From Lineus longissimus (Eukaryota; Nemertea; Pilidiophora; Heteronemertea; Lineidae), in assembly GCF_910592395.1 (NCBI RefSeq), contig NC_088325.1, positions 7,409,501-7,473,500 of the forward strand: a stretch of 64,000 nucleotides of DNA, read 5' to 3'. The position numbers were made by a program, and so were the translations under genes. Positions 1 through 64,000 of the stretch are shown here, piece by piece. How positions within the stretch are numbered: the stretch's first letter is position 1; each line of letters opens with the position of its first letter. Under the pieces are notes generated by a model. The model had not been told where the DNA came from. It worked only from the letters and a program-made list of their open reading frames with translations, and ran no database searches.

Positions 1-277
1 CGCAATTAATTTCAGCTCGGGTAATTTACTTTTTGTAGCAATGACACTGTAAAGGAAAGTGTACAAGGGCCACAATACAGAATTTGTCTGCAAGCCTCCG
101 ATTGAGGTTTTCCGGATTATGTCACGACAGATATATGTGATAATTTTGACATTCAATACAGTAAGGCTTTAAATTATTTTTCGTTCCCAATAATTGGCGA
201 TACCGTTCAATAAGAATTAAAATAAAATGCACACGTCAGAACCACACCTGTGTAACTATGTGTTAGTCGTTATTCAT
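1..277. other. No recognisable feature
   Basis: AT-rich sequence downstream of the minus-strand Myb/SANT-like pseudogene. I see no coding signal, repeat structure or RNA-like fold in it. It may be the 3' flank of that gene or of the element that carried it. Confidence 0.4.
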
Positions 278-1722
278 TTATTCCCCACACATGATGCAGT
301 TCATCTTAATCCTCAGAACAGTCGTCATTTTAGTTGTTTTCAAAAGAGTGATAAGGTTGCCACAATGGAGCAGGCTGCAACTGAGATATTCCGTTGTATT
401 TGGGGTACCTTGTGAGGCAGAAGATGTTGTTGGCCGAGTCTTTTTTTCCGACCTCAAAATAGCTAACTTATCCTTGTAATATGATTCCTTCAATTCGAAA
501 AACTTTCTCTTCAGTTTCAATTTCTTTTCCTCAATTTTCAACATTTCCTCGTAGTACTCGCTAGCAGTGACTGTAGGTTTTGAAGGCCCATGTTCCTTGC
601 GACTTTTATGGATCTCCCGCCAATTCATACTGCGTGATTCTCGCTGAGATTTCAAGGATGAGGTACTAGAAGCCCGCGGTCCTTCGTTGCCTGCAGGAGA
701 TGATGAAAGTGAGTGCCCAGGATCCACATCATCATCGTCGTCGTCATGAAATCACTCCCGTCATCATCACCCAAGTGCGCTGACGACGTCGAGGCTGAAC
801 CAAACTTCTTTTGGTTGCAGCCAATCTCATCAGAAGCGAATCCTCCTTCAATTCCTGAAACAAAATGTGATACGGTTAAAACAGAAAATAAGTTTTTATA
901 TTAAAATCTTATGAGGTTCAGGTAACACTTAACAGCTTGGGATATTAACTTTGAAACACGCTTCATTTTCACTAAAAGGCCCGAGCTTTTATTCATTTAA
1001 AAAAAATATTGAAATATTTAATCTACAGTATGATTAAAAAAAAACGAAACCCAGATCCAAGGGTTAATATGTTGAAAACTGCTGACGATAAAATTATAAG
1101 ATATACATCATCCAAAATGTATTGGTCTACTCTTTTCAATGCTACCAATGTCACATATCTGCTTTCACGGTTCGTTTTTTTTAAATCACCCTGTGTTGTC
1201 GCGCGCATTGATGGAGGCTATGTTATGCATGTGACACGCTTCTCGACCTCCCGCGCATAATTTGATATAATATTTATTTTAAGAAAAACTATAGAACATT
1301 AAAACAATGCAAGCAATACAAAACCCACCTGCAACTTGCTCTGGGGGGAGAATAGCGTAAACCAGCTTTTCATACTCGTTGAGGATGCTTTCAGGATCGT
1401 CATCATCTGCGTACGGGTTTTCGCCACTGTCTTCACGGATTCTTTAAGTCTGTTGTGAAGATATGCAGCAACTTTTGCTTTCACTTCTCTTTTGACCGCT
1501 TGCCACCTATCCTTGATGCCGTCTAGACTGCGTTTGGTGACACCCACAGCATGCATTAACTTGATGAAGAATATCCGCGAAAATCACTGTTTTATCCTTT
1601 TGTGAAATTGTTGACGAATGTTTTGCTGTCAGGATGTTGTTGTGCTTACAAAACAAGCGGGTAATTACCCGCTTTTCCTCCACCGAATAATCGGGAGCCC
1701 TTGTACGTTTTGTCTTGGACAT
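278..1722 (-). pseudogene. Myb/SANT-like DNA-binding protein, two exons, three frameshifts
   Basis: The minus-strand start is taken as ATG at 1722 (MSKTKRTRAPDYSVEEK), because the helical DNA-binding region begins immediately after it. Exon A (1329-1722) has the tri-helical pattern of Myb/SANT-like proteins: 'F(S)-EE-R-I', then 'F-ILHQVNA', then 'R-DGIKDRWQAVKREVKAKV'. Such proteins are often partners of Harbinger transposases. A donor (GCAG then GTGGGT) at 1328 and an acceptor (TTTTGTTTCAG) ending at 855 define an intron with matching phase. Exon B (278-854) is acidic, then charged and coiled-coil-like (EEMLKIEEKKLKLKRK). Three lesions break it: a 4-bp tandem duplication (ATGC ATGC) near 1545, a 1-bp loss near 1432 that restores the first frame, and a 1-bp loss near 744. 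No Harbinger nuclease was found nearby, so it may be a retired host or transposon gene. Confidence 0.68.
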
Positions 1723-2030
1723 GTTTGACGGTCCTACCGCGAGACACATGCAACAACTACTGCGAAAAAGGCGCGTGTTTGAACCCCATGCACACCAAAA
1801 TAAACAGACATAAAAAGCACAACAATAGATCTTATGGTAATGGACATCAACCTTGGGCCAGGCAAATGGTCTCGTAACACTACCGATAGTCTGACAGAAG
1901 GCTTCACTAACAACATCTTAACAGCGTTTCTATGCGGTCAATATTTTGGCGCTGTTAGGACAACTAACACGGCTTCACTATCGGAGTTTCTATGCGGTCG
2001 GCCCTGGTGTTTTAGAATAACTTACTGAGG
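1723..2030. other. Upstream flank with a short direct repeat
   Basis: This is the upstream flank of the Myb/SANT-like gene. The words GGCTTCACTA and GTTTCTATGCGGTC occur twice (about 1900-1940 and 1968-2000), so there is a degenerate ~70-bp direct repeat. It could be a promoter-proximal repeat or one end of the element that carried the gene. No coding signal is seen. Confidence 0.35.
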
Positions 2031-2520
2031 GAGTCATGCAAACAAAGTTTCAAACCCATAGCCTCGAAGGTTGAAAAGCATGTGTACCAAGTTTCAAGTT
2101 AATAGTTCAAGTGGATAAGGATCACGTCGCTGTTTTGTGAAATGTTTACGTCTGACAAACATTGCTTTCTGGTAGACACACTGTACTGGTGAACCAAAAA
2201 ATTTCAGGGCCTCGGACTACCAAATTTGTTACCAAGCACATCGTGGTACTGGAAAAACAGAGTCTATTCTTACCTGTATTCATACAACTCATCAAAGTAT
2301 TTTTCTGAATACTGAATCTCAGACATCTTGATACAAATGCACGTAGGAATCAAGACTGGCACTGAAACAAGGAGAGTAAAGTAATTTTCAAGATGTCTCA
2401 CTTTCTGAATGGCTACCTTTTTTACGAGATATTTTTTCAACCTCATTGGCCAACAATAACCAAAGAGGGTGTCTCTATCCCAAACTTGAGGAGTCGAGAG
2501 TGAGGGAACATGAAACTTAA
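2031..2520 (+). repeat. Diverged copy of the ~300-bp repeat family
   Basis: The phrases 'gggagtcatg', 'accaagtttcaagtt', 'atagttcaagtgg' and 'acgtctgac' match the unit repeated at 3.4-6.1 kb, but this copy is much more diverged. It lies just outside the candidate TTAA boundary at 2518-2521. Confidence 0.5.
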
Positions 2521-3129
2521 CCCTTCAGTGCTGAGGCCACACCCTAGGTGACAACTCGCATGACGAATGATGTCATGCATTGATATGCTTGCTATGGCAG
2601 GGGAAGAAATGTTTCTCTTCAAGCTCTCTCCTTCTCTTGAGGAAAAATGTCCCTTATTCCCGATTTCTTTCGTTATTTTGGTTAATACGAAGTACAGTTT
2701 TAGGCAGGGATGGTGAACATGTGTATTTGAGATTATGTCAAGGTTATCCCGTTTTTCTTGTTATTTCTCCGAGAGGTGTTTGATAGTTTGTGGCCAGGGC
2801 GGACCCTAACTCCACTTTTGTACATAATGTGTGTAGGCCTGTACAGGCATATTGGATTGCCTGGGGTTGTGCCATGTTGAGAATTATGGTGAAGTGAGTG
2901 TATGTTGGATTACGCCTTGGAAAAGCGCATGTTGGATTACACCTTTGTGTGTCAAGGATACATGTGGGAATATCCTTGGTGAATTTGGACGTGTTGGATC
3001 GTCAGTGGTGCATTTTGATTAGGGCATGTTGGAATGTCCGCATTACCAACAATGACAGGCCTAGCACACTCTGTTTTGAAATCGACTCAATTATTCCAAT
3101 TGTTTTAGATGGGAGAGGTGTGAAATAAT

Positions 3130-3273
3130 ATGCCAAGGAAGTACAACCCCTTGTGGAAAACCATCGCAGAACACTTGAAAGAATGCAAACGGAGCTTCGA
3201 TGTCGATGCAAGGTTGTGTCGTGAGCACATGGGGTTGTACTTCCTTTTTCCTGGTATGGATTCACAGCCATGA
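3130..3273 (+). pseudogene. Short Myb/SANT-like ORF fragment
   Basis: A 47-residue reading frame starts MPRKYNPLWKTIAEHL and continues to RLCREHMGL before a stop. The spacing W-x2-IA-x2-L followed by R-x-CREH is what I associate with Myb/SANT-like domains of transposon origin. It is far shorter than a complete domain (usually 70-90 residues) and no second exon is evident, so it is probably a remnant. A chance ORF in repeat DNA is the alternative. Confidence 0.25.
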
Positions 3274-3399
3274 TCTTCCGCAAGAGGAGAAGGCCATGAT
3301 CCACACAAATCGTTGCTTGGAGTAAGTACCACAAGAATATCATCAAAAACAAGTCACTAATAAACGTGATATTGCACTTTTTACCTATTTTAGTTTTGG

Positions 3400-6107
3400 C
3401 CTCCTGGTGGCCAAGTTGAGTACCAGATCAGATCAAAATTTACTGTCCCAGGTTACATGACGTAGGGAGTCATGTGTACCAAATTTCAAGTTCATAGCTT
3501 TAGTGGTAAAGAAACATGCCATAGTTACAATCAAACGACCAATTCACGTTATTTGACCTCTGTGACCTTAAAAAGCAGGTCAAATCAAAAACTCATATGA
3601 TATGTGATGTATCCTTGCTAGGAGAATCTACCATAAAAATGTTATTGAAAACGAATCACTAATGAGCGAGATATCACACTTTCTAGGTTTTCACTTTTGG
3701 CCGCCTGGTGGCCAAGTCGAGAATCAGACTGGACTGAAATTCAGGCTCAGAGGTCAGCTGACCTAGGGGGGTCCTTTGTACAAAGTCTCAAGTTTATAGC
3801 CTTAGGGGTTAACAAACGTTCCACAGTTATGTAAATTGGCCATTTGACCTCTGTGACTTTGACAAGTACGTCAAATCAAAAACCCGTATCATATGTGATG
3901 TATCCTTGCTAGGAGTATCTACCATAAATTCTAAAAGCTAATCAGTAATGAAACGGCCAGGGGCCACTGTGCTCACCGTATACATCTTTTAGTAGGCAGG
4001 ATCATGCTTAGTTTAGAGGTGAATATGGTGAACACAATCAGGCATGAAGACTTTTTTTAGATGTGTATTGATGTCAAGTAATAAGACAGGGCAGCATATA
4101 TAAGTTTATGATCCAACCAATAATTGTCTATGACATCAACAAGATCAATATCGTGTGATTGCTAAGAGTCCCTGCAATAAAAAATTCATCGAAAAAAAGT
4201 CATTAATAAGCGAGATATTGCACGTCCTACTTTTTCAGTGTTGACCCCCTGGTGGCCAAATCAAGAATCAGATCAGGCCAAAATTGGGTGTCAGAGATTA
4301 TCTGGTGTAGGGGGTTACATATACCAACTTTCAAGTTCATAGCTTCAGCAGTTAAGAAACGTGCCATAGTTACACTCTAATGGCCAATTTACGCCATTTG
4401 ACCTCTGTGACCTAGAAAAGGAGGTCAAATCCAAAAATCGTAGGACATGTGGTGTATCCTTGCTAGAAGTCCCTGCCATAAAAATTTTATCGAAAACAAT
4501 TCACTCAAATAAGCAAGATATTGCACTTCTTCCTTTTTCCATTATGGCCCCCTGGTGGCCGAATAAAGAATCAGATCAGGCCAAAATTCGACATCAAAGG
4601 TTATCTGATGTAGGGGGTTATATGCACCAAGTTTCAAGTTCATAGCTTTACTGGTTAAGAAACGTGCCATAGTTTACACTCCAACGGCCAATTTACGCCA
4701 TATGACCTCTGTGACCTTGAAAAGTAGGTCAAATTGAAAACCCGTATGATATGTGATGTATTCTTCCTAAGAGTACCTACCATAAAAATTTTATCGAAAA
4801 CAAGTCACTTATAAGCGAGATATAACACTTTTTAGATTTCCACTTTTGGCCCCCTGGTGGCAAAGTTGAGGATCAGATCAAACTGAAATTCAGCACCAGA
4901 GGCTATGTGATATAGGGGGTTATATGTACTAAGTTTCAAGTTCATAGCTTTAGTGGTTAAGGATCGTGCCATAGTTTACACTCTAACGGCCAATTTACGC
5001 CATATGACCTCTGTGAACTTGAAAAGTAGGTCAAATTAAAAACCCGTATGATATAAGATGTATATTTGCTATGAGTACCTACAACACAAGTTTCATCGAA
5101 AACAAGTCACTAATAAGCGAGATATCACACTTTTTAGATATCGACATTTGGCCCCCTGGTGGCCAAGTTGAGAATCAGATCGGACCGAAATTCAGTGTCA
5201 GAGGTCACCTGACCTTGGGGGTACTGTGTACAAAGTTTCAAGTTCATAGCCCTAGCGGTTAAGAAACATGCCACTGTTTTTGAAATAGGATACGACGACA
5301 GACGACGGCGACAGACGACGGACGACGACGACGGACGACGGACACTGCGGTATTACATAGACTCCCCTACGGTGAGCCAATAAGCGAGATATGGCACTAT
5401 TCAAATTTTTGGTTTTGGCTCCCTGGTTGCCAAGTTAAGAATCTGACCGGACCGAAAATCAGTGTCACAGGTCATCTGACCTAGGGGGTCATGTGTACCA
5501 AGTTTAAAGTTCATAGCTTAGTGGTTAAGAAACGTGCCATATTTACACACAAACGGCCAATTCACACCATTTGGTCCTGTGACCTTGAAAAGTACGCCAC
5601 ATCAACCTGATTTTTTGTCAACATGTAGAGCAACGTAACAGGTGTCTACATACCAAATTTAAAGACTATAGGATGAATAAAGACAAAACGTGCCACTATC
5701 GGTGGAATTTTAGAGTTCGACCTCTGTGACCTTGAAAAGTAGGTCAAATCAAAAACCCGTATGATATGTGATGTATCCTTGCTAGGGGTACCCACCATAA
5801 AGTTTTTGTCAAAAACAAATCAGTAATAAATGAGATATTGCACATTTTAGCTTTTCGGTTTAGCCCCCTGGTGGCAAAGTCAAGAATCAGACCGGAGCAA
5901 AATTCAGTGTCAGGGTACATATGACCTTGAGCATGATGCATGCAAAGTTTCAGATTCATAGCACAAGCGGTTAAGAAACGTGCCACAGGATACGTCGGAC
6001 GACGACGACGGTTCATAGCACAAGCGGTTAAGAAACGTGCCACAGGATACGACGGACGACGACGACGGACACAGCGCTATCGTATAGACCCCCCTACGGT
6101 GAGCCAA
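3400..6107 (+). repeat. Tandem array of ~300-bp units
   Basis: The phrase TGACCTCTGTGA recurs near 3549, 3848, 4400, 4704, 5007 and 5720, so the basic spacing is 299-304 bp where uninterrupted. Each unit runs through 'accaagtttcaagttcatagc', 'aagaaacgtgccatag', 'gtatccttgctaggagta', 'aagcgagatat' and 'ccccctggtggccaag'. Copies differ by many substitutions, so the array is old. A foreign module near 3950-4140 breaks the period. Short open frames in the units are not conserved between copies and I do not call them genes. Other copies lie at 6900-7200, 29700-29950 and 50320-52320, the last two inverted. Confidence 0.85.
5286..5375 (+). repeat. GAC-rich microsatellite plus CTACGGTGAGCC end motif
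   Basis: A run of GAC/ACG triplets (5286-5345) is followed by 'actcccctacggtgagcc'. The same pairing occurs at 6043-6107 and, inverted, at 50321-50380. A copy of the end motif without a clear GAC run is at 31736-31765. The pairing marks one end of a repeat subfamily. Confidence 0.7.
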
Positions 6108-6899
6108 TTAACACTTTGAAGCCCAGGCACGAACAACGTGATGGCCAAACATGGCTGCATGCCCAGTCACAGACATAATCGTGATAGCATATTAGCCTAT
6201 TTTCAATCTGTCCTGACGATCTCCTGGCTTTCAGTATCGCCTCTGATGAAACTAACGATCACTTCCATTCCAATAAACTGACAGCCGTAGCAGACGACGT
6301 TTAGTCCTTTAGCGGTCGTACAGAGGGCCTCAATGACACATGTCAAAATCCTGTGTATCATACAGTCGAACACTTAACATTTGATGTTGGAGGACAATTT
6401 AGGGGCCAAAACACCAATCAACTTTGTACATAATAATTATGTTTGAACATTGTTTCTCTTCCCTTGGAGTTGTGTTAGGAGTTACAAAATACAATTATTT
6501 TCACATTTTGGTGACTTTATTGGCTAAAAACAGTTTTCGACAACTTTCGTGAACATTCAAATTACACAATTTCACAGGAAATTTGGACAAAACGAACAGA
6601 GTGACAATGAAGGATATATAGACTTATCATACATCAACAGAAAAAGCTTGGATAGCTGATTACAATGGTGTAAATTTTATTGGATAAGGAGAGCAGAATT
6701 TTTTTAATGTTTTGTTGAATATCAACACTTTTTCAGAAAATCGCACAGGAATAACTGACTGCGCTAGACAAAGGCACCCGGGCCTGAAAGAGTTAAGTTC
6801 TATAAATTTGCCTAAATTGTCTATAAAACCTAAATTGGACCATATTTGTGGGAGTCTTATGTTGTTTTTGGCAATGATCTTCATGAATTAGCTCAAATG
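6108..6899. other. No gene; possible right end of the array element
   Basis: Unique-looking AT-rich DNA with no coding pattern. The only structured site is TTAA preceded by 'ggcctgaaagag' (6781-6796), discussed as a possible transposon terminus. Confidence 0.35.
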
Positions 6900-7200
6900 T
6901 GAGATTAACCGACTTTCCCAAAAAAAACTTTAACCATAAAAACGTTATCGAAAACGAGTCACTCATACGAGAGATATTGCACGTTTTAGGTTTCCACCTC
7001 TGGCCCCCCTGGTTGCCTAGTCAAGAATCAGATCAGACCGAAATTCATTCTAAGAGGTCACCTGACCTGGGGGGTCCGTGTACAAAGTTTCAAGTTCGTA
7101 GCTCATACCACTGTTTTTGAAACAGGATACGGACAACGACGACGATAACGACGACGAAGACAAGGACGACGACAACGATGGACGATGGACACTGACACTG
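6900..7200 (+). repeat. Isolated ~300-bp repeat unit with GAC-rich tail
   Basis: This is a partial unit of the same family ('aaaacgttatcgaaaacgagtcac', 'ccacctctggccccc', 'gtacaaagtttcaagttc') ending in a GAC/GAT-rich microsatellite at 7121-7193. It lacks the front half of the unit. Confidence 0.75.
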
Positions 7201-7429
7201 TGGTGTTGAATGAGACGTTTTCATTGAAGAACTATTCCATCAGCTGGCAGTTCAAGCCAAACCTGATGAGTGAGAAGGCTCAGGCAAGAATGGTGATGGC
7301 ACAATCCATGCAAAATATGACTTCATGATCCAGGTGTGTACCCCGATCTTATTACTATATTATACTGTAGATGGCTCTACTGTAGTTTATACGCGCAGGT
7401 GAATAAATAATGATGCCTCGTTGATTATA

Positions 7430-7470
7430 TCCCCCCCCCCCGGTTAGTTTAAGGGTTAGGGTTTGGGGAT
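7430..7470 (+). repeat. Poly-C run and G-rich stretch
   Basis: A run of about a dozen cytosines near 7431-7442 is followed by 'gggttagggtttgggg'. Similar poly-C or poly-G runs occur at 12174-12190, 16199-16207 and 16756-16768. These are low-complexity tracts, not genes. Confidence 0.8.
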
Positions 7471-7493
7471 AGTGTTAGGGGTAGCATTATATA

Positions 7494-7566
7494 CAGGGTG
7501 TTTATTGCCTAATGATGTCCTCTTTCTCATGACACCAAGAATCCAATTTACTGTCACAGATGACAC
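7494..7566 (+). mobile_element. Internally deleted fragment of the CAGGGTGTTTC MITE
   Basis: CAGGGTGTTT at 7494 is followed by 'cctaatgatgtcctctttct' and 'tccaatttactgtcacagat', which match the inverse of 48800-48882 inside the MITE at 48730-48966. The ~90 bp that separate these blocks in the other copy are missing, and the second terminus is not recognisable. No function is inferred. Confidence 0.65.
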
Positions 7567-8104
7567 ATACCACTACTGCAATTTTTTGAGGGATTTGTAT
7601 GTAGCTCGAATCATCGCAAATTTCACTCCCGTAAATCCAAGACCAAAGTGCACCTTGTGACGCAATGACGTGAAATCCACGGCCGCAATGACACAATGAC
7701 GTTATTACAACAACGACAAAGACGTACCCCTGACCCTCATTGTCAGGACCTCAACAATGACGCGTGTCGTCACAGAGATTGTTCACCGCGTTACTGTGTT
7801 CATCCAGGTGATCCGTCCATGGGATCCGGGAAAATATCACACGGCTAGATGGCAGGCTTGAAAACGCACAGAAATAATCGAATAAAAATGTTTTGCCAAG
7901 TCTGAAATCGGTTTTAATGGTGTTCAACCGAAAGATCATCAAAATATCTAGGGTTTGGTATGATTTTCTGCCACAATTTATATCAGATTTGATTTTGAGA
8001 TGGGTTTTTGCAAAACCTCAATGATGTCTTGGCATGTGTTAAAAAAAGAGAGCACTCTGTATGATAAGAAATAGTGTATCAAGTGGAAAATTCTGATGAT
8101 CGGC
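7567..8104. other. No gene recognised
   Basis: Short reading frames exist on both strands but none has recognisable motifs or a splice-compatible structure. Nothing further can be supported. Confidence 0.35.
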
Positions 8105-8106
8105 AA

Positions 8107-8181
8107 GCTTCCTCATTGGCCCAGTGGATACATTCTCAGCCTGTCACAGTAGGCCTGAGTTCTATCCCGCCTGTCGGTCAT
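8107..8181 (+). mobile_element. tRNA-derived SINE head or tRNA pseudogene
   Basis: TGGCCCAGTGGATA fits the RNA polymerase III A box, and GAGTTCTATCCC about 35 bp later fits a B box (GGTTCRANNCC pattern). The spacing is that of a tRNA gene, but the acceptor stem does not close convincingly, so I do not call a functional tRNA. A SINE of tRNA origin is the simplest reading. Confidence 0.5.
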
Positions 8182-9222
8182 TTTTATTCTCTTTTGCAAA
8201 GAAATATCATAAGTTTTCGGGGCACTCACCCGAGGTCATGAAATCAGATGGCAATCCACGGTTACCAGTACCACGTTGATCGAGGTCGTCTAAGATTCTG
8301 ATGCCGGGGAGAATATGCGCCAATTAGAAGAGATTATAAATGGATTTCATTCATAAATCATCAGGAAGAAATATGTTATACACATGGCAACAGTCAGGAG
8401 TTTGATAGGCCTACTACATCCAGAGTGGACTGAGGGATTTCATCTGATCAGTGTAGCTAAAAGCAGAGAATATATTTTTCTCGACGGAAATCTCACAAAC
8501 CGGTGTAAAAAGAACCTTGAAAAATGTCAAGGTTAACAGAAAACATCCAATTGCCTTTCATTTACGATTTGTTGGCCTGTGTGATGGCCCCTTTCCTTCA
8601 ATCGTCGAACTACTTTAATAGTGAAATATATATCACTACAGAGTAGTGGCAGAAAATACTGTTTCGAACTGATGCTTTTTCATACCCTGATCATAAAAGT
8701 TATTAATACCACAAATTGTAGGTATAGGAGATAGTAATACACACTGGTAGTGGTACTGTGACCCCTGCTCAGGTTCCAAGGAAATTGTTAGGTTGCTGTA
8801 ATTAGCAGCGTTTACACCATACAAATTTTAACCAGTATATTTAACCCGGTTCAGAATTTGATCCGGATCAAATACCTTTTTCGTCCACACCATACTTTCT
8901 CGCCCTCAGGTAAGAAGTCATGGCGCTATAAATAGCATCAGCGAAAGATTGTTAAATGGACGCAGGATCGAAAATGATGAAAAAGTTACACTGACAAGCG
9001 TGGTTTGTGTTTACCACATTGTGTGATTCTAATCTCCACAAAGATTCAAGATTCAAATAAGTTTATTCTACTGTAAATCATGTAGGCCTACTGATACATA
9101 ATTGCTACGTGAAGTGAAGTAAACTTGTGCAACTATAGTGCAACCAAATACAATGCAAAATCCGTCTATTACGGGTATAATGAGGCGAGTTCCAACAAGC
9201 GCCATCTGCAGCCGGGCTCAGT
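8182..9222. other. Non-coding DNA around a possible older element end
   Basis: No gene is recognised. 'gcgtttacaccatac' near 8808 and 'gaatggtgtaaatgcc' near 10252 are inverted relative to each other. They could be the 13-bp ends of an older element into which the foldback element at 9232 inserted. This is weak evidence. Confidence 0.3.
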
Positions 9223-9231
9223 AAACAATAT

Positions 9232-10072
9232 GAATGTAGGTAAAATAGGTACAGGTAAATTAGGTACGGGTAACTAGGTACGGTAAAATAGGTACGAGGT
9301 AAAATAGGTACGGGTAAAGTAGGTACAGGTAAATTAGGTATGGGTATATTAGGTATGGGTAAAATAGGTACTAGGTAAAATAGGTACTGGGTAAAATAGG
9401 TACACAAAAAAGAGAAATTAGGTAATATAAAGGTATGATCATATATTTTTATCACGATTCTTTTATTTCTGATTTTATCAATGCTATTGAAAGAGTTCTC
9501 TTAATGATTACTTCAAATTTTATAACTAATCGCCACAATAGGCATACACCAAAATACACTGTAAAAAAGAGTAAAAACTATGTACACAGATAAAATTATA
9601 TAATAGAGTTTATTACTCAAATTTGATTAATTACATGTAGCAATTAATATACTGCTAATCAATGCTGATTGATATGATTTCCCTTGGCTTATGATTGCTT
9701 TGATCAGGTGGAAATGGATTTCCATAAGCCCAATTATCAACTAATTATTATTATTTCTTAATTATCTAAGTCAGAAAAATGGATTCCTTTGAAAGGTCTT
9801 TTGTATGGTTTCCAACAGCTTGGTGGTGGGCTTAATCATCCCAAGCTAAATGTTCAAATGAACTTGTATAAAACCTCAGCCTTAAAGTTAGGACATCGTA
9901 ACAAATTCTGGCATGATGGAGCTCATCACAAATAATAAATTTTGTGATTGTACCTATTTTACCTAGTTTCTCTTTTTTGTGTACCTATTTTACCCATACC
10001 TATTTTACCTAGTACCTATTTTACCCGTACCTAATTTACTTGTACCTATTTTACTGGATACCAAACAATATA
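9232..10072. mobile_element. Foldback/TU-like element with 15-bp repeat arms
   Basis: Left arm (about 9236-9425) is a tandem array of a 15-bp unit like TAGGTACGGGTAAAA. Right arm (about 9951-10066) is the same array inverted. A ~520-bp unique AT-rich core lies between and encodes nothing recognisable. The element is flanked by the 9-bp direct repeat AAACAATAT (9223-9231 and 10073-10081). Long inverted arms made of short tandem repeats define foldback elements; Drosophila FB gives 9-bp duplications and sea-urchin TU elements have 15-bp outer-domain repeats. It is non-autonomous; the transposase must come from elsewhere. Confidence 0.85.
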
Positions 10073-10081
10073 ACCGGCTTT

Positions 10082-11140
10082 TTCTGTCCACACCATGCCA
10101 AAAGCCGGGCTAAATTTTGATCCTGGTTGACAGGCGGGTCTGACCATCCAATCATTGCCGGGTTAAAATAACTTGGCAATTGGCAGGCTAAACTAAATCC
10201 GATCAAATTATCAATGGCGTCAACGCAAATAAGCCGGGTACCCGGCATTTTCGAATGGTGTAAATGCCACTATTGACTATACATGCTCTAGTTGGTACGA
10301 TGATACGGTTTTGTCAACTTTCCTCACTTGAATTTCAACTTGCCTTTGAGAGGAAGTGCTTCCTTCGAGATTTTTCAAGATGGATTTCTATGACGAGTTC
10401 TATATTAATTTTTTGGTAAAATCACACTGCTGAGATGGTCCCAAAAATTTCTCATTTCATTAGGCCCTAAATCATTTTCTGCATCCCGTTTTGCAGGACG
10501 CTCAAGGACGTCCTGCGTCCTGGGTTTCGTACCTGTGATCGTCATGATAATAGCTATGACAAGGTCCTATGCCTATGGCAATAAATAATAGAGGCGCCGA
10601 TTTCGTACCATGGCCTACTTACAACACTAAATCATACTCCAGTGCGGTGAGGCGTCGTGCTTACCGGTTCTCGCGTTTTCTCTTTTGACACGAGACTTTT
10701 CGAGTTCAACCTGGGGTTGGGGTATGTATATCAGGGTGAAGACAAAACATGGTGACGACGGTGCGTGGCGAATGGCATCCTGAGATACAGGTTTTTGATA
10801 AACCTCCATCGTACACAAACCCTGAGAAAATCAAGTACAATCCGCCGGGACGGATGGCTGTTCCGATTACTTTACACGCCCTGAAGAGTTTATGTCCAGA
10901 TTGGCGGTATAATACAACAAACACGTTCCTAACGTTTTGATTCTTCAATCTACATCGATGCTGTCAAACATTCTGTTGTCGGAGTGTTGAAGTGTTTTTG
11001 TGTATTTATTACGAAAGGACACAAACCTGGAGCGGGGGACACGCAATTCAAGAAAGAGCCTTCGATAACTCAAGCTTGAAAGCGAACTTCGCCATCAGCC
11101 TCTGTTTACCGTCCTTTTTTCCCGGGCGTTAAAAATATCC
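10082..11140. other. No gene recognised
   Basis: Overlapping short frames around 10627-10948 on both strands share no motif with known families and have no supporting exon structure. Repeated 'ccggct' and 'ggcgggtc' words near 10080-10250 suggest old repeat DNA. Confidence 0.35.
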
Positions 11141-11149
11141 TACTTAATC

Positions 11150-11275
11150 CCTGTTCAAACTTCTGGTGCAGATCAGTTACTCTTGTTCGGGAATGCTGTC
11201 TACTGTTACAGCACTAAACCTGCGACCATGACCCATATGTAACTAGGTTCTTAGAGTTGTTTATTACCAATTGTC
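11150..11275 (+). repeat. Interspersed repeat, second copy inverted at 61735-61905
   Basis: The segments 'gggaatgctgtctactgtta', 'gaccatgacccat', 'taactaggtt' and 'caattgtcca' match the reverse strand of 61740-61830 in the same order. The family is unidentified. Confidence 0.65.
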
Positions 11276-14200
11276 CAATCAGGGTTTAGGCTTTTCGTTT
11301 TAGAATAAACGGGTTTGCTCGGGGCACAGCCACGGTCCAATTCGCACAAGAACTTCGTCGACAATTCTTTGTTCGTGGACCCTGCCATGTTCGAGGTAGG
11401 CTTACTGGACTTTGCGCAATATTTAGCCAAAAAAGTATTCTACGCAACGGTCCCTAGGTGACTTTTCCTATTCATAATACACAGCCTGTCCATCCCAGAT
11501 CGTGGTTACATGGGGTGTAATCGTTGTAAAATTAGGCCAAACGCATAGACAGTTAACCCGGGTACCACTATGTTTACGATGCGAACAAGCCGTGTAAGTC
11601 ATAATCAACATTTTTTCATTGAACATTTGCGGGTACAGCGTCACAGGGAGCAGCATTGAACGGTAAACAGGTTCACATCATATTCAGACAACGGCTTGTA
11701 ACGGCCATACAGGAAACGATTCGTATCAAAAACCGACGATCACAACTATTCGCTTGCTGAGTGTATACATTATGCGCATACATTACATTCAGACATTTGA
11801 GCTTCCAAGCTTTGAGAAATAACAGGTCATGTGCGAATTTGGCATGTAATTTTGGTAATTTACGTGAGTACATTTTCAACCCCGAAAAGTGTGAAGTGAA
11901 GTTATGCTTTTATTTAGTAAAAATCGGTAGGCATGTCCAACAAGACATGTGTCTCAGCTGCCTGGGTGGGTGTGGGTCATCACTCAAAAGTCGTTCTCTG
12001 CAATGCATGCAAGCACTGCGTGTGTGTTTGATTTGTGTATACAATGTACGTTACCCTCTCTACTTCAAATGAATGAACCTCATAAGGGTTTAATTAATTA
12101 ATTGTTTTTCGTACCTTCTTCGATCGAGGTCCGAACAAATTTTCAGGCTGGAGATCACCAACTTATGAAGCATTCCCCCCCCCCCCCCCCAACTCCAAAG
12201 TAAGACCATATGAGACCCACTAAGGCATCACTAGAGTTAGACTACAAAACGAAGACCCCCACTCATGAACTACAAAACTAAGACCCACTTTTATTTCGAT
12301 ATTCGATTCATGATTTAGATTTTTAGAAACACGTATTCAAAATGGAAAACAAATCCATACTGGTGACTGACACCATGTATCGAACTTGACGTACCGGGGT
12401 AAAACATAATTTCGCTCGTTTCGTTTCGTTGCGCAAAGTCCAGTAAGCCTTCGAGGTATGCCCGATATTCAGTCGGATCGGCGGGATGTACTGAACATTT
12501 GGTGCCAAAACTCGGGAGAATGTCACTCTTTTAGCAGGGGACCTTGGACAAGACGACTAGGACACTGCCCCGAGTATGTCCAGAAACAACCCTTGGATCA
12601 ACCATTTGGAGCCGTTGCAAAACGTAATTTCGATCAATTCCGGGGATCGGCCGTAGAAGAATGGGATGTTGAGCTGGCAAACTCGAAGGCTTGGTTGCAG
12701 GGAGCGCAACTGTAGTACGTATTGGTGAAACGCGTAAGATACGAGTCGGAGCCCTATTCGGAGCCCTATTCGCTGATTATAAAGATGGCCGCTGACTTTT
12801 CTATTCATGGTCATAATATCGCTCAAAGCTAAGTAGACCACGTTCTAATTGACGCAACTAACGTTGTTCTTGAAACACTGAGTAGTGACTGTGATAAGAA
12901 ACGGCGAGTCTTTCTCATGGCTAAAATTTACAATCCCCGATCGGAAATGACGTATAGTTTGATCGCATACAACTATAAATCCATTGAACAGTGGCGCTTC
13001 TATAGTCAACCGACGACCTTTTTTTGGGCCGTGAACGGGGTCGTTGCAATATTTGGTAGCGGTAAGCTCGTATTACGGAGTGATAGTTCCATCTGACGGT
13101 TAAGTGGATTAGCAGAGACACGCCAAGACCAATCGTAAATCTTATATATCACTGTTATCTGAATTTCAGTCTGCTCATTAAAATAGTATGTTTACACGTG
13201 GTTGGTTTACATAATGTATTTTTGGCAGCGATTATTACTTTGTGTGAGAGCTGATCGCCTCCGGTATGGTGTAAGGCTGTAAAGATACACTCTTGACGTA
13301 GACGTTCTAATATGAGTAAGAGAATGTACTGTGTAGATTCATTATAGAATTCTGGTTAAGGTCAGAATAGAGTTTGATAAACGGCAGGTATCAATGTAAA
13401 GGTAAATTTTCATTGTTGGTAAAATTGATTTCAAAATCGAATCGCGGTTATTAGCTTATGTTTTTTAGTTTCAGAAAACGATGGTAGTGGTGTTTGTACT
13501 AGTCGTTGAATGGCGGTTCACTGGTCTGGTCGAGATGCCTTGTTTCTGGATGGAACTGGGTTCAAGAAGACAGAATCCAGGTTATGGGTGACAGTGCTGG
13601 TGGTATCACTGAGTCTAGGTATTTTATGGACAGCATGTCCAAGCGTATAAAACATTGTAGTTCTTCTCACTGGGAGGAAACAGACCCGATTATTGGTCTG
13701 AAGGTTGAACATGCATGTATACTTGGTAGTTTCCATTATGGACAGAGACTTGGCATGTTTTTGAGTCCTTCTGTAAGTTCAGAAGTGTTAATTTCTATGT
13801 GTTGAGTTGAGTTGATCACGATGATTTCTTTTTTTGTGCCCGGGAGAGGGTTTTAGTTGAGTTGATAAGCAGGTCGTAATCGTAAAGCTCATATTCATTA
13901 GTTGTGTCGTTTAGTTGGTTAATCTATGGTCATGTGGTTGAATCATAAAACGCACAAGTTAGTTGTCTTGACGATGGGTCAGGATATATATAGTTTGATT
14001 CATTTGGTGATTAACTGCATGCGATAAATTATTACTGTGAGGTTGTGATCAATAGTACGTGGTACATTGCCATTGAAATTTTATGCAGTTGTTCTTGTGC
14101 AGTACAGGTTCGGTTATTTTGGTGGTTCATGCTAAAGGTTAAAAGTGGTATACTCAGTGATATCAGTGATCTTAAAGAGGTTGAATAGCGCCTCCAGAAG

Positions 14201-15722
14201 CAAGCAACAGCGCCACCCGTAGCAGAAATAAGAACTGCTTAGTGACGCCATGGTTTCCATATACGGCATCTCATTTGCATATTTTTACAACCTTATTTAC
14301 TACGAGTTATAAATATGCCAGTAGCACGTGTATCATGCCGGGCGGCGCTGTCAGGTGTTTCCACTATGGGTTACATAATCGGCTACAAAGAGGCCAGTGT
14401 TCTAGTAAATGAAGTTAGCAATGATAGCGAAAGAATGTTAGTGTATGTTACGCAGTCAATAGCGATAGTAGTGAGTTGGAGAGAGGAGAAAATGGAGAGA
14501 ATAGTAGTTTGGACTTCGAGTCCCAAGAAGAAACTTTGCAAAGTTTTCATCAAACTGATAATCATATTCCTTCCTTCTCTCCAACAATTAAAAGTTGCTG
14601 CAGTCAACCTGATGCGTTTATCCGCGAGCGAATCGACGAGACGAAGCATTTTTTAAGCATCCGAATGGTACCTTACAGATCCGCAAGGGGCGCGTTACCG
14701 AAAATGTTGCAAAAATCAATAACGTGATCGTAAATATTGTCATATTTTTCAAAATGAGAGTATGTAAATGATACGCAGACGGTAAACCAATGAAAGGCCA
14801 GTATCTATTGAACCTTACAAGTGATTTGGGGGCCTTGAAACTCCTTATATTTATCAATGAAACCTTATTCCCGCCTAAGGTTTTGACCGGGCCGTCCAAA
14901 ACTCCCCATTTTTTGGCGGGCCATTCCCTTTAATACTTTGATTGGTCTTGGTAAGTTTTTGAGACATCGCCCAGTGTAGATAAGTCAGTGTCTGATCTTA
15001 TGATATACCTTTTGTGAAAGATTCAATGGAAAGCGGATGAAATTATATACGTAGTATCTATGGAAAACGAAATTTTTCTGCAAGCTTGGCAATGTCAATA
15101 CATGGAGGGTCAAGATGCTTCGGTTGGTGCAAAATATCGATGCAGTCAAAAAGCAGGAATGGGCGACTTTTTACTATAGTATATTTGTTCGTCTTCTGGT
15201 TCATCAGTAAACTATTTTTCTGGACGTGTTTGCTTTTTTTCGATTTCGTTTCTGCTTTTAGATAGTAGAAAAACATGTTTTTCGTTATTTTTAGTACGCA
15301 CAAGTCCTGGCGCGAAAGACCTTTCCCGCCGCGTGAGTGCAAGCCGAGATCCGCGGCAATCAAGCGCCATAAGCTTAATGTCAGAAAATCTATATCTACA
15401 CCACGTCACAGGGCACATCCATGGCTCCAAGAAGCGCCTTACTAGTGCATCGTTCCACATGGAAAGGATCGATGGATGGAGAGCTAACTCTGGTTAAATC
15501 GGAGTCAACATCGGAAAAGCGTGATAATTCAGTCAGATTTTGAATTTTATTTCCTTTTTTGTGCATCTTGTTGATGGAAACTAATTGATATGTAGAATTT
15601 GAGGTGACTGGGCAGCCGACAGCTGGGTAATATTGCCCTTATGATACCAATGGTCCTTTAAAATCACATTATTCGTTATCTAATTTGAGATGTTTTAGAA
15701 TAGAAATTGATAACTCACTGTC
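11276..15722. other. 4.4 kb without a supportable gene
   Basis: Open frames of 60-113 residues occur (for example 12458-12715, 13506-13805 and 14315-14656 on plus, 15058-15460 on minus). None has a recognisable domain, and several overlap in more than one frame. A poly-C run lies at 12174-12190 and a 16-bp direct repeat (GGAGCCCTATTCG type) near 12749-12775. 'ccccgatcggaaatgacgta' at 12936 recurs inverted near 28540. The frame through 14460-14560 is acidic and serine-rich and could be an exon remnant. Confidence 0.35.
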
Positions 15723-15830
15723 GGTATTGGTTGTCTCACCATAACCGCTCGGGTGGAGCTAAAATGTTGGCTTCGGTTTTGATCTACATTTTAGTTCCAC
15801 CCGAGCGGTTTTGGTGAGACAACCAATACC
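15723..15830. repeat. Near-perfect 45-bp inverted repeat (hairpin)
   Basis: Left arm 15723-15767 and right arm 15786-15830 are reverse complements with about three mismatches, separated by an 18-bp loop. The arm starts GGTATTGGTTGTCTCACC. Such a hairpin could be a tiny foldback MITE, a small-RNA precursor or a cruciform site. No flanking duplication is obvious. Confidence 0.8.
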
Positions 15831-16825
15831 TCCAAAACGAAACGAGGGTAGAAATGTTACGTCATTTGCTGGCTCTGTTGAGCTGATTGGGCGATCAGGG
15901 TCCGGAGAGAGTGATCGCTACTGCAGACCGCTTTGATCACTGCATGCTCACTGCTCAGGCCCTCACATGATCAAATGCTCACACATCCAAACGCTGCGCA
16001 TGCAGGTGGGAGAAACCGATGACGTTCACACGTGATCAGACAGCAAATCGGTGAGGCCAATGTGTCTACATGCAGCGAGATGGCGTGGCAGTATGCCGTA
16101 TATTCCAGGCGGAGAAAACTTCTTGGCCCGGCCTCTTGGACCACCAGTACCAGCCTACAGGCCATCACAGAGCGCGTCCAAGTATGCACTATCAGCTCCC
16201 CCCCCCCACAATACCAACAAACTGTTAACCCATTCATGACTTGAGATTTCTTGAAAATGGCCCTCTTTTCAGCCAATTCTGGAAATGGGGCAGTCGAATA
16301 TCAATGCTCTTTGATGCTGAAAGTTTGGGGCATGCCGAATGGACTGACTTGGAGCCAGGATGTCCAGCTTCCCTTTGGCGAGAGAAGGGCATTGCATTCG
16401 ACATTCGTCGTAGGAAATACGCTAATAAGGATTAATATCTGTTTTAAAGTTCAACTCTTTGAGTATGTGAATCGGAGATATATAAATGAACATTTATAAT
16501 TACGAAAATCGTTATTGTTGGGTTTCCTGGTCTATTCTTCGATATCACACTTTAATATTTCTGCATCACTGTATGCATAACTACATACACTCATGAATGA
16601 AAACCAACATTATCTGATCAGAAATCGACTCCTTTGCAGTCCATACGTCATCCTAAATTGTCTTGCCTTCATTGACTGCTGATAGGTCGCATGTGGATTC
16701 GCGTAGCTGGATGATTAGCCAATGCAATGGACATCGAGAACACAAACTCTCGACGGGGGGGGGGGGGCTCGGCTCTGTCACCGAAACAAATGCTTCAAAC
16801 AGATCCGTTGTTGCATGCAGCTTAA
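15831..16825. other. No gene recognised
   Basis: Three overlapping plus-strand frames between 16032 and 16499 have no domain signature, and a minus frame overlaps them. Runs of C (16199-16207) and G (16756-16768) are low complexity. I see nothing to support a gene. Confidence 0.35.
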
Positions 16826-17126
16826 AGGCCATATATCAAGGTTTTTTGCCATTTTCTGCTGTAAGACGATTTCAAAAGTGTACCTAACACTTTATACAAT
16901 ACAGAAAACCAAATGCAATTAGCTCCATCCATTTTGAAGATATAGCCAATTATGTGTTTGACAACTTGATTACCTAATCAGGCTAGCAACTGGCTTGTTA
17001 GAGCCAGGCGGCGGGTTCAGCAAAAGTTGTGATGTAGATCAGGTTATTTGTACATGTCATGCAATCATAAAAGCAGGAGGGCCTTAATTAATTATGCACA
17101 CCTGGAAGTAATGTGTTTCATTCACT

Positions 17127-17432
17127 ATGGTGTATTGTGTGGCTCCGAATTGTGTCAAGGATAGCACAAAGAACAATCGAATGACGGATGGGACCCATTT
17201 TCATGAATTTCCAAAGCCAGTTGAACGAGAGAGGAGGAAGCTGTGGATTCGGAAGTGCAAACGTTTGGAGTGTTGGAAGCCTGGGCCTTCGGCCAAACTT
17301 TGCAGTGATCACTTTATCGATACGGATTATCACATGAAGCCGGATATCTGCATCCAACTGAATATTAAATGCCACTTGTTAAAAACAGCTGTTCCAACCA
17401 TGTCAATTGCATTTAATGCCCGAGGCTGCTGA
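17127..17432 (+). CDS. THAP zinc-finger protein, N-terminal part of a transposase gene
   Basis: A 101-residue frame starts MVYCVAPNC. It has the C2CH zinc ligands (C4, C9, then CSDHF near residue 59), the conserved W and F residues and a closing AVPT motif near residue 88. This is a complete THAP domain, a sequence-specific DNA-binding module found in P-element and Kolobok transposases and in host THAP proteins. It sits 300 bp inside the left terminus of the element. The frame runs past AVPT to a stop without a clear donor, and the catalytic exons are absent, so any product would be a DNA-binding fragment that might compete with full transposase. ATG 17127 is chosen because THAP domains begin at or next to the initiator methionine. 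Confidence 0.85.
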   Translation: MVYCVAPNCVKDSTKNNRMTDGTHFHEFPKPVERERRKLWIRKCKRLECWKPGPSAKLCSDHFIDTDYHMKPDICIQLNIKCHLLKTAVPTMSIAFNARGC

Positions 17433-17826
17433 GGTCGGTTGTTATACATAATGTGTAGGCCCTATTGGGGCCTGTGATACCGCATAGTGTCTTCTTGTGT
17501 TCCAGCCATAGCAAGGTGACAGCGACACAGGTCAGTGTCAGTGACAGCCACTGTCAATGACAGATTATTGTCATCTGACATCTAGGCCTATCTAACGTTG
17601 CACGGCATTATATCGTCACGTCAAGATGATTGTGCATAATACCGTCACTTTTCAATAGTAGTTCAGCGTCATGACATAACTGGCGAGACAACACTGACGA
17701 GGCGAAACAATATTGTGCAACATTAGTCTGTTCAAAAATCATACATGTTATGCATCTGCAACCGTTTATCAATGTCTTCTTTGCTCTATCGGCCGGTCTG
17801 CCATGCAAATTGATTAACCACAAATT

Positions 17827-17979
17827 CTAATCACTTCCGTCCGAATGATCACTCTCATTATGATCTAGTGATATTAATGGCTCGAACATGTACGGCTCAA
17901 CGTTTAAATATCCTTCTGTATCGACCAAAACATCCTCAAATTCACTGCTCTCACTCTCTGAACTGTATGCGGAAGCCAT
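17827..17979 (-). CDS. Short acidic ORF facing the THAP gene
   Basis: ATG at 17979 opens a 50-residue frame that starts MASAYSSESESSEFEDVL, has EPYMFEPL in the middle, and ends in a Ser/Asp-rich tail and TAG at 17827. The low-complexity acidic start with an 'EPYxFEP' motif resembles, from memory, the N-termini of invertebrate 'P2X7-like' ballast-domain proteins. That recollection needs a search. It lies inside the right terminus of the TTAA element and converges on the THAP exon. No downstream exon is visible, so it may be a first exon left after the internal deletion. Confidence 0.45.
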   Translation of the reverse strand: MASAYSSESESSEFEDVLVDTEGYLNVEPYMFEPLISLDHNESDHSDGSD

Positions 17980-18212
17980 TGCTTTGTTCTGACTGACCTG
18001 ATCTACGTCATCAAAAAATCCCTAGCGGCCACACGTGGAACTAATCTAAAGTTGTGTGTGGTGGGAAATTCAAATAGTTTAAAATTGAAAATTGAAATAA
18101 CTAAATAATGACTTTATTATTAGAATTTTTTTAATGTCTGGGATCTTGTTTTTTTAACCCTCAACATATTTCATGAGTATCAAGCATGTTTTCAAACCTT
18201 GATATATGGCCT

Positions 18213-18611
18213 TTAATTGCGCTTTCTGTTGTGTATGGCCATTGCCCGCGCTTTTTGCAGCAATGTACTGCCGCGCCATCTTGTGGCATGCAAACACCTT
18301 GCTGTAATTTAGCGTCATCGGTTTTCCCCACCTGGAAAAAAGTGGTAGGTGGTTTTGGACACTGCCCCTGAAAGGGTCTCAATTTCTGAGAAAAGGTGAA
18401 ACTTTACCGTTGAGAATCATTCCATTTACCGGTTATCACATAAAAACGCTTGTTTTAAAGTAAATACGGATGCCTAATTCAAGAAAATTCCAAGTCCATG
18501 TCGGGCGGAGGATATCTTTATAAATCTTTATTTATATAGGAATTTTATAAATGACATAACCAGTGGTTTTAAAAAAAACACTGGTAATGTCATGATGCAG
18601 TGGATGTGAAT
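18213..18611. other. No gene; small hairpin at 18552-18592
   Basis: TGACATAACCAGTG (18552-18565) and CACTGGTAATGTCA (18579-18592) form a 14-bp stem with one mismatch and a 13-nt A-rich loop. The hairpin is just outside the left inverted-repeat arm at 18612. Otherwise I see nothing. Confidence 0.55.
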
Positions 18612-18905
18612 GGGCGGTTATTGCCGCAAATATTCACCAACGCGCGAGGGATAGCAAGTGACTCCTAGAAGCCGATGAGGCGTATAGTTCGTGGCGCGTA
18701 TAGCTGTAATTTCTAAAATCTGCATTTCCTAGAATCGTCGTGAGGGATAGATACTGCGAGCTCTAGAACCCGCAGGTTCTAGAACCGTGAGCGATAGATC
18801 TCGTGAGGGATAGAAGTTCCAAAACAATCCGTTATATGGCGCCACTATCTCGTGAGCGATAGCAGTTCAAACAATTTCCGTTATGTGGCGCCACTGTCGC
18901 ATATT
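18612..18905 (+). repeat. Left arm of a ~250-290-bp inverted repeat around the LINE
   Basis: The arm matches the reverse strand of 24933-25176 almost throughout. It contains repeated GTGAG(G/C)GATAG words and a second partial copy of its inner 55 bp that the right arm lacks. The pair may be the termini of an older DNA element that the LINE entered, or two opposed copies of a repeat. Confidence 0.8.
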
Positions 18906-19297
18906 CGTATCGTTTTGCTGTAGATGCCGGCCTGCTACTACTACTGGGCATAGTAGGGAATGCCCCACCAGCAGCAATCGACATTGGCCTAGAAAATGAA
19001 GTGCTTGGCCGAGGAGGCGGAGGACGACGATGTGGTGTAGAATCAGGGTTATACTCGGGTTTATATCACTAGCCTCTGCTGGAGGCTATCTCGGCTGCAG
19101 CTGATCGGGCTGCTGCTGGTCTAAAATCTGCACTACTTGCTGAAGCAGTAGTGCTGCCTGTTGCAGCTGCGACTGGTCGCACATTTTAAAAATTGCAACG
19201 AAAGTAGCCTATACGCATGTACGCGCTTTCTGACAGTGACAAGTACCACGTGTTGAGGCCAACTGACAGTAGTGTCGCTCACAGCAAAAACAATACG
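18906..19297 (-). other. Region with a Q-rich and P-rich possible coding remnant
   Basis: On the minus strand, ATG near 19184 opens MCDQSQLQQAALLLQQVV and stops after about 32 codons. In another frame a Pro/Ser-rich stretch (PPPPRPSTSFSRP) runs on into the left arm. The two could be a frameshifted N-terminus of a transposon gene. I cannot name it. Confidence 0.25.
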
Positions 19298-19352
19298 AAG
19301 ACATAACATAACATAACATAACATAACATAACATAACATAACATAACATAAT
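19298..19352 (+). repeat. (ATAAC)n microsatellite, LINE 3' tail
   Basis: About ten ACATA/ATAAC pentamers. On the minus strand it directly follows the LINE 3' UTR and poly(A)-like signal, so it is read as the element's tail rather than an independent microsatellite. Confidence 0.85.
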
Positions 19353-19404
19353 TTATTTCACTCCAAAAACCCTTTCGGGTATAAGAGGTTACATGATTTA
19401 ACAT

Positions 19405-22400
19405 TTACATATGGTGGACCAAGCTGATGAATTCTTTACAAAAACTATGAATATTGTCTAAGTTTACCCGGGAACATTTAGTCATAATGCGATGGAAAAA
19501 TTCATGATAAAAAACCTGAGGTAATTCTTTTAAGTTTGGAAACAACCTAACTCGCATGTGACGGAAATACGGACACGTAATAAAATAATGAAGTTCGTCT
19601 CTTACACAAACCTGGTCACAAAGACCACAAATATTTTCTGCAGTTTCATTTCTATTCTGGTTACTGTTTCTGGGAATTTTATAGATCCAGTACGAAATTT
19701 ACAAATACTGACCGTTTGATATAATGGTAATTTTTTAACATAGGGCTCCATATTCAGGTTTTGTTTAAACATTCTATAAATTATACATCTGAAATCGTTA
19801 TTTACCTCGTTTCTCCATAGTTGTTCACACTGGTCTCTCATTATCTGTTCAACTACAATTTTCAGTTCTCGTAGGGACAAAACCTCGGGAGTATACCAAA
19901 TTTGAGTGAGGCCACAGCCGTCTAGAACAGTTTTCACACTTTTACACCAGCCTTGGTTTAAATAACCCTTGTCTAAATGCTCCCTAGCTATGTTATAAAA
20001 GATATAAGCCCATTTATCTGTTTTTCCAATTCTGAGTCTGTTCCAAAAAGATAACATTCGCACGGCTATGTGAATCTTCAAAGAGTGTCGCCCAAGTTCT
20101 CCCATTACCATTACTGTAGGAGTTCTTAACGGTAATCGTAGCAAATATTTGCAAAATTTAACTTGTACACGGTCCAGCAACTCGGTGTTTTGGTTACCCC
20201 ACACCTCACTACCATATAGCAAAACTGGTGTGACTACTTTGTCAAATATGTCTAGACTCAATTCGACCGTAAGAGAAAGTCTTCTACACGCTCTCAGTAC
20301 ACCAAACATGGCTTTCATACCTTTATTATATCTATCTTTTATTGCCCTCGCAAAATTTCCATTATATGAGAATGTTACGCCTAAGTATGTGAAATGGTCT
20401 ACCAACTCGACCCTACCCCCATTATATCTAAATTCCGGTATATTTACTCTAAGCTTTCCCCGAGAAAAAATCATTGCCTTGGTTTTCTTAATATTTACGA
20501 TCAGATGCCACTCCTCACAGTAATCGTGCAATAAGTTCAGGGCGTTTTGTAACTCGTTAGGATCATCTGCCATAAGAATCATATCGTCCGCATACAATAA
20601 TATTGCCAGCTTCAAAAAAATCTCCAAGTTGTCTAAAAACTCACATCGGCTATTGATATGTAAATCAGAAGGACCATTAAAACCATGGTCGTTCAAAAAA
20701 ATTTCAAAATCGTTTAGATATAACGCAAATAAGAGTGGCGACATATTTTCGCCCTGCCTAACCCCTATGGAACACGGAAAATAATCTGATCTATCATTGT
20801 TAATCTGAACACACCTTCGCTTTATCATACATATTTACCATGACATTCAATATTTTACCGTTTGTACCATTTCCAATAAGTTTACGCCAAAGTCCTAACC
20901 TCCATATTTTATCGAAAGCTTGTTTGAAATCAATAAATACCACATATAAGCGTTTGCCCTTACTCAAATACAAATCAATCAAACACTTCAGAACAAAAAC
21001 ATTGTCCATGGTAGAGTAACCTCATCTGAAACCTGTTTGTTCTTCACCTAATACCTCGTGTAAATTCACATACTCGTCTAACCTGCTGTTTAAAATAGCT
21101 GTGAACAATTTACCTAAACAGCTTAATAAAGTAATACCTCTGTAATTCTCACCCTTTGTTCTATCACCCTTTTTCTTATAGATTGGTTTTATAATGCCAT
21201 TAATCCAATTTGTCGGTATGCATCCACTGTCCAAAATTCTGTTAAACAAATTATAATAAAAATCTATTAAATACTCCCCGGTGTTAATGATAAGTTCGTT
21301 TGTAATACCGTCAACTCCACTGGCCTTTCTCCGCTTCAATTTTCTTATTTGGGTCAAAATTTCCCCCCTCTCTATCTGCCTATTCAACACTTCATCTCCC
21401 CTGTTTATCTGCTCAGTAGTCATCTCGAAACTTTCGTCGGCCACATTCCCAGCATTTAATTCTTTAAAATGATTTTGTAAAGTGTCGAGCATATTATCAG
21501 GTATTCTATCTTGTTCATTTCCCCTAACATTCAACATCTTCCAAAATTTGTGAGACTCGTGGTCTTTCAACTGTTTCAGATCCTCTATTCTACTCAGATT
21601 ATACCTATGTAAACTGGTCTTTAGTAACTTCTTGTACTGTTTTCTCTCGTTTTTCATTTGGGTCCTATTTGCATGCGACTTAACATTTCTAAAACGCTTC
21701 CGGGCACGATTAAAAGCACTTTTCTGTAATCTGCACTCTTCATTATACCAAGGTTTCCTTTTTAAAATGTCAGGTCTGTTACTCCTATTATTCCCTTTTA
21801 CACCGAATGTTTCAACAGCACTACCAATCAGTACTGACTGATATTTTTCTAGCACATTGTCAATCTGATCAACAGTTAAATCACCAGTACCAACATCCTG
21901 GGTCCATTTGGTTATTTCGTCTATCACCCTCCTGTCTAAATGTTGCATAAAGACATCCTTTTTTTCATCACACCATGGTTTTGGAACGACTTCATCACTT
22001 TCTATAGCTACATTTTGCTCATTCCTATAAACGCCACACCAATTACAAACCAAACTTACAGGGCAATGCTTATCAGAAAACATACCGTTAAAATCGCCGA
22101 CAAAAAAATCTTGTACAAAACTAAATAAATCAGTTGTGAGGAGAAAATAATCTATGACTGAACAATCAGCGCAGGTGGTTTTTCCTACACCTTCATCTTG
22201 ACCAGAACGACCATTCACTATGTTGATACCCAGACCCGAACAAAGTTCGAGTAACCTATTTCCATAATTGCAAACTCTCTTCACGTCCTGTGACACACGA
22301 TCTGACAGTGCAAACTCTTCACGTGACAGATCAGTTCCCAAAACAAAGTCCAGGCTTTCGCCCGTGTGGGCATTAAAATCACCCCCTATGCAAAAATAAC

Positions 22401-24795
22401 AATCATACCTGGCGTTCAGATCAACAATGTCACTTTCTAACTTATCAAATAAATCTATGCTTGAATACCTCGAGTTTTCCGGCGGAATATATACGGTGTA
22501 TTCCTGTTTCGCCTATTCCTGTTCCGCCTATTCCTGTTTCGCCTATTCCTGTTTCGCCTAATTCCTGTTTCGCCTAATTCCTGTTTCGCCTATTCCTGTT
22601 TCGCCTAATTCCTGTTTCGCCTATTCCTGTTTCGCCTAATTCCTGATTAGCCTATTCCTGTTTCGCCTATTCAAATGTATTGCTAACCTCCCCACAGACG
22701 TAGGAATATGAACCGTCCCTTACTGACCGACCAAACCCGAGGAGAGCCACATATGTACGCATTGACGAACGCATGTTACGCCTCAAAGAACAATACGTCA
22801 ATGGAGAGAGGGACATAATGAGTTACGTTGATGCCATCAGTTACCTTGTCTGACATAATATCATGATATGTATTTTCCACCTTGTTTGACTTTATATGTG
22901 CTGTACCTACATGTATATTATGACATGGGTTTTACAGCTAATTTTGATCAAATAACTATGAGAATGTACAATATCATGTATTTTTATCAAAAACTCATGA
23001 ATTCAGTTTTCATAAAATAAACGACTGCTTTACTCTACTTAATCTATTAGTTTTTACTGTGTGTCAGTATGGTCCTATGGTCCTATGGTCAAATAAGTCC
23101 CGGACTGTCCCCGCTTTCAAGGTGACTCTTTCAAAACGGTCACGGCATGGTTTGTTAACAAAGTTGATGGCATTTGATTAGTCAAATTGTCATCACATCG
23201 TTAACATCATCCAATTGTCCCCTCACATTTTCCCCGTAAAATGGACATGCATCCCTAAGGTTCCCCGTGGGAGAGTCGATTTATTGTAGGGGTACTGGAA
23301 AGTAGGCGAAACAGGAATAGGCGAAACAGGAAATAGGCCAAACAGGAAATAGGCCAAACAGGAAATAGGCGAAAAAGGAATAGGCGGAACAGGAATAGGC
23401 GGAACAGGAATAGGCGAATCAGGAATAGGCGAAACAGGAATTTTGTAGGCGAAACAGGAATAGGCGAAACAGGAATAGGCGAAACAGGCATAAAACCATA
23501 TATACGACACCACATAATAGATCTTTATCTAGGGATAGACACTTTTTATCAATTTTACACCACTGAATATGTTGATGTTCACTATTCACAGCTTCACAAA
23601 ATTCTGTTAACTCATTTTTCACAAAAAGAGCAATTCCCCCAGATGGGTGAGCCGAACACACTTGTCTATTTTTTGCAAACATTTTAAAACCTGGTACCGA
23701 AATTTCATCAACATCATTAAGCTTAGTCTCGGTAATAAACAAAAATTGAAAGTCACTTACATACTCCTCAAAATCCTCAGCGATAAGTTTCGATTTTAAT
23801 CCACATACATTAAGATTTAACAGTTTAAAAAAGTCACGTTCCCGCTGTACTGGTGCTATATCATGCACCTCAGCGTCTCCGTAATGTTCCATGACAGTAG
23901 TCTGTTCACGTCCATAGTCACGAATGGGCCTCCCTTCCAACACGTGTTGTGGGTCCTCGCACGGTTTGCCGTCAATACACAGTTTGTCACGATTTATCCA
24001 AGCCTTTTTCCCCATATTCTTTGCTTTCTTCACGAATGGTCTTAGTTTCTTTCTCCTCTCTTCGATCAATCTAGGGTATTGCTCGTTGATATATATGTTT
24101 GTGCCCTTTAACTTAGGCGCTGCACGCTGTATCCTCCTTCGGTCATCACGGTTCACCAACTTTGCCACTATTGCTCTCGGTCGCTCAGAAGGTTTCCTTG
24201 GTCTCCCTATTCGATGAGCCCTTTGTGTATCAATTTCGTTTCTCGGTATTTCAAGCCTTTCTTCGATAATTTTAAGCAGCACATCCTTTGAGTCCTCGGT
24301 ATCGGTTTGGCCGTCCGGGACACCATCGAAAAGTAAGTTATCCATCATCGAGCGACATTGAACATCCAAAACCTGCTCCTGTAGTGAACCAATCGTGTCA
24401 TACAATTTGCGATTTTCTACTTCCAATACATCAACCTTCCGCCCAATATCGTCACACTTTTTCGAGGTAGAACTGACATCGGCCTTCAAAGTAGTGATTT
24501 CGTTCTCGATCCACTGTACACTGCGTTCTATTGTATCCAGCTTGTTCAATTTGGTGTACATGTCTGCTATTACCTCAGCAAGGGACAATTGCCTTCCGCC
24601 CACAAACACACCCTGCACTTGTGTACTGGTAGCCTGCGTCGAGCCTTGCTGTGCTTTATCACCATGTACTTGGCCCTGTACGCCGGTAACATTTTGGCCA
24701 CGTTGTTTCGAACTAGCAACTTGAGACACTGGTACTGACTTGCCTGCTATATTAGCACGATTTCTTTTGACCGGTGGTTGCTCCTGAGACGCCAT
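19405..24795 (-). pseudogene. LINE ORF: coiled coil/RRM, endonuclease, reverse transcriptase
   Basis: ATG 24795 starts a basic segment, then a coiled coil (about residues 75-140) and an ORF1-like RNA-binding fold ('NLLFDGVPDGQTDTEDSKDV'). An apurinic endonuclease domain begins LNLNVCGLKSKL, with ITETKLND. The reverse transcriptase has GVDGITNE, 'NYRGITLLSC' and the catalytic YADD. A C-terminal Cys/His knuckle follows (CGLCDQVC then HYFITC). Lesions: the 1,002-bp foldback insertion, an in-frame TGA at 21022-21024, loss of one GT in a GT run near 20817, and loss of one A near 19680. Removing the insertion and one 9-bp repeat, and counting the three lost bases, gives 4,383 nt, exactly 1,461 codons. 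That supports the reconstruction of a single ancestral ORF. Confidence 0.88.
22496..23497. mobile_element. Second foldback/TU-like element, inserted in the LINE
   Basis: The left arm (22499-22675) is a tandem 15-bp unit TTCCTGTTTCGCCTA. The right arm (23301-23486) is the same unit inverted. The ~620-bp core has no recognisable gene. ATATATACG flanks both sides (22487-22495 and 23498-23506). Joining the flanks across one copy restores the LINE endonuclease reading frame through VVYIPPENS, which proves a 9-bp duplication. The architecture and duplication length equal those of the element at 9232-10072 although the repeat units differ. Confidence 0.92.
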
Positions 24796-24932
24796 ACTTT
24801 TCGTGTTAGCGACATAGGGTGATGAAGACGGGTATCAACGACTTAATTTCTTAAAAAGGACGACACGTTCTTCAATCCCCTAACTTGATCCATCGCCATA
24901 TTCGTCCGTTGTTTCTTCTGTACGAAGACGTC

Positions 24933-25176
24933 AATATGCGACAGTGGCGCAACATAACGGATTTTTTGGAACTTCTATCCCTCACGAGATCTATCGCTCA
25001 CGGTTCCAGAACCTGCGGGTTCTAGAGCTCGCGGTATCTATCCCTCACGACAATTCTAGGAAATGCAGATTTTAGAAATTACAGCTGTACGCGCCACGAA
25101 CTATACGCCTCATCGGCTTCTAGAAGTAACTTGCTATCCCTCGCGCGTTGGTGAATATTTGCGGCAATAACCGCCC
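24933..25176 (-). repeat. Right arm of the inverted repeat around the LINE
   Basis: Reverse-strand match to 18612-18905 with a modest number of mismatches. Its inner edge abuts the 5' end of the LINE. Confidence 0.8.
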
Positions 25177-25278
25177 ATAGATGTGGCCACAGAGCCGTTC
25201 TCGTAGTGTGTGATAAGGCTGTCTTTCCTTTGAATAAATTGATATGCTTGCTTTGAAGAATGATATAGAGCATCGTGT

Positions 25279-25342
25279 GGCCCAGAATTATTTTCCCTTG
25301 CACAATAGAATTCCATTGTGTGAGGGAAAATAATTTTGGGCC
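25279..25342. repeat. 64-bp palindrome with no loop
   Basis: GGCCCAGAATTATTTTCCCT is mirrored by AGGGAAAATAATTTTGGGCC about GAATTC at the centre; the 32-bp arms have about four mismatches. It is probably a palindromic repeat or the joined ends of a MITE. Confidence 0.8.
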
Positions 25343-25746
25343 AACCTGTAGGCCCTAGAGCGGAATCAATCAATTCTGCATTATGCCATTCGCCATTCGC
25401 CACGACAGGTTTCGTTTTATTTCGGGCGTCTTTGCCTTAGGGACAAGGTTTACCAAAATGGCTCTGTCAACTTTGAGGTGAGATTTTTAGCAATCCAAAC
25501 TGAAACTCATGATTGATGATATGGATGAATGAAATCGAATGATAGTGTGAAAATGAGACAGTGTATCACTGAATACTCTATTCCTGGTAACAATGAGTTA
25601 AAGCTATCTGCGAATCATTACACATAAACATAAGGATAGGCCTAAATATCCATGCTTACATTTATGTTGACAAGGACAAGATGAGGTCAAACCACTACTA
25701 GGCACTACGGTAGTCGCATGTCGGTGTGGTAGGCTGTCTAGAGGTA
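25343..25746. other. No gene recognised
   Basis: Intergenic sequence between the palindrome and the foldback MITE. No coding or repeat structure is evident. Confidence 0.35.
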
Positions 25747-26441
25747 GGGTCTATTCTACAGACCAAAGGTCTTACAGACCACATTTTTTGGCTCTCACTT
25801 TTTTATTAGTGGAGATGTTCATGAAATCTAAAGAAAGCGATATTGGACCTTCAACGGTTGCCGCATGCTCAGAAAGAAATTTTTGAAAAAAAATTAATTT
25901 TAGTAGGGCCTACCTTGATTTTGAAGAAATAAAAGTCTGTAATTCTCAGAATTCTAAAAAATAAAAAACAGACCAACTTCAAAGGCAAATTAAGATATTT
26001 TTAAAACATTTGTTAAGTAAAGTCTGTAAATATCTGAATTCTAAATAAGAAAAAACATACCAACTTCAAAGGCAAATTATAATATTTTAAAAACATTTGT
26101 TAAATAAAAATTAAGTTTATTATGTGAAGGGTGATTCAAAGATTATGAATATTATGTCAACAAACAATTGATAATCTTTGTAGGCCTAGCACCCTTCACA
26201 TAATGAACTTAACCTTTTATTTAACAAATGTTTTTGAATATAATTTTTTGTCTTTGAAGTTGGTACGTTTTTTCTTATTTAGAATTCTGAGATTTACAGA
26301 CTTTTATTTCTTCAAAATCAAGGTACTAAAATTTAATTTTTTTCAAAAATATCACTTTAGATTTCATGAAAATCTCCACTAATAAAAAAGTGAGAGCCAA
26401 AAAACGGGGTCTGTAAGGTCTTTGGTCTGTAAAATAGACCC
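25747..26441. mobile_element. Foldback MITE, TA target duplication
   Basis: Both ends read GGGTCTATT(C/T)TACAGACC inward and are flanked by TA (25745-25746 and 26442-26443). The two arms are inverted copies for almost their whole length and meet near 26155 in a second palindrome ('cccttcacataat'). The left arm is longer because a ~90-bp block (AATTCTAAA..AACATTTGTTAA) is tandemly duplicated. No gene is present. A TA duplication fits Tc1/mariner-type mobilisation. Confidence 0.8.
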
Positions 26442-26465
26442 TAGCCTACCGTCTATAGACAACCT

Positions 26466-27199
26466 GCGAAAATAAATTTCGGCCATTTTGAAAAGCGCAG
26501 TAGTTATAATATATTATGATTATGACCGTGTCACGGTTTCAGATTTTTTCGCTATTTTGCCGGATCTTCGGTTCGACATGCGCAGTTCATTCATGATTTT
26601 TGGACTTGGACAATTATTTGAAATCGGCAATTTTGACATGTTTATATCTGGTGATGATGATGGAAGGATGCCGCGCGTTCACAGTTGGTGACGAATTTTC
26701 TTTCGGCTGTTGAATGCGCTATCAAAGCTTCGGACAAAGTGGATAAAATGTTCTATGAAAGTGCGGTGTTGCCCCTTGTGCAGAAGACTGGTGTACGTCG
26801 TCCGGCAAAATAACATTTCGTATACGATTGCCGTATCGCCATTGCCAGCAGAAACAGTAGAAATCTAAAATATACAATTTGTCTGAAAATTATTAACTGC
26901 GCATGTCAAATGGATTCGGATTGGAAGTTCCGGCTAAATAACCAAAATGAAATGAAACCATGACACGGTAAAATATCCACTGCGTTTGAAAAGACCCTTT
27001 TCACAGGCAACGTTTGTTAAACATGGCATAAAAGTGAAAATATTGAAGTTGTCCATGTCTTCCAATGTTCATCATATTTTGAATGCTTTTGGTGATGATT
27101 TGAAATTAAACATTACTTTTAATAGTTTTATGTCACAGTAAACTTATGCTGCCTGTGAAAAGGCCTTTTCAAAATGGCTGAAATTTATTTTCGCATACG
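26466..27199. mobile_element. Degenerate inverted-repeat element
   Basis: The terminal TGCGAAAATAAATTTC and the following 'GCCATTTTGAAAAG' occur at the left end and inverted at the right end. Inner blocks 'ccgtgtca(c/t)ggtttc' and 'gacatgcgcagtt' are also inverted between the halves. Only short, unconvincing frames lie inside. The flanking duplication is unclear. Confidence 0.65.
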
Positions 27200-27207
27200 G
27201 TTTATTA

Positions 27208-27559
27208 GGCCCTTTTCCAGATGCACGCCGGTACCACCTAGAAGGGACATCAAAACAAACTACCTTCGATAGGTTTTTACGGTCAATGATGCCAGACAAT
27301 GCCTCTCAAGCCATTGTCAGGCGTCTTTTACCATGAAGATCTATTATTGCTGATTGTTTGTTTTGCCGATCCTATAGATCGTTGCACTTGATTGGGGATA
27401 ACGTTTACAAAGACGTCGCGTCACGTCACGTTACAGTCATGTAAAACTGTCGGAGCCGCAATGCATCGTGACGTGACCACGGCCAACACATGGGATGTAA
27501 ACGTTGTTCCCAATCAAAGTGCATGAATCTAGTGGTACCGGCGTATCTGGCAAAGGGGC
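27208..27559. mobile_element. 352-bp MITE with TA duplication
   Basis: The left end GGCCCTTTTCCAGAT and right end (inverted) GCCCCTTTGCCAGAT are followed on both sides by the inverted 'CGCCGGTACCAC'. TA flanks both ends (27206-27207 and 27560-27561). A further inner pair, 'tgattgggga(t)aacgtttac', is also inverted. Non-coding. Confidence 0.75.
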
Positions 27560-27624
27560 TATGCATCTTTGTCAATATATTGACATTGCTAAGCTTCACA
27601 GACAACACGTCTGATTAATACCTT

Positions 27625-28290
27625 GACGAAAAGTACAGCATGCATTTGTATGCAATCTATTTCAAGCTGAAGTTGATCGGCTATTACTCGCTCGTAAACG
27701 GCATCGCTGTACACACCATTGCCATTGTAACAAGTTCAGGGCTGGAAATTCCCACAATGCACACCACAGAGTTTTCAAATAAAGTAAGTGAACACAATTT
27801 TACGACGGCAAAAGTATGCCATGGTTTATTGGTACAATCTGCGGTAAATTAGTTGATTGCGGCAGCAAATACCGCGAGTGCCGTCGTATATTTGTATTTC
27901 CAGCCCTGAAGTTAGCGTGAGGCCACTGACCTTCGCTGTTGCTCGATCAGCGGTCTGATATCTCGGCAAGTGTATAGTGTCTCATTCAAAAACCACAAAA
28001 TGCTTTGCGTTGAAACTTAGTAGTGTCTAGAGCAGATTAAAAGGGCAAACACTCATATTAACAGCGCAGTGACCATGGAAAGTGAGGTCTGTGTGATCAA
28101 AAATGGGTTCACCATATGCTACTTTATTTACCGCATAGCGATAGTGTACATTGCATATGGCAGAACCAGCTCAAATTTGGGTGAGGTGCACCGTTAAGTG
28201 AGGCGCGCAATATACAGAAAATTGAAACGTATTTCTTCAGTGGTGTGGGCGGAGGGAACGGAGGCAATACGGCTGGAAGTTCAGTATGTT
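27625..28290 (+). repeat. Interspersed repeat, copy 1 (inverted copy at 48570-49320)
   Basis: The blocks 'gcatgcatttgtatgcaat', 'ctcgatcagcggtctgatat', 'ctcattcaaaaaccac', 'gggttcaccatatg' and 'ggcggagggaacggaggcaa' match 49320-48570 on the opposite strand in order. This copy carries a 172-bp insertion that the other lacks, and lacks the 237-bp MITE that the other has. Confidence 0.85.
27737..27908. mobile_element. 172-bp hAT-type MITE with 5-bp duplication
   Basis: CAGGGCTGGAAAT at the left end is exactly inverted at the right. AAGTT occurs on both sides (27732-27736 and 27909-27913). The paralogous repeat at 49206-49225 preserves the unoccupied site, confirming a 5-bp duplication. CAGGG-type ends fit hAT elements, whose duplications are usually 8 bp; a 5-bp subgroup is known. 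Confidence 0.85.
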
Positions 28291-28715
28291 TAAATGGAAT
28301 GAGTTTACAATTCCCGTTCTCCTGCCCAAAGAAAGGTCATGGGTTGACTAAAGAAGTGTTCAATGGACCCCTTCACACCAAGTAGGTTTTCGCTTTCTAC
28401 GTCACCTTGTCTTTTGTTCGGCCCATTGTTTGGGCTTATTTTTAGACCAACGTGCGTTTGCCAGCCGAAATAAAGCCTTATAACTAAGGGCATGTGTAGT
28501 TGTCTATGGATTCACACTAGTTTAATGCGATCAAACTACGTCATTTCCGATCGGGGAATATAAATTTGCCACCTGGTGGTGTTGTTGACTTGTATCTGGG
28601 GTATGAAAAATATCGAAATTCAAAATTGGAGTCTGTAAGATTTTCTCTAGAAAGATACCCCTGAGAAATATTTTGGAATGAGTGCTATAGGGTAGAACTA
28701 ATGGTGTCCCCCCAT
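28291..28715. other. No gene recognised
   Basis: No supportable coding region. 'gtcatttccgatcgggga' near 28540 is shared, inverted, with 12936-12955, so part of this is interspersed repeat. Confidence 0.35.
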
Positions 28716-28910
28716 AAGTCTGACATCCCGTAAGTCCGAAGTATCATAAGTCCGACAATGGAAAAATTATTTTGTGAAAATGTACCACAATTCTGACATC
28801 CCACAAGTCAGACATCCCACAAGTCAGACATCCCATAAGTCCCACATTCATAAAGGTATCATAAGTCTGAAGTACCACATGTCCGACATCTCATAAGTCC
28901 GACAATGAGA
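28716..28910 (+). repeat. Minisatellite, ~15-bp unit
   Basis: GACATCCCATAAGTC-type units repeat with drift, interrupted around 28758-28795. The period is the same 15 bp as in the two foldback elements, but no inverted partner array is found. Confidence 0.75.
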
Positions 28911-29695
28911 CATTATTCTTGGGATTTATTTGAAATCAATGTTCTCAGCAAACAGCACCAATGACATCATCAAATAAAAGGCGAGAAAATGATAATCCTG
29001 TGGGCGACTGTCCTTCCACAGAGTTCAATTGGAAGTTGTTGCTGATTACCAATGCTGTTGAGATTGAGAAGAATAAAACAACGCTATCTTGATTCATAGC
29101 GGGAGGGCGAGCGGTAAGGGAAATGGCAAAACTGACGTCATCACCCCGCCTGACCTCCAAACAAATAGGCAATTTCCATTTTGACCACCCAGCGAAGATT
29201 TTTTAATAAAGCACCAGCAAATCTCTTTCAATGTCAAGAAAGCACCTGACCACGAAAGATTAATGCCTCCCTTCGGATCTCTAAACCAAGAGATTGACAT
29301 TTTACATATCATTTGATTAAGTTAGAAGGTATATGTAGATTGAGGCAAAAAGCATGCTCGCACTCGAAGAGTGATAATGACGGCTTTGTTTACATTTGAA
29401 TCGGCCAAAAGCACGGTCATTTGAATGACTCTAGTAAATTATCCCAACCCTCAGTAATGAATGCATTCCAAATCTTCCCTTTAATCGTATGCAAGCATTT
29501 AAATTACGAGATACAATGGTTTCTTGCAGTACAAGACGATTTTTATGTGACTTCATAGAACATTTTTCATTGGGTGTATATAAATAATGACCCAATCAAC
29601 TGTGACAGTCTGTGACTCTGCAGACAACTAACTAGACTAGACCTAAAAGAATAATCTAGATCAGAAAAAAACTGATATCACAACAGTAAAGTTGG
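28911..29695. other. No gene recognised
   Basis: Two minus-strand frames of 70-75 residues (28945-29312) carry no motif. AT-rich flank otherwise. Confidence 0.35.
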
Positions 29696-29949
29696 TGAAT
29701 ATATAGAAAGGCGTAAATCGGCCATTTGAGTGTTACTATGGCATGTTTCTTAACCGCTGAAGTGATGAACTTGAAATTCGGTACACATGAATCCCTTTGT
29801 CATAACCGCTGACACCGAATTTTGGTCTGATCTGATTCTCAACTTGGCCACCAGGGTGCCAAAACTAAAAAAGGTAAAAATTGCAATATCTCATTTATTA
29901 GTGACTTGTTTTCAATGATATTTTTATGGTAGGTACTCCAAGCAAGGAT
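29696..29949 (-). repeat. Inverted unit of the ~300-bp family
   Basis: 'cggccatttgagtg', 'tggcatgtttcttaaccgc', 'ttctcaacttggccaccagg' and 'ggtaggtactcc' are the reverse strand of the 3.4-6.1 kb unit. It leads directly into the 271-bp tandem duplication. Confidence 0.8.
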
Positions 29950-30491
29950 ACATCACTTGTCATACCGATTTTGATTTGACTTGTATACATACTATGCATG
30001 CACATATCATTTAACCAGGATGAATTCCTATTAACCACCAAATATCTGTTCGGTGAGCACAATGGCCCCTGGCCTTTTCATTTAAGGGACTTGTTGTGGA
30101 GAACCTTGACGTTGACATTCTTCCTGGGACACCCTTTTTGGAGTAAAATGACACAGCTGCATTACCAGCTAAACATTGGGTCGTCTCAGGTGATGGTACT
30201 GTTTGTTTAAAGCTATGGTTACATCACTTGTCATACCGATTTTGATTAGACTTGTATACATACTATGCATGCACATATCATTTAACCAGGATGAATTCCT
30301 ATTAACCACCAAATATCTGTGCGGTGAGCACAATGGCCCCTGGCCTTTTCATTTAAGGGACTTGTTGTGGAGAACCTTGACGTTGACATTCTTCCTGGGA
30401 CACCCTTTTTGGAGTAAAATGACACAGCTGTATTACCAGCTAAACATTGGGTCGTCTCAGGTGATGGTACTGTTTGTTTAAAGCTATGGTT
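29950..30491 (+). repeat. Tandem duplication of a 271-bp segment
   Basis: 29950-30220 and 30221-30491 are nearly identical; I see only a handful of substitutions, for example TTCGGTG/TGCGGTG. The unit contains 'ggtgagcacaatggcccctg', a module also found at 3952 (inverted), 33270 and 52280. Open frames in each copy are the same chance frame duplicated, not two genes. Confidence 0.9.
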
Positions 30492-30598
30492 CAGTAAGTA
30501 AATCACTCGACTGCCATGCTGTTCACACCCCCACATTATTTGCGCCCGTCCACCTCAACTTCTGTTTGGCCAGGGTAATTCAATGAGGTTGAAATCCC

Positions 30599-31610
30599 TT
30601 GGACAATCCCTCAGACAATTGTTCAGACTCCGAATACGCTCTTGAATGGTGCAGAAAGCCAACTGGTGATATTGTCTATAATTGGCCCACTCTCGACATG
30701 GTAACACATTTGGTCAAGCGAAAGGAACACTTCTGTCAAATCAGTCCAGTATTCACAGCTGGAATCGACCCAGTCAGCAGGATGGTTGTAAAACCAGCCA
30801 ACCATGATCTATTGAGCCGGTTAACCACAGTGCCGGGATTATTTGGACCCAAACAACATTTTGTCACCCGAAGTGATTGTGCAATGCCAGGGTCTAGTAG
30901 TCCAATACAACAGTGTGTTCATTCCAGAGAGTATAACGGCGGTTCTGGACCTTTCATAGCCATGGTTAAGATGGGTCCAGTCCAACCACCTCAGCCAATG
31001 AGTAAGCTTCCACAGTACTGTCGCAATAAAATGGTGGAATCCAGGACAATAAGAAAACAAAGGTGTGTTTAAACGCCTAGAGAATGTTGAGGTTACTTTA
31101 AATTACCTTTACTCGTCATTCCTGGTCAAGAAACCAAATGGTGGCCACCGACAAGACACCACATTTTCTAATGTAGGTCACTTTGGCAAGCCACAATCCT
31201 CAACATTGACTCTTCTCTCCGCCAAGTCGCTTGTTAGAAGTACATCATCACCAAAGATTTGAAGAACACTTTTTACCAGATACCATCAGCGTGGTAATCT
31301 ATGACATATTGAGGAGTCGCCACACCTTTTCATGGTGTCGGAGTTTACACGGAATCTGCAATGGGCATGCCAGGTTCAGAGACTGACTTGTGGAACTCAT
31401 GTTTCGTGTTCTTGGTCCACTCTCAAAGGATGGCTCAGTTGCAAAGATTGCTGATGATCTCTTCATTGGAGATGATACCCCTTTTGAGCTCCTCCACAAC
31501 TTTAGAAGATTCTTTCAATCCCTGCACATCCACGTTCTTGCTCTGTCTGCTCCAAAGACTGCAACCATTCTTGGTTGGTTATGGTGCCTTGGTACACTTT
31601 AGGCCAGCCT
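30599..31610 (+). pseudogene. Ty3/gypsy-like pol remnant
   Basis: A 157-residue open frame (to 31072) ends with a segment containing GPVQPPQ and LPQYCRNKMVE, which I associate with the region just before reverse transcriptase in gypsy-type elements. The next frame has LNYLYSSFLVKKPNGGH, the conserved entry to the RT fingers. Then come MGMPGSET and, in another frame, VAKIADDLFIGDDTP, where ADD marks the catalytic aspartates. Frame changes near 31050, 31170 and 31390, stops and missing blocks show it is dead. No LTRs, RNase H or integrase follow. Confidence 0.72.
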
Positions 31611-32396
31611 TCACATCAGCTTTCTTTTATACGCCCGTCGCAAGACAGAAGTATTATGGTATGGGCCTGTCGTGTGTCGTGCATTGCACGTCCAGGCTAT
31701 AACTTCAAAACCGCGGGAGATTTCACTCTTATTTTTGGCTCACCGTAGGGGAGTCTATACAATACTGCAGCAAGAGCAACAGAAGTAGCATCGTGTTGTA
31801 CCGTCGTCGAATCGTACCATGATCGTGTCTTAGCACTGCACTGTCCTAGGTCGGCTCGATGAGAGCGCAGTATGGACCACGTATCGTGACCGAAATCCCA
31901 GCGGCTCGTGTTTAATTTCGGACCTTACCTGAATTTACATCGGATCGTAATCGACATGTTGTCTGCCGGTTCCTGACCAAAAAATTAAATCATCGTCTCC
32001 TGTTGTCTTGTATCGTATCGTATCATACTACAAATTGACCAATCATCCTTAGACGTTCCCAGTGTTGATTGGTTCATTTTGTCTGACGTAGTTCTGCAGG
32101 AAATTGAAGTTTGTTTACCATGAAAATTTAATGGGAAAGTTGACATTCACTTTCTTGACAACAGGGCAAAGTGGGTAAATTCTAACAAGCTTGAAACTTA
32201 TCCATGAATATTAGCACTTATTCTAGCCTCAACCAACGATTATCAGGTTTGACGCATATGAAGTTATGACATGTTTTCAATCGAAGTATGTCCCACTCGC
32301 GACAAGTGCCAGGTCATCAGTTGGGCAGTGATTGGGCAATATGGGTGACGTCAATTAGTTACATTGAGCACATGGCTAATTTAAGTTTAAGTTAAG
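31611..32396. other. Repeat DNA with the GGCTCACCGTAGGGGAG motif
   Basis: 31736-31765 has 'ggctcaccgtaggggagtct', the same end motif as at 5346-5375, 6078-6107 and 50321. It is followed by DNA rich in GTATCG words (31790-32040). No gene is recognised. Confidence 0.5.
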
Positions 32397-32665
32397 CCTG
32401 TGCCCGTTAGTATCGCATCGTATCGGATCATTTCGTCGCTTCGTGCAGTGTTCAGACGATACTCCGGCAAGACCGAATCATACTTCGATTTCTATCGACT
32501 CGTACTATATATTTTATCGGACAGTACCATGAATTTTTTCAGTTGTGTGCTGGTTTCTCTCGGACCGTATCGCAAAAATTCATTGCAAGGTCTGCGCACA
32601 GTAAGATACGGTCCGTGGATTGTCGTCGGTTCTTACTCTGACCGTACAGCTCAAAAACTGCAGTG
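32397..32665 (+). repeat. ~260-bp interspersed repeat, second copy inverted at 63735-63984
   Basis: The two copies share 'gtgcagtgttcagacgatac', 'tccggcaagaccgaatc', 'gcaaaaattcattgca' and 'gtcgtcggttc' in order. Each has an open frame but the frame is not conserved, so it is taken as non-coding. Confidence 0.85.
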
Positions 32666-33240
32666 ACCATTGATCTCACAGATTAGTACACATGTACAGT
32701 ACCGTATAGTCAGGTGATCTCTGGGACAAAAGTGATCTCAGGGATTTGGCGACTGGGGAGCCAAATCAGAAAACCGTAAAAATTGCGATTATTGCTTAAG
32801 AGAGAGTGTTGAAGGATTTCGTGCGTAAGTTGAGGAAAGTTGAAAAGATAGTGCCATACATGTTGACCATCGAATGATGTCCAAACAATTGTTTTCAATT
32901 TGTTCCTGTTCATAAAGAAGATTGTTTTAGCCTTAAGCAAATGCTATTGTTAAGTTTTGTTATCAAAGTTTATTTTGATTTGATTATTATTTTTATGTCG
33001 TTCTTCATTCAAGTCCTCTAACATGGAACAAATGCCATTTTACCCCGACTCATTCAAACAATGATGTGCAGCCATCAGGAAAGGGAACGGCCTGAGAAAG
33101 GTCTCAAATTGAAACTTATGCCCTAACACATCTACAGAGTATCATAAACATATGGTTAGAATACTTGGTATTTCTATATAATCATGGATTTAGGAACTGT
33201 TGCATTATTCAAGAGACATCCTGTATATAGCATGTTTCTT
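32666..33240. other. No gene recognised
   Basis: AT-rich sequence without motifs or clear repeats. Confidence 0.35.
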
Positions 33241-34130
33241 AACCAGCATGAATTGTCTACTAAAGATCTATACGATGAGCACAATGACCCTGGCCTTTTC
33301 ATTCTTGCAAGTATGAACAGGAGACTGGTAAGGTTGAGTTTGATATCGGTGTGATCTGACCTTTGCTTTGGCCACTAGGGGCCATTATACGAAAACACAA
33401 AAAATGCAATAACTCTGCTAATGCTGGTCGCAGCTTGCTGAAATGTTTCTGGCAGATGCCTCTTGGGAGGGGGCATAATATATTGTACATGTTTTGAGGT
33501 CAGAGAGATGAAAGTTCGTGCCAGATTATGAAATGATTATATTTCGTTACCACTGAAGCTATTGTTCCCAATCTCTGTACAGATGTAACCCTAGGTGATA
33601 GTACATCGACCTTAAATCAGTCCCAGTTTTGTCACTAGGGGGTGTTATATAAAAACATAAAAAGTGTGATCACTCGCCAATGGATTCGCATTCTGGATTG
33701 TATCTGCTGAACGAGACACCTGATGGGCTTGAATTTTTTTGGCATGATGGGGTGGGATTGGGGAGGTGTCCTATTGATTTTGGGCCTGATCCAATGTCAA
33801 AAATGCCTGCCAGGCTGCCATCTTTGGATTTATATCCTGGACTGTAACTGCAGAATGAGTTGCCTCACGGGCTTTAAATTTCTGTAGCATGATATTTGCT
33901 GGGCAGGGGTTGGAGAGGTGCCTGATTGATTTTGAGCCTGAACCGATATCCAGTGTGGCTTCCAGGTGGCCATCCTGGCTCATGCATTCTGGACTGTAAC
34001 TGCTGAATAAGACAACCCTCTGTGGCATGATTGGGTGTGATGGGAGAATTGCTTTGATAATTTTGGGTCTGATCTGAAATCCGAGATGGCCGCCTTGTGG
34101 TGATCTTCCATTATAGAAATATACCACCCG
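33241..34130 (+). repeat. Degenerate units of the GGCCATCTTGG tandem family
   Basis: Starts with the 'gatgagcacaatgaccctgg' module. Units containing 'ctggactgtaactgc', 'gattttggg(c/t)ctgatc' and 'ggccatc' then repeat at about 150-bp spacing (near 33817, 33969, 34085). They are related to the array at 55350-56520. Confidence 0.6.
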
Positions 34131-34623
34131 AAAGTCATATCAAAGCAGCGGCATAATGTATGTACAAACCACATTCTCAAGTGATAAAAATGCTTTACAA
34201 CTACACCATGCAACGATAAAGTACCAGTCGATCTGCCAGACATCGTGGTTAGCTTTGGAGTGCGAAGCGACGGGCATATATATTGATGCTGCTTCGCTTG
34301 TAGTACACTTGTAGTACATGAAGCTTCCCCAAAAGGCTCAAGGACTGAAGGTTGTTCATAGGCACATATAACGTCCCTTGCAAAATCAAAGCTATAGCAG
34401 CTATAGCAGCTACAACTAAGCATTTAATCTCTTACTTTATCCAATACAAACATAGGCATGTATCCTCACGTATCCTAAAGTGCAAGCTTTTGAAAGATTG
34501 TGCAGGTGCAATTCTCTGCCAGTCTTCATTTGTCCACATTCCTATCTACTGCCACCAGGCATCAAGTGAGTGGTTAGCCGTAGCAGGTGCGTCAATCTTC
34601 AGTCTGGTCTTGCAAGTCAAAAT
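34131..34623. other. No gene recognised
   Basis: Overlapping short frames on both strands (33980-34648) without motifs. Confidence 0.3.
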
Positions 34624-35013
34624 GCGTGGATTTATGTGTGTCCATTGACACAATAGGCCTATGTGATTAGTTGGAAAGATGAGTAAACAAATGATGCGGC
34701 TTAATTAGGATACAAAAACACAATGCCATGGGGTAATTACGTTGATTAATTACGCAAATATTTCACCTGTCAGGCCTACTTGACTCTCCAAGCGCATGCA
34801 GGAAACCATTGTTTTTGCCTACTGTCCGTAATTGGGAGGGAATTGGACAAAAAATTGGCCATCGCCCTGTCTGCAATTCGGAGTAGAGAGGTGTCCGCCA
34901 AACAGAGGTTTTTGTTATTGGAAATGACTTTGAAAAAATCGGGACTGGCCGGACGTGTACGTAATGTAGAGGTGTACGCCTGGCAGAGGTGTCCGCTAAG
35001 GGAGGTTCTACTG
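34624..35013 (+). mobile_element. Truncated pogo-like element (right part)
   Basis: Direct-orientation match to 39330-39384 plus 41244-41572, that is, to the element at 38914-41572 minus its hAT insertion. The right end GGAGGTTCTACTG is followed by TA. At 34679-34695 it keeps the uninterrupted GATGAGTAAACAAATG site. The left end is missing. Confidence 0.85.
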
Positions 35014-36831
35014 TACTTACATATCGGCGGAACCGCCCTGTTATAACACAGAGGGCCGCACTTCGCCCTGTTATAAAATACGACACCCCGTTAAAAAAAC
35101 GACCGCCCTCTGAAAAAAATGACCGCTCTCTGAAAAAAACCTCTAATAACTCTCGTCAACGTGCACCGCTCGATTAAAACCTTAAAGCTGCCGCCTCGAG
35201 TGATTGACAAGCGTAACCATGACAAAAATTCCTGTGGCATGAGTCGGCCATTCTTCAGCACAACGGTCTCTTGATTGGAGAATAGAGTCTAGGCTATGTA
35301 ATGATAGCGGGCACTTGTTCGCCTGGGTCATTGTGCAGTTGTGAATGTGTTGTTCGGGCGGGCTGCCTGGAATGGAACATCTCGTTGGCGGGAGGGTTAC
35401 TTTAATATCTCGGGCGGTGAAATATTGTTGTATGGGTTTAAATTGGATTAGTCGTTCAGGATTATAGGCCTAAATTGCAGTACAGGATAGAGAATCAGGG
35501 AAGTTGTCAGTTCATTCACGATCATTCATAGACTGATGTGTGCGTCTTTGACATCATGGGTACGTAAACTCCACCTTGCGCCTGCTTCTGCTTATGAATT
35601 CTGACACGTAAAGTGCATAACAGTTGATGAAAATAAATTTTCGTACACAAAAAAAAGCCCTTTGCTCCTCGATATTTACGGCCGCAAATACACTGAAATC
35701 CCATCTCAGAGCCCCCCGCCTTGACGCGCATGCGGCGTGTATGACGTGCCTACAGCACGTACTGGCCTGCAGCTAGATGTGCGCCCTGTTTAGATTTAGT
35801 CCTGGCGAAAAACGCTGGGCTGCTCCTTGGTTCCGATCCTAAGTGTGTCAAACAGGCTTCCACGAGTCGCACTTTATTCGCCAACATCGGGCGGGAAAGA
35901 ACAATTGGCAGTTAGTTTATCGTCTGGCCGCACTCATTGAAGGTGGTTTCCCTTTGATTAGGAGTGGTGGCACTGCATTCTCTCGAAAAGGTTAATCAGA
36001 AATGATTCTTCCCATTCCCGAATTTCAATTGATGATTTAACTGCTTCTCTCTACGACTTTGAAAAACTGATGTTTCGTACATTTTAATAATATTTTGATC
36101 GTTGCTTGAGTGCTACTCCTAATACTGGATGAGATGGTTTGAAGAGATTTTATACGATTTGTTTCTCTTTCTACCGATAACAAAAATTCGTCCGTGTAAA
36201 TCGGGATCAAGTCACGTGGCCCAGGCAGACGCGGCAAAAACAAATGAGCAATGCAGTGAACTGAGTGCATTCTAGACTAGGGGGAGTACGCGGGGTTACA
36301 ACAACCACCTGTGATAACTAAGGACTGGAGACAAGGAAATGAGATGTGGTCTGGAGACCGTATTTAGTGTGTGAAATGGTTTATTAGTTACACAGAATAG
36401 TAGGCATGCAGCAGGACAACCGATTAGCATGGGCTAACACTGCAGTAAAAATACAGAGGCAAAAGTCTAAGGCAATTTGTTGTAGAGAAGGAAAAAAATG
36501 CCACTGAATGGCCCTGTCCGCCAAGGCATTTAAAAAAAAATGGCATAGAGTGCCTTTTCTGAAATTCGAGCCCTGTAATAATTGATGAAATTTGCCGGTG
36601 CAGTCTAAAAGATCATTTCATGCCACACAGCTTAGTAATAATGCACACATTAGCGTAGTACTCCTTTAAAAGGCGAGCCCAGATTTGCTAAAATTGCAAT
36701 AGGTTTTTCATACACGTCATACCATTACACATGACACTATGCCCTCTTGTGATGGATGCATTGTGGATACATTGCATGGGAACGCTTGCTGTTGCTACTT
36801 AAAGACAATAAAGTATTCTTTTTTCTTTCAG
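35014..36831. other. No gene recognised; lone hAT-type terminus at 36575
   Basis: 'ctgaaattcgagccctg' ending at 36575 is the inverse of a CAGGGCTCGAA hAT-type end, but no partner was located. No exon that could be the first SDHC exon was found here; it may be non-obvious or lie outside the window. Confidence 0.35.
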
Positions 36832-36897
36832 AATTGCTGGTCGTTTCAGTGCTTCAGCTCTGCTGAGGCAGCGAGCGCCTATCTTCATGACAAGAGT
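36832..36897 (+). CDS. SDHC: SDHC exon 2 (mitochondrial presequence part)
   Basis: A strong acceptor (TTTTTTCTTTCAG) ends at 36831 and a donor (GTAAGTTT) begins at 36898. In the phase that fits the downstream exon it reads IAGRFSASALLRQRAPIFMTR plus a split Val codon, an Arg/Ala/Ser-rich stretch typical of a mitochondrial targeting peptide. The phases (enter with one base, leave with two) match the exon at 49945. SDHC is the larger membrane anchor of succinate dehydrogenase (complex II), which helps bind haem b and ubiquinone in the inner mitochondrial membrane. On its own this exon would be unnameable; the call depends on joining it to 49945-50052. The preceding start-codon exon was not found upstream. 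Confidence 0.6.
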
Positions 36898-37026
36898 GTA
36901 AGTTTCATTATCCGACTTTCTTGAAAAGTAATTATCCTGTATTCTGAAAAAGTGTGCAGATACATGTAGTACAAAACTTAAAGTTTTCATATTTCCTCCA
37001 AACTTTCAACTTTGTAAAATTTTCTG

Positions 37027-37244
37027 GGGACGAATTATCCTCGGGGACGAACTTTCCAGGGACGAATTATCCTCGGGGACAAATTTTCCGGGGGCGAATT
37101 ATCCTCGGGGACAAATTATCCTCGGGGACGAATGTTTCGGGGATGAATTTTCCTCAGGGACGAATTATCCGGGGACGAATTTGCGGGGACGAATTTTCCG
37201 GGGACGAATTTTCCGGGGACGAATTATCCGGGGACGAATTTTCC
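37027..37244 (+). repeat. Minisatellite, 15-17-bp unit (GGGGACGAATTTTCC)
   Basis: About thirteen units of GGGGACGAATT(T/A)TCC, some with a TC extension. This is a third sequence family with a 15-bp period; no inverted partner lies nearby. Confidence 0.85.
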
Positions 37245-37315
37245 TGTAACCATTTTGTAGGTCCTTTATTTCTGATTATGAACGTTGCCATTTTGAATCA
37301 AAATTCCCTCGTTTG

Positions 37316-37323
37316 TGACGTCA
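37316..37323. promoter_or_regulatory. CRE-type palindrome TGACGTCA
   Basis: A perfect 8-bp cAMP-response element in the SDHC intron. With no adjacent exon identified, a chance occurrence is possible. Confidence 0.3.
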
Positions 37324-37727
37324 CGGGTACAACACGGTAGATTTCGTTCTAACGGCGTTGGAAACGTCTATGATGTCATTCTCTCAGAAAATGGCCTGGT
37401 ACTGCGCAGAAACACATCACACACACGAAAAATGATGACACAGTTGTATAAAGGGGACACCCAAGTTCCATTCATCCAAATCAGCATCGAGAATATTGTG
37501 CAATAACCCCTAATTTACATAGCTTAAAGGAGTATCTTGACCTAGCCGCGACTCAAGAGCTATCAACATCAGCTGTTGGCTGGTTGCACCCGTAACGTCA
37601 CAACTCTCCAGTATTGGAGGGGAGATGGAGGGGAAAATGGCGGTGATCATGAATTCAGTTCAGAGGTGGATTAAACTCATCTTTTTACTATCACAACTGC
37701 GTATTTTGGAAGAATGTGCAAGTATTT

Positions 37728-38110
37728 TTAGCTCAGCTGACGAAAGTCAGCAGAGCTATTCGAGTTGCGGTTGTCCTTCCTCCCATCCTTCCATCCTTCT
37801 CTGGACGAAATTTGACATTTCGTAACCTTATGACTGAGGCACTTCAAATCTGGGATTTGACATAAACAGCCTAGGAAATGCCGCTGACAGAAAAAATTAG
37901 CGCAGTTCGACTCAAATTCAACTCACCAGGGGGCAAAAAGTGTAAACTACAAAACAATTTTTTGTCGCTGTATTCCAGCAGATAGAAGATTGAAATAAAG
38001 ATGAAGAGGCCTGCTTGATATAGAGTTTTTGAAATAAAATAGATTAGTTTGGATTTATATCACCAGTTGGCGGTACTGAGCAAAAATGTTGTTTGTCCCT
38101 GGTTTGAATT
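37728..38110 (+). repeat. Interspersed repeat starting with an AGCTCAGCTGAC hairpin
   Basis: 'tagctcagctgac' and 'gtcagcagagcta' form a hairpin at the start. The body ('tggacgaaatttgacatttc', 'caccagttggcggtactg') matches 53741-54120 in the same orientation. Confidence 0.75.
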
Positions 38111-38296
38111 ACCCGCCCCTAACTGACATACATTTACATTCCTGCTAGAATTGGCCACCATTATCGCAGAGTGTGCTGGATTCGCTCCAATGCAATGTAT
38201 AATGCACATTGACTTTCAAACATGGAAGCTAATAGTGGCAGAGAGGAATAGGCTGGTGATCTTGGCTTTTGGCACTGTGCGAGTTTACTTGCCCGC

Positions 38297-38353
38297 TGAC
38301 GTCATGGGCTGAAAAAAAATGGCGACCTTTTTATTTCGACGGATTGATTTTCG
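38297..38353 (+). CDS. Candidate first coding exon with CRE promoter motif
   Basis: A perfect TGACGTCA (38297-38304) lies 14 bp upstream of ATG 38319. The frame reads MATFLFRRIDF and splits an Arg codon at a strong donor, GTAAGTG (38354). An Arg/Phe-rich start is plausible for a mitochondrial presequence, and leaving with two bases fits both the SDHC exon at 49945 and the exon at 36832. However, it lies downstream of the latter. It could be an alternative SDHC first exon spliced directly to 49945, the true exon 1 in a rearranged or misassembled locus, or chance. Confidence 0.4.
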
Positions 38354-39410
38354 GTAAGTGACAAATTTTATATTTTTAGCCGTTTCTGAAATTAATTATG
38401 GTACGAAACTTCACACATTCATAGAAACGATTCAGCACAATTTGTTTATATGCTCCGTTCAACCCAATTTGGTAAAAACAACCTTCGAATTGAGTCGACC
38501 TTCTCCTATTGAAGCGTCGATCTCATTATTCAGTGTCTCTGTAGTAATGTACATTAAACGCAACATTATGAAGGAGTGTAATTGCGCAGATTCAATGACA
38601 AATTTTGCCTCTTTTCACAGCTTGTCTTTCTAGTCCAAGCTCTTGCTGTCCATCCTTGATGATTCAGCAGTCAATATGTAAAATTCTACATTTTGACCCA
38701 CAATTTATTTAGATATTAGGCTTTTTATTGCCCAACAAAACTGAGTTTAATTTATGCACCAGCAGACAAACGATTATGTGCTAAGTCACTGTCATGTGAT
38801 ACCTAAAGTTGTCAAAATGGTGGCAGTATCTGATTTAAAACAATGTCATCACACTCTTATTATATTCTCAATCAAATCAATGAATATCCTTGATCATTAG
38901 CACTTCCTTAGTACAGTACAACCTCTCTATTGCGGACACCCATGGGACTGGGCCCAGGTGTCCGCAATAGAGAGGTGTCCGCAATAGAGAGGTTATGCCA
39001 AATCATCCGATAGGTGGATTTGAAGTTCTCGCCTTGCAGGTCTTGGTTTTCTCTGTGTTGACATCTAGCGTAGAAACTTTAAACCTGTTGGCTGATCGGT
39101 ATTTCCTTGTGATGTTGCGTTGAATGACGTGAGCTACTTTGGAGCTCAGAGAGTGAATAATCTCTCTAGTAAAAGGTTCCTCTTTTATTGCAAAATCTCC
39201 TCAACATGTCATAATGTGTGAAAAAACACCATAATTTCTGTCCATCAGCCACCTTTGATTAATAATAAATTTTTTTTTCTTATTTCTCTACTAACGCATA
39301 TTCGCCGCAACACTGACAAAACCGCGTGGATTTATGAGTGTCTGTGACACAATAGGCCTATTTGATTAGTTGAAAAGATGAGTACAGGGCTCAAAGTTCA
39401 ATTTTTTACT

Positions 39411-39530
39411 TAGGAGCACACAGCTCCTTACCTCCAAATTTTAGGAGCTGAGTTGCAATATTTAGGAGCTAAATTTTCAGCTCCTTACCTCCAACTTTTA
39501 GGAGCTGAGTTGCAATATTTAGGAGCCGAT
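39411..39530 (+). repeat. Tandem ~63-bp repeat with AGGAGCT words
   Basis: 'cagctccttacctccaa' and 'ttttaggagctgagttgcaa' occur twice in tandem just inside the hAT terminus, as subterminal repeats often do. Confidence 0.75.
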
Positions 39531-40138
39531 TTTGTAATGGTCTCGGAGTCTGACCCATCCTCCTCCAAATAATCGATGACGATATCTTTGTGTGGTATGC
39601 CATCAGGTAGGCTTACTTGACCTACAGCTCTTGCTGGTCTAGTACTGTATAAGAAAACAAAAGAGACAGCATTATCGCACCGGTAGCCAGTGAATTCTAC
39701 TAAAACAAATTGTGTTTTTCTCAGGATCAAAATCAGCTGAGACATCCCCTGGACATAACGACGATAGATTACACTATGCAAGGAAGGTTCAACTGTACTG
39801 TACTACAGCAGCTGTACTACAGGGTCTTCCCTGGGATTTCAATGAACAACCATGTCGGATTTTCGCTTGGGTGCGCGCGCGGCAAAATTTTTAAAAAAAA
39901 AGAAGTTTTTTTTGCTTCAAATTAAGGCATTCTGACCCCTTTTTCTGTCTTCTGGGGCCCCAGGCATATTTTGCATTCTGATGGTGACATAACAGTCACT
40001 CAGAACGTACGTCCTTATCCACAATTTAAAAAAAAAATTAAATTAAAATTTTTTTTTTAAGGATGTCGGACCTAGTGGCGCCCTCTTTAATTGTGACAAG
40101 CCGACATGGTTAAAACAGCCAGGTAGCCTCTGCCCTAA

Positions 40139-40266
40139 AGGGACACCTCACTCATTTGGAAATTCTTAATACATTCAAATTAATTGATATCTGCAATATT
40201 AGGCGTCAGATTTTTTTTACATCAGCGAACAAAAATTCAAATTTTTTCAATGAGTTGAGTCTCCCT
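40139..40266. mobile_element. 128-bp Kolobok-type MITE (TTAA)
   Basis: The left end AGGGACACCTCACTCATT and right end (inverted) AGGGAGACTCAACTCATT are flanked by CTAA (40135-40138) and TTAA (40267-40270). One base of the left duplication appears mutated. Non-coding. Confidence 0.7.
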
Positions 40267-41574
40267 TTAACAGCATCAGCAAGTATTAAAAGTCTGCCTT
40301 ATTTTTCAAACGAGACTAATCATTTTTATTTGCCTCAGTAGAGAAGTAATAGGAGTAAGTGAAACAAACGCCGGCCCGTTACGGGTAAGTTCAGTGTAAA
40401 ACATTTCGGCGGGAAATCCTGACGACCACGTGCTACCACGCCCTGGTGACATCTTTCCATGTGACAAATCAAACTCTACTAGGCCAATTTTATCTGCATA
40501 GTTAATATCATATGTTCTAGGCAATGTAGGCCTAATTCAAGGAATACATGTTTGGAAGAGACCCGGGAGAAGCTGAGATTGATGCGCCGACGATTCAAAA
40601 ACATTACATCAATCAATGACGGGACGGGGTCATCTCAGTGCAACTCGACTCTGCTCAGTTGTAGTCCAGCTCACGTCACATATCAGATGGGCATGCAATA
40701 CAAGAGATAAATGAATGACTAATCAAGAAATACTTAGGGTAAATGCTACTACTGTTGCACACTAACCATGGCAAAAACGAAAGCTTTCGCTGCTGGGGCT
40801 TGCGCTGGCGATCGTCACCAGTGGCCATTGTGTTGACAGCCTCAGGGAGTGGATGAATTATGTTAATGAGTTATGTTACCTTTCAATTCCGTGCCGTGGC
40901 GCTGTAGTGCTGCGTGCTCCGTCTTGGGCGTTATCGACGATGGTCGGATTGAGCGGGAAGCGAGTGATGTGGGGTCTACAATCCAAAATCAAAAACGATC
41001 GCGCGCCACACCATTTTCAATAATTTGTTCGCAATCTACGGAATACGATCGCTATTGTTTGAATCACTCGCAGACTTGTAAAATGGGTGATTTGGGAGTT
41101 CAGTCGCATGTTGTCAAAACAATTCGCAAAAACTGTAAAAAATCAATTTGCAGGTGTGAGAGTACGGGGACATTTCTGGTCGCATTATGAAATTTCTTGT
41201 CGCATATGCGACCATTTAGGCGCGAACTTTGAGCGCTGGAGTAAACAAATGCCGCGGCTTAATTAGGATACAAAAACACAATGCCATGGGGTAATTACGT
41301 TGATTAATTACGCAAATATCACACCTGTCGGGCTTACTTGACTCTCCAAGCGCACGTTGGAAACCATTGTTTTTGCCTACTGTCCGCAATTGGGAGGGAA
41401 TTGGACCAAAAATTGGCCATCGCCCTGTCCGCAATTCGGAGTAGAGAGGTGTCCGCCGTACAGAGGTTTTTGTTATTGGAAATGACTTAGAAAAAAATCG
41501 GGACTGGCCGGACGTGTCCGTAATGTAGAGGTGTCCGCCTGGCAGAGGTGTCCGCTAAGGGAGGTTCTACTGTA

Positions 41575-42117
41575 GTTCCTACCTTTACCTTGATCAATAA
41601 TCATTAGCGCCTTATCAGTTATTGTTGGTCTCGTATTATAAAACTTGGCAATCAAAATTAAAATGTTTTCTCATCATGTTTTGCAGGAATAATCTGTCGC
41701 TGCATTTCAACGTTTTTGGTGACCACATCACAGACGACTGTGAGAGAGGAGCTGAGCTACACTCATACTCATAGAAATAAATGAACACCTATAACCTCCC
41801 ATCCAACTTCAGTGCTCACCCGCGTCAGTCAATTCTAGTATTTCATTCTTTTTCCCTGTTATTGATTAAATAAAGAAAACCGCATGTGGTAGTTGGTTTA
41901 CAAAAAAATAAAGCCTATCTTATTAGTTTTTCTCGCTAGCAATGCGGGCTAAGAAAATCATACCTAGGTCCTTGACTATTGGTTGTCCCTGATGTAAAGC
42001 TGATGGCAATTACTGCATGGTTGTCCTGTCTTAGGCTGGACCATGTTCACTGGACGTGTTTGCCACAACCAACCTACGCTTCAAAGGAATTGATGTAAAG
42101 GCCCAGACTGTTTATGG
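41575..42117. other. Upstream flank of the transposase gene
   Basis: A good acceptor (TCATGTTTTGCAG ending at 41687) is followed by an open stretch, so an untranslated or alternative 5' exon of the downstream transposase or of SDHC is possible. No terminal inverted repeat of a large element could be found here. Confidence 0.3.
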
Positions 42118-42331
42118 TTGTGACCATGCATCTACTGGGCTGGTTTGTCTCAACCTGCAGTTCAAACAAATGATTCAATTCAAAGGCCCAGACCACATTT
42201 ACTGCTTATCCGAAGGTTGTGACCATGCATCTACTGGGCTGGTTTGTCTCAACCTGCACTTCAAACAAATGATTCAATTCAAAGGCCCAGACCACCTTTA
42301 CTGCTTATCCGAAGGTTGTGACCATGCATCA
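42118..42331 (+). repeat. 99-bp tandem repeat (two copies plus start of a third)
   Basis: The word GACCATGCAT recurs at 42122, 42221 and 42320, a period of exactly 99 bp (33 codons). The copies differ at few positions. The repeat is in frame with the transposase exon, so it could add two 33-residue blocks to the N-terminus if translation starts at an in-frame ATG upstream (near 42170). I prefer the start at 42332. Confidence 0.85.
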
Positions 42332-45300
42332 ATGCCGCGAATTAAAGTTAAAGAGGGAAAGGGCCGACCGAAAAAGGCTTCAAGAGCCTGTAAGAGGATC
42401 TGGGTGTCAAAGGAAAACTATGACCGTTGGGTATTGATACGCAGTGAAGAAAATTTGAAGACGAATGATGAGGTTGCTCGCCACTTAATAGAAATTTACG
42501 GCGAGAGAAGACCTGGTCTCCCGTTACCGTTCTTGATCGATGGCGGCTGCCGGGATGAAGAAAAAATGTTGGTCGATTCTGCTGATGATGCAGCTCAAAC
42601 CTGGTAAGAATATGTAATAATTTAACCTCAGTACAATTTTTTCATCCTTGTCCCAAATCCACACACTTGATCCCTTTGTTCAATATCGCTGCCAGCATAT
42701 TCGCCGAGCCGGATCCTTTTCATGTGTCCGACAATAGATTTACAATGTACATGGTTCCCTTTGGCGAATGGTGCCGACTTCAGTAGGCTAAATATTGTCT
42801 GTAAGTAAATCTCCGACGAGATTTTAATCTGTGCAGCATGCAGGTCCTTTCTCAGTAGGCCTACAGGCCCACTGCACCACCACTGACTGGATCAATTTAT
42901 ATTGAATGTAGGCCCTGAAAAATGTACATGTCATGTAGATGTATCAACTATCATAGGCCTACCTTAGACCTGGAACTAGGGCCTATTATAACCTATTTTG
43001 TTTCGTCCATTTGCAGGAGCACAGACAATTCTTCTTGTGATGGTCACGGTCGCCTGCCTGAAACCAGTGGGATTGGCTTATTGTCCGATTCGGACAGTGA
43101 TACTGACCTTGACGATGCAGATTATGAACCTCCTATTGATGCTATTGCTATGGATGATACTATATTGGTGTGTTTCTAAACTACTTCTTTGTATACTACA
43201 TAGAGCATAGATAACTTTTCAGTTACGGGTACATTATGTTATGTCTAGTCTACAGTGTACTGCATAAAAACCCATCTCAAATGGACAACAGCCACCAATT
43301 ACAAGTCAATGTAATATTCCATTGCATTTTATTTTCATTGAAAGGTTGAAATGCCACCATAAAATTCATGCTTCCTTTTATATACTTCAGACAGATGATT
43401 CAGATGATGACCTTCCCTTCGGCGAAGACCATTTGGACGAGTTTGAGCCATCTGATGATGATGATCCAAGTTTAGAGCCAACCACAATGTCTGAGGAATC
43501 TCGCCCTGATATTTTAGACTCTAATGAATCTAGTTCCAGAAGGTATGTCATCTCAAGTTTGAAATAATCGTTGACGATCATTGGTGAATTTAGAGCTGGG
43601 GCCCATCTCCTCTTTATTTCAGAAAAATTTACTGTGCCAGCGCATGCATGACCATTGGCATGCTTGGATATTTTTCCTTATATTTTTTCAATCAGACCCA
43701 AATATTATGTATTTTCAGGTTACTTCCTGTGGGTTACCACAAACAATTTGAGCAGGGGCTGTGTGAAGAAATGACGAATATGGTTGATGAGGAATTCGTT
43801 GTGTGCTCAACTTCCAAGTTGAAAACACTTTTCAACGATAGATTCAGCGATTTGAAGGAGTGCTGCATTTGTGGGGACGTGTCAAAGACAACCCAAACAC
43901 CGATAGGAGGAACCATGATTTTTCATCGGCGATGTCAGAAGGGACATGTTGCGGCCAAGTTTAAGACCAGCTGGAAGGTCAGCAATGTCTACATTGCTAA
44001 CCTGCTAATGTGTTCTGCTGTCACCATGACTGGGAACAACTTTACGAAGGTAGCAATGTGGGCGAAGTTTGTGAAACTGGTGTTTCCTTCAATAACAACG
44101 TTCACTCGGCTGCAGGCGGCATATGTCAACCCAGTTGTTGAGCGTTTCTGGGGGACAACGCAGGAGATGATGCTCTCGGCGCTTCATGGAATCCCAGTGG
44201 ATATCTGTGGTGATGGCCGTTGTGATAGCCCAGGTGAGCAACTAACTATACTATTACTAATCACACATTTTTTGTTATGTCTTTCCAAGGTTTCAGTAAG
44301 CTCACACATGCCTACCATTGAGGGCAGATACTTTCACAGCACACAAAACCCATCCTTGCATAACCAGTGGTTTGCACTATACTACAATCTTGGTAATATA
44401 TTTTGTATAAGTGAGGTATTATTTCATATATACTTCGACATTTGAATTCTCTAACATTTTCTTCTCTCTTCCAGGTTTCTCAGCACACTACTGCCAGTAT
44501 GTGTTTCAAGAGGCACTTGCTGGCTACATTGTGCATCTAATGACTGTAGATAAGAGGCAGGTACAGGGGAAAAGTCTAACTATGGAGCGATATGGGGCAT
44601 TCCATGGTCTGGCGTTCTTGGTATCAAAAATAAAGATCGCAACGTTCACCACTGATGACAACCCCATGGTCAGAAGCTGTTTTGGTAAGGATGTTTTTCT
44701 CTTTTTTTTAAAATTTCCTTCCAAGAACAGAATCTCCATAGTGTTTACCCAATGCCACTATCTTGTGCACAGTAATCATGACTAAATTTTATGTTACTTT
44801 GCAATGGTGAAAAGATTACATGAGCTTTATGATCAATCCAGAGAGAAATCTATAAAAAGATTCAGTGCTTTGATTGGAAGTACTTATTTTATTTTATTTT
44901 CAGGTGACACAGAAAAGTCGAGAGAAAAGCTGAAGTCCAACTTCCCAGAACTCACAGCTGCAGCTATTGATGCCATTCAGGGCATCAGGCATTACCTCGA
45001 CACCTGGCACCGAACAAAGAAAATCGGGGCGGCATTATCCAAGGTATACAGATGTACATGTAATAGCACTTGGATTGATTCTTTTTTAACCAGGACAATT
45101 TCCATTGTGATGGCAGGCCTATATCACTGATGCCGTAATGTCCGAGCGTCATCAGGAAGGGTTGCAAGATGGCAACAGGTTGTTGGCTAATTTTTTAAGA
45201 CAGATCTCCATGGCGATGACAAAACGGGTCGTCTCGAACATTAATTGGTTGATAACAGGATAAAACCCTGTGAATTATAGAATTTTTCACTTCATTTTCA

Positions 45301-46631
45301 GGCTGGCAAAGGGAAATCAAAGGTGCTTGATTGGGTGAAGCCGGTTGTTAACCATTTTTGGCACTGTTGTCAGTCCTGTGAAGGCAATGTTGATACATTG
45401 AGGGTAAGCGTAAAATAATTAATATTCTTACCCAGCATCAGTATTCAATATAACATCTTATTTCTCAAACTAATATCAAACCAGTTGATTGCGAGAAGGC
45501 CTGGTTTTTCGTGAATAAAGTTTTAGTCCCCACACACACTGTATAAGTTGCAATGTTTCTTGTACATGCATTTACTTTTAGAGACTGCGAAATTTTAAAC
45601 ATACGTTCTATATGTTTTAGGAATCGTGGTTGGCCCTCCTGTACCATGTTCAAGGTATTCATGAGTGGGCAACTGGACAATGCAGTCATGGTCCCTCGGA
45701 TGAGGAAAATGAGGCTCTTCGTGATGGAGCGTCGGTGGATACCGTCAGAAGTGTGGTAACGGACAAAAAACTGATGAAGGAGCTCCATTACTACACTGGC
45801 TTCCATCACACAGGTCCACTTGAGAACTTCAATGGCCTCATCACGATGTATGCTTCCAAGAGGACTCACTTTGAGTAAGTTCATTGTAATTTTGTTCTCA
45901 CTTGAAGTGCTGTTTCAGAGACAGAGAATGTCGCTCTCATGACATAGCATTGGACACGTTAAATTATCTTGTAATACATGTAGGGTAGTTGTATACATAT
46001 CTAGATATACCATTCAATGACATAATGTTTTCTTTTAGATACAACACAATGTTGACCAGAACAAAACTTGCCGCCATTGATTACAATCACTACATTCACC
46101 GCAAGGTGAAGAAACACGATGATCGTCTTGTCGTAACCAAAGGTTATTCGAAGGGAGGTGCAAGATGGGTCTTACGTTACAAGAAAGAACCCAAGGATTA
46201 CGACTACCACAGGTAGGTTATTTGCTGGGCAGGGGCCATGGTTACCAGTGTAAAAGGTATACTATACTTATTCAAAAATATGCAATGCAGTGTACTAGTA
46301 TAGTAAATGCTAATGCATCCTCATCCAAGCATGATAATGAAATAGGTGTGTGTTTAGGACAATATTCTCGAGTCCAATTTGTACTTGCAGTCTGCCTAAC
46401 TTTTGTCATTACATTCTTGTGTTACTTGTAAATGTATATTTGAATTCTCTTCTTTACAGGTCCTCTGAGTATATGCTGCTTTTAGAAAGAAGAGATCACC
46501 CTAGTCGATTGAAAGCTCGTGTGGAACTGCCCCCGGATCATCCGAAGCACATTGCTCCAAATATTGCTCCTGTTCAAGGCATCACAACAGCTGATATTGT
46601 GGAGAAGAAGAAGTCAAGACTCGGAAATTAA
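42332..46631 (+). CDS. Kolobok-like DDE transposase, ten exons, intact
   Basis: Exons: 42332-42603, 43017-43167, 43391-43542, 43719-44233, 44475-44684, 44904-45043, 45302-45403, 45621-45874, 46039-46212, 46460-46631. All nine introns are GT-AG, phases agree, and the exons sum to 2,142 nt (713 residues plus stop). The N-terminus has an AT-hook-like GKGRPKKASR and 'NDEVARHLIEIY'; two acidic exons follow. A zinc-binding block (CCIC...HRRC-x2-GH) precedes the catalytic core. Catalytic candidates are Asp in GDGRCDSPGFS, Asp in TTDDNPMVRSCF, and Glu in TGPLENFNGLITMYASKR, giving a complete D-D-E triad; 'LDTWHRTK' lies between. DGRCDSPG-type proteins are, from memory, Kolobok-related transposases. 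No THAP domain is present, unlike the small element at 16.8 kb. It lies in the SDHC intron, tail to tail with the ballast-type gene 172 bp away. Domestication or a living autonomous element are both possible. Confidence 0.82.
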
Positions 46632-46803
46632 CAAAATAAAAATAATAGTTATATTTTTATTACTATACCATAGACTCTCCAAAGGTGACTAATTTGACTG
46701 ACTTGGTGAAACCATTTATTGCACGCTCTCATTTCCATTCCATGTGATTTGAAAACCTAGGGAAAGACTTTCACCTGAGGCTTTTCAAAAGGAAAGAATA
46801 GTT

Positions 46804-48056
46804 TTACATCAGCCTACGTCCGGGCAAAAATCCAGTGTAGCGGCCATCTGGGGAAGGGAAGTGCTGTCTGATCATTAGGACTACACATGAAGGAATAACA
46901 ACCCTAACTCCCTTACCCAAGTGACCATAACTGAAGAGGACATACTGCCGATACGAAGCATGTCTCATAGCTCTATTCTTCCTTTCCCCAGGCCCAGCCA
47001 GGATATCTTGCACATTTCTGTGTGCCACTATCAAGACATTCTGATTCAGGCAAATCTGTATAATGTTGTCATCCAGGCATTCATTTTTGGTTTTAAATAA
47101 AGTAATGAGGTTAGTATCACATATTACCTGGTGTATTGATAAATTTAGGGCAACTGCAGGGGCAGCTGAGGCACGTTTTGAAGTAGGGGCTGCTACTTTT
47201 CCCTTTGTCTTGCATCGGGTTGAATGTTGACTCTGTAACAATAAGAAAAATATTACTATTTAAATATATACAATATACAATGTGTAAATGCATATGTTTT
47301 TAGCCAGCTGTATGAAAATGAACAACAGCTAAATAAAAATAATTGATTTTTGAGTAAAAAGTTTGAGTTTGAATTTCCTCTGATATGCCAATCAAACTTG
47401 AAAAATTCTGGATGTGACGGACACCGGCAGAAAGCCAAAACAGGCCAGCACTGAGAATTGGAACCTCTCATGTTATTTTACACTGGAAGTTTGAGTTTCT
47501 CTATAAGGTCACCCTGGTTTATGCTTGAAAAATAGAGGCAATAACAATGAACAATGAGGACAAATAAACCAACCTGTCCCCGGTTCTTGCATCTGGTGTT
47601 CAGGCACTTGCAAATATCGTGACACTGCTTCTTCGCCTCCTTGCATGGACATGATTTCGTCGAGCACATGTTCCTGCACTTGCATACTGTTGAGGATCCA
47701 GCAGCAGCAGTAGAGGGACTAGGCCTGGGGATTCTTGAGGGGCGAGGTGTTGGCAGACGTTCGGCTCCGCTAGTCGGGGAAATTGGCAAACGCTGGGGAG
47801 TGCTCAATGCTAACGGCAATGGACCGACGGGCCTAATCGCGCCGGCTTCCACCTCGTGTGCTTCAGATGGTCCGGCTTGGGGCAATGACACCGGGCTGGC
47901 CGAATGTGGCTGTGAGCTAAAGCCCATGTCGAGCATCCATTTCTCCAGGTCATCAGCACCAGCACGGCTTTCGTCGGCTCCCGATAACTCTTCGGGCTCT
48001 GGTTCCGCAAGTATGACAGAAATCGATAAAAATTCCCTGCTCTCTTCAGCATCCAT
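46804..48056 (-). CDS. CXC cysteine cluster plus P2X7-ballast-like protein, two exons
   Basis: Exon 1 is 47574-48056 and exon 2 is 46804-47232 (minus strand). The donor CAG/GTTGGT and acceptor TTGTTACAG are in phase 0; the total is 912 nt, 303 residues. ATG 48056 (MDAEESREF) begins an acidic and Pro/Ser-rich region. Around residues 127-160 lies a CXC/tesmin-like zinc cluster (CKCRNMC-x4-SCPC-x5-QC-x3-CKC). The C-terminus has IIQICLNQNVLIVAHRN, ASYRQYVLFSYGHLGK, RVVIPSCVV and FPSPDGRYTGF, the pattern I know from the P2X7 receptor cytoplasmic ballast domain and its invertebrate stand-alone relatives. The usual first Cys-rich half of the ballast is weak or replaced by the CXC cluster. No membrane segments are present, so it is not a channel. 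A short in-frame intron within exon 2 (GTAATATG to ATACAG) cannot be excluded. Confidence 0.78.
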
Positions 48057-48220
48057 CTTCGTTTCAAGGTTTCTATTACTAAGTAAAGGTATACCCATAC
48101 ACGCATGACATAATTTGCCTCGTTTCACTACCATCATCGGGCCAATTTGATACCTACCTGTCAAATCGCCAGGATCACGTGGTCATTCATTCATGAGTTT
48201 CGTAGTAAAATTCCATAGTA

Positions 48221-48229
48221 GTGACGTCA
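48221..48229. promoter_or_regulatory. CRE-type TGACGTCAC upstream of the ballast-type gene
   Basis: TGACGTCAC lies about 165 bp upstream of the minus-strand ATG (48056), next to GCAATGATTG-type CCAAT-like sequence and a locally CpG-richer stretch. This suits a promoter; no TATA box is evident. Confidence 0.4.
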
Positions 48230-48569
48230 CGCAATGATTGACAGCGGAGCGCCATGTTTCATTCATCCTCGTTCTGATTATCATATGCGCGGGAATTGAA
48301 AGCGAGGCTGTACTATTGCGTCAGATAGGTCGTTTCTCGTGAACAGGTCACTTTAACCATAGTGAGCATTTAAAATGACACTAAAACTTCTGAGCGGATA
48401 TCAGGTTGCATATGTCTACTATAGGCCCATTTATGTTTGGCTGGCAATTCTCACGAAAAACTGCACTGGTCCATGGAGACTGCAATTTACATGCTGTGAT
48501 GTCACAAGATTGTATATTGCGTCATAATGACCACTCTTGAACATTGAGCGAAGTTCTTTGACCTCATTT
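48230..48569. other. Promoter-side flank; candidate TTAA element end at 48352
   Basis: TTAA at 48353-48356 adjoins, on the minus strand, AGTGACCTGTTCACGAG, which could be a Kolobok-type terminus of the two-gene unit. No matching left end was found between 36 and 42 kb, so this is unproved. Confidence 0.25.
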
Positions 48570-49320
48570 CCACATACTGAACTTCCAGCAGTATTGCCTC
48601 CGTTACCTCTGCCCACACCACTGAAGAAATATTTTTCTGTATATCGAACGCCTCACTATACGGTGCACCTTACCCAAATTTGATCTGATTTTGCCATATC
48701 CAATGTACACTATCTGTATACGGGATACACAGGGTGTTTCAAAAAAAACCAAACCGAGATTAATTTGTGGTAGATGGGTAGATTGTGGATGTTTGATTGA
48801 ACTGTTTCATGTTCAGTCATCTGTGACAGTAAATTGGATTTCTTGGTGTCAAAAGAAAGAGGACATCATTAGGTAATAAATGGTGGTTGCCAATTTTCCA
48901 AAATATTTAGTCGTGTCCAGGAAATAAACAAATTTATCTCAGTTTCCTTTTTATTGAAACACCCTGTAAAGCAGCATATGTTGAACCCATTCTTCGATCA
49001 CACAAACCTCACTTTCCATGCCCACTCCGACTCTAATATGAACAGGATTTTAAAATAACTTCACAGGGTTTGCCCTTTTAATCTTCTCTAGACACTGTGT
49101 TAGTTTCAACTCAAAGCATATTGTGGTTTTTGAATGAGACACAAAAATGCTACACTTGCCAAGATATCAGACCGCTGATCGAGCAATAGTGATGGTCAGT
49201 GGCATCAAGCTAACCTGTTACCATTGTGTGTACAGCGATGCGGTTTATGAGTTAGTAATAGCCAATCAACTTTGTTTGAAATGGATTGCATACAAATGCA
49301 TGCTCTACTTTTTGTCGAGG
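48570..49320 (-). repeat. Interspersed repeat, copy 2
   Basis: Inverted counterpart of 27625-28290. It keeps the empty site (49206-49225) for the 172-bp hAT-type MITE and carries its own MITE at 48730-48966. Confidence 0.85.
48730..48966. mobile_element. 237-bp MITE with CAGGGTGTTTC ends
   Basis: Roughly 38-bp termini are inverted copies: CAGGGTGTTTCAA, then A-rich sequence, then GAGAT(T/A)AATTTG. The paralogous repeat at about 28119-28135 shows the unoccupied site. The flanks fit a TA duplication in which the left copy has decayed to CA. Non-coding; a fragment is at 7494. Confidence 0.82.
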
Positions 49321-49944
49321 GATTGACACGCGTTGCCTGTAAAGCTTAGCAAGCTGCATTTCCATGGTTACCGAGGTTAAATTCTCTTCAACTATAATGG
49401 CAACCATATTCCTGTTATTGGCCACAGGTGAACACATGGCCCCTTGCCATTTCATTTATGTTCAATCAGCACTTTTTTCCACTTGTTAATGGTCTTTATT
49501 GGTAATAAGACTTTCAATATTCTGATCAAGTTCTACAATAGAGTTTTGCTGTTATCAGTACTTTTTTAGTAGTGGGAAACATTCAGAAAAAGCTGTTCTC
49601 AATATTTACCTACATGCCTCCCACTATTACAGTGCCGAACTCCTGCTTTAAACAGTACTATCTATAGTTCGAGGAGGGAATGCAAGCATCACCAAGGAAC
49701 AGCCATGCATATTTTATGCCCTCGTAGTAGTCCATCATGCTTTGCATTAACTGGTGACAAATCGTCATTTGCAGGACCATAGATTATACGCAATTCCACC
49801 TCGTTAAGAGTACTGTATGATTCTGCTACCTGTTGTTACAGCTAACTCTTTACGAAATAATGAGGCTGTACTGATTAAGGTCACATGATGCATCTTGGTT
49901 TTTGAACTGCTCTCCTTGACTTGCATATTGTTTTTATTTTCCAG
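49321..49944. other. Intron sequence before SDHC exon 3
   Basis: No gene is recognised. A polypyrimidine tract and CCAG acceptor lie at the right edge. Confidence 0.4.
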
Positions 49945-50052
49945 TGTTGCCATCTCAAGCAACAGAATTGCCATCGAAGAACAGAAACAGTTTTGGGAGT
50001 TGAATGAAGTTACACTGAAAAGACCACAGTCTCCTCATTTGAGTATCTATAA
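49945..50052 (+). CDS. SDHC: SDHC exon 3 (conserved N-terminal motif)
   Basis: Acceptor TTTTTATTTTCCAG ends at 49944 and donor GTGAGTAG begins at 50053. The 108-nt exon reads ...EEQKQFWELNEV, then LKRPQSPHLSIYK. The RP-x-SPHL-x-IY block is the family signature of succinate dehydrogenase cytochrome b subunits, near the mature N-terminus where the protein meets the iron-sulfur subunit and quinone site. An upstream EE-x2-FW stretch is also usual. The exon ends after two bases of the Lys codon; the next exon should begin with the transmembrane part and was not found in the remaining 14 kb, so it lies beyond the window or far downstream. The product is an inner mitochondrial membrane protein of complex II. 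Confidence 0.85.
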
Positions 50053-50220
50053 GTGAGTAGGAGATGCTTTGATAATGTCTACACAGGTTTTCAGTTTTGT
50101 CTACCTCTGGGCAACTTTTATGGTAGGCAAGAAATGTGGATGTTGCGTGCTCTGTGTGTTGGAGTATGGGTTAATACCCTTTTAGAATTATAGAGACCTT
50201 CGTTATTTTCAATTGATTAA

Positions 50221-52565
50221 CTCTTTCAGTGCCCAGGATTTGGGCATTTTTGGGCATTTTCACTACCCAAAATCTCACAGAAATTATTGAGATACACCTT
50301 TGTCTTTACCCCTAGGTTTTGGCTCACCGTAGGGGAGTCTATATAATACCACGGTGTCCGTCGTCGTCGTCGTCGTATCCTGTGGCACGATTCTTAACCG
50401 CTTGGGCTATGGACTTAAAACTTTGTACACATTACCCCCTCCGTCAGATGACCTCTGACACGGAATTTCATTCCGGTTTGGTTATTGACTTGGCCACCAG
50501 GTGGCCAAAACTGAAAACATAAAAAGTGTGGTATCTCGCTTATTAGTGATTTGTTTGTGATAAAATTTCTATGGTAGGTACTCCTAGCAAGGATACATCA
50601 CATATCGTACAGGTTTTTGATTTGACTTACTTTTCAGGGTCACAGAGGTCAAATGGCGTAGATTGACCGTTTGAGCGTAACTGTGGCACATTTCTTAACT
50701 GCTGGGGTTATGGGTGTGAAAATTTGTATACATGACCCCCTAGGTCTCGTTAAGGAGTTTTTCCCAAATGTATGCGATGATGACGTGCCCCATTAACAGG
50801 ACGTAACATCTATTTTAAAATGCGTTTCCAAAGTGAATGCTTGGGGACAACCCATTTGTGTCGTATATCACTGAAAACGCCCGATTCCCGTGGATGTTAA
50901 ATCAGGCATTTTATTTCTTTAAGTAAATCATAAGCGTCGCATATCCCAAATGGCAATATTGCCAATTGGGCCGGACAATCACGAAAAACCCCCAAATATT
51001 ATACATTTCTTTCTGAATAATTCTTACAGTGACCACTCTCCCATGAAAGACAGTTGCTTACGCTACACAAAAATAAAAAAAAAATCGAGAGTCAACCATT
51101 GAACTTTTGAGATATGTTGAATTTTGCACAAATCAGCGAAAAACGCACCAACTGGCACTGGACGGCATTTCAACACGGGGCCGACGAACATCCCAAGTTC
51201 AGTGCACACATACGTCGGCAACAACAGTAAATGCGTAGTTTCTTGTTAGCCGCCTACTGAGTAGCGCTCTAGGTTTCAGAAACTCCAAAAAAACATGTCT
51301 TTGCCAAAACAACTGCTGAATCAACACTGACATACTTTGAGGACCGAGAAATCAATGATTTTAGGAACTACGGTGAGGGGGGGGGCACGCATGAATAAAA
51401 AAACAACTCCCTGATGAGACCCTAGGTGACCTCTGACAACAAATTTCGGTCTAATCTGATTCTTGACTTGGCCACTAGGGGGCCGAGATTGAAAACACAA
51501 AAAGTGCCATTAGTCCTGAACGAATGACTGTATCATTTCCAAATTTTTATCACAGGTACTTCCCATTAGGATACAGGACATATTATCCAGGGTTTAGATT
51601 TGACCTATTTTTCAAGGTGACAGAGGTCAAATGGCGTAAATTGGCTGTTTGAGCGTAACTGTAGCACGTTTCTTGACTGCTAGGGCTATGGGCTTGAAAC
51701 TGTGTGTGTATGACCCCCTAGGTCAGGTGACCTCTGACCCTGAATTTCTGTCCGGTCAGATTCTCGACTTGGCCATCAGGGGGCCAAAAGTGAAAACCTT
51801 GAAAGTGTGATATCTCGTTTATTACTGATTCGTTTTCAATAACATTTTTATGGTAGGTTCTCCTTGCAAGGATATATCACATATCATATGAGTTTTTGAT
51901 TTGACTTGCTTTTCAAGGTCACACAGGTCAAATGGAGTAAATTGGTCGTTTGAGTGTAACTATGGCACGTTTCTTAACCACTAAAAGTATGAACTTTAAA
52001 TTTGGTACAAATGAATCCCTACGTCATGTAACCTCAGACACCGAATTTTGATCTGATCTGGTACTCAACTTGGCCAACAGGAGGTCAAAACTAAAATAGC
52101 TAAAAAGTGCAATATCTCATTTATTAGTGACTTGTTTTTGATGATATTCTTATGGTACTTACTCCAAGCAACGATACATCACATGTCATACCGACTTTGG
52201 TTTGACCTATATACTATACATGTACAATGTTTCTTAACCAGGATGAATTCCAAAGCACCAAATATCTATACGGTGTGCACAATGGCCCCTGGCCGTTTCA
52301 TTATAAAACATACTAGGATTATTTTCAAATTTTTTTTAAGGGAGTGGTATTTTTTGGTGATGTTCACCGTTTTTCACCTAAAATGAAGGGTGGCAGACCC
52401 ACCTCACCCTCTCATTCGAAAAAAAATTATTCAAATTGGACGCCCCAGGCCGGAGAAACCATATGAAACACTTTTGAGTAGCTGAGGACATCTGGTGTCA
52501 TCTGGAGGATCTAAAATACCTTAAAACTTTAGGTCGTACATGTACAATCTTGGGCATTGAAAGAG
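50221..52565. mobile_element. TTAA-flanked element carrying inverted ~300-bp units
   Basis: The left end CTCTTTCAGTGCCCAGGATT and right end (inverted) CTCTTTCAATGCCCAAGATT are flanked by TTAA (50217-50220 and 52566-52569). Inside, from 50321, are the GGCTCACCGTAGGGGAG motif, a GTC microsatellite and several ~300-bp units on the minus strand, plus a nested MITE (50745-51419). No transposase. Superfamily unassigned: piggyBac and Kolobok both use TTAA. Confidence 0.75.
50745..51419. mobile_element. Nested ~670-bp MITE
   Basis: The left end CTCGTTAAGGAGTTTTT and right end (inverted) CTCATCAGGGAGTTGTTTTT interrupt a ~300-bp unit exactly at its 'ccctaggtc' position. CCCTAGG(T) is found on both sides, a 7-8-bp duplication. 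The interior is non-coding and includes a G run near 51377. Confidence 0.72.
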
Positions 52566-52569
52566 TTAA

Positions 52570-53740
52570 TTGCCACGATAAGTGCGTAAAATAGCCTGGT
52601 TTGATATAAATTCGCATGGACTTACAGCGTAAATAATCACAAGTCATGAAAGATAATCCAAACTGACCAAGGATGTTTAAGAATCAGATTTTGTCACTTA
52701 ATCGATGCAATTTTTAGAGTTAATCAGACTTTTTTGGCTGACAGTTCAGCCATCCGACAGTAGCATGCAGCATCCTTGATGCGGCTCCAAACTTGCACAG
52801 TGACAAAATTAATGATTGTGCTGGCTCGTGTGTCCACATAACCATGCGCACGCACTTCAATTGATCAATCGGATGATTTGTAAAGCAGTGGCCCGATCGA
52901 CCGTAGTTCAACTGATTCTGAGATCCTTCCAATACTACACTATTATTGTATAATCCTATGTACTATTTAACTCATATGGAGGCAAGCGCTTAATACTTCT
53001 AAACCCTGAGTGGGGCAAGGCATTTTAGGTAGTGGCAACCAATTCAGAAAAACAATAATAACAACACAATAAACCAAGATAGATCCAATAAAGTATACAT
53101 TTTCTTAAAGCTTATAACGTTATCTAAATATTCCTGATTTGGTATTGGGAAAGAAGCAGAGTTTAACAACTCTGTTTTGAAACTAGAGATCATATACTAT
53201 CAAATAAAGTTATAAACTAACAGCTTTTCCCTATGCTGGATTTTGTAATTCATGTTTACGTAGCATCCTCCATAGCTGGTCTGGTCCCTCCCTCAGAAAC
53301 CCTACGAAACGGAAAGATGAAATCAAACACATGATGGTGAGAAAACATGCATATAAGTCATTCTTCACAGCTGCACGGTGATAACTGATGACATTATGGG
53401 GATTCCCCATTGAAGTGGGTGATTAAAATAACACGGAATTAGCCGTAGGTGCCTGTTTTCAGTTTTTACCCCTCTGCCCAAATGGGCTAAAGGGCAATGT
53501 CGTCACGTGCGCCGTCCGGGCAGGCGGGCGTCTGCTACTTGGTTTCCGTCGATTTCTAGGAGAACGGCTTTGACAATCAATTCAATTTTTGGTATGTACA
53601 TTGGGGGTGACTAGAGGAAGGTTCCTTTCGAAAACGGGCTTGTTCTGATTATCAATATGGCCACCAGGGTTGTGTGTTTGAAATTGGTTTTCGTCAATTT
53701 CGAGGAGAACCGTTCGTCCGATCAAATTCACTTTTAGCTC
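52570..53740. other. No gene recognised
   Basis: Unique or old repeat DNA. A 70-residue minus frame (52720-52932) lacks motifs. 'gtttccgtcgatttctagga' near 53540 and 'gttttcgtcaatttcgagga' near 53687 indicate diverged tandem blocks. Confidence 0.35.
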
Positions 53741-54120
53741 AGCTGACAAAGTCAGCGGAGCTAGTAGAATAGCTGTTCAAATGGTGTCCGTCCTGCAATC
53801 CATCCATCCATCTAGGGACCCATCTGTGGACAAAATTGGACATTTCTGACCGGGAAGGCCCAGCCACTTCGTTGACGGTGGTAAATTAGGAGTTGCCCAA
53901 GTAGAACTCAAAAAACGAAAAATCCGCGCGATCCGACCTATATTAAGAGAATGAGGTCATTTCGCGTTTAGATTTCTTTCCCTTTTTACCTCGGTCCACA
54001 GAGCAAATATTGATTTCAAATATGGCTGAATATTTTAAAATATTTTTTCATTTTTTACTTTTAATGGAATTAATATAGTTTTCACCGCCAGTTGGCGCTG
54101 CAGGCACATTGACTGAATTT
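53741..54120 (+). repeat. Second copy of the AGCTCAGCTGAC-hairpin repeat
   Basis: Starts 'tagctcagctgacaaagtcagc' and continues 'gtggacaaaattggacattt' to 'caccgccagttggcgctg', parallel to 37728-38110. Confidence 0.75.
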
Positions 54121-55345
54121 TGGCGATTTCAAATTTGGCGGTGGCTCAACTTTTTTGCAAGCAGTACTGCTGATTGGCCGTTCGATAGAAGAGATGCCAC
54201 CATTTAAAAATGGCGGTAGTCGCTGCTTCAATGAAGGTGAGTGAACTTTCTCATGTTCAATCGGTTGTTACTCTTTTAATCAACATGACCATGTACCTGA
54301 AATTTGTGAAGGTACTGCAAAGAGTCTATATAATTCAGATTTATCAATAGTTTTTTATTATATTGCGGAAATTTTGTGCACAAATTAGCGAAAGTTGGTG
54401 CTCGTCTCATGTCATTTTAGAGCGAGAAATTTGTTTCCGTCGATCTCTACCACTGAAAAATCGCTTGCATAGCTTCGAATTTTTGTGAAAATAAGTATCT
54501 GAACTTGGTTTCAAATAGTCTAGAGAGTTACCTTTGTGGTGATACATATAGTATGTGATAAATATTTGTGGAATTTGTGAAATTCGGCTTTCAAACCGAT
54601 GATGCAAGCGATCTCACGTGAATTTTGCAAGTCCTGATTTGTCGACCGGGTGTCAAGAATCACTCGCCTTAATTCAGTTCAAAGATCGAAAATAATATCT
54701 GAACTTAGTTTCAAATAGCCTACGCAATTATCATTTCGGTGATATATAATGCATGCATGTAATAATTGATTAATCTGCCTAAAACGCGCAATTAAAACGG
54801 CGAAAGATCTTGATAAACACTCTGGTGGCGGTCGCACTAAATAACGACCGGTAGGGCCCGAAGTCTGGCGGAGAAAAAAAGGTAGCGCCCGAAGGTTGAA
54901 TCGGGATTTTTATGCACTTTTAACTGTATATATATGTTGTTTAGATGCATTTCTAACAGTTCTGTAACTTTGATGACCAAGCTTGCAGCCAAAGTTGGTA
55001 AAATTGATGCTTGTTTATGGACTGTGCTAGCGACCGGAGAATTCACTGTCGGCCATTTTGGCTACGGTCCCTGAGTTGTTGTGGTTGGCAATTTTGCAAC
55101 AAATCTCGCCATTTACGTTTGTTTTCTCCCTGTCTGGTCATTGGCCGTGACAACAATTATTTTGAAAGTCACATTATGACATCGTAGTATGAATTCTGCT
55201 GCAGTTTCGTTACGCAGCAATGCTCATGTTTTTGGTTTGCAATCCTGTACTGTCTGTACACTGCGCTGTGCATGGCTGTGCTGTAGGCTGGAAAAAAGAC
55301 ACAAACGATAGCCTAGCCCAATATAGCTTAGAGTATAACTCAACA
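54121..55345. other. No gene recognised
   Basis: AT-rich DNA with two related blocks ('gaaaataa.tatctgaacttggtttcaaatag' near 54487 and 54688), so partly an old duplication. No coding support. Confidence 0.4.
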
Positions 55346-55349
55346 TGTC

Positions 55350-56510
55350 CTCATGATTCATTTGATGGACACCTTATTTGATAGTACCTCATCATTAAGT
55401 CCAATAGATCCTGTTCTGTCACATGTCGTAGAGGATAGACAATTTTCAAAATGTAGTACACCACTCGGTCATCTTTAAGCCCAGCTCTCGGCTTAAAAAA
55501 TCCAATATGGCGGCCAGCTGCCATCCTAGATATTTGCATTCCGCTCGTTAATTGAAGAACCAGTTGTCCGACAGACTTCAAACTATTTTGGTGTAATGGC
55601 CTATGGTAGGGGAGGTTAACTACTGATTTTGGGCGTGGTCCAAAATCCAATATGGCCACCAGCCGCCAACTTAAATTTTTTGTGTCCTGATCGTTAACTG
55701 AAGAACTAGAGGTCTGACAGACTTCAAACTTTTGTGGTGTAATGGTCTTCGATAGGGGAGGTTCCCTATCGATTTTGGGCGCGTTCCAAAATCCAATATG
55801 GCCACCAGCCGCCATCTTTGATTTTTGCACTCCGCTCGTTAATTGAAGAACCACATGACCGACAGACTTCAAGATTTTGTGGTGTAATGGCCTATGGAAG
55901 GGGAGTTTCCCTACTGATTTTGGGCGCAATCCGAAATCCGAGATGGCCGTCAGTTGGCATCTTGGATTTTTAGCATTCCGACCTATAACTCCAGAAGCGC
56001 TTGTGTGAGGGAGCTGATATTTCTGTGGTATGATTTCCTAGGGTATGGGAGGTGCTGTATAATTTCCTGGCCGCACCTGATATCCAATATGGCCCCCAGG
56101 CCACCATCTTGTTATGTATTAATCATGAATTAATCAAAAATGGGCTTGCCAGCTGCGGTTGGTTGAAGACCGAAGACCTTTCTCCACATTTGGATTTCAT
56201 GCCGCGTAATCACCAATATGCAAAAGGCATCATCATCGTCATCATTGTGCGAAGTTGAGGTGGGGCATTATGTTTTCAGCTGGTTTCCATGTCCGCCGCC
56301 GCAAGCTATTCCGGACTATAACTCAAGAACTGGTGGCCAGATTGATCTGTAATTTCTATAGTGAATTGAGGTGGATGGGGCAAGGGTCCCTATTGATTTT
56401 GGTCGTGCTCCTGAAATTCACGATGGCCACCAATAGGCCATCTTGGATTTCCCATTCTGGATTATAACTCAACAACAGGTATCCTGATTGATCTCTAAAT
56501 TTTATGTCGT
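55350..56510 (-). repeat. Tandem array, ~146-bp period
   Basis: TATGGC/GATGGC within 'ccaatatggccaccagccgcc' recurs at about 55506, 55651, 55797, 55942 and 56089: spacings of 145, 146, 145 and 147 bp. Each unit also has 'actccgctcgttaattgaag' and 'gattttgggcg'. A 192-residue minus-strand frame through it (55351-55929) is itself internally repetitive and I treat it as a by-product of the array. One more unit follows the DIRS element at 61578. Confidence 0.88.
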
Positions 56511-56995
56511 TCACACTCTACCCAGGTCAGACTTTTGCATGTGTACTCTTATCAGACACACCCGAGGAAAAATTAATTTATCATTATTTATAATAGAAAA
56601 ATGATTAGCTAGTTCATGTAGTTACACCTAGGTGGCGCCCCAATACAGCCTCTGCCTCGTGAAAGCCGCCATTACTCAGTACTTTTTCCTCAGCGCCGAG
56701 TTTCTCTCGTCAATTCAGCTATATTAGAGCCGTTTCGGGTTTAAGAAGGACCTCCCGGGGACACCGTTCGGTCGAAGACAATCTCTGGACGCGGGTGAGA
56801 TTGCCCTTTTTTTTTTTCTCCGCGTTTTTTATCTTTGTGAGCGGTTTTTATCCGCTTCTCAAATTAAATAAAGTTCCACTATCTTCCCGGGCTTCTGGTC
56901 ACCTGACCCAATAAAAGAAAAAGTTCACCCTGCTGCGTAGCTGTGGTATATATATATATATATATGATTATTGTATATTATCAGATTATATTAGG

Positions 56996-58222
56996 ATGGT
57001 TTTATTCCAGTCCTTATTATCGTCGTTTCTTTTTTCTCTGGGGATTCCGCCGTGTCTCCTGGCCCTCCTTCCCTTCCAGGTTGGTGATGGCCCGGTGTCC
57101 GGTGTGTCGGGGATTCATAGTCCCCTCCTCGTTCCTTCCCTGGGTCAGGGTACTAACAAGTCGGTCCCTGTTGGGTCGGGCCGTTCCGCCCCCGGGGTGA
57201 CTTCTCCTTCTCCCGGTACTTCCGGGAAGAAGTTGAAGAAGTCTGTGCAGAGAGGGCCTAGAAAGCCTGGTCGGGGGAAGTCTTCGTCTCCCCCTCCCTG
57301 CCTCCCCCGGGACCCCCGCTCTTCAGCGGCAAGGTCCCCGGGGCTCTGGAGAGGTTTTGCCCTCACTCGACCCCGTCCCCCAGGCTGGGAACCCCCCCTT
57401 CTGGGGTGTGCCCCCTGGGGAGGTCTTGTCGTTGAGCATCGGTGCCCCTGTCTCAGGGATGCTCCGCGAGACTTCCTCCGCCCCCCTTTCTTCGGCGGGC
57501 AGGATTCCCGTGGGGACTCTGGACGTTTTACGTCCCGATCCCTCGGGCGGCGCGGATCAGGGTTTGGAGTCGGAGCAGGCATTTTTTGACCAGCTCCTCC
57601 AACTCTCCAACGTTGAGACCCTGGATCCGCTCCCGGCCTTTTCAGGCCGGTGAGCAGCGCCTCCCGGGTATTGAGCCATCTCTCCTTACATATGTGCTCC
57701 CCCGTCCCCCTCTGGGGCTTTTGATGGGGTTGCGACCGCTCACATCCTTGGGCGTAAACTGGCACTGCCATTGGACGGGCGGCAAGCCCGACTCCTCATC
57801 CCTAGGGACGACGGTCCCTCCTTTGGCGTCCCCTGGTGGTGCAGGGCCGCGGTTCACCTGCCGCTCTTTTCCTTGCCGGGAGGTGTCCTGCCTGGTGTAG
57901 GCAGGGGCTTGGTGAGGGCGCATTATGTGCGGGTGAGGGATCCACGTGTCCCCCCCGCCTTGGGTGCGGTAAGGCCGACCGTTTCCCCTGTACGCCCCCA
58001 CCCTGTCCCGGTCATGCTGGGGTTGAGGACGGGTCGGTTTCAAAAACTCGCCCACCTCCCCCCTCTCCTATGCCTGCCCCATGGGAGACCATTCGGGACC
58101 CTTGTCTGAAATCATCCACTGGCCTTACGGCTGATCAGAGGCATATGATTCAGTGCCTCACGGACCACCTGGAGAGTAAAAATCTCCAGGAACAGGCAGC
58201 GGCGGCAGCAGCAGCGACCTAG
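56996..58222 (+). pseudogene. DIRS gag-like region, part 1
   Basis: Three overlapping plus-strand frames (56996-57589, 57357-57653, 57836-58222) together form a Pro/Ser/Gly-rich protein with a basic patch (SGKKLKKSVQRGPRKPGRGK) and an end rich in Gln/Ala. Compositional continuity across frame changes suggests a single decayed ORF. The start codon is unclear because several frames are open. Confidence 0.5.
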
Positions 58223-58233
58223 GTCATCAGCTT

Positions 58234-59004
58234 ATGGAATGTGAATTCTCCGACTCAAATTCCCTTTCCGGCCCGGCCTCGCAGGCCAATTTCCCCTCGG
58301 GGAGTGAGGACCCCACCATGGTGGCGGGCATGCACGATCTTCTCGCTCTAGTTCGGCAGTATGTGCCCTCGTGTCCTCTCCCGGCGGTTAACCCCTGCCC
58401 TGATTCGAGCCTCCACCTGGTTGGACTCGGCTCTCAGGGACACAGCACCAGCACCATCCTGCGAGGGTCACCAGTGCGCCTTGGTCTCGACTTTACCATT
58501 GACCGGACCGGGCGCCTGGATGTAGTGGATGCAGGCTGGGAAGCGCTTCACCACCTCTTCCCCCCCCCCCGAGCTTTGCGGGTCTCACCGTCGGGATCTG
58601 ATCCGGTGTCTTTGTCTCTCCTTAAGGACGACATTCAGCTCACCGGGCTGGTACCCCCCAAAGTCCTTGCGTCTCCGTCCATCAAGGACGCGAAGAACGA
58701 TGAGGCCCTGACCAAGGAGGCTCAGGCAGTGTTGTCGTATGCTGACCTGTTCCTCTGTGCCCTGTCCAGGTCGTTTGCAGTCGACGCGTCAGAGGACCAG
58801 CACATTCTTGCCCTGTCCCTCCAACAGTCTCTGCAGCACGCCAGTAATCTGGCCGCGAAGCAGGCTGCTAACGCAGTGCTTAAGTGCTGGGACCTGCTTA
58901 TTGAGGGGTTAAGCATGGTCCGTGCCTGGTTTTTGCAGGGGGCGTTAAGGACCGCCCCTTTGGGCAGCCCTTTCCTATTCCACGACTCCTCCCGGACACC
59001 TTAG
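58234..59004 (+). pseudogene. DIRS gag-like region, part 2
   Basis: A 256-residue open frame starts MECEFSDSNS and contains a mainly helical segment (about residues 135-225) with 'ALTKEAQAVLSYADLFLCAL' and HASNLAAKQAANAVLKCWD. This fits the C-terminal gag domain of DIRS-type elements as I remember it. It ends at a stop just before a Pro-rich stretch with a ten-C run, where a frame change to the pol region is likely. Confidence 0.6.
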
Positions 59005-59255
59005 GTGCCCAGTTGAGTCGGACTGCCTTACGGAGACTACTTCGGCTCCTAAGGCTGCCCCCCCCCCCCCGCCCGCCGTCCTCTTCTTTGTCCGCGGTCA
59101 GGTATCGTCAAGCAGAGAATCGACGACCCCGAGGCTCCTCGGCCCCCATGGGTCCTCGTCCTCGCGGGGCTCCTCTTCCTTTCGTGCCCCAGGGCAGGCA
59201 GAGACTGAGGCTTCCTCCCGCCGGCGGGTAGCCCGAGCGACCCTTCCTAGGGGTC

Positions 59256-60479
59256 GTGGGGGCAAGCACAAGTGACTTTTTAGTCCGTCCTCCTGGTGGC
59301 GCCCCCATGGATGTCACCATGGGGGTTAGGCTGCGCCATTTCGCGGCCTTTTGGGATCAGTGGTGTCAAAGGGACTCCCCCGTACCGGATATGCTCCACC
59401 ACGGATATGGTCCATCCTCCCCCCCCCCTAGACCCTGCCAGGGCTCTAGCCCTGCGCACAGAGGTTCTCTCCCTCTTCCAGAAGGAGGCTGTGAGATTGG
59501 TGGAAAAATCATTCCTCCCCAGGCTTTTACAGTCACATCTTCTTGGTCCTCAAGAGGTCGGGTTGGGAGACTGGTCATCGATCTGTCTAGCTTGAACCGG
59601 TTCCTTCGGGTGCCCAGCTTCAATATGGAGACAACCAGATCGGTAGCAGCTGCGGTGCAGCCCAACGATTGGGCAATCTCGCTGGATCGTCAGGACGCGT
59701 ATTTTCACATTCCTATCCATCCAGATTTTCAACCCTTCCTTGGTTTTACTTCGAGGGAAAGGTCTATCAGTTCCAGGCCCTTCCTTTCGGCCTGGCTTCC
59801 GCGCCGCTTATTTTTGACTACAGTCGTCAAGGCGTTTACCGCGCCTTTTCACGCCATGGGCTTCAAGCTCCATTGCTATCTCGACGACTGGCTGCTCCGT
59901 TACCAGGCTCTTTGCAGTCTGGGAAAGTAGGCAAAGTTCCTGCTTCAGACAACCAGGCGAGCCGGGTGGCTCTTGAATTTAGACAAGTCTGAGCTGGATC
60001 CATCTCAGAACTATGTCTTCGTGGGTGTGCGCTTTCTCACACGAGAGGCCCTCATGTCCCCCCCCCCCTCTGGACCGGATTCTCAAGATCTGATCCCTGG
60101 TCGGGGTATTTCGCCGTCAAGACAGCCTCTTAGCCCGACAGTTTCTGTCTCTGCTGGGCCTGCTCAATTTCGGCGGCGGACCAGGTCCCTCTCGCCCGCC
60201 TGTACATGCGCCCCCTCCAGCTTCTCCTCTTGGGCTGACGTCCCCTTTTCGGACCCTCTCGATCGTCAAATTTCGATCCCGAATTCTCTCCTGGAGGAGG
60301 TCTGGAGGTTCTGGGGGTCCGAGACGGAGCTCCTTTGCGGAGTGCAGCTCAGTCCTCAGATGTCCCTGTTCACGGACGCCTCCTTCTATGGCTGGGGCCC
60401 CCATCTGAACAAAGAGGACCAGACCACCAAGGGCACGTGGTCAATGGAGGATTTACGCCTCTCGATGAATTATCCCTAG
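59256..60479 (+). pseudogene. DIRS reverse transcriptase, frameshifted
   Basis: Fragments in alternating frames: 'GVRLRHFAAFWDQW', then 'ALALRTEVLSLFQKEAVR', then VIDLSSLNRFLRVPSFNMET, SLDRQDAYFHIPIHPDFQPF, then (other frame) YQFQALPFGLASAP, then CYLDDWLL, where the aspartates are the YxDD equivalent. The DIRS-type order is clear. Frame changes coincide with C runs at 59419-59426 and 60059-60067 and with a change near 59750. Either sequencing or assembly error in homopolymers or genuine decay could explain them. Confidence 0.75.
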
Positions 60480-61190
60480 ATGCAGGCTGTCATTCTGGCG
60501 GTGAGGGCCTTCACGACTCGGTTTAGGGGTCACAGGGTTTCTCTCTTCTCCGACAATTCGACAGTGGTTGCTTATATACGGAGACAAGGGAAGACGAGGT
60601 CCGACACTTGGGAAGTGTAGGGAGCACAGAGTTTCTCCGGTCACTCCCTCTCTTCCCAACTTCACTTGGGAGCTCCTGCAGCTTTGTCGCCGCTTGGACA
60701 TTCAGCTCCTCCCCCGTCACATCCCAGGCAAGAGGAACATCCTTGCCGACGCCCTTTCCAGGGCGGATCGTCTAATCCAGACGGAATGGACCCTTCACCG
60801 CGAGGTGGTCTCCCCCCTAGCAGGGATGTGGGACGCCCCCATGGTGGACTTGTTCGCGAATCGGCTAAACAAGAGATTTGCCCTGTATTATTCGCCTCTT
60901 CCAGACGAGGAGGCCTTGGGAGTGGACAGCCTGTCGTCCTCCTGGGATGGCCTGAATACTTATGCATTCCCGCCAACCCCTCTGTTGCTTCCGGTACTAA
61001 ACAAAGTGGCCAGTTCTCCGGTCAGAGTTTGTCTGATAGCCCTGTGCTGGTCGAACCAGGCTTGGTTCCCGGTCCTGCTGGAGCTCCTGACGGAACACCC
61101 CCGCTGTCTGCCGGGATGGGACCGTCTGTTGTATCACCTGATTGGCCGGGCCTATCAAGACCCTTCTTTCTACAGGCTTCATGCCTGGAG
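60335..61190 (+). pseudogene. DIRS RNase H region with a 49-bp internal copy
   Basis: Reads MSLFTDASFYGWG (first catalytic Asp), then VILAVRAFTTRFRGH, SLFSDNSTVVAYIRRQGKT, and after an interruption TWELLQLCRRLDIQLLPRH and GKRNILADALSRAD, followed by the linker toward the recombinase (MVDLFANRLNKRFALYYSP). The interruption at 60615-60663 is a copy of 61313-61361 from the recombinase coding part, and introduces a stop. A further stop lies at 60477. Confidence 0.75.
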
Positions 61191-61598
61191 ACTATCGGGT
61201 GTTTCCTCCGAGAGAGAGGCTTTTCGGACGACGTTATCCCTAAAGTCGCTCAGCCTCAGAGACAGTCTACCCTTGCTTCATACGACAGCAAGTGGGATGT
61301 CTTTCGAGACTGGTGTAGGGAGCACGGAGTTTCTCCGGTCACTCCCTCTCTTCCCAACTTCCTCGACTTCTTGAATTTCTTATTCTCAGTCCGGAAGTTT
61401 TCGGTTCAGGAGGGGAAGGGCTATCGCTCTACCATTTCAGTCATTTTAAAGTTGACCGATTCCTGGCATCCGTCTTGGGATGACGCTGTCTCATCTTTGC
61501 TTCGCAATATGTCTCTGGAGCGTCCTCGTTCCATTCAGCGTACCCCCAAATGGGATCTCTCGGTGGTGCTTAGGGCTCTCATTTTGGTCGCGCTCTGA
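61166..61598 (+). pseudogene. Truncated tyrosine recombinase N-terminal domain
   Basis: Continuing plus-strand frame: QRQSTLASYDSKWDVFRDWC, then LPNFLDFLNFLFSVRKFSV, YRSTISVILKLTD, and LERPRSIQRTPKWDLSVVLRAL. This is the SAM-like core-binding half of a DIRS recombinase. The catalytic half, which should follow at once, is replaced by repeat DNA from 61578, so integration or excision activity is impossible for this copy. Confidence 0.72.
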
Positions 61599-62060
61599 AA
61601 TTCATGTGGCCAGCAAGAGGCCATCTCTCCTTTATACCCCATAACTTCAAAACCAGTTTAGTGACAGGCATGTGGACACTGGTACCAATGGAGCGGGGTC
61701 ATACCTTGCGATTCGCCTCGATCGCGTTATATCTAGTTGGACAATTTGTAATAAACGACTTAACCTAGTTACATGGGTCATGGTCGAAGGTTCAATGGTG
61801 TAACAGTAGACAGCATTCCCCAACAAACAGGTTTTTGGAAGGGTTTGTTGTGCGTCTTTAAAAATATTCCCCGTGGACAAAAGTAGAACGGGTCGGGAAT
61901 CCAAAGAAACGTCATAAGGAATGTCTTTAAACCAGATCCCTCCATGTCGATTGATGTCATCATGGGCAGGCGAAATAGGGCTCAGTAAATTCAGTAATAT
62001 TTTGAGTTTTCGATGTCATATTACGATTGTAAATGATCTATACTGTTTTATGAAGCTTCT
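61578..62060. other. Residual array unit and inverted interspersed repeat
   Basis: 61578-61670 is a diverged ~146-bp-array unit. 61735-61905 is the inverted copy of 11150-11275. No gene. Confidence 0.6.
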
Positions 62061-62360
62061 TTGTCATGCCAGTTATTCTCCCGGGAGCTGAACCATTGGT
62101 CCGAAAACTACTCCAAAGAAGGACACGTTGGGCGCAATTACATCATCTCAACCCTAGTAGAACTGTACCGGATTACAGGAATGACAAGTGCAGTTAGGAA
62201 GGTATTAAATGACTGTGTATTGTACAAGAAGAACCAAGCCAGCCTTAAGACCCAGAAGATGAGAAACCTACCCATCGATAGAATTTTTGACAAGAGCATT
62301 TGAAAATTCAGGAGTAGATTACTTTGGACCGTTGCATATCAAAAGAAAGGGCAAGTTACA
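62061..62360 (+). pseudogene. BEL/Pao-like integrase fragment
   Basis: An 80-residue frame has GHVGRNYIISTLVELYRITG, 'VLNDCVLYKKNQASLKTQKM' and LPIDRIF, resembling the HHCC zinc-binding start of BEL-type integrases. In a shifted frame after 62298 it continues SGVDYFGPLHIKRKG, where the Asp is the first catalytic residue. No other catalytic residues or LTRs are present, so it is a dead fragment. Confidence 0.65.
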
Positions 62361-63734
62361 CTAATTATGAGTCTTGCCTCAAAATTTAAGTGGATACATC
62401 ATTCACACAGTTCCTAAAAATTTCAACAAAAACTATTAAACATTCAACAAATTAAACCCATCGAGGTTGCATGACGAAGGCCAAAATTTAATACCAACCT
62501 CCACTCTGTCAAACTACATGATATTAAGAACAGAAGATAAGCATAGATAATACACCCACAAAAACAGCCCAAAACAATGAATCCAAACAATTCGCACTTG
62601 TCAAATATATTTATGTTTACATCATTTGCATTGCCACATGACCTCCAACGCGACGCTTACAGGCAATGATTTATTGTGGCCATGACCATGCCGATCTCAT
62701 TATCTGTGAAGGTGAACATTGTGCCATCAGCGATGGATCAGTAGTGCCAAAGTGCCTCCGGCGGCACATTAAGAAGTGATATATTTCAATGGGAATTGTA
62801 TCACTATAATCTTTGGGTAGTCTACTTTCCGATAATATGTGTTTGGAAGAATAAAATTAATTATTTTGTCAACAACTTCAGTGCGGGATCCTAATCGACT
62901 TGAGAGCAAGAGGTTAAACAGGGAGTTTGAAAGTTCTGGTAGTAACCAGCTACTCAGGAAAAGTAGGAGGCTACCAGGCATTAAGGAGCAAATTTGGGCA
63001 TTTTGAGATCCAGAAAAAGCTTTAGGAAGAGTCATAAATACCAAGGCTAAAAAATTTCGATTTAAAAAAAAACAACAAAACCTCTGACCCCCTCCCCAAA
63101 CGAACATTTTTCGTTTCTTTTGGCTTCACTTTAATTTTGCTACTGCCCCTCACATGGGTGAAAGATGAAGCAGGAGTAACACTAACCACTCTTTATACTG
63201 CCCGATAACAACGTCATCCGTACAGAGAGAATTGTACTAGTTCTACGGTGGTTTCCGGGGTTTCTTTTTTTTGAGGGAAAGAAATCCTCCAGCTTTGTAC
63301 AATTGTCACATGTATGTTTATACATTGTAACCAAGAGGATGCTGGTATTTCATCATCCTGCCAGTGACGTTGCAACCTTCGATATGGCTTGTGTTTGGCA
63401 CTTTTTACCTAATCTGGCATCATTTTGATTGTTGAACGTCAACATCGTCTTCCTCAGAACTCTGGGTTCAACAATCAATAACCCCTAGTTCATTAAACAA
63501 TTCCAATCCCAAAAGTATACAACGTGTTTGGTCTGACCCATTGTTTTCCTTTACTCTCTGGGCCACTCCAACCATATTGGTTTACTTTTAATTTTGAACA
63601 TGTAAGAAATCAATCTATATTGTAATTTATGTTTGAACAAACCCACTGTGTGAGGCTTAAAACTGGACACCTACATTAGATGTCACTAGTTAATCTCAAC
63701 AGTTAAACAGGTGTGCTCATATACAGCGAGTACC
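62361..63734. other. No gene recognised
   Basis: AT-rich DNA. A 112-residue minus frame (62769-63107) has no motif and is low complexity at one end. 'gttgaacgtcaac' near 63434 is a small palindrome. Confidence 0.35.
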
Positions 63735-63984
63735 AGAACTAAGTATTGTTTTTGAGCTGTAGGGTCCAAGTAGGAACCGACGACAAACCACGGACTGTAT
63801 CGTACTGTCGTGTACCGTGCAATGAATTTTTGCGGTCCGACCCGAAAAACTGTACTGTCCAATAAAGTATGTAGTACGAGCCGATAGAAATAACCCCTAG
63901 TACGATTCGGTCTTGCCGGAGTATCGTCTGAACACTGCACGAAGGCACGAAATGATCCGATACGATACTAACCGGCACAGGCCG
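63735..63984 (-). repeat. Inverted copy of the ~260-bp repeat at 32397-32665
   Basis: Reverse-strand match across the whole unit. This copy has a small insertion ('ggggttattt') relative to the first. Confidence 0.85.
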
Positions 63985-64000
63985 ACCCACCTCACCATTT

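Follow-up and report, generated by a model that had tools for sequence, protein, structure and literature searches.

A P2X7-type ballast gene carried by a Kolobok transposon in the nemertean Lineus longissimus

A stretch of 64,000 nucleotides from Lineus longissimus (assembly GCF_910592395.1, contig NC_088325.1, positions 7,409,501 to 7,473,500), hereafter the window, holds a transposase gene on the plus strand and, on the minus strand, a gene related to the cytoplasmic ballast domain of the receptor P2X7. The question raised by this locus is whether the two genes are parts of one mobile element or neighbours of separate origin. The original prediction proposed that the ballast domain travels as an accessory gene of Kolobok-like transposons, which would give the receptor domain a mobile-DNA origin. 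Kojima and Bao (2022, PMC9587614) have already published this idea: they described a ballast fold in KolX, a protein of the Kol0 lineage of Kolobok, and the origin of P2X7 by fusion with KolX. The pair is almost certainly a young, now immobile copy of a Kol0-type Kolobok DNA transposon, whose KolX accessory protein joins a CXC-like cluster to a P2X7-homologous ballast in fuller copies. The Kol0 assignment was based on KolX and the described features rather than on a tree against named Kolobok families.

The two genes of the window

The coordinates of all features are shown in Table 1. Both genes had been predicted to be fully open with canonical introns, ten exons on the plus strand and two on the minus strand, and after GT-AG splicing 713 and 303 codons were open, respectively. 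The tail-to-tail arrangement was likewise recovered, with the two stop codons 172 bp apart.

Table 1 Features of the transposon copy in the window
Feature	Position	Strand	Description	Basis
Left breakpoint of the window copy	42330..42332		Transposon homology begins about 2 bp before the ATG
Kolobok transposase gene	42332..46631	+	10 exons, 713 aa	Canonical GT-AG splices, open frame
Transposase exons 1-5	42332-42603, 43017-43167, 43391-43542, 43719-44233, 44475-44684	+
Transposase exons 6-10	44904-45043, 45302-45403, 45621-45874, 46039-46212, 46460-46631	+
KolX-like accessory gene	46804..48056	-	Two exons (48056-47574, 47232-46804), 303 aa	Splices, open frame
Internal deletion junction	47073..47077		About 870-890 bp extra in copies C10 and C11	BLAST blocks, alignment of window, C10 and C11
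CXC-like cluster	47684-47589	-	In exon 1 of the KolX-like gene	Cysteine pattern
Right terminus of the transposon	48253..48352		Ends CACT; reverse strand starts AGTGACCTGTTCACGAG	Copies diverge just beyond
TTAA target site, right end	48353..48356			TTAA after the end in 4/4 longer and 2/2 short copies

A protein search with the transposase returned 42 matches, among which were the NCBI protein of the window itself and a second one labelled Lineus longissimus. The alignment contained the D-D-E triad with C/DxxH and the C/H set of Kolobok transposases. The predicted D-D-E core was complete: D357 (42/42), D424 (40/41) and E582 (41/41) were conserved among the aligned transposases, that of the window included, and are read from this pattern as the probable catalytic residues. 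Between the second D and the E, D466-x-x-H469 was conserved in the 42-sequence alignment and fits the Kolobok C/DxxH motif, while C506, H523, H528, C535 and H537 were each present in 42/42 (a putative zinc-finger C/H set between DxxH and the last E). The NCBI model of the gene (P0002, 578 aa) is shorter and starts inside the second exon; exon 1 was backed independently by a match of 48% identity at another locus (L017) and is also present in two short copies of the element. The window transposase produced no match on Pfam at E<=1, and one of the four homologues scanned (P0022) passed the Pfam cut-off for "Mutator-like transposase".

The minus-strand protein matched Pfam P2RX7_C (PF20478) with E 1.6e-13 at profile positions 115-191 of 192 only, and PDB P2X7 chains with E about 2e-5; its second exon encodes the C-terminal part of the ballast domain. 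The predicted junction of a CXC cluster with the end of the ballast domain stands in so far as both parts lie in one open frame, but the junction itself is the product of a deletion. With the lost segment the window copy lacks two small exons as well as the beginning of the ballast exon, and of the seven zinc cysteines it keeps one, so that the seven-cysteine ballast is absent there. Since no stop interrupts the frame where the deletion joined it, the protein could be regarded as a functional shortened KolX variant and not as debris. This is very improbable, as six zinc cysteines are gone, part of a former intron is read as coding, and both copies aligned at the deletion (C10 and C11) retain the segment.

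Element ends, sequence change and recurrence

Shared terminal inverted repeats and flanking TTAA, proposed as a check in the original prediction, were found. The window, C10, C11 and second C10 copies lose similarity just past the right end, and two short copies, L045 and L048 (715 and 707 bp), share that end, keep both ends and have TTAA on either side. The left end is AG in both short copies, and the right end is CT in L045 and in 4/4 longer copies, which agrees with the 5'-RR / YY-3' termini of Kolobok; the right end of L048 is CAAT, its final two letters deviating from the YY-3' rule. The left 144 bp, including the left terminal repeat, are present in L045 (886-1029) and L048 and absent from the window copy. 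BLAST of the left end against the window returned the inverted right end alone, and a scan of window positions 40001-49000 for TTAA-bounded inverted ends (12 bp, <=2 mismatches) gave none. The duplicated TTAA of Kolobok is seen on the short copies; in the window copy, which lacks its left end, only the right-hand TTAA can be observed. The word "intact" in the original prediction thus holds for the transposase reading frame but not for the element, whose left end is missing. None of the copies found was full-length and combined the two ends with the two genes, the C10, C11 and second C10 copies being interrupted, and a scan of L054, L055, L056, L009, L010 and L011 for TTAA-bounded inverted ends (14 bp, <=2 mismatches, RR start) gave none.

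The transposase would recognise the 17-bp terminal repeats and insert the element at TTAA. KolX would assist it, its cysteine cluster most likely contacting DNA and its ballast serving as a zinc-held assembly or nucleotide-binding module. The window copy should not move as a unit because its left terminal repeat is absent; short copies that retain both ends could nevertheless be substrates of its open transposase.

The loss of the left end might instead have fixed the pair in place, and a new promoter might have turned the transposase into a host gene. In favour of such domestication are the 713 uninterrupted codons, a breakpoint about 2 bp ahead of the start codon, and a frame that remains open further upstream through a 99-bp tandem repeat. 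Substitution divergence from C11 was 3.0% in exons and 2.1% in introns (34 non-synonymous and 13 synonymous codons of 562), and from C10 it was 2.5% and 2.0%, respectively (18 non-synonymous and 3 synonymous codons of 288). Silent changes were not in excess, and exons were by substitution no more conserved than introns. The substitutions show no selection since the sister copies separated. Gap positions were rarer in exons than in introns (6 vs 37 to C11, 0 vs 16 to C10), perhaps a trace of earlier selection for an open frame. A copy that has diverged by about 3% can still be open simply because it is young, and this copy has a broken ballast gene. Given the substitutions, domestication is very improbable, even though the gaps point mildly towards it.

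From 187 candidates, 150 ballast places were scored, of which 133 were above the Pfam cut-off, and some of these are pieces of one gene. The 42 loci examined (the 30 best, plus 12 chosen by hand from across the other 120) are non-independent, as several are near-identical copies and one is the window itself. A transposase profile match (domain E <= 0.01) was present near 32 of these 42 loci, 31 convergent and 1 divergent (L021), compared with 0/16 control pieces, all taken from the window. The match was near 24 of the 30 best loci (23 convergent) and 8 of the 12 lower-ranked sampled loci (all 8 convergent). No match was obtained at L017, L019, L031, L032, L034 and L038 among the 30 and at L057, L062, L065 and L067 among the 12. 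Transposase pieces that the profile missed are held by L017 (exon-1 match) and L057 (last exon, by eye), which lie outside the 32. Identity on the accessory-gene side was 95-96% in the three longest other matches, and the element's aligned blocks among copies ranged from 92.6 to 97.2%.

The original prediction was to be abandoned if the pair never recurred elsewhere in the genome; with the recurrence above, the terminal repeats and the TTAA flanks, it follows that in Lineus longissimus a Kolobok element carries the ballast domain about as an accessory gene. An ordinary host gene that came to lie next to a transposase by chance or through old synteny is next to inconceivable and is refuted for this genome by recurrence: linked markers near invertebrate ballast genes were termed ancestral synteny in section 11 of Rump et al. 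(2020, PMC7016195), which reports ballast genes linked to two marker genes across invertebrates, but the Lineus genome has the pair at many separate loci, almost always in convergent orientation, in high-identity copies with a common end and TTAA, and 133 of its 150 scored ballast places exceed the Pfam cut-off.

The cysteine cluster of fuller KolX copies

The second gene that characterises Kol0, a KolX with a ballast domain, was recognised by PF20478 matches and by recurrence beside transposases. In fuller KolX copies the ballast has its seven cysteines and is preceded by a cysteine cluster; the seven zinc cysteines are present in the L009 exon, the L054 ORF and P0044. Against PDB P2X7, the fuller exons gave E 1.6e-14 (L054 ORF) and 6.7e-12 (P0044) with the cysteines aligned. 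The CXC-like cluster was found upstream of the ballast in two KolX subfamilies whose ballasts are about 52% identical. No CXC-like pattern was seen in the 1.5-kb flanks of L025, L030 and L040, three loci whose transposase matches resemble that of L014, or over 10 kb at L055.

The cysteine spacing resembles the Tesmin/TSO1-like CXC domain (PF03638), but the scores of the window protein (10.6 bits, E 0.74) and the L056 fragment (14.9 bits, E 0.034) are below the Pfam cut-off of 23.5 bits, and the L054 fragment gave no PF03638 (TCR) match in the Pfam scan, so that this is a resemblance only. The predicted structure of KolX (P0044 and five relatives) was poor, with a mean pLDDT of 38. Tentatively, and with more doubt than confidence, KolX of this nemertean lineage may be a two-module protein of a CXC-like DNA-binding cluster and a ballast; in that case the ballast would have originated as the assembly module of a protein that helps the transposase and contacts DNA by its cysteine cluster, and only the ballast, not the cluster, would have passed into P2X7. 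Possibly new are the presence of a CXC-like cluster on KolX, seen in two subfamilies, and the nemertean host.

Relation to known systems

The proposal of Kojima and Bao (2022) that transposons carry the P2X7 ballast domain is thus confirmed by loci that can be counted within a single genome. P0044 carries the NCBI name "P2X purinoceptor 7-like" and is by sequence a KolX relative; receptor counts from such annotation could therefore mislead. The ballast places scored in Lineus longissimus are far more numerous than the ballast genes that Rump et al. (2020, PMC7016195) found in each species they examined, which were one or a few (<10).

Lineus KolX has the upstream CXC-like cluster, whereas "cxc" occurs 0 times in the main text of Kojima and Bao on the Kol0 KolX. 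KolobokP of Lineus longissimus (PMC9587614, Table 1), for which that paper describes long terminal direct repeats together with a His-Me nuclease, shares superfamily and host with the window element, whereas the accessory gene of the latter is a ballast gene. The C-terminal ballast (ZCD) of vertebrate P2X7 is a homologous domain, its zinc cysteines aligning with those of fuller KolX copies, and KolX differs from the receptor in having no channel part and in being transposon-encoded.

Recurrence of the gene pair in the genome

Splicing of the window gave two convergent open genes with canonical introns, as first described: a plus-strand Kolobok transposase of 713 codons from ten exons and a minus-strand gene of 303 codons from two exons, with 172 bp between their stops. 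The transposase was 100% identical to an NCBI Lineus longissimus protein (456 residues searched), and its frame was open, with D357-D424-E582, DxxH and the C/H positions conserved. The minus-strand product matched the profile of the P2X7 intracellular domain (the ballast, Pfam P2RX7_C) with an E of 1.6e-13, only at positions 115-191 of 192.

The P2RX7_C search of the genome scored 150 places from 187 candidates, and 133 (our own count) were above the cut-off. A profile built from 42 transposases (match, domain E <= 0.01) found a transposase within the 1.5-kb flanks of 24 of the 30 best ballast places, 23 convergent and one divergent (L021), and in 8 of 12 lower-ranked places, for each of which 5 kb was read, all convergent. 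The pair therefore recurs elsewhere in the genome: 32 of the 42 ballast places, the window being one, had a transposase match (31 convergent) and 10 had none to this profile. Several loci are near-identical copies, so that independent cases are fewer than counted. In 16 control pieces, each 3.4 kb long and taken from elsewhere in the window, the same profile had no match. Unlike the ten-exon window transposase, those at L058 and L059 were each a single frame adjoining a ballast match. Features of the window and of related loci are collected in the table.

Positions of features in the window and at related loci
Feature	Sequence	Position	Strand	Remarks
Transposase gene	window	42332-46631	plus	
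Ballast gene	window	48056-46804	minus	
Tandem repeat	window	42116-42330		99-bp period, ~2 copies, 98% alike, immediately abutting transposase ATG
Open frame	window	42035-42607		190 codons, open upstream of transposase ATG through the repeat
Intron	window	45044-45301		occupied in C11 copy by the L010 element
Short element	L010 (C11 copy)	8419-8753		TTAA-bounded, inverted ends AGCGAACTGGAACCGCCGAGC, inner part 87% like Kolobok right end
Transposase frame	L058	3142-4677		unbroken, 1.5 kb, same type as window
Transposase frame	L059	326-1861		unbroken, 1.5 kb, same type as window
Open frame	L067	1294-1668		THAP-like by eye, ballast match nearby, retrotransposon-like frames around

Ends and state of the mobile element

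The window pair is part of a mobile element. Its accessory-gene half was repeated at 95-96% identity on contig C10 (twice) and contig C11, and the aligned blocks of the whole element were 92.6 to 97.2% identical. The window copy and these three ceased to be alike immediately beyond a shared right end, which TTAA follows. The last 100 bp of the element, used as a query, matched two short relatives on contigs C3 and C13; these, L045 (715 bp) and L048 (707 bp), had both ends, with TTAA at each side, so that the terminal repeats and TTAA flanks looked for were present. Each of the two has the 17-bp left repeat AGTGACCTGTTCACGAG together with the beginnings of transposase exon 1 and of the ballast gene, and the right end of L048 differed by one letter (CAAT vs CACT). 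Comparison with the short copies locates the break in the window copy, whose homology starts ~2 bp 5' of the ATG and which lacks 144 bp at the left.

Query positions 46-100 (two from 38, one from 48) matched 33 further places on many contigs at 83-88% identity (40 scored of 408 candidates), which suggests that the short relatives form a large family.

Divergence from the C11 copy was 3.0% in exons and 2.1% in introns, and 34 codons had changed non-synonymously and 13 synonymously. From the C10 copy, which has one stop, it was 2.5% in exons and 2.0% in introns, and the codon changes numbered 18 non-synonymous and 3 synonymous. These substitutions showed no sign of selection since the three copies parted. 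Gap positions were fewer in exons than in introns (6 vs 37 for C11, 0 vs 16 for C10), which may reflect selection that acted on the frame at an earlier time. The best interpretation of the window copy is a young remnant that is itself immobile, and its transposase may still be able to act on the short copies.

Structure of the ballast gene

The two-exon gene originally predicted held as an open frame in the window, but the C10 and C11 copies carried ~870-890 bp more inside its exon 2. This extra stretch supplies the rest of an intron, a pair of small exons and the beginning of the ballast exon, where six zinc cysteines lie. Neither copy is intact: the cysteine cluster of C10 contains a stop, and the ballast exon of C11 is interrupted. 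NCBI protein P0045 has both small exons and skips the cluster, while P0044 includes one of them; the latter, a KolX-type protein of Lineus named 'P2X purinoceptor 7-like' by NCBI, comes from a transposon-type gene carrying a receptor label.

A CXC-like cluster also lay upstream of the ballast in a second subfamily (ballast ~51-52% identical; L014, L015, L016 and L054). Flanks of 1.5 kb around L025, L030 and L040 did not show the pattern, nor did the 10 kb of L055 (ballast ~39% identical). Neither fragment giving a match reached the Pfam CXC cut-off, and the cluster is therefore called only CXC-like.

Possible role and origin of KolX

Kolobok elements are cut and joined at TTAA by their D-D-E protein, and here two convergent genes occur within one element family having terminal repeats and TTAA. 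KolX, the second gene of the Kol0 Kolobok lineage, may encode a zinc-held helper, in which the CXC-like cluster would suggest DNA contact and the ballast, by analogy with P2X7, assembly or nucleotide binding. The predicted structure was too poor for use in judging this mechanism.

In the open-licence literature, no paper combining a CXC domain, Kolobok and transposase was found, and only one, by Kojima and Bao, combined the P2X7 ballast with a transposon, or KolX/nanor with Kolobok; Kolobok and P2X7 occurred together in that paper and in PMC9319628. An earlier account of the ballast across animals, by Rump et al. 2020 (PMC7016195), has no occurrence of 'transpos' in its main text. The idea that the ballast travels as a transposon accessory gene is right and is not new, because it was published by Kojima and Bao 2022 (PMC9587614). 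As stated there, KolX resembles residues 476-595 of human P2X7, where the ballast and its seven conserved cysteines lie. The authors conclude that the fusion of a P2X4-like gene to KolX gave rise to P2X7, and that Nanor of zebrafish probably derives from a KolX by domestication.
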